Shown in pieces: positions 1-45,564 of a DNA stretch of 45,564 nucleotides. This stretch comes from a virus. The translations under genes were made by a program, and so were the position numbers. Positions within the stretch are counted from its first letter, which is position 1, and every line of letters begins with the position of its first letter. The DNA is taken from positions 1 through 45,564 of IMG/VR virus record IMGVR_UViG_3300047457_000631, one strand, 5' to 3'. The notes beneath the pieces were generated by a model, which saw only the letters and a list, made by a program, of their open reading frames with translations, ran no database searches and was not told the DNA's origin.

Positions 1-131
1 GCATTAATAAATCTATTATTAAATTTTAGTCTGCCAAATCTATCTTTAAGATCGCAATCAAATAAACTTTTAGGTATTTGGAGTAATGGAAATAAGAAAG
101 TAGCAGTTTTTGTGAATTTTATCTCTTTCAT
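1..131 (-). CDS. partial hypothetical protein, open at left edge
   Basis: The first 43 codons of a minus-strand gene are present and the reading frame stays open to the window edge. The start ATG at 131 overlaps the TGA of the upstream nuclease gene as ATGA, the usual sign of translational coupling in this operon. The visible peptide begins MKEIKFTKTATFLFPLLQIP and contains a lysine/phenylalanine-rich stretch without a recognisable motif. It continues the replication operon leftward. Function unknown. Confidence 0.6.
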   Translation of the reverse strand, partial: MKEIKFTKTATFLFPLLQIPKSLFDCDLKDRFGRLKFNNRFIN

Positions 132-1153
132 GTTTCTATCATTATAAATCCTCCTGTTAAATAATATTCCATAGGGTAATCCCAAGCATCGTTTTCTTCA
201 GCATATTTATACCTAGCAATTGCTTGAGTAAGGCCTTCTAAAACTTTTCCATTAGACAATTCACCCCCACTATAGCCTACTTTGTCTACTTCTGTTCCTA
301 CTATAAAAATCATAGGAAGATTTTGAAGACTCTTTTCTACTACAATATAGTGAAAAAGATTTAGCTGATAGCCTTTCATAAGGAGTTCTTGAATTCTAGA
401 ATGCTGAGCTAAGCCCACTCGATAAGTAGCTGCTTGAAAATCATAACGGTAATACCAAAAGTCTGATTGAAAGCTATTAATACTCTTTCCTGTAGTCTTA
501 AAATCAATTGGAGTAATTGTTTTAGTCTTATGATTAATCACCACACGATCTAACTCGCCTTTAATATCAATACCGTCTATGTTAAACTGTATTATTGGTT
601 TATCCCAAAATTCTACTTCTTGATCATACTTTTTATCTACAAATGGCCTAATAAATTTATCTGATTTAAGAGCCATTACTGCAGATACAGCATTAGAATA
701 TTCACTCTCTGTAACAGTAGTTTTTCCTTCTGATTCTGCAAGAATATTAAAATACTTTGCACCTTGCTCTATTATCTTATCTACTCTGGTATCATCTTTC
801 CATTTAGGTTGATAATCTTGATACTTACAGTGTTTTAAAATAACATCTTTGTAGTTGCTAATCCCTGTTACAGGAGTCACGTCTTCTTTGATTTCTTGAT
901 ATACACCTGTAACAATAGTTTTAACACCATCGGAACATTTAATATTATCAGGAATGCGATAGAATTTTTTATCAAATTCTTCTTTGGTACCTGTTAGCAT
1001 TATGTCTACCATGGTTCCAAAAACAAAATGATCTTCAGTACTATCATCATCTTCTTGATACTTACGTTGTGCATCCAAAAAACTCTTTGGACTAACCAAA
1101 ATCTTTTTTAAGAGACTTTGATTTAATTTACTGATTTCTTTGTATTCCCCCAT
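128..1153 (-). CDS. PD-(D/E)XK (RecB/Cas4-like) nuclease
   Basis: A protein of 341 residues, probably a single-domain exonuclease of the RecB/YqaJ type used in phage recombination or end processing. The core is visible as GELD at about residues 199-202 followed by DFKTT at about 217-221, the E-x-D and (D/E)-x-K metal-binding motifs, with the conserved QAATYR helix at about 241-246. An N-terminal HFVFG segment (about 42-46) fits the family's conserved G motif. It lies one base from the RusA-like resolvase (ATGs and stops overlap), so the two probably act together on recombination intermediates. The nuclease superfamily is fairly sure. Exonuclease versus structure-specific activity cannot be read from the sequence. 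Confidence 0.8.
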   Translation of the reverse strand: MGEYKEISKLNQSLLKKILVSPKSFLDAQRKYQEDDDSTEDHFVFGTMVDIMLTGTKEEFDKKFYRIPDNIKCSDGVKTIVTGVYQEIKEDVTPVTGISNYKDVILKHCKYQDYQPKWKDDTRVDKIIEQGAKYFNILAESEGKTTVTESEYSNAVSAVMALKSDKFIRPFVDKKYDQEVEFWDKPIIQFNIDGIDIKGELDRVVINHKTKTITPIDFKTTGKSINSFQSDFWYYRYDFQAATYRVGLAQHSRIQELLMKGYQLNLFHYIVVEKSLQNLPMIFIVGTEVDKVGYSGGELSNGKVLEGLTQAIARYKYAEENDAWDYPMEYYLTGGFIMIET

Positions 1154-1647
1154 TATCTTTTTATGGTTTTAAGTTTGTACACAAGTTTTCTGTCTTTTAG
1201 GTTGGCCACAGGAATAAACTCATAAGTAGTACGGCGAAGATATTCAACAGTGTCATCAGGAAGTATTCCTTTCTTGATCAATACATCATCTAAACACTTA
1301 AGCCATATCAACGCTAGATTACCTATATCCCAATTAGGCTTATAGCCAGCAGGGGCAGGTTTCCATTGCACTTTACGTTTGTTTGTTTCCTTGTCCATAA
1401 CCATTTTCATGTTGCCGAAATTTATAGGAGCATATACCGTTAATCTAGTCTCTACAGGTCCCTGGATTGTAAGATTCTCAGGAATATGCTTTTCAATATA
1501 CCCATGCATGGCAGCTACTAAAGCCGCCCGCGTGGTATAATGTACAGAGGCATGGATCTTATTGTAACCAATTTTGACCCATATCTTTTTACTTTGAGGT
1601 ATATGCGTAATAAACTCTGGAAACTCTAATTTTAATTCACTTACCAT
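1153..1647 (-). CDS. RusA-like Holliday junction resolvase
   Basis: A protein of 164 residues. RusA dimers cut four-way junctions in phage recombination. The family's acidic signature is seen at D107-x-x-N110 in WDIGNLALIWLKCLDDV, followed by the D120/D121 pair and D131/D132 (ILPDDTVEYL), which matches the RusA pattern KPDxDN...DD. The protein is slightly longer than E. coli RusA (about 120 residues) because of an insertion before the catalytic helix. The first catalytic Asp sits in NWDIGN rather than the classical PDIDN, a mild deviation. It sits between a RecB-like nuclease and a protein of unknown function in one operon. Confidence 0.75.
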   Translation of the reverse strand: MVSELKLEFPEFITHIPQSKKIWVKIGYNKIHASVHYTTRAALVAAMHGYIEKHIPENLTIQGPVETRLTVYAPINFGNMKMVMDKETNKRKVQWKPAPAGYKPNWDIGNLALIWLKCLDDVLIKKGILPDDTVEYLRRTTYEFIPVANLKDRKLVYKLKTIKR

Positions 1648-1663
1648 AATTACGCATGTTTGT

Positions 1664-2803
1664 TTACAGCCAGGTTGGTTGATCTTGAGTTGGCTGCACT
1701 ACTGGTTCTGGATCTGGTTCAGGCATTGGCTCAAAGTCTGGCAATAGATCAAAAGTATAATTTTTATTGAAATACTTAAGAATATCGTCATTTACAGTAA
1801 GAGTTTTGATTTGCACCATACTTGAATAAAAACTATTAGGATCACAAAGATCATCTTTAATAATACTAGTAATCATTCCAGGTGTTAGTACTCCCTTATC
1901 CATAAGTTTAGCAATACGCCCGTCTGTTGTAAACTTCATGCCGTATTTGTCTATGCCTAAATAGCTCAACAAACTTTTAAAATTAACATGCCCGACACTT
2001 CTGCAACCCATCATCTGCGAAGAATACTGACTCATTAGCTTTAAAATATAGTACAGACTTTCTTTATACTTACAGTTAGCTAAGATCTCCATAGCAACAA
2101 CATGATTATCTGCATCAGAGCTTTGCAACATTATTGCTAACTGTCCATATACTTCTTTGTTGATTAACACAGCATCTTCGCCATTTAAAAGATCTAATAT
2201 GCAACTTTCATCAAGAACTTCTTTACCATCTAGATAGTTCACTATGTCGAGATAATCTTCCTCAACTTCGTTTACATATTCGCTTTGTTTAGATCGATTA
2301 AACTCATAAGCAGGATTAACAATTAAGCTTTTATACAAACTATCGTCGCCCATCATAGCAATAGCTCTATAATTAGAAATAATCCTAGGCTCAGTATAAA
2401 ACTCTAAAGCTGTGTTCACACGCTCTATAGTCTGTTGATCTAGTATGCCTAACTCAACCAATGCATTAAAACAATTAGTAAATTCTATTGTGCCTATAGT
2501 ATAAAGCCAGTTAGTTGTCAAAACTTTTTTATTGCTTAGATTACTGCCAAATACAACAGTAGCATCTTCAATATCTCTGACAACTTTTACGTTATACTCT
2601 GCAGTAAAATCTTTCATTTTTACCCTAGGAATATTAACGCCAGGCAAGAAATAAAACTTATCTCCTAAACTAGGAGTATAATCTTTTTTCTTGACGATGG
2701 TAAAGGGATTTTTGTGATCTAAAGTTTGCACCTGCTCTAGATGAATATCACATAAATTTCCATTAACATCTACATCTCCATTAAATTTTAATAATGTTTT
2801 CAT
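1664..2803 (-). CDS. hypothetical protein in replication operon
   Basis: A protein of 379 residues with no motif I recognise. The N-terminus reads as beta-rich (GDVDVNGNLCDIHLEQVQTL) and the middle is helical and acidic. The last 20 residues are a Pro/Asp/Glu-rich tail (PEPDPEPVVQPTQDQPTWL) that looks disordered and could be a partner-binding peptide. It starts two bases from the stop of the MoxR-type ATPase and so belongs to the same transcript. It may be a substrate or adaptor of the ATPase/VWA pair upstream, but that is only a guess from position. Confidence 0.7.
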   Translation of the reverse strand: MKTLLKFNGDVDVNGNLCDIHLEQVQTLDHKNPFTIVKKKDYTPSLGDKFYFLPGVNIPRVKMKDFTAEYNVKVVRDIEDATVVFGSNLSNKKVLTTNWLYTIGTIEFTNCFNALVELGILDQQTIERVNTALEFYTEPRIISNYRAIAMMGDDSLYKSLIVNPAYEFNRSKQSEYVNEVEEDYLDIVNYLDGKEVLDESCILDLLNGEDAVLINKEVYGQLAIMLQSSDADNHVVAMEILANCKYKESLYYILKLMSQYSSQMMGCRSVGHVNFKSLLSYLGIDKYGMKFTTDGRIAKLMDKGVLTPGMITSIIKDDLCDPNSFYSSMVQIKTLTVNDDILKYFNKNYTFDLLPDFEPMPEPDPEPVVQPTQDQPTWL

Positions 2804-2805
2804 GA

Positions 2806-3975
2806 CTATTTAATTACCATGTTAGCAACTTTAGGATCCAACATAAGCTTAGCAAACTTAGTTTTGTTCCCGCCTAATAATTCTTTTGAGATATAATACT
2901 TAAGATCATCCGTAAATGCAGTACAAGTAGTAGTGATCTTAGCCAAACGATTTATCATGCTATCAGGCACATGTTGTGTTTTTGCTTTAGTCAAGCAATA
3001 GTTTACAACTCTGGTTGCCATTACGCTAGATAGATCTGCTCTGAACTCATCGTCTTTTCCTACAATACTTTCAAGAATCTCAAATACTGCTTTCTCGTCT
3101 TTGGTCATAATTTCTTCAGGAGAAATCAGCGTGTCTAGTTTATTGTTAATAAACATCACAAACATAGAACTGAAATCAGACCCAACAGAACCTTCGCCGA
3201 TCATTTGAATCAGCGGCAGTTCATCATAGAAATTTTGAATAGAACTGATGGCATTGAAGAACGTAGTAATACTTCTTGGATTCACTCTCTGGCTTACAAG
3301 CTCTGGATTCATCAACATAAAGTTTATACAACGACCATCGATACCTACTTCTTCTGCCCAACGAGCCCAGACATTAGCGTCGTATTTTAACTCTACAGAA
3401 ATAAATCTGGTTTGCTGAGCTACGTCAAGACTAGTGACATTGTAATCACCATTGTCAGGATTAGTAGTGAGGATAACATGCCAATTTTTAGGCAGTTTCC
3501 AAGAAGCATATTCTTGACGGTCACAAATCTCCATTACGGCCTGCATGAATCTATGGTCAGCACGAGTAAAGTCATCAAGAATCAAGAAACCACCTTCGCC
3601 CTTACCTTGAATCCATTCAGGAGCAGCATGCGACATACGCTTGCCTACAACTCTGTATCCTTTAGAGCTAGCTGTTTCAATTTCTTGTTCAGTAATCCAT
3701 AAAGTTTTACCCTCGGAGTTCTTAACTTGATATTCTTTAACAGGAAAGCCGATCAAATCACCAAGTTCTTCGAACTGAGCCAAATTTAGCTTAACCATGT
3801 CCATGTTAGTTTCTTTTGCAACCTGCAAAATAGCTGAAGTCTTACCAAGGCCCGCATCGCCCATGATATTAATAGTCACAGGCACTTTACCTTCTGACTG
3901 AATGTGTTGGTTATTCTTAACCATGTGAGATAAAAATCCCTTTAATTCATCAATATTTAACTGTACTTGACTCAT
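2806..3975 (-). CDS. MoxR-family AAA+ ATPase
   Basis: A protein of 389 residues. MoxR ATPases act as chaperone-like remodellers, usually with a VWA-domain partner. The Walker A motif is GDAGLGKT at residues 39-46, Walker B is FLILDDF at 130-136, sensor 1 is TTNP at about 170-173, and an arginine-finger candidate lies in QQTRF near residue 190. The C-terminal third is helical as in AAA+ lid domains. The next gene upstream in the transcript (3988-5163) encodes a metallopeptidase/VWA protein, the classical partner, so the two very likely form one system. The client is unknown. Opposite-strand open frames inside this gene are shadows. Confidence 0.85.
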   Translation of the reverse strand: MSQVQLNIDELKGFLSHMVKNNQHIQSEGKVPVTINIMGDAGLGKTSAILQVAKETNMDMVKLNLAQFEELGDLIGFPVKEYQVKNSEGKTLWITEQEIETASSKGYRVVGKRMSHAAPEWIQGKGEGGFLILDDFTRADHRFMQAVMEICDRQEYASWKLPKNWHVILTTNPDNGDYNVTSLDVAQQTRFISVELKYDANVWARWAEEVGIDGRCINFMLMNPELVSQRVNPRSITTFFNAISSIQNFYDELPLIQMIGEGSVGSDFSSMFVMFINNKLDTLISPEEIMTKDEKAVFEILESIVGKDDEFRADLSSVMATRVVNYCLTKAKTQHVPDSMINRLAKITTTCTAFTDDLKYYISKELLGGNKTKFAKLMLDPKVANMVIK

Positions 3976-3987
3976 AATGTTTTTCTT

Positions 3988-5163
3988 TTATAATTCTAAT
4001 TTTATAACTTTTCCTGGAAGGTTTTCTGGCATATGAGATTGCCCAGATATAACCCACAACACAGGCTTTGACGGTTTCATGCTTGTAGAACATTCTCCGT
4101 CAGTAAAATAAATCAAACTAGTGTATTCTTTGTGTGCCCCATAAAACTCTAATACAGGATCAAAGCTAGTTCCCCCACGACCTACTATGTCTAGCTCAAA
4201 TTTGCCGTCATAATCTTTAGAAGATCTTATTACCGTATCACACTGAATGATTCTGATGTCAACTCCTGCTTTATGTAAATGATGAATCTCATTCATAAAC
4301 TCTTTAAGCTCTTCGTTATTTACAGATCCAGAAGTATCGATAGCAACCAGCATCTTTTGGCGCATTTTAATTTTTAAAGCAGGATTATCAGGAAACTTCA
4401 CGTTGTCTTTGCGACGAGTCTTTTTCGTATAGATCTTTGTACTTACTCCAGTAAATCTTCGGATGTAATTCTTCCAGTTAAACTTTGGCGGAAGAATTTC
4501 TTCGAGAATAATTTTGTCCGCTATCTCATCAGGCACATGTCCTCCACGAGATTTAGTTTTTTGTTCGGCATCGTTAAGTATCCTTTGAATCTGCTTATCT
4601 AATAATTTTTCTTCAGCTTCTGTTAAACCTTCAAATTCTTCCCAAGTACTATGATCAGGAATATCGCCATTTTTTATGCCATCAAGAAGATTATCCATGT
4701 TGCTATTACCACAAGATCCGTTTTTTTCTTTTTGATCTTCTAGTTCTTTAAGCTTATCATAGTAATATCTACAACCAGCTTTAGGATCCAAATTTAAATC
4801 TTCATAATCGCTGAGCTTAATTCCTCCTTCAGGCAGATCTTCTTCATCAATGTATTGATTTATTTCCATGTCCATCGCAACATTAGCGCGGCGCTTATTG
4901 GAGAATTTAAAATACATTGTCAAATGACCAAAAGCAATATGAAGTAACTCATGTTTAAGCAAACCTTTACGATGACTATCTGATAAACCAGTCCAAAAAT
5001 CTTCGCCTATATATAACCTATAATTAATCCCATCTTTGCTGACACCAGCAGTAGGAACTTTATTAGTCCAGATTCTATTTAGTGCCATTAAGAAAAACCC
5101 ATAATAAGGCTCTTTTAGCATTAGATCTTTACTAATTTTACTAAGAGATTCTTGTTTATTCAT
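3988..5163 (-). CDS. putative metallopeptidase-VWA domain protein (MoxR partner)
   Basis: A protein of 391 residues with two parts. The N-terminal domain carries HELLHIAFGH (HExxH at residues 71-75) and the downstream helix ANVAMDMEIN (about 93-102), as in DUF2201-type putative metallopeptidases. The C-terminal von Willebrand A domain has an intact MIDAS: D276-T-S278-G-S280, T332 in GGTSFDP, and D355 in FTDGE. A charged helical linker (about 130-230) joins them. The family normally works with a MoxR ATPase, which is the adjacent downstream gene. The start overlaps the stop of the 65-residue gene upstream (ATGA). Metal-dependent protein remodelling or proteolysis is the inferred role. All catalytic-looking residues are present. 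Confidence 0.82.
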   Translation of the reverse strand: MNKQESLSKISKDLMLKEPYYGFFLMALNRIWTNKVPTAGVSKDGINYRLYIGEDFWTGLSDSHRKGLLKHELLHIAFGHLTMYFKFSNKRRANVAMDMEINQYIDEEDLPEGGIKLSDYEDLNLDPKAGCRYYYDKLKELEDQKEKNGSCGNSNMDNLLDGIKNGDIPDHSTWEEFEGLTEAEEKLLDKQIQRILNDAEQKTKSRGGHVPDEIADKIILEEILPPKFNWKNYIRRFTGVSTKIYTKKTRRKDNVKFPDNPALKIKMRQKMLVAIDTSGSVNNEELKEFMNEIHHLHKAGVDIRIIQCDTVIRSSKDYDGKFELDIVGRGGTSFDPVLEFYGAHKEYTSLIYFTDGECSTSMKPSKPVLWVISGQSHMPENLPGKVIKLEL

Positions 5164-5357
5164 AAATTATCATCTAAAAAATCTTTAATAATTTCTACAG
5201 TTTTTTCTTTGCCTTCTGTAATACCTTCTGCAAACACTGTTTCTTTTATATCAAAAATTAAACTGTCTACTTCAGTAATAATACTTTCTTTTAACTCATC
5301 TGTTAATGTTTGAGTAGGCAAATTTTCTAACCATTCTACAAAATCTACAAATTCCAT
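5160..5357 (-). CDS. small acidic hypothetical protein
   Basis: A protein of 65 residues, strongly acidic and helical (MEFVDFVEWLENLPTQTLTD at the start, ending IIKDFLDDNL). No known motif. It overlaps the primase stop by 13 bases and the VWA gene start by 4, so it is translated from the same message. Such small acidic operon members are often regulators or protein partners, but nothing in the sequence shows which. Confidence 0.6.
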   Translation of the reverse strand: MEFVDFVEWLENLPTQTLTDELKESIITEVDSLIFDIKETVFAEGITEGKEKTVEIIKDFLDDNL

Positions 5358-6355
5358 ATGTCTTTAATTTTAGTATTAATAATCTTAACCGCTTCTTCTA
5401 CACCTACTGCTTTTACTAAGTCACTAAAGTCTGTTACTTTAGGTAATTCAGGCACAAAGAAGTGCGGGACATTGTATTTAGCAGTAAAACTTTCAGATAA
5501 TTTCTTACCTGCATCATCATTGTCAAACAGACATATTACTTTTTTAAATCTAGATTTATACTCGTCCATAACAGATTCTTTCATCATAACTGATTCTGAT
5601 TGTAAGCCTATTGCACTTACTCCCATACAATCATGAAGACTCATTACATCTTTTAAAGATTTTGTTATAATTAATAAATCTCCAACAGAAGGTAACTGAG
5701 TATAGCCTTGATGAACAGTATAATTTGCATTGTTAATCCATTTTTTAATTTTAGTTTCTAATGGCTGATAGATTTTATAACTTACTTTGCCGTCTTTAAT
5801 TTCTACATATGCATAAGCATAGTCACTTGTTTTTACAGCAGTAGTATTATAAAACACATAATCAATTGGATAAACATTAAACTTTTCTAAAGTTTTTTTT
5901 CTAATTCCAAATGCTGACCAATAAATCTTATCACGTACCTGCCAAGATCTAATCTTAATACCTAGTTCTACAGAATCTTTCTGCATAATTTTAGTATATT
6001 GAACAGGAGTTTGGGACACGTTAATATTAAACTCAGCCAGTTTCATATCAAATGCAACTTTCTTTAATGCCTCTGAATAAGAGAGATTAAACATTTTAAG
6101 TACTAATATCACAAAGTCGCCACAGTCTCCTGTAGCAAAATCTTTAAACATTAATATGTTACGATTAACTTTATGAAAATAAAGTGCAAATGATGGAATA
6201 TTATCCTCACGAAGAGGACTATGAAAAACACCTAGTTTGCTTACGTCTTCTCCTAAATAAAAACTATAAATTTCTTCTTGGGTAACATGCTTTAATATAT
6301 CTTCTCTAGTAATTAAGCTGTTAAACGTAATAGAATTAAGATTTATTTTTTCCAT
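5345..6355 (-). CDS. DnaG-type primase with Toprim-like domain
   Basis: A protein of 336 residues that probably makes RNA primers for the DnaB-like helicase and family A polymerase encoded upstream. Residues 35-100 resemble the DnaG zinc-domain fold (FHSPLREDNIPSFALYF, then FKDFATGDCGDFV), but the usual zinc-binding cysteines are absent. The C-terminal half carries a Toprim-like unit: a beta strand with ITKSLKD at 230-236 where catalytic Toprims have an EG motif, and the D-x-D motif in LFDNDDAG at 276-283. The helicase domain of T7-type primase-helicases is missing, as expected when DnaB is separate. The expected Toprim glutamate is not visible, so catalysis may use another residue. Confidence 0.78.
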   Translation of the reverse strand: MEKINLNSITFNSLITREDILKHVTQEEIYSFYLGEDVSKLGVFHSPLREDNIPSFALYFHKVNRNILMFKDFATGDCGDFVILVLKMFNLSYSEALKKVAFDMKLAEFNINVSQTPVQYTKIMQKDSVELGIKIRSWQVRDKIYWSAFGIRKKTLEKFNVYPIDYVFYNTTAVKTSDYAYAYVEIKDGKVSYKIYQPLETKIKKWINNANYTVHQGYTQLPSVGDLLIITKSLKDVMSLHDCMGVSAIGLQSESVMMKESVMDEYKSRFKKVICLFDNDDAGKKLSESFTAKYNVPHFFVPELPKVTDFSDLVKAVGVEEAVKIINTKIKDIWNL

Positions 6356-6356
6356 A

Positions 6357-6392
6357 AAATAAAAGGAGGGAGCTGTTAGAACTCCCTCCTGT
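6357..6392 (-). terminator. intrinsic terminator after 6407-7003 gene
   Basis: The minus strand forms a perfect 9-bp stem (AGGAGGGAG / CTCCCTCCT, 6382-6390 with 6364-6372) closed by a 9-nt loop and followed by TTTTATTTT. It lies just before the primase ATG, so it probably lets the ssDNA-binding candidate be made in excess over primase and the genes beyond. Confidence 0.75.
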
Positions 6393-6406
6393 AAAGTTAA
6401 AGATTA

Positions 6407-7003
6407 TTACCAATCATCTCCATCTACTGTAGCAGCTGCCGCAGAAGAAGCTGCAGGTGCAGCAACGTTATCTGCTTGAAGCTTAGCCATAGCGTCAAGA
6501 TTTCCTGGTTTCAATCTTGTGTCTGCAAGAGCAACACTCATTGGCTCCATAAATGGCACCCAGCTGCGAGGCTGAATATAATTCTTTACAGAACTAGTAG
6601 TACCATAGTTAGCAAATACACGGAATTTAGGTCCTTGAGCCAAACCATCACGGATGATTTTCATACAGCCATCTAGCATTTCACGAGCAGAGTTAAAGCT
6701 AGGAAACTGATAAGTGTTTCCATAGATAGCATGAATCACATGCTTCATTACTTTACCTTGCTTAGCTACTTGCTCATCGATAGTAGAATACTCAGTAGCT
6801 TTTTCTACATACCAAAAAGAACTGTTGCAAGATCCACCCGCTGCATCAGTAAAACTAAGCTTGTAATCAGGCGAACCTTCTTTATCTTCAGGTTTCTTTT
6901 TGCTAATAGACAAAGTTACATTTTCAGCAATACCAGCTTTACCGTCATTAAAAATTGCTGCTCCTTCTTTTGCGTCAAAAGACGCGTCATTCAAATTAAT
7001 CAT
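6407..7003 (-). CDS. candidate single-stranded DNA-binding protein
   Basis: A protein of 198 residues. The N-terminal two thirds look like a beta-rich OB-type core with aromatic residues (KLSFTDAAGGSCNSSFWYVE). The end is a flexible Ala-rich linker (AAPAASSAAAATV) capped by the acidic, aromatic tail DGDDW. That layout (core, linker, acidic tip ending in an aromatic residue) is typical of T7 gp2.5-like and bacterial SSB proteins, whose tails recruit replication partners. It is followed by a strong terminator and preceded by another acidic-tailed gene. The OB fold itself is inferred; the tail is plainly visible. Confidence 0.65.
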   Translation of the reverse strand: MINLNDASFDAKEGAAIFNDGKAGIAENVTLSISKKKPEDKEGSPDYKLSFTDAAGGSCNSSFWYVEKATEYSTIDEQVAKQGKVMKHVIHAIYGNTYQFPSFNSAREMLDGCMKIIRDGLAQGPKFRVFANYGTTSSVKNYIQPRSWVPFMEPMSVALADTRLKPGNLDAMAKLQADNVAAPAASSAAAATVDGDDW

Positions 7004-7032
7004 TGTTTTGTGTGTTTAAAAAGTTAAAAAAA

Positions 7033-7575
7033 TTACCAAACGTCTTCATCAATATCAGTTGCAGTAGAATCAGTATCTACTTTAGCATCTAAATGATATT
7101 CTACTTCTTCTTCTACTGCAGGCTCTGGAAGTACTTCCTCTTCAATTACAGTTTCTTCAACTACTTCTTCTACAGTATTAATAACTGTAGGCTCAGTAGA
7201 AGTCATCAATTGAAACTCACCATAAGAATCTCCCATAGCAATTGCTAAATGATTCTCTACTTCTGAGTTTAGATCCCAACGCTTTGCAATAAACTCATAT
7301 GTTCTCTTATCGCTAAGAGTACAAGTTTTAGTTAGCTGAAAACCAGCATCACCTTCTGCTTTACGGATAAAGATTCTTTTACCGTTTGTTTCAAAACCAA
7401 AGCTAACTCTGTCTTCGCCTTTGATTCCAAGAGCTTCTTGAGCTGCCTTGTTAAAACTAAATTTACGGCCAGCACCTGGTTTATCAATTGCTGACATTGT
7501 TACTACAGGATGAGAAAATTGCTCCTGTTTTCTTGTTCTTTGTGCGGGTACTTCGCCCCAAACTACATTCTCCAT
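7033..7575 (-). CDS. acidic-tailed protein, possible ssDNA-binding/replication cofactor
   Basis: A protein of 180 residues. The first 120 form a compact mixed domain (GAGRKFSFNKAAQEALGIKG, SFGFETNGKRIFIRKAEGD). The last 55 residues are almost entirely Glu/Val/Asp/Thr and end DIDEDVW, strikingly similar in style to the DGDDW end of its downstream neighbour. It sits between the Sak4-like recombinase and the SSB candidate, so a role on ssDNA or in loading replication proteins is likely. AbrB-like folds share the FNKAAQEALGIKGEDRVSFG pattern (a substrate-binding swapped hairpin), which is an alternative reading. No definite family. Confidence 0.65.
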   Translation of the reverse strand: MENVVWGEVPAQRTRKQEQFSHPVVTMSAIDKPGAGRKFSFNKAAQEALGIKGEDRVSFGFETNGKRIFIRKAEGDAGFQLTKTCTLSDKRTYEFIAKRWDLNSEVENHLAIAMGDSYGEFQLMTSTEPTVINTVEEVVEETVIEEEVLPEPAVEEEVEYHLDAKVDTDSTATDIDEDVW

Positions 7576-7598
7576 GTTGTTTTGTTTTTGATTTAAAA

Positions 7599-8273
7599 TT
7601 AAATTGAATAATATTCACGAATTGCATTATTAACAATAGCCAAGTCATTGTCTATTGCTGTCTCCTCAAACATATCTAGAGGAGTTTTACAAGTATCAGA
7701 GCCTGATGAAACAGTTCTAAATACATGTTTGTTAGGTTGCCCAGGTGTTTTGATTATCTCAGCATAAAGAACAATTGTGCTGAATGACTCAGGCACAAAT
7801 CTCTCTAGCATTTTGCCTTGTACACCGATACGCTCAGAAGCAAAACCTGCTTCATCAAAATGCGTTTCAGGATGAGCAAACAGATAAACTATTATATCTT
7901 CTCTCATAGAGTCATTGATAAAGTTTATCAGATCATACTGGGCAGCTGCCATCTTAGTCCATTTGTCAAAGCCTTTTTCAGCTCTAAATGCAGGATTCAT
8001 AATGGCATCAGTCATAATTCTTGACCATGTATCGATAATAATAGTCTTTACATGAGGAAGATCATTGACTTTTTTCAATGTAGCTATAACTACACTAACA
8101 TCAGAAGTCTTGCGATAATTACGCTTTTCTTCGTTGTACTTTAGATTAAACTGCTTAAACGGCAGAGCCTTTTGGTCTGTGTTTATGATCACAGTTTCAT
8201 CTGGATTTAGATTTCTTAGTGAGGTAGATTTCCCCATACCTGATTTTCCAACCAGGAACACTAATTGCCCCAT
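7599..8273 (-). CDS. Sak4-like RecA-fold ATPase (AAA_24)
   Basis: A protein of 224 residues, probably a single-strand annealing/recombinase ATPase of the Sak4 type, common beside SSB genes in phages. The Walker A motif is GKSGMGKST at residues 9-17, and Walker B is KTIIIDTW at 76-83. A later beta strand DIIVYLFAHPETHFDE fits the RecA-fold sensor strand. The short length without an N-terminal or DNA-binding extension matches Sak4. It is placed directly upstream of two acidic-tailed proteins, which supports a recombination-dependent replication unit. Confidence 0.8.
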   Translation of the reverse strand: MGQLVFLVGKSGMGKSTSLRNLNPDETVIINTDQKALPFKQFNLKYNEEKRNYRKTSDVSVVIATLKKVNDLPHVKTIIIDTWSRIMTDAIMNPAFRAEKGFDKWTKMAAAQYDLINFINDSMREDIIVYLFAHPETHFDEAGFASERIGVQGKMLERFVPESFSTIVLYAEIIKTPGQPNKHVFRTVSSGSDTCKTPLDMFEETAIDNDLAIVNNAIREYYSI

Positions 8274-8321
8274 AAATGTTTGATTTTAGATTAATTTACT
8301 ACTTAATAAAAATACTGAATT

Positions 8322-8618
8322 TTAAGTCAAATCCCTAATTTCTTGACGTATTTTATCTTGCTTTTCGCCCTTTCTTTTACCATAAGATTTACCTCTTAAA
8401 TGCGGATGTTCTTCTTGAACTTTGCGAGATGCACGACCAAAACTATCTAGATAAGGAATAATTCTTTTTTCCATGTCTTTTAGAGCATCTTTGAAAGATT
8501 TGTTTATATCATAACCTATCTCTTTAAGATAGTGATAATACAATCTTTCATTAGAATCTCTTAATTCAGGATGCTGAGTCAGCTTCTCCTTCACCCACTC
8601 GTACTTCTCTTTGATCAT
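8322..8618 (-). CDS. conserved phage hypothetical protein, helical
   Basis: A protein of 98 residues, rich in lysine and glutamate and helical throughout. It has the segment RASRKVQEEHPHLRGKSYGK, which resembles a helix-turn-helix-sized motif seen in small phage proteins. The gene overlaps the macro-like gene by 53 bases in another frame. It is basic at the C-terminus, so DNA binding is plausible. Function unknown. Confidence 0.65.
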   Translation of the reverse strand: MIKEKYEWVKEKLTQHPELRDSNERLYYHYLKEIGYDINKSFKDALKDMEKRIIPYLDSFGRASRKVQEEHPHLRGKSYGKRKGEKQDKIRQEIRDLT

Positions 8619-9063
8619 GTTGAACTACAGTTATTAGTAAGTTTTCTTGAGTATCAAGGATTCTCTTTACTATTTCCCATTTAGCTCCATATTCAGAAGG
8701 AGTAATTAAAGGAAAAGTAAGCTGAATATAAGTACCTGCTGCTTGGGCTTCGTTAGATAATTTTTTAAGACAGTTTTTTAATGCGCTGTATTCAAAATGA
8801 CCATTTGGTTCCATGATTACATAGAAATTAAGGATAGTAGCTTGCTCCCCTAATCTTACTGCAGAATAGTCACCTATTCTATATTCAGCAGGTAAAGGAA
8901 AACCATGATCTACATCATTAATAATATGAAATTCTTCAGCAAGCTCTGCCCCTAATCCTATCATCACTTTTTGACAATTAGTGGGATTTGCTAATAAATT
9001 AGGCACTTTGCCTTCTTTAAATAATTCAGGAATATTTCCTACGATTGTTTTTACAATTGGCAT
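8566..9063 (-). CDS. divergent macro-domain-like protein
   Basis: A protein of 165 residues. The layout matches small phage macro (ADP-ribose-binding) proteins: an N-terminal strand, LLANPTNCQKVMIGLGAEL (about 23-41) in place of the N-C-x-x-x-M-G-x-G loop, then LNFYVIMEPNGHFEYSALKNC with the conserved YxALxxCL helix, and a C-terminal strand-helix KWEIVKRILDT followed by a beta strand. The second glycine-rich loop normally reading R-I-G-x-G-L-A-G-G-D-W is degenerate here (FPLITPSEYGAKWE). The protein may therefore bind rather than hydrolyse ADP-ribose derivatives. It is coupled to the DnaB-like gene (stop and start share one base), which is unusual company. The family is assigned by eye and needs a profile search. 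Confidence 0.55.
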   Translation of the reverse strand: MPIVKTIVGNIPELFKEGKVPNLLANPTNCQKVMIGLGAELAEEFHIINDVDHGFPLPAEYRIGDYSAVRLGEQATILNFYVIMEPNGHFEYSALKNCLKKLSNEAQAAGTYIQLTFPLITPSEYGAKWEIVKRILDTQENLLITVVQHDQREVRVGEGEADSAS

Positions 9064-10142
9064 TATTGTTTATTTATTTGGTTACGATAATATTCATCAA
9101 TTTTTCTAAGCTCTTCAGGCTTGCCTGTTAACTTTTCTATTGGAGGTAATTGATAGTAACCCCCATATTCGCCAATAAACAAAAAACTGACAAGCAAATT
9201 TCTTTTGCCGTCACGATTTTTTAAGATTTTAAGTAGTCGGTAACGATCTTTAAACTTTGTGATATCATAGCCTAAACAGTTATCAACACCTACATAAAAT
9301 GGACTTTCTATACCCATTACAGTATTAGCATCTTCTGCAAGATTACCAGTGTCTTTGATATCTTGAAGTTCAGGCATCCAACCTTCTTCAGCTTGACGAT
9401 GTTTTTGATTCTTATCACGATTAATCTGCGATACAACAACGGGACTAAAATTACACATGTTTCTGAAAAACACAAGATGCTTAGATGCCATATCTATTGC
9501 TTCTTTTTTGCTATTAAAGTCTTTGTAGTTAATATGTCCGATATGATCGATAATAATCAGTGTGATTAATCCAGGATTATTAGGAGTATAACTCAAAATA
9601 TTTCCTTCGTCATCACGCTGAAACACACCGCGTCGTTCAGCATAGCTTACTAGATCCCTGAACAAAGATTTTGGACTAAGAGCAGTTTTAAAGTAAATAT
9701 ACTTCTCTTGAATCTCATTCATCCGTTCTTCATAGGTTAACAGTAATTGCTTGACTTCTGGCCGTATTGTTAAATTACCCTTAGATTTAATTTCGTTAGT
9801 ATCACAAAGTATTCCATGCTCTTTCCAGATCAAACTCACAATATGTTTAGCCATTTGATCTTCAGGAGGAATCTCAAGAGAATAATAAATAATCTCAAGA
9901 TCATGGACATACCCAGGATTTTTCTGCAAAAAACTAATAGCACCGTAAACATAAGTAGAATCTAAAAAAGCAGATTTACCTATTGAGGTCGGCGCAAATA
10001 TTAGATCATACCTTCTTTGCTGAATATTCTGAATATGATTACTTAAAGTAGTAAAGCCTTCAAATGGTATACCCGTATTTAAACCTTTCTCGCCTCGTTC
10101 AATCTCTTGTTTTAGCCTATCCCAATATTTAACTTTTGCCAT
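9063..10142 (-). CDS. DnaB-like replicative helicase (SF4)
   Basis: A protein of 359 residues corresponding to the RecA-fold motor domain of DnaB; the N-terminal primase-interaction domain is absent. Walker A reads APTSIGKS (50-57), with Ala in place of the first Gly. Motif H1a follows as YYSLE (86-90), Walker B as LIIIDH (195-200), and motif H3 as VVVSQINRDKN (235-245). An insertion with charged helices lies between 95 and 165. It should unwind the phage genome ahead of the family A polymerase. The gene overlaps the coiled-coil gene upstream (14 bases), a plausible loader or partner. Confidence 0.85.
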   Translation of the reverse strand: MAKVKYWDRLKQEIERGEKGLNTGIPFEGFTTLSNHIQNIQQRRYDLIFAPTSIGKSAFLDSTYVYGAISFLQKNPGYVHDLEIIYYSLEIPPEDQMAKHIVSLIWKEHGILCDTNEIKSKGNLTIRPEVKQLLLTYEERMNEIQEKYIYFKTALSPKSLFRDLVSYAERRGVFQRDDEGNILSYTPNNPGLITLIIIDHIGHINYKDFNSKKEAIDMASKHLVFFRNMCNFSPVVVSQINRDKNQKHRQAEEGWMPELQDIKDTGNLAEDANTVMGIESPFYVGVDNCLGYDITKFKDRYRLLKILKNRDGKRNLLVSFLFIGEYGGYYQLPPIEKLTGKPEELRKIDEYYRNQINKQ

Positions 10143-10446
10143 CGTTTAAAAGTTTAGTAACATATTCTATTTGATCAATAATTTTTTGACTATTTGGAAC
10201 TACTTCAACTTGTTTATTTAGATAATACAAATCCGATCTTAAATTTATCAAAGGTATTTCTGGATCATAATCAGTTTCTTTGCTGCCGTTTAAAATACTA
10301 AGGCATTTTTCATAATTAGTTCTTTTAGCTACTAGTTTTCTAGCTACTTTATGCTCTAATTTCATGTGACGCAACAGTTCATTGATATACCTGATCTCTC
10401 TTTCAAAATTTTGTTTACTGTAATTTAAATCGATTCCGTGTTCCAT
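10129..10446 (-). CDS. small coiled-coil protein, possible helicase partner
   Basis: A protein of 105 residues from the ATG at 10446. I chose this start because AAGGAGG stands 7 bases upstream, one of the few strong Shine-Dalgarno sites in the window; an in-frame upstream ATG at 10497 lacks one. The protein is helical, with heptad-like leucines and many Lys/Arg (NFEREIRYINELLRHMKLEH). The gene overlaps the end of the upstream gene by 22 bases, which explains why it needs its own strong ribosome site. It sits directly before the helicase, and phage helicase loaders are often small and helical, but there is no motif to confirm this. Confidence 0.65.
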   Translation of the reverse strand: MEHGIDLNYSKQNFEREIRYINELLRHMKLEHKVARKLVAKRTNYEKCLSILNGSKETDYDPEIPLINLRSDLYYLNKQVEVVPNSQKIIDQIEYVTKLLNDGKS

Positions 10447-10991
10447 TCTTGTTCCTCCTTTCCTGTTTCTTGAATAAATACTTCCCATTGCTCCCATTGT
10501 GAGTTATTCATTACTGTTTCCATATTTGGCAAATATTGTAGCTCATTGACGAGCTTTTTCTTAGCGACAAATGCAGAAATAGCTTGTATAGCTAACTGAT
10601 GTTGAGCAATAGTTTTAACTCTTGCCAGATATTTCTTTTCATGTTTTAATGCTACCTGTGAGTTAGGGCCCGCTGCTCTAAGAACACGAGCTCCAACTTT
10701 CACAGGATAACAATTATAAAATTCCCAGAAATTAATCTGATCCGCTCTAATACCAAGTAATTTTTCTACATGTTTCTTGCTTATAATAGTCTCGGTAAAC
10801 TTACCACCTTGACTTAGCAAATAATTTGTAGGCTCTAAAGATTCTCTAATAGCTTTTGCTTTCTCTTTTCCATATATCTCTGCTATATCATCAAATTTTT
10901 GATAATACAGCAAAAACAACATATAAATTTGATCAGGCGTCAGCTGGGAGCTCTTCAGCTTCGAGGTACTCAGTGTTAATTCCATTTTCAT
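10425..10991 (-). CDS. hypothetical helical protein between helicases
   Basis: A protein of 188 residues, mostly helical. The N-terminal half resembles a winged-helix arrangement (LTPDQIYMLFLLYYQKFDDI then GKFTETIISKKHVEKLLG). A basic middle (ALKHEKKYLARVKTIAQHQL) and an acidic C-terminus (GKEEQEWNTESI) follow. It overlaps the upstream SF2 helicase gene by 59 bases. A DnaB-loader or DnaD/DnaC-like role would fit its position just before the DnaB-like gene, but sequence evidence is weak. Confidence 0.65.
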   Translation of the reverse strand: MKMELTLSTSKLKSSQLTPDQIYMLFLLYYQKFDDIAEIYGKEKAKAIRESLEPTNYLLSQGGKFTETIISKKHVEKLLGIRADQINFWEFYNCYPVKVGARVLRAAGPNSQVALKHEKKYLARVKTIAQHQLAIQAISAFVAKKKLVNELQYLPNMETVMNNSQWEQWEVFIQETGKEEQEWNTESI

Positions 10992-12174
10992 ACAGTTTTA
11001 GAAATTCGTCTAGTGTGCATATTGCAATCCTGTCTTTATTAATTCCTTCTAATCTCTTTTTCATCCACACCTCTTCTTGTGTGCCAGGAGTATAGAGATT
11101 AACAATTACAGCTTCTTTATCAGGAGTTTTCCTGACTACACGACCTAATTGCTGTATGAAAGTACGTTTAGTGCTTGTAGATCCCGCAATAATAGCAAGA
11201 GAACAATCAGGTACATTAAAACCCTCATTAAGTGCTTGTACAGAACTTAAAAATCTAACTTTAGTGCGCTTGTCTTTAAATCTCTTAACTATTAACTCTT
11301 GATCTTTACGTTTGATTTTACTGTGAAAAGTCATACAAATATCACCTAAACAATCTTGTAGATTCTCAGCAAACTCAGTAGTCGCACTAAATATCAAACC
11401 ATTTCTATTTCCCATAACATCTATAATAGCTTTAGTAGCCAAGATCTTATTAGAATTATTTTGACAAATACTTTTGCGTTTACGCAAAGAATTATAATAA
11501 GCACCTGCCTGGCCTTGTAAAGCCTTATCAGATGATTTCAAATAACTAGTTGCATTCTTAAAAGCATTAGCGCCGTGGCCAAGTTTAGCTGCAAAATGCT
11601 TGAATGCATTATTGGCTTTGTTATACTCTATTTGATCATCATTTGATAACTCTATCGGAATATTGTAAACTTTATACGGCGCTATCCAGCAGTTATCTAA
11701 AGCCTCGTCTACAGAGATCTGATCAAACACAGTTAGATACTCTAGAATAATTTCATGAAAGCCATCTTCGCGTTCAAGAGTTGCAGTTAGGCCTAGAATA
11801 TACTCACAACTTACAGTGTTGAATATATTTCTAAAACTTTCAGCTGCATATCTATGAACCTCATCAAGCACTAACATGTCTACAACATGCCGCTGTTTAA
11901 TAGCAGAGTTTATTACCATTACTTTTGCTATGGTAACTTTGTTTTTCTTTAGCTCATCTTCCCATTGAGATTTCAGTTCTAACGTAGGCACTACCACAAG
12001 ACAAGAAGTAATATTCTTCTTAGGTATCATGCCTTTGATAGCCATAATTGCAGTATAAGTCTTGCCGAAACCTGTTGGATATTCAGCAATACCACAAAAA
12101 TTAGCTTCACGCCACCGCCTCAATCCTTGGATCTGCCGAGCCGTTCTGTCTAATATTATTTCCCCCATTTTCAA
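10933..12174 (-). CDS. SF2 DEAD/DEAH-type helicase (UvsW/RadD-like)
   Basis: A protein of 413 residues. Motif I is YPTGFGKT (32-39), motif II is LVLDEVH (101-107), and motif III is LTATLER (129-135). The second RecA domain has GLIFSATTEF, then NEGFNVPDCSLAII and QQLGRVVR (341-348, motif VI with its arginines). Such phage helicases remodel branched recombination intermediates and R-loops and allow recombination-dependent replication. The start lies inside the end of the DnaA-like gene (68-base overlap); the alternative start MGEI two codons downstream is equally possible. It is near full length for compact phage versions. Confidence 0.85.
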   Translation of the reverse strand: MKMGEIILDRTARQIQGLRRWREANFCGIAEYPTGFGKTYTAIMAIKGMIPKKNITSCLVVVPTLELKSQWEDELKKNKVTIAKVMVINSAIKQRHVVDMLVLDEVHRYAAESFRNIFNTVSCEYILGLTATLEREDGFHEIILEYLTVFDQISVDEALDNCWIAPYKVYNIPIELSNDDQIEYNKANNAFKHFAAKLGHGANAFKNATSYLKSSDKALQGQAGAYYNSLRKRKSICQNNSNKILATKAIIDVMGNRNGLIFSATTEFAENLQDCLGDICMTFHSKIKRKDQELIVKRFKDKRTKVRFLSSVQALNEGFNVPDCSLAIIAGSTSTKRTFIQQLGRVVRKTPDKEAVIVNLYTPGTQEEVWMKKRLEGINKDRIAICTLDEFLKLYENGINTEYLEAEELPADA

Positions 12175-12583
12175 TTGATTTTAATTCGTAATTAACTATA
12201 CTTTTAAAGCCTGTTTTATGCTCAGAAGACACTACTATTTCTGTATAAGTTACAGGATACAATCCTTGAGAAATCCAGTCTACGCATTTGTCTATGATTT
12301 CTTTTCTTATAGGATCGTCTTCATTAGTAGTTTTTACTAGGTAGCTAATAGTAGCATGATCTTTACAAAGCAATCTTGCTATATCAGAATTAGATAATCC
12401 CTCTTTTAAAAGTTTTACTGCATAGATTCTACGTAACTCAACCATGTAACTATTTTGTACGTTTTCTACAGCTCTAAAATATCTATTAAGAGGCAAGTAA
12501 CTACTTAATCTCATAGCGGAATTTATTAAAGAGTTTATATACTCTTCAAAACTGTTATTTTCATACTTCATCAGTGTTTCCAA
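12107..12583 (-). CDS. DnaA domain IV-like DNA-binding protein
   Basis: A protein of 158 residues. Residues 53-88 (ELRRIYAVKLLKEGLSNSDI followed by ARLLCKDHATISYLVK) match the DnaA C-terminal helix-turn-helix, including the signature DHATI that contacts DnaA boxes in the host initiator. No AAA+ ATPase is present. It could bind host-type DnaA boxes to start phage replication or to titrate host initiation. The gene overlaps both the polymerase end (13 bases) and the SF2 helicase start (68 bases). The C-terminal 45 residues lie in the overlap and look poorly structured. Confidence 0.7.
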   Translation of the reverse strand: METLMKYENNSFEEYINSLINSAMRLSSYLPLNRYFRAVENVQNSYMVELRRIYAVKLLKEGLSNSDIARLLCKDHATISYLVKTTNEDDPIRKEIIDKCVDWISQGLYPVTYTEIVVSSEHKTGFKSIVNYELKSIENGGNNIRQNGSADPRIEAVA

Positions 12584-14580
12584 AATTTAGTTATACAAGG
12601 ATCTGCATTAAGCTTTACTGCTTTGCAGAATAAATCACCCGCTCTTTCCATGCAATCCTTAAGAACATCTGCCAATTCTTCCGCTAATTCTTCAGGAGCC
12701 TCGACAATCCATTCATCATGAACTACATTTGGTAAAAGCACTTTAAACATTAGATTATTCTCCAACAAATACCTAAAGAAATAAATGCCAGCAAGCTTAG
12801 TAATATCCGCAGAAGAACCCTGAATAGGATAGTTTAGCGACATTCTTTCGATATCACCTCTCTTCATAAAATACTCCCGAACTTTTGGCTTAAAATAACT
12901 CTTAAAGATAGTAGAATCTTGCGACTTTTCCAACTTATAGCTATCCCAAAATCCTTCAGTTTCATAAATTTCTTTGTGTAATTTTTGATACTCTTCAAAG
13001 AATGGAATAAAGCACTTTCTATTGCTGATATCATTGAACTGAATATAACCCAAACTCAACGCTCTTTGCTTTTCTTGTTTGAAGTAATTAGCAAGTCCAG
13101 GGAACGCTTTAAAATACGCTTTGTATACTTCTTCACCTTCTTCAAGAGAAAGGCTTAGATTTTGCGCTATAGTGATCCCAGTGCCACCATAATTAATTGC
13201 AAAACCCGCACCTTTGGCAATCTGTCTTTTCTGTTTATGCTGATCTTTAATTTCATCCAAAGACAATCCTGATAACTCAGGAAAAATCTTAGATGCAATA
13301 AAGCTGTGCATATCTCCAAGACCTTGAGCATAGAAATTCAAGAGATCCTTATCCATAGACTTATTAGCCAATACAATCTGTTCTTGGCCGCTATAATCGC
13401 TTACAATCAGTAAGTTGCCTGGCTGGGCTTGGAAACAAGATCTTGTTCTATTGTCCGAAGGGATGTTTTGCATATTTGGCTGTTGAGGTATGCCTTGTTT
13501 TGGCTTACCTTTTTGACCAGAAGACAAACGACCAGTATTCATGATCTGAGTATAGTTACTATGGATCCTGCCTGTAACTTTGTTGATATACTCAAACCAG
13601 TTCTCACCATAGGTACTTACTTCTTTCTGATTTTCTTTATACTCAAGATATATTCCTACAAGCTCATGTTTTTTCTTCTGAGGCCCAAGAACTTTCTTGT
13701 CGATAGAATCTTTCATTAAGCCAGTATCTTTGTCTTTAGCAAGAGTGTCGATGCCTAAAGATTTAAACAGAGGTATAACTTGCTTTTCTGAGTTCCAGTT
13801 AATTCTACAGGTTATGCCTTCATCAAACAAAGAAAGCTGGTTATTTACAAATTGAGGATACTTATCAGCGTTGTCTAGAATAAACTGATCTAATTTATCC
13901 TTGATGGCTTGCATATCTTTTAGATCATCATTGCATTTCTTTTGCCATTCTTCAGGATTCAGATACATACCGCAGTATTCTATATAAGCGAGTACAAGCA
14001 CAAACTCATTATCAAGACTAGCAGTACGAGTTAGATTTTTCTCTGCCAATGCTACCTCTTGTTTGCGCTTGATCTGATGAAGATATTTCACATCATCAGC
14101 AGCATATTTGATAACTCTTCCAGATAAACCCTCACGATGTATATTGCCTCTAATACTTTTATCGAGCTCTATCTTACAATATTTGTAAGCTACAGCATCT
14201 AAAGATCTTCTAGCAGTGTCTATACCAGTTGTGAGTATTCTTTCTACAAGAAAACTATCAAATATCTTTTTGGGCACTATTCGTTTATGATACAGAAACC
14301 TAAGATCAAACTTAGCATTGTGCATAATAAGCTCTTTAGTTTCTAATAGCTGTTTAAACAGGTTAATGTTAATAGTATTAGTATCTACTACAAACTGCTT
14401 GTTTCCATCGCCTAACTGAATAGACAACAACTCACAAGTATAAGGATCAAATCCTCTAGTCTCTGAGTCATAACCAATAATGTCCAAAGTGTTCAAGTAT
14501 TCTAAAGCTTCAGTTACAGTAGCCATAGAATAGCCAACAGGAGTAAACATCTCCTGCTGGCCTGTTACTAAATAAATCAT
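12571..14580 (-). CDS. family A DNA polymerase with 3'-5' exonuclease
   Basis: A protein of 669 residues, the likely replicative polymerase. The exonuclease motifs are D38-S-E40 (IGYDSETRG), HNAKFD (87-92) and YAADD (159-163), all intact, so proofreading is expected. In the polymerase domain, motif A is SDYSGQE (394-400), motif B is RQIAKGAGFAINYG (452-465), and motif C is VHDE (620-623). There is no 5'-nuclease domain, as in T7 and many Bacteroidota phages. Motif A has Gln-Glu as in other Pol I enzymes. In motif B the residue near the ribose-selection position is Phe (GAGFAINYGG), as in E. coli Pol I. The gene heads the DnaA-like/helicase block. Confidence 0.92.
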   Translation of the reverse strand: MIYLVTGQQEMFTPVGYSMATVTEALEYLNTLDIIGYDSETRGFDPYTCELLSIQLGDGNKQFVVDTNTININLFKQLLETKELIMHNAKFDLRFLYHKRIVPKKIFDSFLVERILTTGIDTARRSLDAVAYKYCKIELDKSIRGNIHREGLSGRVIKYAADDVKYLHQIKRKQEVALAEKNLTRTASLDNEFVLVLAYIEYCGMYLNPEEWQKKCNDDLKDMQAIKDKLDQFILDNADKYPQFVNNQLSLFDEGITCRINWNSEKQVIPLFKSLGIDTLAKDKDTGLMKDSIDKKVLGPQKKKHELVGIYLEYKENQKEVSTYGENWFEYINKVTGRIHSNYTQIMNTGRLSSGQKGKPKQGIPQQPNMQNIPSDNRTRSCFQAQPGNLLIVSDYSGQEQIVLANKSMDKDLLNFYAQGLGDMHSFIASKIFPELSGLSLDEIKDQHKQKRQIAKGAGFAINYGGTGITIAQNLSLSLEEGEEVYKAYFKAFPGLANYFKQEKQRALSLGYIQFNDISNRKCFIPFFEEYQKLHKEIYETEGFWDSYKLEKSQDSTIFKSYFKPKVREYFMKRGDIERMSLNYPIQGSSADITKLAGIYFFRYLLENNLMFKVLLPNVVHDEWIVEAPEELAEELADVLKDCMERAGDLFCKAVKLNADPCITKFWKH

Positions 14581-14582
14581 AA

Positions 14583-14744
14583 TTAAACTCTTCTTGCTCG
14601 ATTGAGCTTTCGTTGCATTTTTTTAGTCTGCTTATGCACTATTTTCTCACGTAATTTATACGTATCAGTGTTTATCTTAACACTATAATTAATCTTAGAA
14701 CTACAAGAACAAAGTAATAATAATATGAAAATTTTATTCTGCAT
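14583..14744 (-). CDS. small putative lipoprotein/exported basic peptide
   Basis: A protein of 53 residues from the ATG at 14744. It begins MQNKIFILLLLCSCSSKINY, a short signal peptide with a lipobox-like LLCSC, then a Lys/Arg-rich mature part (QTKKMQRKLNRARR). A longer start at 14768 is possible but would bury the signal sequence. It overlaps the 43-residue gene upstream by 11 bases. Candidate roles are an outer spanin-like lipoprotein or a superinfection factor; neither can be shown. Confidence 0.55.
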   Translation of the reverse strand: MQNKIFILLLLCSCSSKINYSVKINTDTYKLREKIVHKQTKKMQRKLNRARRV

Positions 14745-14865
14745 CAGAGTCTTCGTAGTTATAAACATGTTTATATTGCAATGCTTTAAATTGCATATAT
14801 CTTTTAGTTCTACGATACATTTTCTTTTGCAAAAGTGCGTATATTCCAGCTTTAAAAATACTCAT
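14734..14865 (-). CDS. small basic hypothetical protein
   Basis: A 43-residue open frame (begins MSIFKAGIYALLQKKMYRRT, ends YEDSDAE) with a normal ATG two bases before the stop of the next upstream small gene. Its own stop overlaps the lipoprotein-like gene. It is basic and aromatic with an acidic tip. Supported only by tight gene packing. Confidence 0.5.
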   Translation of the reverse strand: MSIFKAGIYALLQKKMYRRTKRYMQFKALQYKHVYNYEDSDAE

Positions 14866-14866
14866 G

Positions 14867-15046
14867 TTATTTAATTGATCTTAAGTTAATAGCGGCTTGT
14901 GCTCCTTTCTTAGTTTCATACTTAGTAATAGTACCATCAGTAGCTCTAAGATATCTCCATAAAGACCACCAATTTCTTTTTACTTTTACATAAAAGCCTA
15001 TAGTCATGCCATATACTTTTTCTTCTTCTATTTTATACTTTGCCAT
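14867..15046 (-). CDS. small basic hypothetical protein
   Basis: A protein of 59 residues, beta-rich with a tryptophan cluster (FYVKVKRNWWSLWRYLRATD) and a C-terminal helix KKGAQAAINLRSIK. The pattern GTITKYETKKGAQAAI resembles small 'DUF1508-like' or AP2/integrase N-terminal-like folds that bind nucleic acid, but the match is loose. An A-rich leader precedes the ATG (AAAAACAATG), as elsewhere in this phage. It follows the SPL-like gene and precedes the 43-residue gene at a 1-base gap. Confidence 0.6.
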   Translation of the reverse strand: MAKYKIEEEKVYGMTIGFYVKVKRNWWSLWRYLRATDGTITKYETKKGAQAAINLRSIK

Positions 15047-15062
15047 TGTTTTTGTTTTTAAA

Positions 15063-15941
15063 TTAAAAAATATACCTAATTGTATTCCAAGGAATTATTT
15101 CAGAATGTAAACTTTTAAATTCGTCTATAAAGTTAGCTTTTAAATCATAACGATATCTTAGATTGACGCTTCCGTAAGAAGATATTTTATGTTCCTGAAT
15201 GTCAGGACGCCATAATAAATCTTCGCCTTGAATCCCATGTTCTAAATTATACACATGTTTCTGAGAGTTATGGGTAAGAAAGATAACTTCTGATTTTACT
15301 TCATCAAAATCCCAAGCATATCTATTAGCATAATTTGCCACTTTATTAAATAAATCTCGATAATCTCTAAGCCAGTTATCATGTACAATAACAGGACTAA
15401 AGTTTAAATGTACTTCGTAACCTGCATCAAGAAAATCTGATACAGCTCTTAATCTTGTAAAGATATCTGATGTATTAGGTTCTAAGATTTCACGTAGATT
15501 TTCTGGCATTAGACTAAATCTAATTCTTACTTTTCCATGAGGATCAAACTTTAACAGCTCTTTGTTTACATACTTAGTAGCAAGAGTTGCTTTAGCAACA
15601 GGATGATCTCTGAAAAACGCAAATATCTTTTCCCATTGATGATACTTAGCATGTGCTACGAAATCTTCATTGCACGCTAAGTCATACGTGATAAACTCAG
15701 GATCCGTTTGATTTGGTTTCTCTACATCCGCATAGAAATAAGCATGGTTATTAACAGCTGTCAGAATATCATTATAATTCTCTGCAATTGTTAAACCTTT
15801 TGGTTTGTGCCTTTTCATGTAGCAATAAGCGCATTCCAGAACACAGCCAAAACCGAATGATGGAGTAATATAGTCGCTGCTTCTGCCACTAAACTTAATC
15901 TCCATGCTTTTTCTTCTTACTGTTTCTATAAGCTTGTTCAT
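15063..15941 (-). CDS. radical SAM protein, spore photoproduct lyase-like
   Basis: A protein of 292 residues. The radical SAM cluster is C33-x-x-x-C37-x-x-C40 in GFGCVLECAYCYMKR, typical of the SPL family, whose members carry a [4Fe-4S] cluster and S-adenosylmethionine. SPL repairs the spore photoproduct thymine dimer in Bacillus. In non-sporulating hosts, homologues may repair related DNA photolesions or do other chemistry. Later segments RIRFSLMP and EVHLNFSPVIVHDNW fit the partial TIM barrel strands. The length is near bacterial SPL (about 340) but shorter at the C-terminus, where SPL's catalytic cysteine lies; no cysteine is seen there. Its activity is therefore uncertain. Confidence 0.75.
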   Translation of the reverse strand: MNKLIETVRRKSMEIKFSGRSSDYITPSFGFGCVLECAYCYMKRHKPKGLTIAENYNDILTAVNNHAYFYADVEKPNQTDPEFITYDLACNEDFVAHAKYHQWEKIFAFFRDHPVAKATLATKYVNKELLKFDPHGKVRIRFSLMPENLREILEPNTSDIFTRLRAVSDFLDAGYEVHLNFSPVIVHDNWLRDYRDLFNKVANYANRYAWDFDEVKSEVIFLTHNSQKHVYNLEHGIQGEDLLWRPDIQEHKISSYGSVNLRYRYDLKANFIDEFKSLHSEIIPWNTIRYIF

Positions 15942-15943
15942 AA

Positions 15944-16186
15944 CTAACTAATTGGTAAATCCATAGCTACTTGTTCAATGTGAGATTCAGGAAGATTAAA
16001 CATATCCATGAGCTCAATCATTTTGCCATTAGACATACGTGTTAATACACTAGATTCTTCCATTAAACTTTCACTCACTCCGTCTTCATCAGGAATTCCA
16101 AAAACATCAATAAAGTAACCTAATGCATGGTCAAAACCATAAACAACACTTCTACCGTCTTCTAATTCTTTAGTATATCTACTCAT
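15944..16186 (-). CDS. hypothetical acidic protein
   Basis: A protein of 80 residues, acidic. It starts MSRYTKELEDGRSVVYGFDH and continues with GYFIDVFGIPDEDGVSES, a segment with the look of a small alpha/beta domain. Two bases separate it from the SPL-like gene, so they are co-expressed. No family recognised. Confidence 0.6.
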   Translation of the reverse strand: MSRYTKELEDGRSVVYGFDHALGYFIDVFGIPDEDGVSESLMEESSVLTRMSNGKMIELMDMFNLPESHIEQVAMDLPIS

Positions 16187-16191
16187 AATTT

Positions 16192-16386
16192 TTAATTTTC
16201 TGATTGGTCCATTTTATCTGCTTCATCATATATTTCTACAATCATATTATAGAAACATGCAGCCAATAAATTTAATACTCCGATTATTGATATAATAATA
16301 ATCAACCCTTTAGCATTTGTATAATAATAAAGTAATATTCCAGATATTATACATAATGCTACTATAGAAATAAAATACCATCTCAT
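16192..16386 (-). CDS. small two-TM membrane protein
   Basis: A protein of 64 residues with two hydrophobic segments (about 5-21 and 28-50, for example FISIVALCIISGILLYYY) joined by a short NAKG turn, and an acidic C-terminus ending DKMDQSEN. It lies in a run of very small membrane proteins that ends at the endolysin. A holin-like or inner-membrane modifying role is possible. Confidence 0.6.
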   Translation of the reverse strand: MRWYFISIVALCIISGILLYYYTNAKGLIIIISIIGVLNLLAACFYNMIVEIYDEADKMDQSEN

Positions 16387-16398
16387 TTTTTCATCATT

Positions 16399-16476
16399 TT
16401 AACTAATTAATTTAAACAAAAAAAGAGCAAATATTGCTCCCCAAACTACAAACATTACTGTGTTAACAATTTTCAT
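16399..16476 (-). CDS. 25-residue single-TM peptide
   Basis: A short open frame encoding one hydrophobic helix (MKIVNTVMFVVWGAIFALFL and a KLIS end). The ATG at 16476 begins one base after the stop of the 90-residue gene. Evidence is the clean TM helix and tight packing. It could be a fortuitous frame. Confidence 0.4.
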   Translation of the reverse strand: MKIVNTVMFVVWGAIFALFLFKLIS

Positions 16477-16477
16477 T

Positions 16478-16750
16478 CTATTCAGGTCTTATTGCTAATT
16501 CTAAAGAATGATCGCCTATACCCAGTGCAAGCATGTCATTTTCAATTGGAATTTCTGTAAAGTCAGAGACTTCTTTTAGTTCCTTTTCAGTAATATACCA
16601 TCTAAATACAAAATCATATGATACATCATATATTCTCAACTGAAACTCTTTAATAGATATATGTTCTCCTTCTTCATGATCTGGATTATTCCAGAAATTA
16701 AAAAAGTCAACTATTTTATCTACAATTTTTGGTGTTTTCTCTTCTTTCAT
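16478..16750 (-). CDS. hypothetical acidic protein
   Basis: A protein of 90 residues, acidic and mixed alpha/beta (begins MKEEKTPKIVDKIVDFFNFW; later YDVSYDFVFRWYITEKELKE). It ends with a TAG stop. The ATG overlaps the TGA of the upstream 50-residue membrane gene (ATGA). No motif recognised. Confidence 0.6.
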   Translation of the reverse strand: MKEEKTPKIVDKIVDFFNFWNNPDHEEGEHISIKEFQLRIYDVSYDFVFRWYITEKELKEVSDFTEIPIENDMLALGIGDHSLELAIRPE

Positions 16751-16899
16751 ATCTTGTTTTTCTTAATTAATAACATAATAAGTACTAACGCTAAGAATGC
16801 TATAGTATAATCACCTCTATAGGTAAAATATGCACCCGATAGTACTACTAGGTAGAAATACATCTTATCTCCTAGCAAAAAATCAATTACTCTTTTCAT
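16747..16899 (-). CDS. small membrane protein
   Basis: A protein of 50 residues with two hydrophobic stretches (MYFYLVVLSGAYFTY and TIAFLALVLIMLLI) and a Lys-rich end. It is coupled to the next gene by an ATGA overlap. Part of the run of tiny membrane proteins before the endolysin. Confidence 0.55.
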   Translation of the reverse strand: MKRVIDFLLGDKMYFYLVVLSGAYFTYRGDYTIAFLALVLIMLLIKKNKI

Positions 16900-16913
16900 A
16901 TTGTTTTAATTTA

Positions 16914-17008
16914 AAAAATGAATCACTCACCTGATTAGGATTCTTGTGTAAACACCGTGTGGCATCATCAGTATAGCCCAACACCCGATTGCTGTTGTTG
17001 TGATTCAT
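16914..17008 (-). ncRNA. candidate structured RNA A (multibranch, tRNA-sized)
   Basis: About 95 nt closed by a perfect 9-bp stem (ATGAATCAC at 17000-17008 on the minus strand with GTGATTCAT at 16919-16927), followed by a T6 run. Inside are further hairpins: CAACA/TGTTG, GGC/GCC and CCT-AATC-AGG. It is not a canonical tRNA: the T arm lacks GTTC and the anticodon stem is poor. It lies just after the stop-side of the 88-residue gene. Confidence 0.4.
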
Positions 17009-17014
17009 CTTATT

Positions 17015-17281
17015 TTAATTTAAATTCATAAAAGGAAACCATCTGCTAAGTCTTTCTAACCATTTATCGTGATCATCAAAGACCATCCCTATAAGCCCTA
17101 TAGACAAGAAGCTTAATAGAATTAGAAAGAATATCATGACTAATCCTAATGCAAGATGTCCTAAAAAACTACCAAGTGACTGTGTTATAAGCCATGCAGC
17201 TCCTCTTCCTATCCAATAAATAATTGCTAGGTTTATTACCATCCAGGTAAGTGCACCCATTCCAAATAATAATTTTCTCAT
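17015..17281 (-). CDS. multi-TM small membrane protein, holin candidate
   Basis: A protein of 88 residues with three hydrophobic segments (about 9-24, 28-37 and 41-68; for example LALGLVMIFFLILLSFLSIG) and a charged amphipathic C-terminus (DDHDKWLERLSRWFPF). The size, TM number and charged tail fit holins. The membrane-anchored endolysin is encoded about 700 bases upstream in the same direction. The holin call is inference from topology and context. Confidence 0.6.
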   Translation of the reverse strand: MRKLLFGMGALTWMVINLAIIYWIGRGAAWLITQSLGSFLGHLALGLVMIFFLILLSFLSIGLIGMVFDDHDKWLERLSRWFPFMNLN

Positions 17282-17304
17282 CTTATTCTGATTTAAAGGT
17301 TAAT

Positions 17305-17381
17305 AAAAACAAGGTATGTTACATTACACCACTATCTCTTGCGAGCCTGTGAGGGTATTAGCCCACCATCCCCTTGTTTTT
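17305..17381 (-). ncRNA. candidate structured RNA B (cloverleaf-like)
   Basis: A 77-nt element closed by a perfect 10-bp stem (AAAAACAAGG with CCTTGTTTTT). It contains three internal hairpins, including CTC-GCAA-GAG, a GNRA tetraloop only when read on the minus strand, plus GGG-CTAATA-CCC. The shape recalls a cloverleaf, but there is no 7-nt anticodon loop and no GTTC T loop. It lies in the gap between the Myb-like gene and the 88-residue gene and may also serve as a terminator. Confidence 0.4.
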
Positions 17382-17393
17382 AAGTTAATTATT

Positions 17394-17885
17394 TTATTCT
17401 AAATTTTCAAGATTATGATGGATCATTCTAGATATTAACGCTGTGTTGTATCTAATATCATCTTGAGTAATACGACCTGTGTCAGCTAATGTTACATAAA
17501 CTTTAAAATTTAAGTCGTCCATACATCTGTCTATAAATTTTAAAAGCTTTTCTTGATTTTCTTCTGATTTCTTAAGTTTGTTATTTAACTCTTCAATAGT
17601 GTTTAACAGCTCTTCAACAGTAGTAAAATATTCTTTTTCTTCTTGTTTCTCTGTATTAGTTTCTGTTAATTCAGTTAAAACAGCATCATTAGCTAATCCT
17701 TTTGCTTTAATTACAGAATAATACTGGTATCTACAAGCTTGTGCAGATCTGCCAAGTTTTTTAGCTGCAAAATCACAACCTTCAGAAGCTGATAAACCAT
17801 TTTCTTTTTCAGCTATTCTTACAAAATGAGCTAATAGAGCTCTTTCTTCGTCTGTCCAACGAACCATGTTTTTAGTATTCTCCAT
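17394..17885 (-). CDS. Myb/SANT-like DNA-binding protein with coiled coil
   Basis: A protein of 163 residues. Residues 7-55 (MVRWTDEERALLAHFVRIAE, then FAAKKLGRSAQACRYQYYSV) have the spacing of a SANT/Myb helix-turn-helix: W-x-D-E-E-x-x-L at the start and the R-S-x-x-A-C-R-Y-x-Y recognition helix. A Glu/Lys-rich coiled coil follows (about 75-125), then a C-terminal helical part. Single Myb-like domains in phage proteins are usually transcriptional regulators. It lies at the head of the small membrane protein run. DNA binding is likely; the target is unknown. Confidence 0.65.
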   Translation of the reverse strand: MENTKNMVRWTDEERALLAHFVRIAEKENGLSASEGCDFAAKKLGRSAQACRYQYYSVIKAKGLANDAVLTELTETNTEKQEEKEYFTTVEELLNTIEELNNKLKKSEENQEKLLKFIDRCMDDLNFKVYVTLADTGRITQDDIRYNTALISRMIHHNLENLE

Positions 17886-17896
17886 GATTATTTGTT

Positions 17897-17989
17897 TTAA
17901 AGTTCTATTTCAATAATAATATACAACGCTACAGTACACATTATTATTCCTGTAATTACACCTAATGTAAAATATTCCCAGTTTTTCAT
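17897..17989 (-). CDS. 30-residue single-TM peptide
   Basis: A short frame with one hydrophobic helix (YFTLGVITGIIMCTVALYII). Its ATG overlaps the TGA of the endolysin gene (ATGA), the same coupling as other genes here, which supports it despite its size. A small holin, antiholin or endolysin-associated peptide is possible. Confidence 0.5.
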   Translation of the reverse strand: MKNWEYFTLGVITGIIMCTVALYIIIEIEL

Positions 17990-18474
17990 TTTATTAGATT
18001 TTTAATTTTAACTACATACATGCTATCTGTAGCATAGTGTTTAGATAAATAGTTTAGTAAACTTTTTTTAGTTCTAAACTTGCTTAAATACTTGCTATAA
18101 TACAGCGCATAGTCTATCACTGATTCACGCCAATGATTATATCTAGCATGTTTTAAATACTCACCAGAATTAGTAGTTGGTCTAGACTTAGCTTGTTTCA
18201 TGCCAAATAGATTTTTAGAAACTATAAAAGCTTTTGATTTAAAGTTTCCTGTTTCTAAACAAGCCTGGGCATATGCTACATCATAGTGTCTAATATTTAA
18301 AGCTTTTAAATACTCTTTAAATTTCTCTGGAGTAAATACATCAGGGTCTTGAGGAATAACCATTGTTTGTGTTCTTACTACTATTTGAGGTTCTTTTTCT
18401 TTAACTACAAAAGAAACTAATAATGCAGTAGCATATAAACAAAATATTATTAATAATACTCTAAAAGGGGCCAT
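17986..18474 (-). CDS. membrane-anchored glucosaminidase-type endolysin
   Basis: A protein of 162 residues. Residues 5-24 (RVLLIIFCLYATALLVSFVV) form an uncleaved-looking signal anchor. The rest is a glucosaminidase/FlgJ-like peptidoglycan hydrolase: AQACLETGNFKSKAF with catalytic Glu at about 74, and KNLFGMKQAKSRPT with the conserved N-L-F-G-x-K loop. Such enzymes cleave the N-acetylglucosamine linkage of the cell wall. The anchor suggests a signal-arrest-release (SAR) endolysin, held at the inner membrane until the membrane is depolarised. Its placement among early minus-strand genes is unusual for a lysis gene. Confidence 0.75.
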   Translation of the reverse strand: MAPFRVLLIIFCLYATALLVSFVVKEKEPQIVVRTQTMVIPQDPDVFTPEKFKEYLKALNIRHYDVAYAQACLETGNFKSKAFIVSKNLFGMKQAKSRPTTNSGEYLKHARYNHWRESVIDYALYYSKYLSKFRTKKSLLNYLSKHYATDSMYVVKIKNLIK

Positions 18475-18490
18475 AAATTGATTGATTAGT

Positions 18491-18520
18491 TAATAAAAAA
18501 CGGGACACTCTTCTCCCGTT
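18491..18520 (-). terminator. intrinsic terminator
   Basis: A minus-strand stem AACGGGA/TCCCGTT (7 bp; arms 18514-18520 and 18499-18505) with an 8-nt loop, followed by TTTTTATTA. It stands before the endolysin ATG and ends transcription from the 18635-18919 gene and the ORF-free stretch between. Confidence 0.65.
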
Positions 18521-18634
18521 GGAACTTACCTAACGTGTCTAAGTTTATATTAATCACATGTCAAGACACACCTCTCTTAACAGAGCTTACCTAATCCTTA
18601 ACGTATGTCGTTTGGGAAATTTACTAAAGTTTAT
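18521..18634 (-). ncRNA. candidate structured leader/RNA C
   Basis: An ORF-free stretch of 114 bases between a coding stop and a terminator. It holds two copies of TTAGGTAAG on the minus strand, a CTCT-GTTA-AGAG hairpin and a GTGTCT/AGACAC pair. Together with the terminator this could be a small RNA or an mRNA 3' end. Weak support. Confidence 0.3.
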
Positions 18635-18919
18635 TTAGTGAAAAGGATTAGACCTTCCTAATTTACTAAAATATTCTGATCTACGAGATTCTAATTCCCA
18701 ATCTTCAGAAGTTATACTAGCCCTATGTTGTAGGAATTCTTCTTGAAACAGAGCTTCATAATGATCTATATCTTCTGGTAAGCATAACACATTAAAAAAC
18801 TGAGTAATTAAGTCAGCCATCTCTTGATTAGTTTTTGGATTATAATCTGCTTGTATAGTACGTAAATATAGTCCTATCTCGTCCATTCGGACTCTTGGTT
18901 TATTTTGTGTAGTCTCCAT
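18635..18919 (-). CDS. hypothetical acidic helical protein
   Basis: A protein of 94 residues, acidic and helical (KTNQEMADLITQFFNVLCLP, then EDIDHYEALFQEEFLQH), ending RSEYFSKLGRSNPFH. No motif. The spacing from the gene upstream includes a terminator, so it probably has its own promoter. Confidence 0.6.
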   Translation of the reverse strand: METTQNKPRVRMDEIGLYLRTIQADYNPKTNQEMADLITQFFNVLCLPEDIDHYEALFQEEFLQHRASITSEDWELESRRSEYFSKLGRSNPFH

Positions 18920-18942
18920 AATATTTGTAAATCGCTAAATCA

Positions 18943-18981
18943 TAAAAAAAAGGGAAAGTAGCATAAACACCACTCTCCCTT
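18943..18981 (-). terminator. intrinsic terminator after 19006-19521 gene
   Basis: The minus strand has AAGGGA ... TCCCTT with a 20-nt interior and an immediate run of eight T. It closes transcription of the 171-residue protein gene. Confidence 0.65.
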
Positions 18982-19005
18982 ATTATTAAATAGTTATCTC
19001 AAGGA

Positions 19006-19521
19006 TTATTCTCCAAGAGCATTAGCAATTGCATCAGATGCAGAATTGCCAATAGGTTTACGATCAGTTTCAGAGTAAACAAAATGTTTAGGCTCGCCTA
19101 CTACAACAGTAGCACGAACATAAATATATTTACCATCCTTCATAATAAAATCGCCATCTTTTCCAGCTCGTTTAGCACGAGTTTCAAAATTAGCAACTTC
19201 AAAATCGTTACCTTCAGTAGTCTCTGTTATTTGGATATTCAAAGATCTTGAATCTCCAGCAATTTTTGGATCTACCATATCAATTTGAATTTCTTCACCT
19301 TCTGCAAGGTTAAGATCCAAACCAAATTGTTTCTTAATATCTGCAGGTTGACCAGATAACCAAGCATAACGAGCTTTTTGTTGGTTAAAACGATCATCAG
19401 ATGCATTAAGCAAACCGACAATACTTGTAGGAGCTTTTCCAAGATCTACAATTTGAGAAAAACAAAGTTGGATTTTACCACCTTTAACACCTTTTGCTGA
19501 TTCTAAAACGATTGATTTCAT
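19006..19521 (-). CDS. abundant-looking hypothetical beta-rich protein
   Basis: A protein of 171 residues, beta-rich and acidic (SLNIQITETTEGNDFEVANF; GDFIMKDGKYIYVRATVVVG). It shares a leader with the GC-rich 23464-23784 gene: both have AAGAAATC directly before the ATG, preceded by TAAAAAC(C). Both proteins also end with a 'G-x-Y/W ... G-E-P-x-x-F' strand (VGEPKHFVY here, AGEPRAFAF there). They may be distant relatives. It is bounded by its own terminator. Possibly a DNA-mimic or nucleic-acid-binding protein made in large amounts; function unknown. Confidence 0.65.
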   Translation of the reverse strand: MKSIVLESAKGVKGGKIQLCFSQIVDLGKAPTSIVGLLNASDDRFNQQKARYAWLSGQPADIKKQFGLDLNLAEGEEIQIDMVDPKIAGDSRSLNIQITETTEGNDFEVANFETRAKRAGKDGDFIMKDGKYIYVRATVVVGEPKHFVYSETDRKPIGNSASDAIANALGE

Positions 19522-19549
19522 GATTTCTTGTTTTTAATAGATAAATAAA

Positions 19550-19735
19550 TAATTTAAGGTGCTCAAGACAGACTTGTAAAGTCTTAAGAATATAATACTG
19601 AGCAAGTATTATATAATTGCCTACTGATATTTTCTTGACGTAGCTAATCAGTAATGGCCATGAAAAATTAAAAGAACATAATAGTAAAAGCGCCAAGAGG
19701 ACTAACCTTGCCTGACGCTTTCTCCCTTTAAACCA
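19550..19735 (-). ncRNA. candidate structured RNA D
   Basis: No convincing gene in about 220 bases between 19521 and 19741, but hairpins are packed closely: AGACTT/AAGTCT around TGTA, AATACT/AGTATT, TACTGAT/ATCAGTA, and AAGCG/CGCTT enclosing CAAG/CTTG. A hydrophobic 70-residue frame (19484-19696) runs through them but overlaps the neighbouring gene and looks spurious. The strand is assumed from the neighbours. Confidence 0.35.
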
Positions 19736-19740
19736 TAAGT

Positions 19741-20154
19741 TTAATTTCTTGGTATGTCTATTTCTGATCCCGAATAAATGTTTTTTTCTGGATCATATTG
19801 GACATAGTAATCTTTTGTTGTGTTAAAATCTGCCACAAATACTATGGGCTCTTTATAACTTAATTCGCTTGTTTCAAAAAATAAACTTTTAGTACTACCT
19901 TCTGGTTCTAAATAAATCACTAGAAACCAACTATTTTTTGGAAGCACTGTATAATAACTTAAATCTCCAACATAATAAGTATTAAGATCTACATATTTAT
20001 AATCATCTATTTTAATAGAATCATTAGATATATGATATTCAATATTATAGATTATTACTTCAAAAGTATCTATGTTTTTAGATTTTAGTAATACAGGCAC
20101 CTGTGCTATTACTTGTCCACAAGTAAAAGCAAAAAGAAAAGCCAATAATTTCAT
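19741..20154 (-). CDS. exported hypothetical protein
   Basis: A protein of 137 residues with a clear Sec signal peptide (MKLLAFLFAFTCGQVIAQVP, cleavage after VIA likely). The mature beta-rich domain has many aromatic residues (YNIEYHISNDSIKIDDYKYV). An exported small phage protein may act at the envelope, for example in superinfection exclusion. It is followed by the 87-residue gene two bases away. No family recognised. Confidence 0.65.
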   Translation of the reverse strand: MKLLAFLFAFTCGQVIAQVPVLLKSKNIDTFEVIIYNIEYHISNDSIKIDDYKYVDLNTYYVGDLSYYTVLPKNSWFLVIYLEPEGSTKSLFFETSELSYKEPIVFVADFNTTKDYYVQYDPEKNIYSGSEIDIPRN

Positions 20155-20156
20155 AA

Positions 20157-20420
20157 TTAATTATAATCTTCAGAATATTCTAAAGCTCTAACCGCTAAAT
20201 GAACTTGAAATACATTTTTAGGAAGTTCAATTAATTTATCAAATTCTTTTGATAAATTACTGACTGTGTACTTAGATTTATTTGGCTGTACATCATAATA
20301 TTGTTGCCACATAAAATCTAAAATAATGTCTTCATCATTCATACGTCCGTTAGTATAAATAACTAATATAATGCCATCATCGCATTTAATTTTTATCTGA
20401 TATACAAAATCATCTTCCAT
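20157..20420 (-). CDS. hypothetical protein
   Basis: A protein of 87 residues (begins MEDDFVYQIKIKCDDGIILV; later LIELPKNVFQVHLAVRALEY), a mixed alpha/beta small domain without a recognisable motif. Its stop is two bases from the start of the exported protein gene, so they share an mRNA. Confidence 0.6.
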   Translation of the reverse strand: MEDDFVYQIKIKCDDGIILVIYTNGRMNDEDIILDFMWQQYYDVQPNKSKYTVSNLSKEFDKLIELPKNVFQVHLAVRALEYSEDYN

Positions 20421-20443
20421 GGCTTAAAGAGTTTTAAGTAAAT

Positions 20444-20485
20444 ATAAAACAAAAGAGCCTATAGTAGTTAATACCATAGGCTCTT
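20444..20485 (-). terminator. intrinsic terminator after 20504-20800 gene
   Basis: A perfect 10-bp stem on the minus strand (AAGAGCCTAT / ATAGGCTCTT) with a 13-nt loop, followed by TTGTTTTATA. Confidence 0.75.
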
Positions 20486-20503
20486 ACAGATCTATAAGAT
20501 CTA

Positions 20504-20800
20504 TTACCAGTGAAGTACTGGCTGACTTTTACCGTATTGATCGCAGACATTTTTTCTAAATTTACGATCAAACCAACGGTGTGTTTTGTTTTTTCTATAA
20601 TGCTTTCTGTAATTATAACCTTTAGCAGGTCCTTCAGGAAAGTATACAAACTCACCTGTGTTGATGTAATTTAATACTTCATCACGAGTAGCATATTCTA
20701 CACAAGAATTATCATCAAAACAGATAACATAGTATTCTTGTTTTTCTTCCATAGGTATAACACTACCTGCTAGAATGTAAATGGCGATTAAAAAGTTCAT
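20504..20800 (-). CDS. exported basic hypothetical protein
   Basis: A protein of 98 residues with an N-terminal hydrophobic segment (MNFLIAIYILAGSVIP) that reads as a signal peptide or anchor, then a compact domain (EYYVICFDDNSCVEYATRDE) and a strongly basic aromatic C-terminus (YRKHYRKNKTHRWFDRKFRK). An overlapping 73-residue frame on the same strand is a shadow. It has its own terminator. An envelope or nucleic-acid-linked role is possible. Confidence 0.6.
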   Translation of the reverse strand: MNFLIAIYILAGSVIPMEEKQEYYVICFDDNSCVEYATRDEVLNYINTGEFVYFPEGPAKGYNYRKHYRKNKTHRWFDRKFRKNVCDQYGKSQPVLHW

Positions 20801-20968
20801 AGTTATAGCTTAATTAAAGTTTTTAAATGATTTAATTGAGTTTATAGTATATTCTTATTTCACAAGAAAATACCATTCATAAAGTTGTGCATCGTACATA
20901 GTTTATAGTATTAGATTAGTAAACAAACAAAGCTTTTACCGTCATTTTCAGCTTTAGACGTTCAAGGA
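20801..20968. other. AT-rich gap without a supported gene
   Basis: Only very short frames occur here. It is AT-rich and presumably holds the promoter for the 20504-20800 gene and the 3' end of the 20969-21382 transcript. I see no definite box. Confidence 0.3.
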
Positions 20969-21382
20969 TTAACTTGCTATTCTTATACTAGTAGCAGATT
21001 TTAATTGGTTTAATCTTTCTGAAGACACACCATTAAGTAATTCCTGCTCAGTTAATTCAAACCAAGTTTCAATAGATTCCATACCATCGTACTCGTCGAT
21101 ATAATACTCACAACCATCAGGTATTGAAGTAATTACTAATTCTGCACAACGACCATTAGCTTTTTTGCCTAAGTCTCTGACTACTTGTATGATTACAGGA
21201 TCAGTACGAGGTATATGATGATCAGAAAATTGATCATTGCCTTCTATCATATAATATTTAAAATGACTAGAAGAACACTTTGGATTGAGTCTAAATTCAA
21301 TATTTTTCTTTATAAGATACAATCTTACTGCTTCGTTAGATAATCCATATCCACCATAGCATCTGTTAATTAAAATTTCCAT
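20969..21382 (-). CDS. conserved phage hypothetical protein
   Basis: A protein of 137 residues. The start (MEILINRCYGGYGLSNEAVR) and the later pattern DPVIIQVVRDLGKKANGRCAE then YYIDEYDGMESIE resemble a family of small phage proteins that begin 'I-x-R-C-Y-G-G-F-x-L-S-x-x-A' and end 'I-D-E-Y-D-G-x-E'. No activity is known to me for that family. The conserved Cys-Tyr-Gly-Gly and Asp-Glu-Tyr-Asp segments suggest a ligand or metal site. Confidence 0.7.
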   Translation of the reverse strand: MEILINRCYGGYGLSNEAVRLYLIKKNIEFRLNPKCSSSHFKYYMIEGNDQFSDHHIPRTDPVIIQVVRDLGKKANGRCAELVITSIPDGCEYYIDEYDGMESIETWFELTEQELLNGVSSERLNQLKSATSIRIAS

Positions 21383-21408
21383 TTATTTTAGGTTTAAAGG
21401 TTTAATAA

Positions 21409-21681
21409 CTAATAGCTCTTTGGGTCTCCTGCCTTTGCTTCATGGTAGGCAGAACCACAATTGAGACCCTCAAGCATACATAATCCCTCTGCACTCAGTT
21501 TATAGGACTCTCTTGTTCCGTGTGTATGGCATACGTTCCATATAATCACATACGTCTTGTTTTCATCATCAAGACTTATAAACTGCTCACCCTTGGGAAG
21601 TGAGTTGTGGTGCATTAATATTTGAAAGGCTGAGTGTTGACCTTTCATGTTATGATTGTAACTGCTTTCGCTGTAACACAC
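21409..21681 (-). CDS. hypothetical protein, His/Cys-rich (GTG start or internal ATG)
   Basis: A protein of 90 residues if it starts with GTG at 21681, or 79 from the ATG at 21648 (MKGQHSAFQILMHH). It contains TYVIIWNVCHTHGTRESYKL and several His/Cys that could bind metal. The base composition is richer in GC than the genes to the left. The GTG has AGG nine bases upstream, but the segment before the internal ATG may belong to the structured RNA next door, so the shorter form is as likely. Confidence 0.55.
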   Translation of the reverse strand: MCYSESSYNHNMKGQHSAFQILMHHNSLPKGEQFISLDDENKTYVIIWNVCHTHGTRESYKLSAEGLCMLEGLNCGSAYHEAKAGDPKSY

Positions 21682-22602
21682 ACACCTATATTTCTACAGG
21701 TACATAACATGCTCAACAGATAAAGTTCTGTCTGACTTCTACACAGCAATTTATAAGTTCCTTTTCGTACCTACTTCCTTGCGGGATTCACAAGATGCCT
21801 CCTGTTAGTGGGATACTACTCATTTCCTTCATAGTCGGCCTTGCGAGCGTTCTATGTCTGCATATTTCAGCAGAATAAGAGCATTTTCATTACTGTGTGC
21901 GTGGACGTTTTTGCTTAGATTATTAGTTTTAATAATAATTTTTAGCGGTCCAGGAAGATGAAAGAAGTAGTCCAAGCTTTTAGTAACATGCTATCTTTTG
22001 GATAGTTTAGTTACGACTCCTCTCTGTTTTCAGCGGCCAAGCGTACTTACTGCTCTCTAATGTATTCCACGATATTTCTATCAGCAGATATTAGATTACT
22101 GATAACAGCTTCGATCTTGGCGAGATCTACTACCGTTATCTATTGTGTAGTCTATTGATATTTCTATCTCAAACTCCTGCCTGTCAGAAGTTCTAACTCT
22201 CTAAGCGTCAACCGTTAGGCCACTAGCTCACCAAGAGTCAGGTTACACAATACCTTTCAGTGGACAGGAATCTTCCTGCGCAATATGCTTACCGAGCATA
22301 TTACTTTATACCATCACTGGTTTATCCTTTGGTCACGAAGGCTGACCTGTTGTTTCGGTAGTTAGTCTAGCTAACTTAACGCATACACCATGAGTATTTC
22401 AACTCTGAGGGTAACAACATTGTATGCTTTTATGGTTACGTTCTCACCGTAACCGTATCCCCCATTCTATCCAACTCAGAAACATATAATGTTTCGCAAT
22501 AGACCCAGGGATTCTCATTATGTACTGTGTTGAGATCACGCCAGCAACTTACTGGATAGACACTCGGTTAAAGGAAGAGTGCCGATACTAAATTAAATGA
22601 TA
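21682..22602 (-). ncRNA. candidate large structured non-coding RNA F (~920 nt)
   Basis: There is no open frame of 60 codons or more on either strand over 921 bases, while GC is visibly above the genome average. Perfect short-range stems are dense: GGTTACG/CGTAACC (22434-22454), AATATGCT/AGCATATT (22282-22302), GCATACA/TGTATGC (22381-22427), AGTTAG/CTAACT (22360-22376), GGTCA/TGACC (22331-22347), CAGGA/TCCTG (22265-22278), GATAAC/GTTATC around GATCT/AGATC (22101-22140), GTAAC/GTTAC around CTATC/GATAG (21983-22014), and TCTGC/GCAGA near 21860. GNRA-type GCAA loops (CC-GCAA-GG) read only on the minus strand. The size is in the class of GOLLD and ROOL RNAs, but I cannot assign it to either. Confidence 0.55.
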
Positions 22603-22857
22603 TTAACGAAAGTTATTCCATGGTGTCCACGATGTAACTTGGTCTTTTGAAGGGTCAAATTTCTCGAAAGAAACATTAGGACCTTGGTATGTTCTCTTGT
22701 TGAAATACTTCATCATAAACTTAGCATACCACATTGGTGTTGCGTGTATTCTATAACCTTTAAAAAGATATTTAATCTTAATGGTTAACATACACAAACT
22801 GCTTTCAGTACGAATCCATTCATAGTTACCTCTGTAATCTGATACTATTATTCTCAT
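22603..22857 (-). CDS. hypothetical basic protein
   Basis: A protein of 84 residues from the ATG at 22857 (MRIIVSDYRGNYEWIRTESS). An upstream in-frame start would add a hydrophobic 8-residue piece with no site to support it. It is basic and aromatic (YFNKRTYQGPNVSFEKFDPS). It lies between two large structured ORF-free blocks. Its ATG falls within a 7-bp inverted repeat (CATGGTT 22855-22861 / AACCATG 22935-22941) that could fold the leader over the start codon. Confidence 0.55.
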   Translation of the reverse strand: MRIIVSDYRGNYEWIRTESSLCMLTIKIKYLFKGYRIHATPMWYAKFMMKYFNKRTYQGPNVSFEKFDPSKDQVTSWTPWNNFR

Positions 22858-22881
22858 GGTTTTAAGTATTAAGTAAAACAA

Positions 22882-23249
22882 AATTGATTGTAATAACTAC
22901 TACAATTTGTACTCTCACAAGGTTGCAACCCTTGAACCATGTACCAGATTAGGCTCTAGAGAATTATACATTACCTGCAATTGGATGAGAGTAATTAAAA
23001 CTACTATGTCAAGGTTCCCATCCTTGCTCAGCATGCCTGCGTCTCCTGGGCGTCGGAACACAGTAGTTTTAACATTTAGCCATACTATTATTAATAGGTG
23101 GCTAATCACGCATAGCTATGCGTTAGGGTTACGAGTCCATGAGAGGATAGTAACCACTCCAGAAAGAATGATATTTGTGTCCATCTGTCTGATAATTAGG
23201 TAGTTAAAGGGAATTTATTCGGCACTCTCGCAGCCCTCTCGCTAAAGAT
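22882..23249 (-). ncRNA. candidate structured non-coding RNA G (~350 nt)
   Basis: Open frames here (98 codons on plus, 64 on minus) run through strong inverted repeats and look spurious. Stems: TTAAAACTACT/AGTAGTTTTAA, 11 bp (22995-23005 with 23062-23072), enclosing CAAGG/CCTTG; TAGCC/GGCTA around CTAT/ATAG (23077-23104); the palindrome CGCATAGCTATGCG flanked by CTAA/TTAG (23102-23125); GGTTAC/GTAACC (23127-23155); CAAGG/CCTTG at 22918-22934. No tRNA can be folded with a proper anticodon arm. The strand is assumed from the neighbours. Confidence 0.45.
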
Positions 23250-23399
23250 TTAGTTAAACTTTAGTAGTATTATTGATGCAAGCATACTTGTCATACATAT
23301 TACTGCGCCCCATACATCACCTGCTACTATTGTAGCTAGAGTTAGAGGCATTAACAATATCATACATGAGATTGTTAAGAAGTTTGTGAACTGTTTCAT
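23250..23399 (-). CDS. 49-residue membrane protein
   Basis: A two-TM peptide (MKQFTNFLTISCMILLMPLT, then DVWGAVICMTSMLASIILL). It has a clean ATG, and a CTAAAG/CTTTAG inverted repeat overlaps its stop. It belongs with the other tiny membrane proteins of this region. Confidence 0.55.
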   Translation of the reverse strand: MKQFTNFLTISCMILLMPLTLATIVAGDVWGAVICMTSMLASIILLKFN

Positions 23400-23423
23400 G
23401 ATGGTTTGTATTAATAGTTTCCG

Positions 23424-23457
23424 TTAAAAGGGAAGAGGGAGCACCGCTCCCCCCTCC
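23424..23457 (-). terminator. GC-rich intrinsic terminator after 23464-23784 gene
   Basis: The minus strand has GGGAGC-GGT-GCTCCC, extended by further G/C pairs, then CTTTTAA, directly after the stop of the GC-rich gene. Confidence 0.65.
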
Positions 23458-23463
23458 TGTGCG

Positions 23464-23784
23464 TTAGAACGCGAATGCACGTGGCTCACCTGCCTTGATG
23501 CTCCATGCCTTCCCGTCTGGCGTCACGCCGTCCGCATCGCGAAGTGCGTTGAACACGCCGATCTTGAACACCTGGTCTGGGCTGATGCCTGCCTCCAACG
23601 TGCTTCGACGAATCGGGAAGTAGTAGGTTAACGCGCCGTCCTGCACCATGATAGTGCGTCCGTCTTCCATGAGCGTGTATTCGCCTGGCTTAGCCTCGCC
23701 TGCGTCTACGTCTGGAGTAGCGTTGTACAATGGAGCACCGTATGCCTTAACGATGCCTGTCAGAACTTGAAGATTTAATCCCAT
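23464..23784 (-). CDS. GC-rich gene for small hypothetical protein
   Basis: A protein of 106 residues, beta-rich and compact (GEYTLMEDGRTIMVQDGALT; WSIKAGEPRAFAF at the end). The gene is about 60% GC by direct count of its first 120 bases, against roughly one third for its neighbours, and uses GC-ending codons throughout. It has a leader almost identical to that of the 19006-19521 gene, a strong 5' hairpin (23816-23836) and a strong terminator. It is either a recent acquisition or a very highly expressed early protein. It is the first gene of the minus strand next to the divergent control region. Function unknown. Confidence 0.65.
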   Translation of the reverse strand: MGLNLQVLTGIVKAYGAPLYNATPDVDAGEAKPGEYTLMEDGRTIMVQDGALTYYFPIRRSTLEAGISPDQVFKIGVFNALRDADGVTPDGKAWSIKAGEPRAFAF

Positions 23785-23815
23785 GATTTCTTGGTTTTTA
23801 GGGTTTGTAAATTCA

Positions 23816-23836
23816 GGGCGGGGTCTCTCCCCTCCC
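23816..23836 (-). promoter_or_regulatory. GC-rich hairpin in the leader of the 23464-23784 gene
   Basis: GGGG/CCCC around TCTCT, extended by GGG/CCC, 32 bases before the ATG and not followed by a T run. It is more likely an mRNA-stabilising or regulatory leader hairpin than a terminator. Confidence 0.4.
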
Positions 23837-23877
23837 CAACTTTAGTAGGGGTCAGAGGTATAGGTGGTAACCACTAT

Positions 23878-23931
23878 TGACGTATCGTAAAAAATATATG
23901 TAACTACTACTGACCTATCTTAAAAAATATA
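23878..23931. repeat. two 21-bp direct repeats in divergent intergenic region
   Basis: TGACGTATCGTAAAAAATATA (23878-23898 when including the last base) and TGACCTATCTTAAAAAATATA (23911-23931) agree at 19 of 21 positions and start 33 bp apart, three helical turns. They are likely binding sites or repeated promoter elements. Confidence 0.6.
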
Positions 23932-24080
23932 CACGGGGGTATGTTTATAGGGGGGTACTTTTTTTACATTTTATGCCCTACGGGGTATATATAAAAATTG
24001 ATCCCAAATAATAAATAAGCGTAAAAACACAAAAAAACCTCCACAGCCCTTACTGCTGCTACGCTGTAGCACTTTTACCC

Positions 24081-24132
24081 AGGTGTTAAAAATAACACCT
24101 GTGATGCTCTACAGGTGTTAAAAATGACACCT
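24081..24132. repeat. pair of 20-bp palindromes upstream of RepL-like gene
   Basis: AGGTGTTAAAAATAACACCT (24081-24100) is a perfect 8-bp-arm palindrome. AGGTGTTAAAAATGACACCT (24113-24132) has one mismatch. Start-to-start spacing is 32 bp. They sit about 40 bp before the promoter box of the 24198-24713 gene, as operators or initiator-binding iterons would. Confidence 0.7.
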
Positions 24133-24174
24133 AGAGTATATTTATTATAAAATTTATATATTAATATTTATTCG

Positions 24175-24182
24175 TATATTTG
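24175..24182 (+). promoter_or_regulatory. Bacteroidota-type -7 promoter box
   Basis: TATATTTG matches TAnnTTTG. Transcription would begin a few bases downstream, after the TTG at 24180, so the RepL-like gene must start at 24198 or 24237. No clear -33 TTTG is seen. Confidence 0.5.
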
Positions 24183-24197
24183 TCAAAAATCATACTT

Positions 24198-24713
24198 ATG
24201 GGAAATAAAATAATAAAGCCAAAAGAAAAAAAACAAATGGCTATAGACCTTACAAAATACGTAAATGCAGAAACAGGAGAGCTACTAACATCAGAGTTGC
24301 AGAGAGATAAAATGGTAGTAGCAGTTACTAAAGAAGGAGATTATGTAGTAATTACATCAGATGATTACGTAGTACTAGATTGTAAAACCGTTAATTATTT
24401 ATCAGACATCTTATCAAGAACAGAGATGAATAATATTTTAATGATGGCTACAGATTTAAAAACTCCTCTTAATATAGTTTACAATGGCCCTCAACCTCAT
24501 AGTAACGAATCCTTACAAGTTTTTCTTGTTTATTCTTCAAAATCAACATTTATTAAGTTATTACAAAAGCTAATAAAAGTTGGAGTAATATATCAGATTA
24601 AAGGAAACATCCGTGGAGAGGTTAGAGTAATCTATATGATGAATCCTTTTCTAGCAAGAAAACGTAAGACAATAGATAAAGAAGTGTTTGAGGTATTTAA
24701 ACCTTTTTTATAA
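24198..24713 (+). CDS. RepL-like replication initiator / winged-helix protein
   Basis: A protein of 171 residues from the ATG at 24198 (158 from the ATG at 24237, which has an A-rich ribosome site). A TTG start at 24180 is ruled out because it lies inside the promoter box. The opening IDLTKYVNAETGELLTSE and the C-terminal LLQKLIKVGVIYQIKGNIRG then VRVIYMMNPFLARKRK follow the RepL pattern, in which a winged helix leads to a '(V)YMVNP' strand. RepL proteins start plasmid replication and occur in some Bacteroidota phages. Two palindromes and direct repeats lie upstream. It may start replication or autoregulate. Confidence 0.6.
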   Translation: MGNKIIKPKEKKQMAIDLTKYVNAETGELLTSELQRDKMVVAVTKEGDYVVITSDDYVVLDCKTVNYLSDILSRTEMNNILMMATDLKTPLNIVYNGPQPHSNESLQVFLVYSSKSTFIKLLQKLIKVGVIYQIKGNIRGEVRVIYMMNPFLARKRKTIDKEVFEVFKPFL

Positions 24714-24750
24714 ATTATCTATAATATCTTACTACTTATTATATTTTTTA

Positions 24751-24758
24751 TATATTTG
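24751..24758 (+). promoter_or_regulatory. Bacteroidota-type -7 promoter box
   Basis: TATATTTG ends four bases before the ATG at 24763, so transcription would start at or within the start codon. This would give a leaderless mRNA. Confidence 0.5.
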
Positions 24759-24762
24759 CCTT

Positions 24763-25035
24763 ATGATTATAGCACACTTGGATACTTACGACAGCATACT
24801 TTTAAAGTCTAACGACAAAAGTTTCCATGCATTGTACTATATCATCAAGCAGATGGATCTAGAGTTAAATACTTGGTACGCAGATAAAACAAACAAGACA
24901 GCAGTTTGTGATAAGCTCAGCGTGACAATGCCTGCTTTAGAGAAAATGCTTGCGAGTCTCAAAGACAGAGAGTTGATAATTCCTAAACAGCGAGGAATAT
25001 ATCAGCTCTGTCCTGAGTTAATAGAAGGCTACTGA
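24763..25035 (+). CDS. small winged-helix protein
   Basis: A protein of 90 residues from the ATG at 24763. An upstream in-frame start at 24688 would overlap the RepL-like gene and run through the promoter box. The fold is a winged helix resembling the C-terminal part of RepL: YADKTNKTAVCDKLSVTMPA as helix-turn-helix, then LASLKDRELIIPKQRGIYQL as wing. Probably a repressor or replication cofactor paired with the RepL-like gene. Confidence 0.65.
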   Translation: MIIAHLDTYDSILLKSNDKSFHALYYIIKQMDLELNTWYADKTNKTAVCDKLSVTMPALEKMLASLKDRELIIPKQRGIYQLCPELIEGY

Positions 25036-25036
25036 G

Positions 25037-25234
25037 GTGATCGTTGGAGAGTTCATATCAGATGAAATAGGAGAATTGTTTAATCGCGAACAAAGAATTG
25101 TGGACCAGTACAAAAAATACTGTTGGGAGCACGGTAAGGTACTTGATAATCGTTATAGCCTACGTCCTGATTCTTTGTTTGCACTTGAAATTATAATTAA
25201 AGATGACGACGACAGAGAAGTTAAAAGTTGCTAA
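25037..25234 (+). CDS. small hypothetical protein, GTG start
   Basis: A protein of 65 residues starting with GTG one base after the TGA of the previous gene (TGAGGTG), so probably translated by re-initiation. It is acidic and helical (LFNREQRIVDQYKKYCWEHG) and ends DDDDREVKSC. No motif. Confidence 0.5.
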   Translation: MIVGEFISDEIGELFNREQRIVDQYKKYCWEHGKVLDNRYSLRPDSLFALEIIIKDDDDREVKSC

Positions 25235-25586
25235 AGAGATTCTAGCTACAAGTTTTATTAATGCTACAGAAAGATCTATAGCATCTGGACTGCAGTTTAA
25301 ATATAGTTCTTATCCAGAAGAAAAAGAAGTTAAAGCATGGATAGTAGATATTATAGTAAATGAAGCAGGTTATGGCGAGCGTACCATACAGCAGTTTAAG
25401 TATCAACGTCCTAATAACATAGATGCTAAAAACATGGAATATCATGTTATATTAGATGTGATATCTATTTTAACTCAAGGAGCATTAGTTTCATGGTATG
25501 AGGTAGCTAAGATGTTAGCTACTGACAAAGAGTTACAAAAAGAAATTATCGATGAAGCAAAAAAAGGTGATATCCCTTCCTACTAA
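25203..25586 (+). CDS. hypothetical helical protein
   Basis: A protein of 127 residues (begins MTTTEKLKVAKEILATSFIN), helical, with NEAGYGERTIQQFKYQRPNN in the middle. It overlaps the previous gene by 32 bases and the next by 35. It sits in the regulatory/packaging block before the terminase. Function unknown. Confidence 0.6.
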   Translation: MTTTEKLKVAKEILATSFINATERSIASGLQFKYSSYPEEKEVKAWIVDIIVNEAGYGERTIQQFKYQRPNNIDAKNMEYHVILDVISILTQGALVSWYEVAKMLATDKELQKEIIDEAKKGDIPSY

Positions 25587-26148
25587 TGAAGGAAAAATCT
25601 ATAGACAGATACTGGCTTTTATGAACTTCATGCTGAACCTTACGCCTCAAGAACGTGATGTTTTAGCAGAAGTCATAAAGTTAGACAACGAATATGAAGC
25701 GCTTCCGCCAGAAAAACGCGGTAAGTTTATTTTGTCTACTGATATGCGTAAGGAAATACGCGAAGGGTTAAACATAGAAGAAAAGCAGTTTAATGTTATT
25801 CTCTCTAGACTAAAGAGCCCTAAGAAATCTTTCATGGGTAAGGCGTTAATAGATGATAATAATATTATTCATCCTGAACTGAAATTTAAGCCTGATCAAG
25901 ATGGGTTTAAATTTGAAGTAAATTTTGTTATGACTGTAGTTAGTACGCCAGTAAAACAATTTACTGAAGAACTCGAAGACCAAATGATAGAGCAACGCCA
26001 AGAAGAAGCTAACTTTGTAGAAGAAAAACTTTGGACCCCAGCCACCGAACCCATTACTACTCCTACAGAGTATAAATACGATGCTTCTAAAGCACCTGTA
26101 ATAGAAGAAGAAGATTTTAATATTAGTATTGCACCGCCTAATGATTAG
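25552..26148 (+). CDS. hypothetical protein with HTH-like N-terminus
   Basis: A protein of 198 residues. Residues 20-95 (LAFMNFMLNLTPQERDVLAE; MRKEIREGLNIEEKQFNVIL; SRLKSPKKSFMGKALIDDNN) read as a helix-turn-helix plus wing with an arginine/lysine-rich recognition region. The last 50 residues are acidic and probably disordered (EEKLWTPATEPITTPTEY). It may be a transcription factor for the late genes that follow, but this is not proven. It ends in TAG. Confidence 0.6.
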   Translation: MKQKKVISLPTNEGKIYRQILAFMNFMLNLTPQERDVLAEVIKLDNEYEALPPEKRGKFILSTDMRKEIREGLNIEEKQFNVILSRLKSPKKSFMGKALIDDNNIIHPELKFKPDQDGFKFEVNFVMTVVSTPVKQFTEELEDQMIEQRQEEANFVEEKLWTPATEPITTPTEYKYDASKAPVIEEEDFNISIAPPND

Positions 26149-26422
26149 ACAGCGCGAAATATTAGAACAAACTGCCCGACATTACGGATTAACTTTAGCC
26201 CAGGCTGAAGAGATTTGGAATTTATTTGGCGCTAAAATAGCTGATGTTATATCTAAACAAGATAAATTACAGGAAGGAGTATATAATCCTGATAAATTTC
26301 CTGTAATACATATAGATAACTTTGGCAAGTTTATACCTGATCAGCGAAAGTTGCGCCATGCTAATTATTGTTTAAATTTAAAAACTAATCCACATGAGCA
26401 AGAGCTTAAACATAACATTTGA
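26141..26422 (+). CDS. HU/IHF-like DNA-binding protein (candidate)
   Basis: A protein of 93 residues from the ATG at 26141, overlapping the previous stop by 8 bases. The order of elements resembles HU/IHF: an N-terminal helical hairpin (YGLTLAQAEEIWNLFGAKIA), then the strand VIHIDNFGKFIPDQRKLRHA, where HU has 'V-x-I-x-G-F-G-x-F ... R'. The DNA-intercalating arm is short. A role in genome condensation or in terminase/capsid assembly is possible. Confidence 0.5.
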   Translation: MIRQREILEQTARHYGLTLAQAEEIWNLFGAKIADVISKQDKLQEGVYNPDKFPVIHIDNFGKFIPDQRKLRHANYCLNLKTNPHEQELKHNI

Positions 26423-26597
26423 AATACTAGATACTAAACAAGAATCTAAACCTGTGACGTTTTATCACATAGATGCTTTAACTATTAAAGATTCTCATGC
26501 TGTAATTATATCAGGAGGAAAAGAATGGATAGCTACAGCTAGCTATGAAACTATATGGGAAAAACTTAAAAAACATATAGATGAAGTCAACTCATGA
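26394..26597 (+). CDS. small hypothetical protein
   Basis: A protein of 67 residues, beta-rich (LNITFEILDTKQESKPVTFY; SHAVIISGGKEWIATASYET) with a C-terminal helix. It overlaps its neighbours on both sides by 29 and 17 bases. No motif. Confidence 0.6.
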   Translation: MSKSLNITFEILDTKQESKPVTFYHIDALTIKDSHAVIISGGKEWIATASYETIWEKLKKHIDEVNS

Positions 26598-27102
26598 TAA
26601 TAACTTTTGGGAAGTAAACTCAGATTTAATTATACTAGACGAGTTTAGTAAGTTATACTATAAAGACAAGTCTAAAGACAAACAAGATAGCTCTAAGATT
26701 CTTTGGGCTATCTTTTATGCTTATAACCCAGAATCTAAGTTTTTTAATTATCCTAACAAACAAGAGGTGATCTCCCAAAGCTTTCTTAAAGACCCTAAGT
26801 TTAAATGGGAAGATTATAAAGATCTCATCGAGGCTTATAAGAACATAGTTCTAACTGACGCTGAACGAGCGCTAATAAACTGGAACGAAATCATGACAAT
26901 GAGAGATCAGTCTATTAAAGATCTTTACAAGAAAGCCATTGAAGATTCTGACACTGATGAGTTAGTTAAGATAGACAAGATGCTAGCCAACACTCCTAAG
27001 ATGTTTGAGGATTACAAGAAGATCAAGAAAGATTACGAAGAAGAAAAAGTAACCAAGAAAGGGAAGACTATTGCTTCTCTATCAGATTCAGGTGAGCTAT
27101 GA
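26581..27102 (+). CDS. small terminase subunit candidate
   Basis: A protein of 173 residues immediately before, and overlapping (ATGA), the large terminase. It is helical and charged (KLYYKDKSKDKQDSSKILWA; YKDLIEAYKNIVLTDAERAL), with a coiled-coil-like C-terminus rich in Lys/Glu. Position, size and helicity fit a small terminase (genome recognition during packaging), but no helix-turn-helix is evident. Confidence 0.5.
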   Translation: MKSTHDNNFWEVNSDLIILDEFSKLYYKDKSKDKQDSSKILWAIFYAYNPESKFFNYPNKQEVISQSFLKDPKFKWEDYKDLIEAYKNIVLTDAERALINWNEIMTMRDQSIKDLYKKAIEDSDTDELVKIDKMLANTPKMFEDYKKIKKDYEEEKVTKKGKTIASLSDSGEL

Positions 27103-29276
27103 TAGTAAACAATTCTAACTTTAGACTTAAGGATATTCCTAACTATCATCCAGAGTTAGAATACTATGAACGTGTTAGTTTTTGGAAAGATGAAAAGCGC
27201 AAGTGTATAGAAGGCTACTGGTCATCTGGAAAGTGGATGCCAGGCCCGCTATATTATTATGTCAATTTTCATAACATTCAGTTTGAAGACGACTCATCTG
27301 TGGCTCAAGCTTTTGGCTTGCCTTTCTTGCGGGACATAGATTGGGAGTTGTTTTTAATTTATGAAGAATGCCGTGGCTTCTCAGGATTTACTAATGACAA
27401 TAAGTACACATGCGACCGACGTTATGGACCTGAAAAAGAATTAAGTATAAAACTTAAACGTATAACAGAAGCTGAAGCTAGCAGTATGGAATACATCCCT
27501 GCTAGAGAATATCTGAGAAAACATCACGGCAAAGATCTCGGCAAGCCTTTGTACAGAAACGCAGCTAAACACTTTATGAGTATACAGGCCCGTGGATCAG
27601 GTAAGAGCTACTCTACATCTGCTATAGTTGCCCATAACTTTTTATTTGACGGAGCCACCGACTATGATGATTACTTAGACAGAAGAAAATTAAAACAGTT
27701 TACATCATCTGAAAGTATTATTGGAGCAATCGACACTAAATATACGGAGCCCTTGGTAGCAAAAGTGAAGACAGCATTTGAATTGCTGCCAGGGGCGTTC
27801 CAGATGGGAGATCAAGAATACCCCGCGCCATTAGCAGTAGGATTCTCAGGATCATTACAGCCTAACAAGTACATTACATCTAATCAGTCTAAATCTAAAT
27901 TATACCACAGAACCTTTAAAGATAATCCACTAGCAGCCAACGGTACTCGTGCTAACTTAGTAGCATTAGATGAAGTAGGTTTCATGTATAATATTAAGGA
28001 ATCTTGGGGAGCCATTGAAGCGATTCAGGCATCTAAAGCTAAAAAGAACCTTGTCATATGGGCGCTAGGTACAGGAGGTCTTGTATCTGGTAGAGCAGCA
28101 TTATATGCAGAAAGTATCTTTAGAAATCCTAATGATTATAACTGCGTAGAATTTGAAGATGTATTTGAGCACCGTGGCAAAATAGGATACTTTGTGCCTT
28201 ACTCTAAAACCATGAATGAGTTTAAAACAGGCCCTAACTTAGACACTGATTTAGACTTAGCAAGTATTTTTATAGAGAACAAACGTCAGATAGCTAAGAA
28301 ATCTCCTGACCCTACAGTATATCAAACAGAGATTATCAACGGACCAATGGTACCATCTGAAGCGTTTTTAGTTCTTGAGGGCGCTTTCTTCCCAACTCTA
28401 CAACTAAAAGAACAGCTAGCAGAAGTTGAAGGCGGCAAGTACGCTAAATATCTTGAGGCTAGTTTCAAAGGACACTTGTCTTTTAATGAAAAACAAGAAC
28501 TAGAATTTTACACAGAGCAAGACAAACTCCCAATTAGAAAATATCCACTCAGCCGTAATGATGAAAAACGTGGATGTATCGAGATCTGGGTTAAGCCACA
28601 AAGAAATCCAGAAGGAGTAATCCCGCGCGGCACTTACATCGCAGGCATCGACGTCGTAGATAAAGATAAATCCACTACTGATTCTTTGCCATGTATAGTC
28701 GTAATGAACAGGTTTACACGACAAATAGTTGCTGAGTACACAGGCCGTACAGGAGAAGCAAAAGATTTTTATGAAATCTGCCGTAAATTACTCTTATACT
28801 ACAACGCCATAGGCATGTACGAGAAAAACTTGATTGGTCTCTATAATCATTTTGACCAAAATAAATGTACTTACTTGTTAGCAGAAACGCCATATCAGTT
28901 AAGATCTGCAGATACTTATAGAGCAGGAACTAATACTGCAAAAGGTATTAACGCATCAGGATCAGTAAACGCCGAAGCAAGAAACTTAATTAAATCTTGG
29001 CTACAAGAAAAAATCTCAGATAAATCAGAGACAAGAGTATATGAAACTATTTATTCTCCTGCTATGATTACTGAATTAATTATGTGGAATCCTGATGGTA
29101 ACTTTGATAGAGTATCAGCACTAGGCATGTTAATGTGGCTAGATTCTACAATGTATAAAGAGAGTACTTTACGAGTAGAAGAAATTAAAGGCTTTATGGA
29201 CCATGAATACTGGTCTCAAATGGGAGTACTAAAAAAGAAACCTACAGGCACAATAAATAATAATTTTTATTCATAG
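27099..29276 (+). CDS. terL: large terminase subunit
   Basis: A protein of 725 residues, the packaging motor and nuclease. The ATPase Walker A is ARGSGKSYS (164-172) and Walker B is LVALDEVG (287-294). The nuclease domain begins with AGIDVVDKD (515-523), containing the first catalytic Asp and a second acidic residue; further acidic residues near LAETPYQL and MLMWLDSTMYKE fit the RNase H-like fold. It is larger than most terminases (500-600), with an N-terminal extension and insertions such as the region around 95-150. It is directly followed by the portal gene. Confidence 0.88.
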   Translation: MIVNNSNFRLKDIPNYHPELEYYERVSFWKDEKRKCIEGYWSSGKWMPGPLYYYVNFHNIQFEDDSSVAQAFGLPFLRDIDWELFLIYEECRGFSGFTNDNKYTCDRRYGPEKELSIKLKRITEAEASSMEYIPAREYLRKHHGKDLGKPLYRNAAKHFMSIQARGSGKSYSTSAIVAHNFLFDGATDYDDYLDRRKLKQFTSSESIIGAIDTKYTEPLVAKVKTAFELLPGAFQMGDQEYPAPLAVGFSGSLQPNKYITSNQSKSKLYHRTFKDNPLAANGTRANLVALDEVGFMYNIKESWGAIEAIQASKAKKNLVIWALGTGGLVSGRAALYAESIFRNPNDYNCVEFEDVFEHRGKIGYFVPYSKTMNEFKTGPNLDTDLDLASIFIENKRQIAKKSPDPTVYQTEIINGPMVPSEAFLVLEGAFFPTLQLKEQLAEVEGGKYAKYLEASFKGHLSFNEKQELEFYTEQDKLPIRKYPLSRNDEKRGCIEIWVKPQRNPEGVIPRGTYIAGIDVVDKDKSTTDSLPCIVVMNRFTRQIVAEYTGRTGEAKDFYEICRKLLLYYNAIGMYEKNLIGLYNHFDQNKCTYLLAETPYQLRSADTYRAGTNTAKGINASGSVNAEARNLIKSWLQEKISDKSETRVYETIYSPAMITELIMWNPDGNFDRVSALGMLMWLDSTMYKESTLRVEEIKGFMDHEYWSQMGVLKKKPTGTINNNFYS

Positions 29277-29281
29277 CTTTG
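29274..29281 (+). promoter_or_regulatory. possible -7 promoter box before portal gene
   Basis: TAGCTTTG fits TAnnTTTG, 21 bases before the portal ATG and overlapping the terminase stop codon. No clear -33 element. Confidence 0.3.
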
Positions 29282-29302
29282 TATATTATATAAAAAATTA
29301 CT

Positions 29303-31753
29303 ATGAGTTCACCAGTTAAAATGCAAGGCTATATTAGCTTCCCTCGCCAGAAGCTTCCTGATAGCAAAAAAGATGACAATTGGTTTAAAAAAAATATAGA
29401 CTTCGCAGAGCACTTGCTCACATCAGATGTGAACCTTCGTTCTAATTTTAAGAACAAAAAAGCCAACTATAACCTACGTGCTAATATTATAAACTCAAAA
29501 GATTTTGAGAAGTATATAAATCCTGATAATCTAGATTTAGAATCACTGCCTGCAAGTTTTCAACACATTGGCATTGAAAACTCTAAGATTAATTTATTAT
29601 TAGGTGAATACTCTAGAAGAAAAAAAGAATTTAAAGCTTATATTTCTGCTAACGATAAAGATGGAATTTCTAGAAAAGAGGAAGCTTTAATGGAGCAAAT
29701 TCGAGGAGAGCTTACTAATATAATTCAAGCAGATTCTATTTCTGAAGAAGAGATAGTAAAAAGGCTAAAGGCACTTGAGCATTATCAAACTTATGATTTT
29801 CAAGATTTAGCAGAAATTACTGCTAATAAAATCTTAAAAAAAGAATATAAAGAAGGCGACTTTGATTTTGTATTTCTACGCACATTTGAAGATTTACTTA
29901 CAGGAGGCGAAGAAATAATGTATTGCGGAGTTCTTGGTGGTAATCCAGTAATGCGTCGAGTTAATCCTATGAACCTATATACAATGGGAGGTAACTCTAT
30001 GTATATAGAAGATGCGGATATTATAGTTGAATATGGTTATAAATCTATAGGTCAAATTATTGATGATTATTGGGATGAGATTACTGAAGAAGATGTAGAT
30101 TTCTTAGAGCGCGGTAAAGTAGATGCTTCTATGGGAGGCGGTGGTATTGGTCTAAACCGAGATGTATCAGTATACGACTACTACGGCGAACAAGGAGCAT
30201 TAAGCATTTTCCATCCAAATGAAATGGGTACTAGAACATTTGCAGGAGCATTTGATACTTACGGAAATGTACGTGTACTTAAAGTATGTTGGAGATCTAG
30301 AAGAAAAATCGGCGAACTTACATATTTTGACGAAGACGGAAACGAACAAAAAGATTGGGTACCTGAAGACTATAAACCAAATAAAGATTTAGGAGAAACT
30401 GTAAAATGGATTTGGGTAAACGAGTGGATGGAAGGAACTAAAATTGCTGACCATATCTACACAGTAATGCGTCCTGTACCATATGCAAGTAAATCTATAG
30501 TTAATAAATCTAAAGGAACTCCTCCGTATGTAGGGTCTGTTAATTCTACAAACGACTATAAAGTGCAAAGTTTAATGGATATCATGAAGCCTTTGGCTTA
30601 TTCATATGATATTGCATATTATAAACGCGAACTTGCTATAGCTACTTATAAAGGTTCTTTTACTGCGTTGAATTCCTCACTGGTGCCATCTGGCTGGGAT
30701 CCTAAAGAATGGATGCGCTATGTAACTATTAACAAGTTTGCTTGGCTAGATCCTACTAACGAGATTCTTAAAGGCCCTTCTCAAGGTAAATCAGCAGGAG
30801 CATTTAATACTTTGACAGCACAGCAAATACAAGTAGGAGATCCTAATGAAATTGGCATGTACACTAACTTAATGTTAGATATAGAAAATACTTTAGGAAA
30901 ACTTGCAGGAGTCACAGGCGCACGCGAAGGACAAATAGAAAATAGAGAAGCAGTTGGTAACGTAGAGCGTGAGCTATCTCAGACTTCTCATATTACTGAA
31001 AAATGGTTTGCAATTGATGCTAACTTCCGTAAACGTGTACTTACTAAATTCTTAGAGTGCTGTAAGTATTCCTACAAGAAATATCCTAAAAAAGGTCAGT
31101 TTTTACTAGATGATATGGGCCAACAAATGGTATCAAATTTTGATGAGTTTGTATCCACAGAATATGACCTACACGTTTCTAACTCTACTAATGATACACA
31201 GTTGTACCAAGATTTAAGAGCTCTTTCACAAGCAGCTATTCAAAATGGCCAAGCTAAAATCAGTGATCTTATTGCTATTACACAATCTGAATCAGTACAA
31301 GAAGTAGGTAGACGTCTAGAAGATTCTGCTAAAAGAATTCAAGAAGAACAACAGCAAATGCAAGAGAAACAAATTGCTCAACAGCAAGAAGCTGCACAAC
31401 TTGCAAATCAGCAAGCTCAAGCAAAATTGGCATTTGATACTAAAAAACATAATGACGAAATTGCTGTTAAACGCGAGCAAATAGAAGCAGATCTTACTAT
31501 TGCAGGATTAAGAGAAGGAAGTGCTAATGCAAGACATGCTGCAGATAAAGCAGAAAACTCAGCTAGAATAGATTCAGATGCTAATGGTATTGACGATTAC
31601 TTAGATGTTAGAAGAACAGAAATCGATGAATACTATAAAAAAGAACAAGTAAGAATTGCTGAAAACAAACTTGCAGAAACTCAAAGAGCAAATCTTGCAA
31701 AAGAAGATTTAGCAAGATTAGCTTTAAACAAAAAATCTAGCGAATCAAAATAA
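29303..31753 (+). CDS. portal protein
   Basis: A protein of 816 residues, long even for a portal. It is placed between the terminase and the scaffold/capsid genes. It contains typical wing and stem material (MRRVNPMNLYTMGGNSMYIE; SVNSTNDYKVQSLMDIMKPL; LAGVTGAREGQIENREAVGN) and a long Gln/Ala/Glu coiled-coil C-terminus (about 680-810) resembling the barrel of podovirus portals. The dodecamer should form the DNA entry vertex. The identity rests on order, size and segment style. Confidence 0.78.
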   Translation: MSSPVKMQGYISFPRQKLPDSKKDDNWFKKNIDFAEHLLTSDVNLRSNFKNKKANYNLRANIINSKDFEKYINPDNLDLESLPASFQHIGIENSKINLLLGEYSRRKKEFKAYISANDKDGISRKEEALMEQIRGELTNIIQADSISEEEIVKRLKALEHYQTYDFQDLAEITANKILKKEYKEGDFDFVFLRTFEDLLTGGEEIMYCGVLGGNPVMRRVNPMNLYTMGGNSMYIEDADIIVEYGYKSIGQIIDDYWDEITEEDVDFLERGKVDASMGGGGIGLNRDVSVYDYYGEQGALSIFHPNEMGTRTFAGAFDTYGNVRVLKVCWRSRRKIGELTYFDEDGNEQKDWVPEDYKPNKDLGETVKWIWVNEWMEGTKIADHIYTVMRPVPYASKSIVNKSKGTPPYVGSVNSTNDYKVQSLMDIMKPLAYSYDIAYYKRELAIATYKGSFTALNSSLVPSGWDPKEWMRYVTINKFAWLDPTNEILKGPSQGKSAGAFNTLTAQQIQVGDPNEIGMYTNLMLDIENTLGKLAGVTGAREGQIENREAVGNVERELSQTSHITEKWFAIDANFRKRVLTKFLECCKYSYKKYPKKGQFLLDDMGQQMVSNFDEFVSTEYDLHVSNSTNDTQLYQDLRALSQAAIQNGQAKISDLIAITQSESVQEVGRRLEDSAKRIQEEQQQMQEKQIAQQQEAAQLANQQAQAKLAFDTKKHNDEIAVKREQIEADLTIAGLREGSANARHAADKAENSARIDSDANGIDDYLDVRRTEIDEYYKKEQVRIAENKLAETQRANLAKEDLARLALNKKSSESK

Positions 31754-31826
31754 AGCCATAAGATTATAGCAAATACTATAAACATCTTTAAAACGCTTTA
31801 TAAAAATAATTTTAATATTGTAACTA

Positions 31827-31842
31827 AATAAAGACAGCAAAT
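31827..31842 (+). repeat. shared late leader, copy 1
   Basis: AATAAAGACAGCAAAT sits directly before the scaffold-like ATG. It matches 15 of 16 bases of the leader at 34628-34643 and is probably a ribosome-binding or regulatory leader. Confidence 0.5.
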
Positions 31843-33018
31843 ATGAGTACCGAAAATGAAGAATTATTTGAAGGACTTCAAATAATGTCTCCAGAAGAAC
31901 TAAATGCAGCTGTAAAAGGTGGCGGTTCTGAGGAGGAAGAAGGGACAAAAAAAGAAGAAGTTGAAGAAGGAGGATTGTTTAAACCTGTAGCAGCGGAGAG
32001 TGGAGACTCTGGAACAACAGAAAAAACAATAACAACTTCTGAGACAACTTCTAAAACTGATTCTAGCGAGAACAGGAATGAAGTAGTTTACAAAGCTTTG
32101 ATGAAAGAGTTAGTTAATGCAGGAGTATTAACTATAGAAGAAATGGAAAAACTTGATGAACTTCCAGGAACTCTAGACTCAATCAAAGAATTAGTAAACA
32201 AAACAGTTGAAACAAATTTTAATGCCAAGCAAGAAAACTGGAAAAAAGGTTTGTCAGCAGAAAAGAAAAGATTTCTAGAAATAGAAGACGCTTTTGATGA
32301 AACAGATCAAGCAATCTTGATGGCACAAAGATTAGAGTTCTTTGAAACTGTGTCAGAAGAAGACATTAAAGGAAATGAAAAGCTTCAACAGCAGATTTAT
32401 TATGATCAGCTGATAGCTAAAAACTTTACTCATGATCAAGCTGTAGAAGCAATTGAAGATGCAATAGCAGTTAATAAACTTGAAGACAAAGCTCTTAAAG
32501 CTGTTCCTGAATTAAAGAATCAAGCAAAACAAGTTGTTAATGAAGCTAAAGCAAGTAAAGAGGCAAAAACAAAAGCTGAAATAGAAGCACAAACTAAAGC
32601 CTTTAAAGAACTTCTTGATAATATTGATGCTAGAGATAGTTTTATTGACGGATTAAATCTTAATAAAATATCCAGAGATAAACTTAAAAACAATATTATG
32701 AATCCTGTTCATAAAGACCCTAAAACAGGAAAAGAGTTTAATTCTTTAATGTACAAACAACAGAGAAATCCTGTAGAGTTTGAGATGTTAATTAATTACT
32801 ATGACACACTAGGACTTTTTAATTTAGATAAAGATGGCAAATTTAAACCAGACATCTCTAAATTAAAAACAGTAGCAAAAACTGCAGCAATTACAGAGTT
32901 AGACAAAATAATTGCAGCAGAAGATGAAAGAGGTGTAGGCCGAAATACTTCGGTTGAAACTTCACAAAAAACTGAAGGGATATTAAGTCTCTTAGAAAAA
33001 GCAGTAAATAGAAAATAA
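31843..33018 (+). CDS. acidic scaffolding-like protein
   Basis: A protein of 391 residues, Glu/Lys-rich and mainly coiled-coil. It has an acidic N-terminus (GGGSEEEEGTKKEEVEEGGL), a long charged helical middle, and the C-terminal repeat-like KTAAITELDKIIAAEDERG. Composition and position between portal and major capsid fit a scaffold that is removed during head assembly. No protease motif was seen. Confidence 0.65.
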   Translation: MSTENEELFEGLQIMSPEELNAAVKGGGSEEEEGTKKEEVEEGGLFKPVAAESGDSGTTEKTITTSETTSKTDSSENRNEVVYKALMKELVNAGVLTIEEMEKLDELPGTLDSIKELVNKTVETNFNAKQENWKKGLSAEKKRFLEIEDAFDETDQAILMAQRLEFFETVSEEDIKGNEKLQQQIYYDQLIAKNFTHDQAVEAIEDAIAVNKLEDKALKAVPELKNQAKQVVNEAKASKEAKTKAEIEAQTKAFKELLDNIDARDSFIDGLNLNKISRDKLKNNIMNPVHKDPKTGKEFNSLMYKQQRNPVEFEMLINYYDTLGLFNLDKDGKFKPDISKLKTVAKTAAITELDKIIAAEDERGVGRNTSVETSQKTEGILSLLEKAVNRK

Positions 33019-33052
33019 ATATATACCGTTTAACAAGTAACAAAAACAAAAA

Positions 33053-34564
33053 ATGGCTCAATTACTTCCATTACAAAGGTACGAGGCAAAAGATTACAAT
33101 GGATTGGTTACAGATAACCACTTCCATTCTTTGTACCAACAAAAACCTCAGTTGATTAGCAACGTGATCAAAGAGATCTACAAGACTAATCTTCAAGGTA
33201 AATTGCGCGAGTTTGTTGACCGTTTCCCTGTAAAAGAAGTTGAGCAGGAGAATGGATTCTACAACTGGTTGCTACAAGGTCAGCACGACAAAAACCTTCC
33301 ATTAGTAGATGCTGAAACTATCGACGGACTTACTATTTCCGCAGGTACTTTCCCAGCAAACATTGGAGCAAATGGACAACGTTTTTATTTGATCTTTGAC
33401 GAACCATTGTTCGAAGAAACAAACGTACTACGTGGAGATCTTGATGACTATCATCTTCTTGTTAAGAAGGCAATGGACGCAGGTTCTCGTTACAAAGTTG
33501 AAGTTGAGTTGTTGACTGACAACGCAAACAAAACTATCCCTTCTGATGAGTTGGCTATCGGTTCACGTTGGTCTAAATTTTACTCGCTTTCTCCTTCAAC
33601 TCTTTCTTATCAAGGAGCTAAGCCTTACTTTACTTCTCCTTGGAGAATGGAAAACCGTCCTTCTACTCTACGTATGGAGTATGAAGTAGCAGGTAACACA
33701 ATCAACAAAGGTAAAAACGAACCACTTGAATTCGGATTTAACTACAAAGGACAAACAGAATCTATCTGGATTAACTACCAAGATATGGTTGCTCACCATC
33801 AGTGTGAAGAAATGTTTGCTCGTATGTTGATGTACGGTAAGAAAAACTGGACAGCTGATCATAAGTACTTGAACAAAGATGACAAGACTAAATATGCTGT
33901 TGAGTCAGGTGCAGGATTCTTTGATCAAATCGCTCCTTCTAACGTTCATTACTACAATACTTATGACCTTGATTGGCATTTGGAATTGTTGCTTGATATG
34001 GGTGTTGGTAAGATTGAGCGTGGAAAACGTGTTATCCACTTGCTAACAGGTGAATTCGGTGCTATCGAAATCTCTAAGCAAATTCAAGCTAAAACAGGAA
34101 CAGGTAAATTCACAGTAATTTCTGATAAATTCTTGTTCCGTGACACTGATCCAGGTAACCTTGGTGGTAAAAACACTAAAGGAGCTATGGAGCCACAGTG
34201 GAACGTGTACGAATGGTACAACGGAGTTGTTATCATGGTTGAGATCCTTGATTTCTTCGATGATGATGTATACTTCCCACAACGTCATCCTGATGGAAAA
34301 GGTATCGTAGAATCTCACCGTATCCTTGCTTTGGATTATGGAGATACTGCAGGTATCTACCGAGTTAAACCAAAAGGAGTTCCAGATTACAACTGGGCAT
34401 ACATCCCAGGTATGAGAGATCCATTCTCTCCTGCAGGAAAAGGAGCACCTAAAATGGTTGCATCACGAGTTGACGGTTATGAAGTTCACTTCCAAAAATG
34501 GGGTGGATTGATGATCGAAGACCCTACAAAAGTAGTTGACCTACGTTTGAACGTGGCTCGATAA
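33053..34564 (+). CDS. major capsid protein
   Basis: A protein of 503 residues, probably an HK97-fold shell protein. It follows the scaffold-like gene, uses codons with more C-ending bases than its neighbours (a sign of very high expression) and is closed by a strong terminator. The N-terminal part (MAQLLPLQRYEAKDYNGLVT) and the core (RYKVEVELLTDNANKTIPSD; FGAIEISKQIQAKTGTGKFT) show mixed alpha/beta with long strands, compatible with HK97 but without a diagnostic motif. A homology search would decide. Confidence 0.75.
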   Translation: MAQLLPLQRYEAKDYNGLVTDNHFHSLYQQKPQLISNVIKEIYKTNLQGKLREFVDRFPVKEVEQENGFYNWLLQGQHDKNLPLVDAETIDGLTISAGTFPANIGANGQRFYLIFDEPLFEETNVLRGDLDDYHLLVKKAMDAGSRYKVEVELLTDNANKTIPSDELAIGSRWSKFYSLSPSTLSYQGAKPYFTSPWRMENRPSTLRMEYEVAGNTINKGKNEPLEFGFNYKGQTESIWINYQDMVAHHQCEEMFARMLMYGKKNWTADHKYLNKDDKTKYAVESGAGFFDQIAPSNVHYYNTYDLDWHLELLLDMGVGKIERGKRVIHLLTGEFGAIEISKQIQAKTGTGKFTVISDKFLFRDTDPGNLGGKNTKGAMEPQWNVYEWYNGVVIMVEILDFFDDDVYFPQRHPDGKGIVESHRILALDYGDTAGIYRVKPKGVPDYNWAYIPGMRDPFSPAGKGAPKMVASRVDGYEVHFQKWGGLMIEDPTKVVDLRLNVAR

Positions 34565-34571
34565 TAAGCCC

Positions 34572-34614
34572 AAAATGTTTCCCCTGGAAGTTGAAAGCTC
34601 CAGGGGAGCATTTT
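34572..34614 (+). terminator. strong terminator after capsid gene
   Basis: CCCCTGGA/TCCAGGGG (8 bp) extended outward by AAAATG/CATTTT pairs, ending in TTTT. It ends or attenuates transcription after the capsid. Confidence 0.75.
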
Positions 34615-34627
34615 AAAAAAGAGAATT

Positions 34628-34643
34628 AATAAAGACAGCAAAA
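34628..34643 (+). repeat. shared late leader, copy 2
   Basis: AATAAAGACAGCAAAA, nearly identical to 31827-31842, directly before the next ATG. Confidence 0.5.
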
Positions 34644-35582
34644 ATGGAGACAGCAGAAAAACAAAAAGTAATCTATGGTAGTTTTTTACTAGATAAGATT
34701 GTAACAGTAAAACCCGTAGAATCAGGAGGTAAATGGAGTAACCTTTTAGTAGCAGGACAAGATCGATCAAAAGATCCATTCTTGCTCAATAAAACAAAAC
34801 GAAGCTACCAAGTGCCGCTTAATAGCGAAACAAGAGGAGGCGGAGTAAATGTAATTTTGGATGATCAAAAACGAGTAAAAATCCAAAAATACATGGAAAG
34901 TTATCCAAATGGGATGACAGAAAAAGAGTTCTTTGAAAAAGAGTTAGGAGTTGATTTGAACCCTACACTAGCTGCAGAAAATAATTTCTGGAGAAGTGAT
35001 AGAAGAGGTAGAGTTATTCTTACAAAAGAAGGTACTACTCTAAATTTAAATCAACCTCTTGACATGTTAAAATATAAGATTCTATTATCTAATAAAACTA
35101 TGATCTCACCTTCTTATGAAGAGAGAACGCTTAAAGCAAGCTACGAGTTTATGATAGTAGAAGAAAGTAAAGTAACAGTTAAGAAGCTAGAAGAAGCAAA
35201 CTTGAAAGCTCAGGCATATACTAAATTTGCAGAGGTTACAAGTAGCAAGAAAAATACTATTGGATTTATTAAATCTCTTGGTAGAACCATTCCAGCAACT
35301 GCTACTGAGGACTGGTTAAAAAATGAAGTACTAACAGTTGTTGAAAACAACCCTCAATACTTCTTAGAAATTGTAAACCATCCACAATACAATGAACGTA
35401 TATTTGTTCAAGAGGCTGTAGAAGTCGGAGCAATTATACGCAAAGGTGAAAAGAGATACACTCTTGATAATGGCGCTGAGCTAGGAGAACTTACAGATGT
35501 TGTAAATTATCTTCTTAACCCAGATAATCAAGAAGTAAAACTTAGAATAAAAGCAAAAATTGATTTAGCAAAACGTAACTGA
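34644..35582 (+). CDS. structural/head completion protein candidate
   Basis: A protein of 312 residues without a recognised motif, a charged alpha/beta protein (KVIYGSFLLDKIVTVKPVES; KLEEANLKAQAYTKFAEVTS). It has the same leader as the scaffold-like gene. The next gene starts in a TGATG overlap. The position right after the capsid suggests a head or neck component. Confidence 0.6.
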   Translation: METAEKQKVIYGSFLLDKIVTVKPVESGGKWSNLLVAGQDRSKDPFLLNKTKRSYQVPLNSETRGGGVNVILDDQKRVKIQKYMESYPNGMTEKEFFEKELGVDLNPTLAAENNFWRSDRRGRVILTKEGTTLNLNQPLDMLKYKILLSNKTMISPSYEERTLKASYEFMIVEESKVTVKKLEEANLKAQAYTKFAEVTSSKKNTIGFIKSLGRTIPATATEDWLKNEVLTVVENNPQYFLEIVNHPQYNERIFVQEAVEVGAIIRKGEKRYTLDNGAELGELTDVVNYLLNPDNQEVKLRIKAKIDLAKRN

Positions 35583-36346
35583 TGACTGCAAACGAAATGG
35601 CTAATGAAGTAGAACGAATACTTGACAGAAGTTCAAGTTTTGGTTCTCCAGGGTACGAGGATTTTGAAATAACCTCTGTTCTAAACATTGCCGAAACTTT
35701 GTATATTAAAAAGTTTTACGACGAGCTAAATAACCGAAAAGGCAAAGGCTTTCAGGAAATTGAAATAAGAAACCAAGGATTAGGAGCGTTAATTAAAGAC
35801 GCTCCTTCCCTTACTCCTTCAGCATCACAAGTTGGCGTAATAACTAACTCAAATGTTGCAGGCAAGTTCTTTGATTTACCGTCAGATCATATGTATACTA
35901 TTTACGAAGAGTGTACAATTGATAAAACAGAGTGCGGAACTAATACTCCTATATACGCATACATTGTGCCTATAAGTCATAATGAAATGCAAAGATTTAA
36001 TTGGAGTAAGTACAAAAGACCTTTTTATAAGTCTTATGGAGATGCACGAGTTTGGAGATCTGAGTTTTCTCGATTTGTAGATGGAGTCAATCCAGCAGCT
36101 CCTGCAACTGCAAAACGTCACGAACTATTTACAGATGGAACTTTTAATATTGTTGATTACCACATGCGATACTTAAAAAATCCATCACAAATAGTAGTAG
36201 ACAGAACAACTCCTGTTAACCAAAGAAACTCTGAATTAGATGAGTCTACTCATTTAATTATAGTTCAAATGGCAGCAGATGAAATGATGGAAAGAATAAA
36301 AGAACAAAAATTGCAAATAATAGAACCTCTTAAGGAACTAGAATAA
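35582..36346 (+). CDS. head-tail connector-type protein candidate
   Basis: A protein of 254 residues. The N-terminal helical region (MTANEMANEVERILDRSSSF; DFEITSVLNIAETLYIKKFY) and C-terminal helices (HLIIVQMAADEMMERIKEQK) around a beta-rich middle match the style of adaptor/connector proteins that follow the capsid in podovirus-like genomes. No definite family. Overlaps the previous gene by TGATG. Confidence 0.55.
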   Translation: MTANEMANEVERILDRSSSFGSPGYEDFEITSVLNIAETLYIKKFYDELNNRKGKGFQEIEIRNQGLGALIKDAPSLTPSASQVGVITNSNVAGKFFDLPSDHMYTIYEECTIDKTECGTNTPIYAYIVPISHNEMQRFNWSKYKRPFYKSYGDARVWRSEFSRFVDGVNPAAPATAKRHELFTDGTFNIVDYHMRYLKNPSQIVVDRTTPVNQRNSELDESTHLIIVQMAADEMMERIKEQKLQIIEPLKELE

Positions 36347-36376
36347 AAACGAGTAATAATTTAAAAACAAACCAAA

Positions 36377-37681
36377 ATGTTTAGAAAAGCAAACAAAGTG
36401 TTTTCGGTTATCTTAGATGATAGCGCACAAACAGCGGCAGGTTTGCCAGCAGCTGGTACGGTTGTTACTGATGCCAATTTGGCAAAAGGAGCTGTTGTAC
36501 TTACTGATCTTGGAAACCGTCGTCTAAATGCAGCAGCTTATACAGCTCTTGCAAACGGTGATCAATTCCGTATTGTACAAGGTAAAGGAGTAGGAGTGCC
36601 TTTGATGAAAACTCCAGTGTTGACAAAAGGAAAAGTAAAACTTACGATTGCTAAGTTTAAGTCAGCTGCTCAACAAATTACAGCAATTGGATTTGACGGT
36701 ACTGCAGCAGGAGCTCTTCCTGTAGCTAACAGCACTGATTTCTGGATCAAAATTCGTAAGCGTGATAACGATGCTGCTAACCGTTCTCAACCTATGAGTT
36801 TGTTTGCAGGTCCTGTACAAACAGATGCAACAGGTACTCAAGCAGAACTAGCTTCAGCATTGGTTAAAAATGGATATCTTAACTTTAAAGATGAGCCTGC
36901 AAACCATTACTTGAAATTTGAAGCAATCTGTGATAATGCAGGTGCTGCTATTGCAGGTACTGTTACAACTTTTGATGTAACTAATGGATCTAAAGGAGTA
37001 GTATTAAACGGTACTGTTACCAACGTTGCTGTAGGAGATTATATCCGTTTAGGAGGTACTACTCTTAATACTCCAGTTTATAAAGTAGTTGCAGTTAACT
37101 CGCCTAATAGCATTACACTTGACACTCCTTATGTAGGTGCAACAGGTTCTATTGCAGTTGCTAACGTTCGTCGTATTACTGCGGCTACTGCAGCTACAGC
37201 TAACTTTGGTGTACTTATCACAGGTATCCAAGCGCCTTTCAACGTAAACACTTTCCGTGATTACTATGCAAATCGCTTTACTGCTACTTTCTCTAATACT
37301 GCAACTCTTGTAACACATATTCAAGGTGCATTTAACGGAAATGGAATGTGGCAACAAGTTGCAATGGATGAATATCTTTCTTATGGATATGAAGGCCAAA
37401 ACAACCAATTGGCTGTTCCTTCTACTCCAAGAGATCAAGAAGTTAAAATCCCAGGTGTTACTACAGGTGCAACTGCACTTACTAGTAAATACTCTGCTCT
37501 TAACATTACTTGGGAAGAAGATATCAAAGGACTTGTATCTGTTGACGGAGGACAAGGTAATGCATTATTCTATGCTAACCTTACTAACGTTGCAGGTGTA
37601 GGTACACTTGCTGGTTCTGGTTCTTCTGGTGAAGAATTAGTTCTTGCATTTGGTCTTACTCCAGCAAGCTTTAACGAGTAA
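36377..37681 (+). CDS. second abundant structural protein
   Basis: A protein of 434 residues rich in Ala, Gly, Thr, Asn and Val with long beta regions (TTFDVTNGSKGVVLNGTVTN; SITLDTPYVGATGSIAVANV) that look Ig-like. The codons are strongly biased like the capsid gene and a terminator follows, so the protein should be made in high copy. It may be a decoration, tail-tube or tail-knob component. A tail tube is an option because no other tube candidate is in this window. Confidence 0.6.
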   Translation: MFRKANKVFSVILDDSAQTAAGLPAAGTVVTDANLAKGAVVLTDLGNRRLNAAAYTALANGDQFRIVQGKGVGVPLMKTPVLTKGKVKLTIAKFKSAAQQITAIGFDGTAAGALPVANSTDFWIKIRKRDNDAANRSQPMSLFAGPVQTDATGTQAELASALVKNGYLNFKDEPANHYLKFEAICDNAGAAIAGTVTTFDVTNGSKGVVLNGTVTNVAVGDYIRLGGTTLNTPVYKVVAVNSPNSITLDTPYVGATGSIAVANVRRITAATAATANFGVLITGIQAPFNVNTFRDYYANRFTATFSNTATLVTHIQGAFNGNGMWQQVAMDEYLSYGYEGQNNQLAVPSTPRDQEVKIPGVTTGATALTSKYSALNITWEEDIKGLVSVDGGQGNALFYANLTNVAGVGTLAGSGSSGEELVLAFGLTPASFNE

Positions 37682-37694
37682 TTCTCCAACCCCC

Positions 37695-37742
37695 AGTAGC
37701 CTGCCACATTTGCTGTCTTCAGTGGCGGGCTACTATTTTTTT
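37695..37742 (+). terminator. strong terminator
   Basis: AGTAGCCTGCCAC / GTGGCGGGCTACT (12 of 13 paired) with a 13-nt loop, followed by ATTTTTTTA. Confidence 0.85.
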
Positions 37743-37767
37743 ATTAACTTTAATAAAAAATTTTAGC

Positions 37768-38601
37768 ATGCCTCTATTACCTAGTATATCTTTAACTTTA
37801 GGCAACAAGTGTAATAAAATTTCACTTGCAGAAACTACAAATCCCTATAACGCAACAGATAACACAGGCGGATGGGGCGGAGCTAATGTTGTTACTACAA
37901 CAGATGTCACTTCAGCTTACGTAAATATTTTACCATTTTCAGATAGTGGAGTGACAACAGCAATAGGCGTAGGATCTATTGCAGGTACAGTCTTTACCGA
38001 CACTACTCATACTTCAGGAATTTTTGCAGTAGGTCAATATCTTACAGGACCAGGTATTCTTCCAGGAACACAAATTATAGCATTAGGCACTGGTACTGGA
38101 AATAATAACGGCGGAACTTATATTATAAATATAGCACAAACCATAGGCCCTATTACAGTAACAGGTTCTAATTCTTTAGCTAATTTTATAATTAAAGGAG
38201 GTACTGTAGATTTATATACATTATTGTATAATAACCCTGTACCCGTACAAGGAACAGTTATATCTGATGCTGCTTGGTTTGCAGGAGATGGTATATACTA
38301 TGTACTATATACAGTAGAAACTGCTACCGCAGTATACACTAATCAAAGACAAAACGTACTTTTTATTTGTAATCTTTGCGCATGCAAAGATAAATTAGTA
38401 TTAAAACTAATAGATGCTTGTTCAGGGCCAGAAGCGGCTAAATTAAAAGATCAAGTTAACCAAATGGAAGTTTTTATATATGGTATTAAATCAGCATTTG
38501 CTTGTGGTGATTTTGACACAGCAGATGCTATTTTAAATGCTGCTACAACTTATTGTAAAACTGTTTCTGATTGTGGCTGTGGCTGCGCAGGATGTAAATA
38601 A
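37768..38601 (+). CDS. tail/adhesion protein with Cys-rich C-terminus
   Basis: A protein of 277 residues. The N-terminal two thirds are beta-rich with Gly/Thr repeats (GTVFTDTTHTSGIFAVGQYL; GTGNNNGGTYIINIAQTIGP). The C-terminal 80 residues form a helical Cys-rich unit (FICNLCACKDKLVLKLIDAC) ending DCGCGCAGCK, which could bind zinc or be disulfide linked. It lies first in the tail-fibre run and may anchor fibres to the tail. Function inferred from position. Confidence 0.6.
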   Translation: MPLLPSISLTLGNKCNKISLAETTNPYNATDNTGGWGGANVVTTTDVTSAYVNILPFSDSGVTTAIGVGSIAGTVFTDTTHTSGIFAVGQYLTGPGILPGTQIIALGTGTGNNNGGTYIINIAQTIGPITVTGSNSLANFIIKGGTVDLYTLLYNNPVPVQGTVISDAAWFAGDGIYYVLYTVETATAVYTNQRQNVLFICNLCACKDKLVLKLIDACSGPEAAKLKDQVNQMEVFIYGIKSAFACGDFDTADAILNAATTYCKTVSDCGCGCAGCK

Positions 38602-38608
38602 ATAATAT

Positions 38609-39475
38609 ATGTGCACTTGTAATGATTGTAAAGGAATAACGCTTCTCCAAGGAAAAGATGGAGTAGGAATTATAGCCACTGTTAATAACGGAGATGGGAC
38701 GTATACATTTACGTACTCAGACGGAACCACTTTTACAACCGATGATTTAACAGGCGCCCCAGGAGCACCTGGACCTACAGGTGCAACTGGTGCCACAGGA
38801 GCTACAGGCCCAGCGGGTCCAACAGGTCCGACAGGTCCACAAGGACCTCAAGGTATTGAAGGAGTAGCGCCTACTGGATGTGTTTTAGCATGGTCAGGAA
38901 AAACAGGTTCTACAATTCCTTTAGGATGGTTAGTATGTAATGGAGGAGAAGTTCCAATTTCTTCTTTTCCTGCTTTATATGCAGTTATTGGAAATACTTA
39001 TGGTATTCCAATAAATGGTCCTACATATTTTAAACTACCTGATCTTCAAGCTAGAGTAATTGTAGGTTCAGGAGCCAATACTACAGGAGGTTTATATGAT
39101 ACAAGTACTTTTGGAGCAACTGGTGGAGATTGGACAATATCTCTTATTAAACAAGAACTTCCTCCTCACCAACACGTAATTGGAAATGGTACTGATGGAG
39201 CATCTATCACTAATCCAGGTAATCACGATCATGATGGGGGATATTCTTTTAATGCTATTTTAGAAGGAGGAGATGTGCCGCCAGATACTACTTGGGATAT
39301 GGATGAAGGAGGAGCAGTAGGCCCAACATTTAAAAGAGTTGGAGCTTTTCCTTACGATGATGGCGCCCATATCCATACAGGAGAAACAGGAGACGGTACT
39401 TCAGATAGTTTAAATGGTGATGCTCACGGAAACATGCAGCCTTATTTAGTAATGAGATATATTATTAAATCATAA
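38609..39475 (+). CDS. tail fibre with collagen-like repeat and tail-collar domain
   Basis: A protein of 288 residues. After MCTCNDCKG (a Cys pair motif) comes a short domain, then Gly-X-Y repeats at about 49-85 (GAPGAPGPTGATGATGATGP). A phage tail-collar domain follows at about 90-150 (VLAWSGKTGSTIPLGWLVCN; YFKLPDLQARVIVG). The C-terminus is His-rich (HQHVIGNGT, NHDHDGGY, AHIHTGETG), as in metal-binding trimeric fibre tips. It is therefore a trimeric fibre or short-tail adhesin. The stop and next ATG share TAATG. Confidence 0.82.
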   Translation: MCTCNDCKGITLLQGKDGVGIIATVNNGDGTYTFTYSDGTTFTTDDLTGAPGAPGPTGATGATGATGPAGPTGPTGPQGPQGIEGVAPTGCVLAWSGKTGSTIPLGWLVCNGGEVPISSFPALYAVIGNTYGIPINGPTYFKLPDLQARVIVGSGANTTGGLYDTSTFGATGGDWTISLIKQELPPHQHVIGNGTDGASITNPGNHDHDGGYSFNAILEGGDVPPDTTWDMDEGGAVGPTFKRVGAFPYDDGAHIHTGETGDGTSDSLNGDAHGNMQPYLVMRYIIKS

Positions 39476-40467
39476 TGAGTTGCGGTAATATTATATCGTT
39501 TACTTATAGTGCTCCTGGTGATATTATTATTATCTCAGACACTGTGCATGCTGATGGAATTTTAAATGGTAAACCTTATTATTTAATAACTTCAGTAGGT
39601 CCTCCTTATTATATTATATATTGGAATGGAACAAGTTGGGTATTCGGAAGTTATATAGTAGAGGATAATGGAAGTATAACTATTACAGATATAGCTACTT
39701 ATATTAGCTTATCAAATCCAGATTGTCCAGTAAATCCTTTAGTACCAGTTACTAGTTGGAACTTAATAAGTCCAGGACCTGAAGCAGAGAGCTTTACAAC
39801 AGTAACAGAGGCGACTTATACAGAGCATTTATGTAATTGTAAGTTAGTAGTAAGTTATAGATTTTTTAAAGCAACTGAAACTACTACAGTAACATTAAAT
39901 CCTGCAGGAACAATTTCTGGATATAACTATTATATTTTTACTGCAGATTTTGGAGGACCAGGAAGCCCTCTACTAATAGATCTTATAATCTACTATGATT
40001 ATAGTACGGGGCAATGGTTAGTACATACTAACATGCCGACTAATGATCCTTTCTTTAATGTATTAGCAGCTAGTTACTCTTCAGAATTTCCTCCTAGTTG
40101 CCCTAGTAGTAATAATTGGGTTCTAGAAAATATAGAAGCAACATTATTTGAAACATCTTTAGACTGTACTCCTCCTATACCTCCACCACAGCCAAATCCA
40201 GCACCTTTACCAAATCCTAATGATCCAGAAGAATGTTATGATATATTAGTTTGGGCAAAACAATGTGAATTTGCTAAATGTGTTTTTAAATACGTTCAAA
40301 AATTACAATATGGAATGGGAGACTGCTGTGACGATTTAAATGAGTTAATGAATAAAAAAAGAGCTCTAGAAATCTTAAATTGTTATGACAGTAGAGATAT
40401 AATAGACGATACAACAGACTATAATTTTATTACTTATTCTCAAATTAAACACTTACTAAATTCTTAA
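39475..40467 (+). CDS. tail-associated protein with Cys-rich helical C-terminus
   Basis: A protein of 330 residues. The N-terminal part is beta-rich and aromatic. A proline linker follows (PPIPPPQPNPAPLPNPNDP), then a helical Cys-rich domain of about 70 residues (CYDILVWAKQCEFAKCVFKY; MGDCCDDLNELMNKKRALEI). The C-terminal domain recalls the Cys-rich end of the 37768-38601 product, so the two may share an attachment module. Start overlaps the previous stop. Confidence 0.6.
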   Translation: MSCGNIISFTYSAPGDIIIISDTVHADGILNGKPYYLITSVGPPYYIIYWNGTSWVFGSYIVEDNGSITITDIATYISLSNPDCPVNPLVPVTSWNLISPGPEAESFTTVTEATYTEHLCNCKLVVSYRFFKATETTTVTLNPAGTISGYNYYIFTADFGGPGSPLLIDLIIYYDYSTGQWLVHTNMPTNDPFFNVLAASYSSEFPPSCPSSNNWVLENIEATLFETSLDCTPPIPPPQPNPAPLPNPNDPEECYDILVWAKQCEFAKCVFKYVQKLQYGMGDCCDDLNELMNKKRALEILNCYDSRDIIDDTTDYNFITYSQIKHLLNS

Positions 40468-40470
40468 TAT

Positions 40471-42042
40471 ATGTTATTAAATCCTGAAATTAAAGTACCG
40501 TTTATAGCAAATAAAAATGAAATTTTTTATGATTTAAATAGTAAAAAAATTTCGTATAAAAATGAAAACGGAATTGTAACTGCCATAGGAGATGGGGTAG
40601 AGTCTTTAAAAGATAATAATAATTCAGTAGTTGTTGTAGACAATAAAGATCCAAAAAATCCTATTATAGAATTTAACGGAGTTATTACTGACGGTTCTAT
40701 TTTAGGAGCAGGAACTTTAGCAAATCCTTTATCTGCTGTAGGAGGAACTATTAACTATGCAAATATATTTTTTGTAGATAGTACTAATGGCGATGATGAC
40801 ACAGGTACTCAAAATGACTTTGGAAAACCTTATATTACTCCTGGAGCAGCTATGCTTGACGCTAGTAGCGGTGCGCCAAGTACTAATAATAGAGCTCTTG
40901 TTTATATTAGAAGAGGAATATACTTCAATCAGAATATGCAATTTCTTGACTATGTAGATGTGTATTGCGAACCTGGAGTGCTATTTACAGGTAATTCAAG
41001 AATTGATGATTTGGGATTAAGTGTTAATTGTAATTTTTACGGTCAATCTAGATGGGTAACTAACCTTGCTTTTTCTAATATAAAGATAACTGGAAACACT
41101 AGTAATATAAGTGTAGAAGTAGATGAAATGATTTGCGTTGGATGGGCATTTGAAGCTCAGAATGGAGCAAATACATATTTTAAGGCTAGAAGATTAGATT
41201 GCGAGACTATTGAAGGAGGAATTAATATATTTAACTCTGGATCAGGTACAAGAATTATAGAAATATCTCAAGAGCATTTATGCGCTCATAAGTTATATGG
41301 GTTCGTTGATTTTTCTGGAAAGTCTATAGTTACTTGCCCAAGAAATTTTTTAAAGGCTACAAATTACTACGGAGGATTCTGGAAGGCAGTAATTAACGTA
41401 CAAGGTGGTAGTGGTGGATGTGAGATCGTATTTAACGGTAATATGTACTCAGATACATCTGTGGCATATTACGGTGCTCAATCAGGCATGATTCAGAGAT
41501 GGGATGTATCATGGGGCACACTTATAGTAAACGGTAATATTTATGCTGAAAATCAGTTTGGTATTTATAGTCAAGGATCAAGTGCTGCTTGCAGAACAAT
41601 AATAAATGGTGATGTAAAATCAAATAACCTTATAGGTTATATACTCAGCAACTCTAGAGTAGTGTTTAGAAACGGAACACTTTTAAATTGGAATACCAGA
41701 GTAGGATCAGAAGGGTATCCTGTATTTAGTGTAGCAGGTAGCTCAGAAGTATTTGTAGAAAACTGTCATTTGCATACACTTGGCTTAGGAGCAACTTATC
41801 CAAATATAGCTGCTATATGGAAAGATACCACAACATCTACTTTAAACGTATATAACTCTGTTTATTCAGGAGGAGATGATATAGGTTTCTTTATTAGAAA
41901 TTCAGCAGCTGGACAGCCAGTCAACAATGTTAGAATACATAATTGTAGATCAGCAAAACCAAACGATACAAATATTGTAGATTTGCTTTCTCCAACAGGA
42001 TTTATACAAGATGTAAATGTCAAATCTTTAAACTTTATATAA
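40471..42042 (+). CDS. tailspike-like beta-helix protein
   Basis: A protein of 523 residues. The N-terminal 110 residues are a fibre-attachment style segment (DGVESLKDNNNSVVVVDNKD). From IFFVDSTNGDDDTGTQNDFG onward it shows the 'parallel beta-helix' style of tailspikes and pectate-lyase folds: repeated short strands with Asn/Gly turns (FNGNMYSDTSVAYYG; VNGNIYAENQFGIYSQ; INGDVKSNNLIGYI). Such proteins bind or cut surface polysaccharide. Catalytic residues cannot be assigned from sequence. Confidence 0.7.
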   Translation: MLLNPEIKVPFIANKNEIFYDLNSKKISYKNENGIVTAIGDGVESLKDNNNSVVVVDNKDPKNPIIEFNGVITDGSILGAGTLANPLSAVGGTINYANIFFVDSTNGDDDTGTQNDFGKPYITPGAAMLDASSGAPSTNNRALVYIRRGIYFNQNMQFLDYVDVYCEPGVLFTGNSRIDDLGLSVNCNFYGQSRWVTNLAFSNIKITGNTSNISVEVDEMICVGWAFEAQNGANTYFKARRLDCETIEGGINIFNSGSGTRIIEISQEHLCAHKLYGFVDFSGKSIVTCPRNFLKATNYYGGFWKAVINVQGGSGGCEIVFNGNMYSDTSVAYYGAQSGMIQRWDVSWGTLIVNGNIYAENQFGIYSQGSSAACRTIINGDVKSNNLIGYILSNSRVVFRNGTLLNWNTRVGSEGYPVFSVAGSSEVFVENCHLHTLGLGATYPNIAAIWKDTTTSTLNVYNSVYSGGDDIGFFIRNSAAGQPVNNVRIHNCRSAKPNDTNIVDLLSPTGFIQDVNVKSLNFI

Positions 42043-42043
42043 T

Positions 42044-42370
42044 ATGTCATTTAATATAAATATTACAAATAGTGGAGATGCTGGTCTAGAAACAGTTTTT
42101 GGTAAGACCCAAGATGGAAAAAGTTTTTCACTTAATTTAGATCAAGCAACCCCAGAACAGCAAGCAATATGTGCTAATTTTCTTAATTTAGTAGGGGCAC
42201 ATTCTTTTGTAAGTATTTTAAACTCAGCACATAACTTTATGATTTTAGCTTATGTAGTTGTTTCAGGAGCAGATGAAGAAATTGTAGAAATAAATTACAG
42301 TAGTTTATCTAATACTAATAAAGGAAAAATTAATGCATTTGCTAATTTGCTAGACTCTTTAGCACAATAA
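42044..42370 (+). CDS. small tail-region protein
   Basis: A protein of 108 residues, helical with a beta start (MSFNINITNSGDAGLETVFG; later FLNLVGAHSFVSILNSAHNF). It lies in the tail-fibre block two bases after the spike gene. It may be a fibre chaperone or a small virion protein; not recognised. Confidence 0.55.
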   Translation: MSFNINITNSGDAGLETVFGKTQDGKSFSLNLDQATPEQQAICANFLNLVGAHSFVSILNSAHNFMILAYVVVSGADEEIVEINYSSLSNTNKGKINAFANLLDSLAQ

Positions 42371-42407
42371 TTTTTAAAATAGTAACTTAGCATAAAAATT
42401 AAAAGTC

Positions 42408-43025
42408 ATGCCAAATTTAAATGTAAATATATTAGGAAGAGACGGCAATACTAGAGCAAAAGTAACAGGCCAAGAAGAACTATTGGTTAGCGTTGGCTCA
42501 GTTACTCCTGGAACAGGTTTAGCTACAGAAAATACATTAAAAAATGTAGAAGCACTTTCTAGCTTAATTTTAACAGCTATTCAAGCAGGTACTGAATATG
42601 AGGCAGCACTAGTAGTAGATAATGACAGCATTACTTGGTTAGAGATTAGAGTATATAATCAATCTACAGGAAGCTTTGATGCGCCTGTTTATTATCAAGC
42701 AGGAAGTAATACCCCAGGGACACCCGCGGAACCTATTACTTACATTAATCCAAATAGTTACTTAGCACAAATAGTATCTAACACTACTTCTGCTACAAGA
42801 ACTCCAGTATTGCTAAGAGCAACTGGATCTGGAACTATTGCACCTGCAGTGTATGATTTTTCTGTATCTAATGTAGGATCTGCCAATGGAACCATTCTTG
42901 GTGGAACTATTAAGCCAGGAGAGACTCTTAATTTTGGAGCAGGAGCATTAAATAATTATTATGCTGCAGGCACTATTGCTTATAATGGAACAGGAACAGA
43001 GTTAGTAATTATATATAACTCATAA
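42408..43025 (+). CDS. tail fibre-associated protein
   Basis: A protein of 205 residues, beta-rich (MPNLNVNILGRDGNTRAKVT; AAVYDFS-type strands such as GTIAPAVYDFSVSNVGSANG). It is of a style common next to fibre genes in Bacteroidota phages. The stop overlaps the next start as TAATG. Exact role unknown. Confidence 0.55.
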   Translation: MPNLNVNILGRDGNTRAKVTGQEELLVSVGSVTPGTGLATENTLKNVEALSSLILTAIQAGTEYEAALVVDNDSITWLEIRVYNQSTGSFDAPVYYQAGSNTPGTPAEPITYINPNSYLAQIVSNTTSATRTPVLLRATGSGTIAPAVYDFSVSNVGSANGTILGGTIKPGETLNFGAGALNNYYAAGTIAYNGTGTELVIIYNS

Positions 43026-43585
43026 TGAGTACACTTATTCAAGTAGATAAATACGTAAGCAATCCTTACGGTTACTTGAGTAGGTTATATACTCAGACTG
43101 CTACTAGTACACCTGTTACAGGTACAACAGTAGAGAGTTCTTTGATTGATGGAGGATTGGGTAGTTTAACAGTACCCGCTAATATGTTTAAAGTTGGAGA
43201 TAGTTTTCATGCAATAGTAAAGGGGCATATATCTTCAGCTAATAACCAAACAATAAGAATTAGAATTAAATCTAATGCTGTGTTATTAGCAGATACTGGA
43301 TTAGTTACTCTTCCTCAAATTACATCTAGACACTTTAAGCTTGACATTGATTTTACAGTAAGAGCTTTAGGTGCAACAGGCGTAGCATCAATTGTGTCTG
43401 GTGGTGAGTTTACTTACTCTAAAGATGCAAGTAATGCTTTTGAAGGTTCAAATTTTAGTGTAGAAAATAACACTACGTTTGATACTACAATAAGTAATAC
43501 ACTAGCAATAACAGTACAATGGGGTTCAACTAATGCAGCTAACTCTATTTACTCAGAAATATTTACACTTAATAAAACATACTGA
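43025..43585 (+). CDS. tail fibre-associated beta-sandwich protein
   Basis: A protein of 186 residues with Ser/Thr/Asn-rich beta strands (VGDSFHAIVKGHISSANNQT; ITSRHFKLDIDFTVRALGAT) resembling a jelly-roll receptor-binding head (C1q-like folds look like this). It is coupled to the last fibre gene by a TGATG overlap. It may be an accessory fibre head. Confidence 0.55.
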   Translation: MSTLIQVDKYVSNPYGYLSRLYTQTATSTPVTGTTVESSLIDGGLGSLTVPANMFKVGDSFHAIVKGHISSANNQTIRIRIKSNAVLLADTGLVTLPQITSRHFKLDIDFTVRALGATGVASIVSGGEFTYSKDASNAFEGSNFSVENNTTFDTTISNTLAITVQWGSTNAANSIYSEIFTLNKTY

Positions 43586-45564
43586 TGGGAACTGACATCA
43601 ATATAAAAAGAAGAATAGCGGTACAAGAAGAATCTGTAACAGTTACTTCTGACGTAAATAGTATAAACTTTACAGGAGACGGTGTAACTGCCTCTGCTAT
43701 AGGAGATGATGTTACTGTAAACATTCCAGGAGGAATGGGTAATGTAACTTATTACTTAAATGAAACTGTTACACAAGCCCCATATAAAGAGTTTTCATCA
43801 TTTCCAACAGGAGCTGTAGAGCAAACAATATTAACAACTATAGGAGCAGGTGCAACGTCAACTATTCAATCCTTTCAAACACCAAGTGGAACACCAGGAA
43901 CAACTAATATTCCTGCAGGACTTTGGTCTTTCTATTTACACTTTAGTGGAACAGGAGCTAATTTATTCAATATATATGTAGAGGTTTATAAAAGAGATTT
44001 AGGTGGTATTGAAACTTTGTTGCTTACAACAGATAGTGTTTCAGTAACACCAGGTGCTTCTCCTGCTATGACTTTAACAGATGGTGTATTTCCATCAACA
44101 AGTTTATTAACAACAGATAGAATAGTTATAAAAGTAAAAGCACAGAATACTGAACCACTATCCTCTCCAATTACTTTCCATACAGAAGGAGCAACTAATT
44201 ATTCTGTATCAACAACTACGCTTAATCAGATTGTACCTACAGGAGCAGTAACTTCTGTTACAGGTACAGCACCAATTGCTTCTTCAGGAGGTACTACACC
44301 TGCAATTAGCATTTCTCAATCTGGGGTAGCATCTAATGGATACTTATCATCTACTGATTGGAATACATTCAATAATAAAGTTGATGACAATATTTATACA
44401 GCTGATGGAACATTAGCAGGTAATAGAATTGTTACAATGAATACTAATACATTGTTATTTGATGGTACAAATAGTGATGTTAGATATACTCCAAACAGTG
44501 TAGGTGGGTATTTACAAATAGAAGGTAAAGCTTCAGGTGTTCCAAGATTTGGTATATCTGTTCCTGCTTTTGGGCTTAATCCTGCAGCAGGTTTTCAAAT
44601 GGGAATGCGCGCATGGGATGATCCAACTTATGTAGGATATGGACAAGTAGGTGATGCTTTCTTTTATGCAGGAAACGCAACTTATGGTCTAAACTTTCTA
44701 AATCCTCCAGGAGTAGGGACTGCTGACTATATTAGATTCTATGCAGGTATTGATGCAACTGGTACTTCACATATACATATTCAAGGTACAGGTGCTACAA
44801 AAGGTTACATAGGTCTTGGTACTGAAACGCCAACAGAAAAGTTAGATGTAGTAGGTAAGACTAAGACTACTACTTTCCAAATGACAACATCTCCTACTGC
44901 AGGATATGTTCTTACATCTGATGCTAGTGGTAATGGATCTTGGACTGCATTACCTTCAGGTCTAACATATTTCACAGAAGCTCAATCTACAGCAGCACCA
45001 AATGCTACAGTAAATGTCGACAGTTTAACAGCAGTAGCATCAACGGCTAATGCAGATATTGCTTTAGTTCCTAAAGGTACAGGGGCTTTTATGTTGGCAA
45101 TACCTGATAATACAACAACAGGTGGTAATAAGCGTGGAACTGGTGCGGTTGACCTACAAATGGTTAGAAATGCTAATTGGCGAATTGCTAGTGGTAACTA
45201 TTCAACAATAGTAGGTGGAATTTGGAATAAAGCTGCTGGAACTTACTCAATTGCTGGTGGATTTGAAAATCAAGTTGATGGTGATGGTAGCGTTGCTTTT
45301 GGTACATCCAATACTACAACAACAAGCAATTGTTTTGTTTTCGGAAATCAATGTACTGCAAGTGGTGGATTTGGAGCGGCTGCTTTAGGTAGAATGAATA
45401 CATCAAGTGGTGATGCCACTTTAACTGCTGGATTTAACAATGTTGCCAGTGGATCTAGATCAGTTGCATTAGGGGAGTCAAATACAGCTTCGTCAGGCGG
45501 TGCTGTTGGTTTAGGAGTTGGTGTAGTAGCAAGTGGTTACATATCATTTGCTAGTGGATATCTA
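43585..45564 (+). CDS. large tail fibre with YadA-like repeats (partial, open at right edge)
   Basis: At least 660 residues; the frame has no stop before the window end. The N-terminal segment (MGTDINIKRRIAVQEESVTV) leads into a jelly-roll-like region. Next is the linker VTGTAPIASSGGTTPAISIS, followed by NGYLSSTDWNTFNNK, a motif seen repeatedly in Bacteroidota phage fibres. The last ~130 residues carry 14-residue YadA/trimeric-autotransporter-type repeats (GTYSIAGGFENQV, SRSVALGESNTAS, YISFASGY). A trimeric host-recognition fibre is expected, probably ending in an intramolecular chaperone beyond the window. Confidence 0.78.
   Translation, partial: MGTDINIKRRIAVQEESVTVTSDVNSINFTGDGVTASAIGDDVTVNIPGGMGNVTYYLNETVTQAPYKEFSSFPTGAVEQTILTTIGAGATSTIQSFQTPSGTPGTTNIPAGLWSFYLHFSGTGANLFNIYVEVYKRDLGGIETLLLTTDSVSVTPGASPAMTLTDGVFPSTSLLTTDRIVIKVKAQNTEPLSSPITFHTEGATNYSVSTTTLNQIVPTGAVTSVTGTAPIASSGGTTPAISISQSGVASNGYLSSTDWNTFNNKVDDNIYTADGTLAGNRIVTMNTNTLLFDGTNSDVRYTPNSVGGYLQIEGKASGVPRFGISVPAFGLNPAAGFQMGMRAWDDPTYVGYGQVGDAFFYAGNATYGLNFLNPPGVGTADYIRFYAGIDATGTSHIHIQGTGATKGYIGLGTETPTEKLDVVGKTKTTTFQMTTSPTAGYVLTSDASGNGSWTALPSGLTYFTEAQSTAAPNATVNVDSLTAVASTANADIALVPKGTGAFMLAIPDNTTTGGNKRGTGAVDLQMVRNANWRIASGNYSTIVGGIWNKAAGTYSIAGGFENQVDGDGSVAFGTSNTTTTSNCFVFGNQCTASGGFGAAALGRMNTSSGDATLTAGFNNVASGSRSVALGESNTASSGGAVGLGVGVVASGYISFASGYL

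What the first reader, a model, noticed from the sequence alone, without database searches (positions are those of the whole stretch)
21682..22602. ~920-nt ORF-free, hairpin-dense block: candidate giant structured RNA
Every other kilobase of this genome is packed with genes, yet 921 bases carry no frame of 60 codons on either strand. At least ten perfect short-range stems of 5-8 bp are packed along it, some nested (GATAAC around GATCT; GTAAC around CTATC), and GC is above the surrounding level. GNRA-type loops read on the minus strand, matching gene direction. Large ornate RNAs of this size (GOLLD, ROOL) are known from phages and prophages and form cage-like multimers, but I cannot match this sequence to them. 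It may be a new class.
Basis: partly seen in the sequence, partly recalled or inferred. Interest (0 to 1): 0.8.

Follow-up and report, generated by a model that had tools for sequence, protein, structure and literature searches.

The report
Divergent GOLLD RNA in crAss-like phage
The gene-free block is a highly divergent copy of GOLLD, a giant phage RNA known to assemble into hollow cages, here in an uncultured crAss-like phage and packed among other unnamed structured RNAs and, in relatives, self-cutting ribozymes.

Summary
21682-22602 has no ORF of 60 codons, GC is about 0.40, and it folds better than shuffles. Rfam's GOLLD model matches 22024->21627 end to end (108 bits, E=8e-29). That is below the curators' 150-bit cut-off, so routine annotation misses it. 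The full RNA is about 965 nt (22592->21627).

I found GOLLD relatives in about 20 other IMG/VR contigs; those large enough to classify carry a crAss-like terminase. On 14 sequences Rfam's structure is 90.5% paired, with compensatory changes in 50 of 81 pairs. Extra long-range helices covary too, including two contacts seen in the published GOLLD cage (L22-J17/22, L27-J24/26). A 14-mer RNA cage is therefore the best mechanism, though this molecule was not tested.

The surroundings are the new part. GOLLD sits in an RNA array with two unnamed, widespread, covarying modules (A and B) that frame variable inserts. The slot just 3' of GOLLD holds B, A or a Pistol ribozyme in different phages. All five Pistols found lie 5-280 nt after a GOLLD. 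The "ORF" 21409-21681 is module B, not a gene.

The parts
21627..22592 (-). GOLLD RNA, whole element (about 965 nt; 5' end inferred, 3' end from the Rfam model)
   Evidence: Rfam match for the 3' domain; 5' part aligned and covarying among relatives; bounded by the stop codon of the gene at 22603 and by element B, whose first conserved base is 12 nt downstream
21627..22024 (-). GOLLD conserved 3' domain, full Rfam model 1-416
   Evidence: RF02032, 108.3 bits, E=8.4e-29; structure tested on 14 sequences
22025..22432 (-). GOLLD 5' domain, conserved core in the crAss-like group, with motif GGATAAACCAGTRATGGTATAAA at 22305-22327
   Evidence: alignment A2; 62 of 90 predicted pairs with compensatory changes
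22433..22592 (-). GOLLD 5'-most segment, modular: exchanged between relatives
   Evidence: alignment
21970..21977 (-). 5' strand of an 8-bp long-range pseudoknot helix (partner 21899-21906) that brackets the variable linker
   Evidence: 8 of 8 pairs with compensatory changes
21879..21884 (-). 5' strand of a 6-bp long-range helix (partner 21709-21714)
   Evidence: 98.8% paired, 3 pairs with compensatory changes
21678..21681 (-). J24/26-type strand pairing with L27-type loop at 21634-21637
   Evidence: 96.4% paired, covarying; matches the contact described in PMC12286853
21907..21959 (-). linker region of the 3' domain (no insert here; holds a tRNA-Asn in L310 and a tRNA-Pro in L061)
   Evidence: alignment, tRNAs
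21482..21615 (-). Element B: structured RNA module 12 nt 3' of GOLLD (outer stem, hairpin with invariant loop UUCCCAAGG, long arm CAGUUUAUA/UAUAAACUG around a variable insert, tail AGGGA)
   Evidence: 145 copies collected, strong covariation; more than 120 viral contigs; not in Rfam
22911..22992 (-). Element A: structured RNA module upstream (outer stem ACUCUCA/UGAGAGU, hairpin CAAGG-GUUGCAA-CCUUG, variable insert)
   Evidence: not in Rfam
22603..22857 (-). small protein gene (84 aa) between element A and GOLLD; its C-terminus is shared with the gene upstream of GOLLD in L303
   Evidence: sequence; no Pfam match
22997..23070 (-). hairpin element D (AAAACUACUGUG...CAUAGUAGUUUU), directly 5' of element A
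   Evidence: sequence; analogous variable hairpins precede A in relatives
23116..23184 (-). element C: 22-codon ORF (...GVVT..W..NPNA*) with a hairpin over its stop codon, repeated in relatives
   Evidence: sequence comparison

Best explanation
The block encodes a GOLLD RNA of about 965 nt, transcribed leftward with the early-side genes of a crAss-like phage. Shown: it has the complete GOLLD 3' domain; its helices and several known tertiary contacts are kept by compensatory change in relatives; it lies between other structured RNA modules; and in some relatives a Pistol self-cleaving ribozyme sits 5-6 nt after its 3' end. Inferred: it is cut out of a long transcript (by Pistol in some phages, perhaps by elements A/B or host RNases in others), folds into separate 5' cap and 3' ring domains, and assembles into a 14-copy hollow RNA cage like GOLLD env-38. 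What the cage holds or does is unknown; a role in infection, such as sequestering a host or phage component during lysis, is the most likely reading.
For: Full-length RF02032 match, E=8.4e-29. Fourteen of 19 contigs found with a 5'-domain motif alone also carry the GOLLD 3' domain, so the two domains travel together. Rfam's structure, an independent source, on 14 aligned 3' domains: 90.5% of cells paired against 76.1% shuffled, 50 of 81 pairs with two-sided changes, covariation score 0.515 against 0.229 shuffled and at most 0.124 when slid. Three long-range helices outside Rfam's nested structure: 96.8% paired, 13 of 18 pairs compensated. L22-J17/22 complementarity changes in step: AGT/ACT, GGT/ACC, TGT/ACA, GAT/ATC. 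G-U pairs far outnumber A-C mismatches on this strand (150 against 9), as expected for RNA read from the minus strand. The linker of relative L310 holds a tRNA, a feature reported for GOLLD (PMC12286853). All five Pistol ribozymes found in 48 crAss-like records lie 5-280 nt 3' of a GOLLD on the same strand. The cage, its contacts, and the rise of GOLLD expression during lysis are from PMC12286853.
Against: The score is under Rfam's curated cut-off of 150 bits. The 5' domain could not be compared with that of env-38, so the cap of the cage is not verified. The L21a-type loop does not keep a palindromic GC/CG in all members (GACA loops in L306, L309, L062), so bridge B8 may differ. GOLLD is sporadic: of the terminase relatives searched, only L034 has it, plus a partial copy in L021, so it is not essential to the phage group. 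No RNA data exist here.
Confidence: 0.87

Rival explanations
1. It is a new class of giant RNA, distinct from GOLLD and ROOL.
For: Below Rfam's gathering score; default Rfam search finds nothing; no blastn relative among 50,697 phage records.
Against: Match over the whole GOLLD model at E=8e-29 with loops such as CUCGCAAGG and the CUCAGCCU end; two tertiary contacts described for the GOLLD cage are kept by covariation.
Confidence: 0.04
2. It is a decayed or frameshifted protein gene that happens to fold.
For: ORF-free stretches can be pseudogenes.
Against: Compensatory base changes throughout, G-U over A-C asymmetry 150:9; no relative shows a longer frame in the block.
Confidence: 0.01
3. It is a GOLLD homologue that no longer assembles: a monomeric RNA scaffold or a non-functional remnant.
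For: Divergent score; some loops known as intermolecular bridges vary; sporadic presence.
Against: 75 of 81 Rfam pairs are intact in the window itself and tertiary contacts are conserved; a remnant would lose these.
Confidence: 0.08

Closest known systems
GOLLD RNA (RF02032; env-38 cryo-EM structure, PMC12286853)
   Same: Whole 3' domain, variable linker between its first hairpin and the long multibranched part, L22-J17/22 and L27-J24/26 contacts, size above 800 nt, phage-encoded, tRNA in the linker of some members.
   Different: Scores below the Rfam cut-off; own 5' domain group with motif GGATAAACCAGTRATGGTATAAA and an exchangeable 5'-most segment; in crAss-like phages; followed by element B, element A or a Pistol ribozyme; few tRNAs nearby.
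ROOL RNA
   Same: Large phage RNA forming a hollow multimer (PMC12286853), near tRNA islands.
   Different: No ROOL match in the window at any tested threshold.
Pistol and Hatchet self-cleaving ribozymes (RF02679, RF02678)
   Same: Found in the same RNA arrays of related phages; Pistol takes the slot that element B takes here.
   Different: Elements A and B do not match either family in the window; cleavage by A or B is untested.

Membership tests
GOLLD | Match to the Rfam covariance model over its whole length | tested here: met
   model 1-416, E=8.4e-29, but 108 bits against a gathering score of 150
GOLLD | Score over Rfam's curated gathering cut-off | tested here: not met
   108.3 against 150 bits; every crAss-like relative is also under it. 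This is a curation threshold, not a structural feature
GOLLD | Secondary structure of the 3' domain kept by covariation | tested here: met
   90.5% paired, 50 of 81 pairs with two-sided changes
GOLLD | Tertiary contacts L22-J17/22 and L27-J24/26 | tested here: met
   helix 3 and loop/linker pairs; assignment to the published labels is by position
GOLLD | Self-kissing L21a loop with palindromic centre (bridge B8) | tested here: inconclusive
   GC centre in most, GACA loops in L306, L068, L309 and L062; hairpin equivalence uncertain
GOLLD | 5' domain forming the cage cap | not testable with these tools
   Rfam models only the 3' domain; a covarying 5' domain is present but was not compared with env-38
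GOLLD | Assembles into a 14-mer cage | not testable with these tools
   needs biochemistry
GOLLD | Phage-borne, near tRNA islands | tested here: inconclusive
   phage: yes; no tRNA in the window, tRNAs near GOLLD in L310, L062, L243 and others
ROOL | Match to the Rfam ROOL model | tested here: not met
Pistol or Hatchet ribozyme (for elements A and B) | Match to the Rfam model | tested here: not met

The most novel reading that the evidence does not exclude
Elements A and B, which flank GOLLD, are two undescribed RNA families of environmental crAss-like phages. They are constant frames (outer stem, hairpin with an invariant loop, and in B a loop-tail pseudoknot) built around exchangeable structured inserts, and they act as self-cleaving or processing units: in different phages the slot just 3' of GOLLD is filled by B, by A or by a Pistol ribozyme. 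The array would then be a self-processing RNA locus that releases a cage RNA and a library of plug-in RNAs.
Probability: 0.3. Interest if true: 0.88.

Novelty: new member of a known kind. Interest (0 to 1): 0.58.

Why it matters
It extends GOLLD to crAss-like phages, a very abundant phage order, in a divergent form that standard annotation thresholds miss. The Pistol ribozyme placed 5-6 nt after GOLLD gives a direct, testable clue to how this RNA's 3' end is made. The RNA array around it contains two widespread unnamed RNA modules whose function can be tested cheaply in vitro. GOLLD's function is an open question, and a phage group in which close relatives have and lack it is a natural comparison.

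Tried and rejected
blastn of 21350-23450 against INPHARED phages: no match. Rfam at gathering threshold: no match anywhere in the window, which would have wrongly suggested a new class.

A GOLLD pattern built from the Rfam consensus found only one unrelated GOLLD, in a ten-tRNA array (L061). Searching terminase relatives for GOLLD gave just one full hit, so relatives were sought by the 5' motif instead.

Elements A and B: no blastn match in named phages; element A not in GTDB genome contigs, so no host could be read off. Six named crAss-like phages carry neither GOLLD nor B.

I considered that the frame 21409-21681 is a protein. It is element B: relatives keep the stems, not the frame. I considered A and B as tRNA remnants or terminators; neither fits the covariation or the variable inserts. 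Literature searches found no paper in the held library linking GOLLD with crAss-like phages or with Pistol/Hatchet.

Full report
OBSERVATION. The block 21682-22602 contains no ORF of 60 codons, has GC about 0.40 against 0.25-0.35 to the left, and its minus strand folds better than shuffled sequence (z -3.46; plus strand -2.07). Lack of ORFs alone is not unusual for random sequence of this make-up (53.5% of shuffles), so the claim rests on the structure evidence below.

IDENTITY. At default thresholds Rfam finds nothing in the window. With E-value reporting, GOLLD (RF02032) matches 22024->21627 on the minus strand over model positions 1-416, 108.3 bits, E=8.4e-29, below the curated cut-off of 150. 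The alignment shows the long first hairpin with its CAAAA loop, the variable linker, the CUCGCAAGG hairpin and the CUCAGCCU end.

PHAGE. The terminase (phrog_6681), portal and major head protein and 34.6% identity of the terminase to Cellulophaga phage phi14:2 (Crassvirales) make this a fragment of a crAss-like phage. Fifty-eight IMG/VR relatives were fetched; the longest are 79-92 kb. GOLLD lies in the leftward genes, about 4.5 kb from the divergent terminase operon. Among the relatives only L034 has it at the same place, with a partial copy in L021 at a contig end.

RELATIVES OF THE RNA. A motif shared by the 5' halves (GGATAAACCAGTRATGGTATAAA) found 19 contigs; 14 of these also have a GOLLD 3' domain by Rfam, all below the cut-off. 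A home-made model of the last 120 nt (R1) found further copies in contigs chosen only for elements A or B: L098, L107, L284, L243, L211, L242, L250 and L264. Of 49 records with GOLLD, A or B, 42 carry the crAss-like terminase family; the seven without it are shorter contigs of 8-64 kb.

COVARIATION. Rfam's structure was projected on 14 aligned 3' domains: 90.5% of cells paired (76.1% shuffled), 50 of 81 pairs with changes on both sides, score 0.515 (0.229 shuffled, at most 0.124 slid). Three long-range helices that are not in Rfam's nested structure were found by scanning the same alignment, so they are selected, but they survive the same controls: 21970-21977 with 21899-21906, 21879-21884 with 21709-21714, and 21678-21681 with 21634-21637 (96.8% paired, 13 of 18 pairs compensated, coordinates). 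The last, and the L22 loop pairing with the strand before its stem, correspond by position to the L27-J24/26 and L22-J17/22 contacts of the env-38 cage (PMC12286853). The 5' domain also covaries (62 of 90 predicted pairs). G-U pairs outnumber A-C mismatches 150 to 9, which fixes the RNA strand as minus.

BORDERS. Upstream the RNA starts just after the stop codon at 22603 of an 84-aa gene; downstream it ends at 21627 and element B begins 12 nt later. The 5'-most 160 nt are exchanged between relatives.

THE ARRAY AROUND IT. Element B (21615->21482): AUGCA-CCA - hairpin with invariant loop UUCCCAAGG - arm CAGUUGUAA/UUACAACUG around an insert of 6-395 nt - AG - UGCAG - AGGG. In 145 copies (119 distinct frames) the hairpin stem appears as CUCAC/GUGAG, CCUGA/UCAGG, UCUAC/GUAGA, CUAUC/GAUAG and more; two-sided changes number 218 against 41 in shuffles. 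A loop-tail pseudoknot (UCCC with GGGA) is supported by UCAC with GUGA in L306 and L307 (these two are related, so this is one or two events). Element A (22992->22911): ACUCUCA/UGAGAGU outer stem, UCCAA(UU)GCAGG, insert, CAAGG-RUUGCAA-CCUUG. Both scans hit the 120-contig limit. A precedes B on the same strand in nearly all contigs with both. The inserts fall into many unrelated groups (48 among 108 A inserts, 103 among 142 B inserts), and several groups recur in different phages with conserved structure.

RIBOZYMES. Rfam finds Pistol and Hatchet in these arrays. In 48 crAss-like records, five have a Pistol, and each lies 5-6 nt (three) or about 280 nt (two) 3' of a GOLLD. In the others the slot within about 20 nt of the GOLLD end holds element B in about ten contigs, element A in L107, or other sequence. 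Hatchet lies roughly 600-900 nt upstream of A or GOLLD on the same strand in most cases. The slot exchange suggests, but does not show, that A and B are processing elements like Pistol. Counts are small and some contigs are close relatives.

MECHANISM. Shown: sequence, structure conservation, position. Inferred: processing from a long transcript, folding into cap and ring domains, 14-mer cage. Published GOLLD data (cage at 3.0 A, expression rising at lysis) come from PMC12286853. Cargo and benefit are unknown for all GOLLDs.

NOVELTY. Member of GOLLD by structure; new in being a sub-threshold group of crAss-like phages with its own 5' part and ribozyme- or module-flanked 3' end. I found no earlier link of GOLLD to crAss-like phages in the held library, which is incomplete.

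Noticed in passing
21482-21615 (-), and 145 copies in L loci: Element B, an unnamed covarying RNA frame with invariant loop UUCCCAAGG and a variable structured insert; in more than 120 IMG/VR contigs, not in Rfam. The ORF 21409-21681 is an artefact of it.
   Followed up: yes
22911-22992 (-), and about 110 distinct copies in L loci: Element A, a second unnamed RNA frame (CUCUCAUCCAAGCAGG ... CAAGGRUUGCAACCUUGUGAGAG) with variable inserts, almost always 5' of element B on the same strand.
   Followed up: yes
L299 1905-1966, L298 1160-1221, L300 2180-2241, L313, L315: Pistol ribozymes lie 5-280 nt 3' of GOLLD in all five crAss-like records in which Pistol was found.
   Followed up: yes
L316-L320, L163, L121: Hatchet ribozymes about 600-900 nt upstream of element A or GOLLD on the same strand.
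   Followed up: partly
Inserts of A and B (for example L060, L146, L160 for A; L154, L212, window for B): Groups of structured inserts recur in different phages inside the same constant frame, as if plugged in.
   Followed up: partly
23116-23184 (-), L010, L012, L013, L037, L049: Tiny conserved ORF ending NPNA*/ENA* with a hairpin over the stop codon, followed by a second hairpin AAGCCAUA...UAUGGCUUAAU.
   Followed up: no
L310 1854-1929 (-): tRNA-Asn (anticodon ATT) inside the GOLLD linker of a crAss-like phage whose terminase reads through three TAG codons (G062), suggesting TAG recoding.
   Followed up: partly
22603-22857 (-): Small protein whose C-terminus (GPNVSFE...NNFR) matches the gene directly upstream of GOLLD in L303; possible linked protein.
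   Followed up: no
L061: A high-scoring GOLLD (202 bits) of another phage lies in an array of ten tRNAs with tRNA-Pro in its linker.
   Followed up: no
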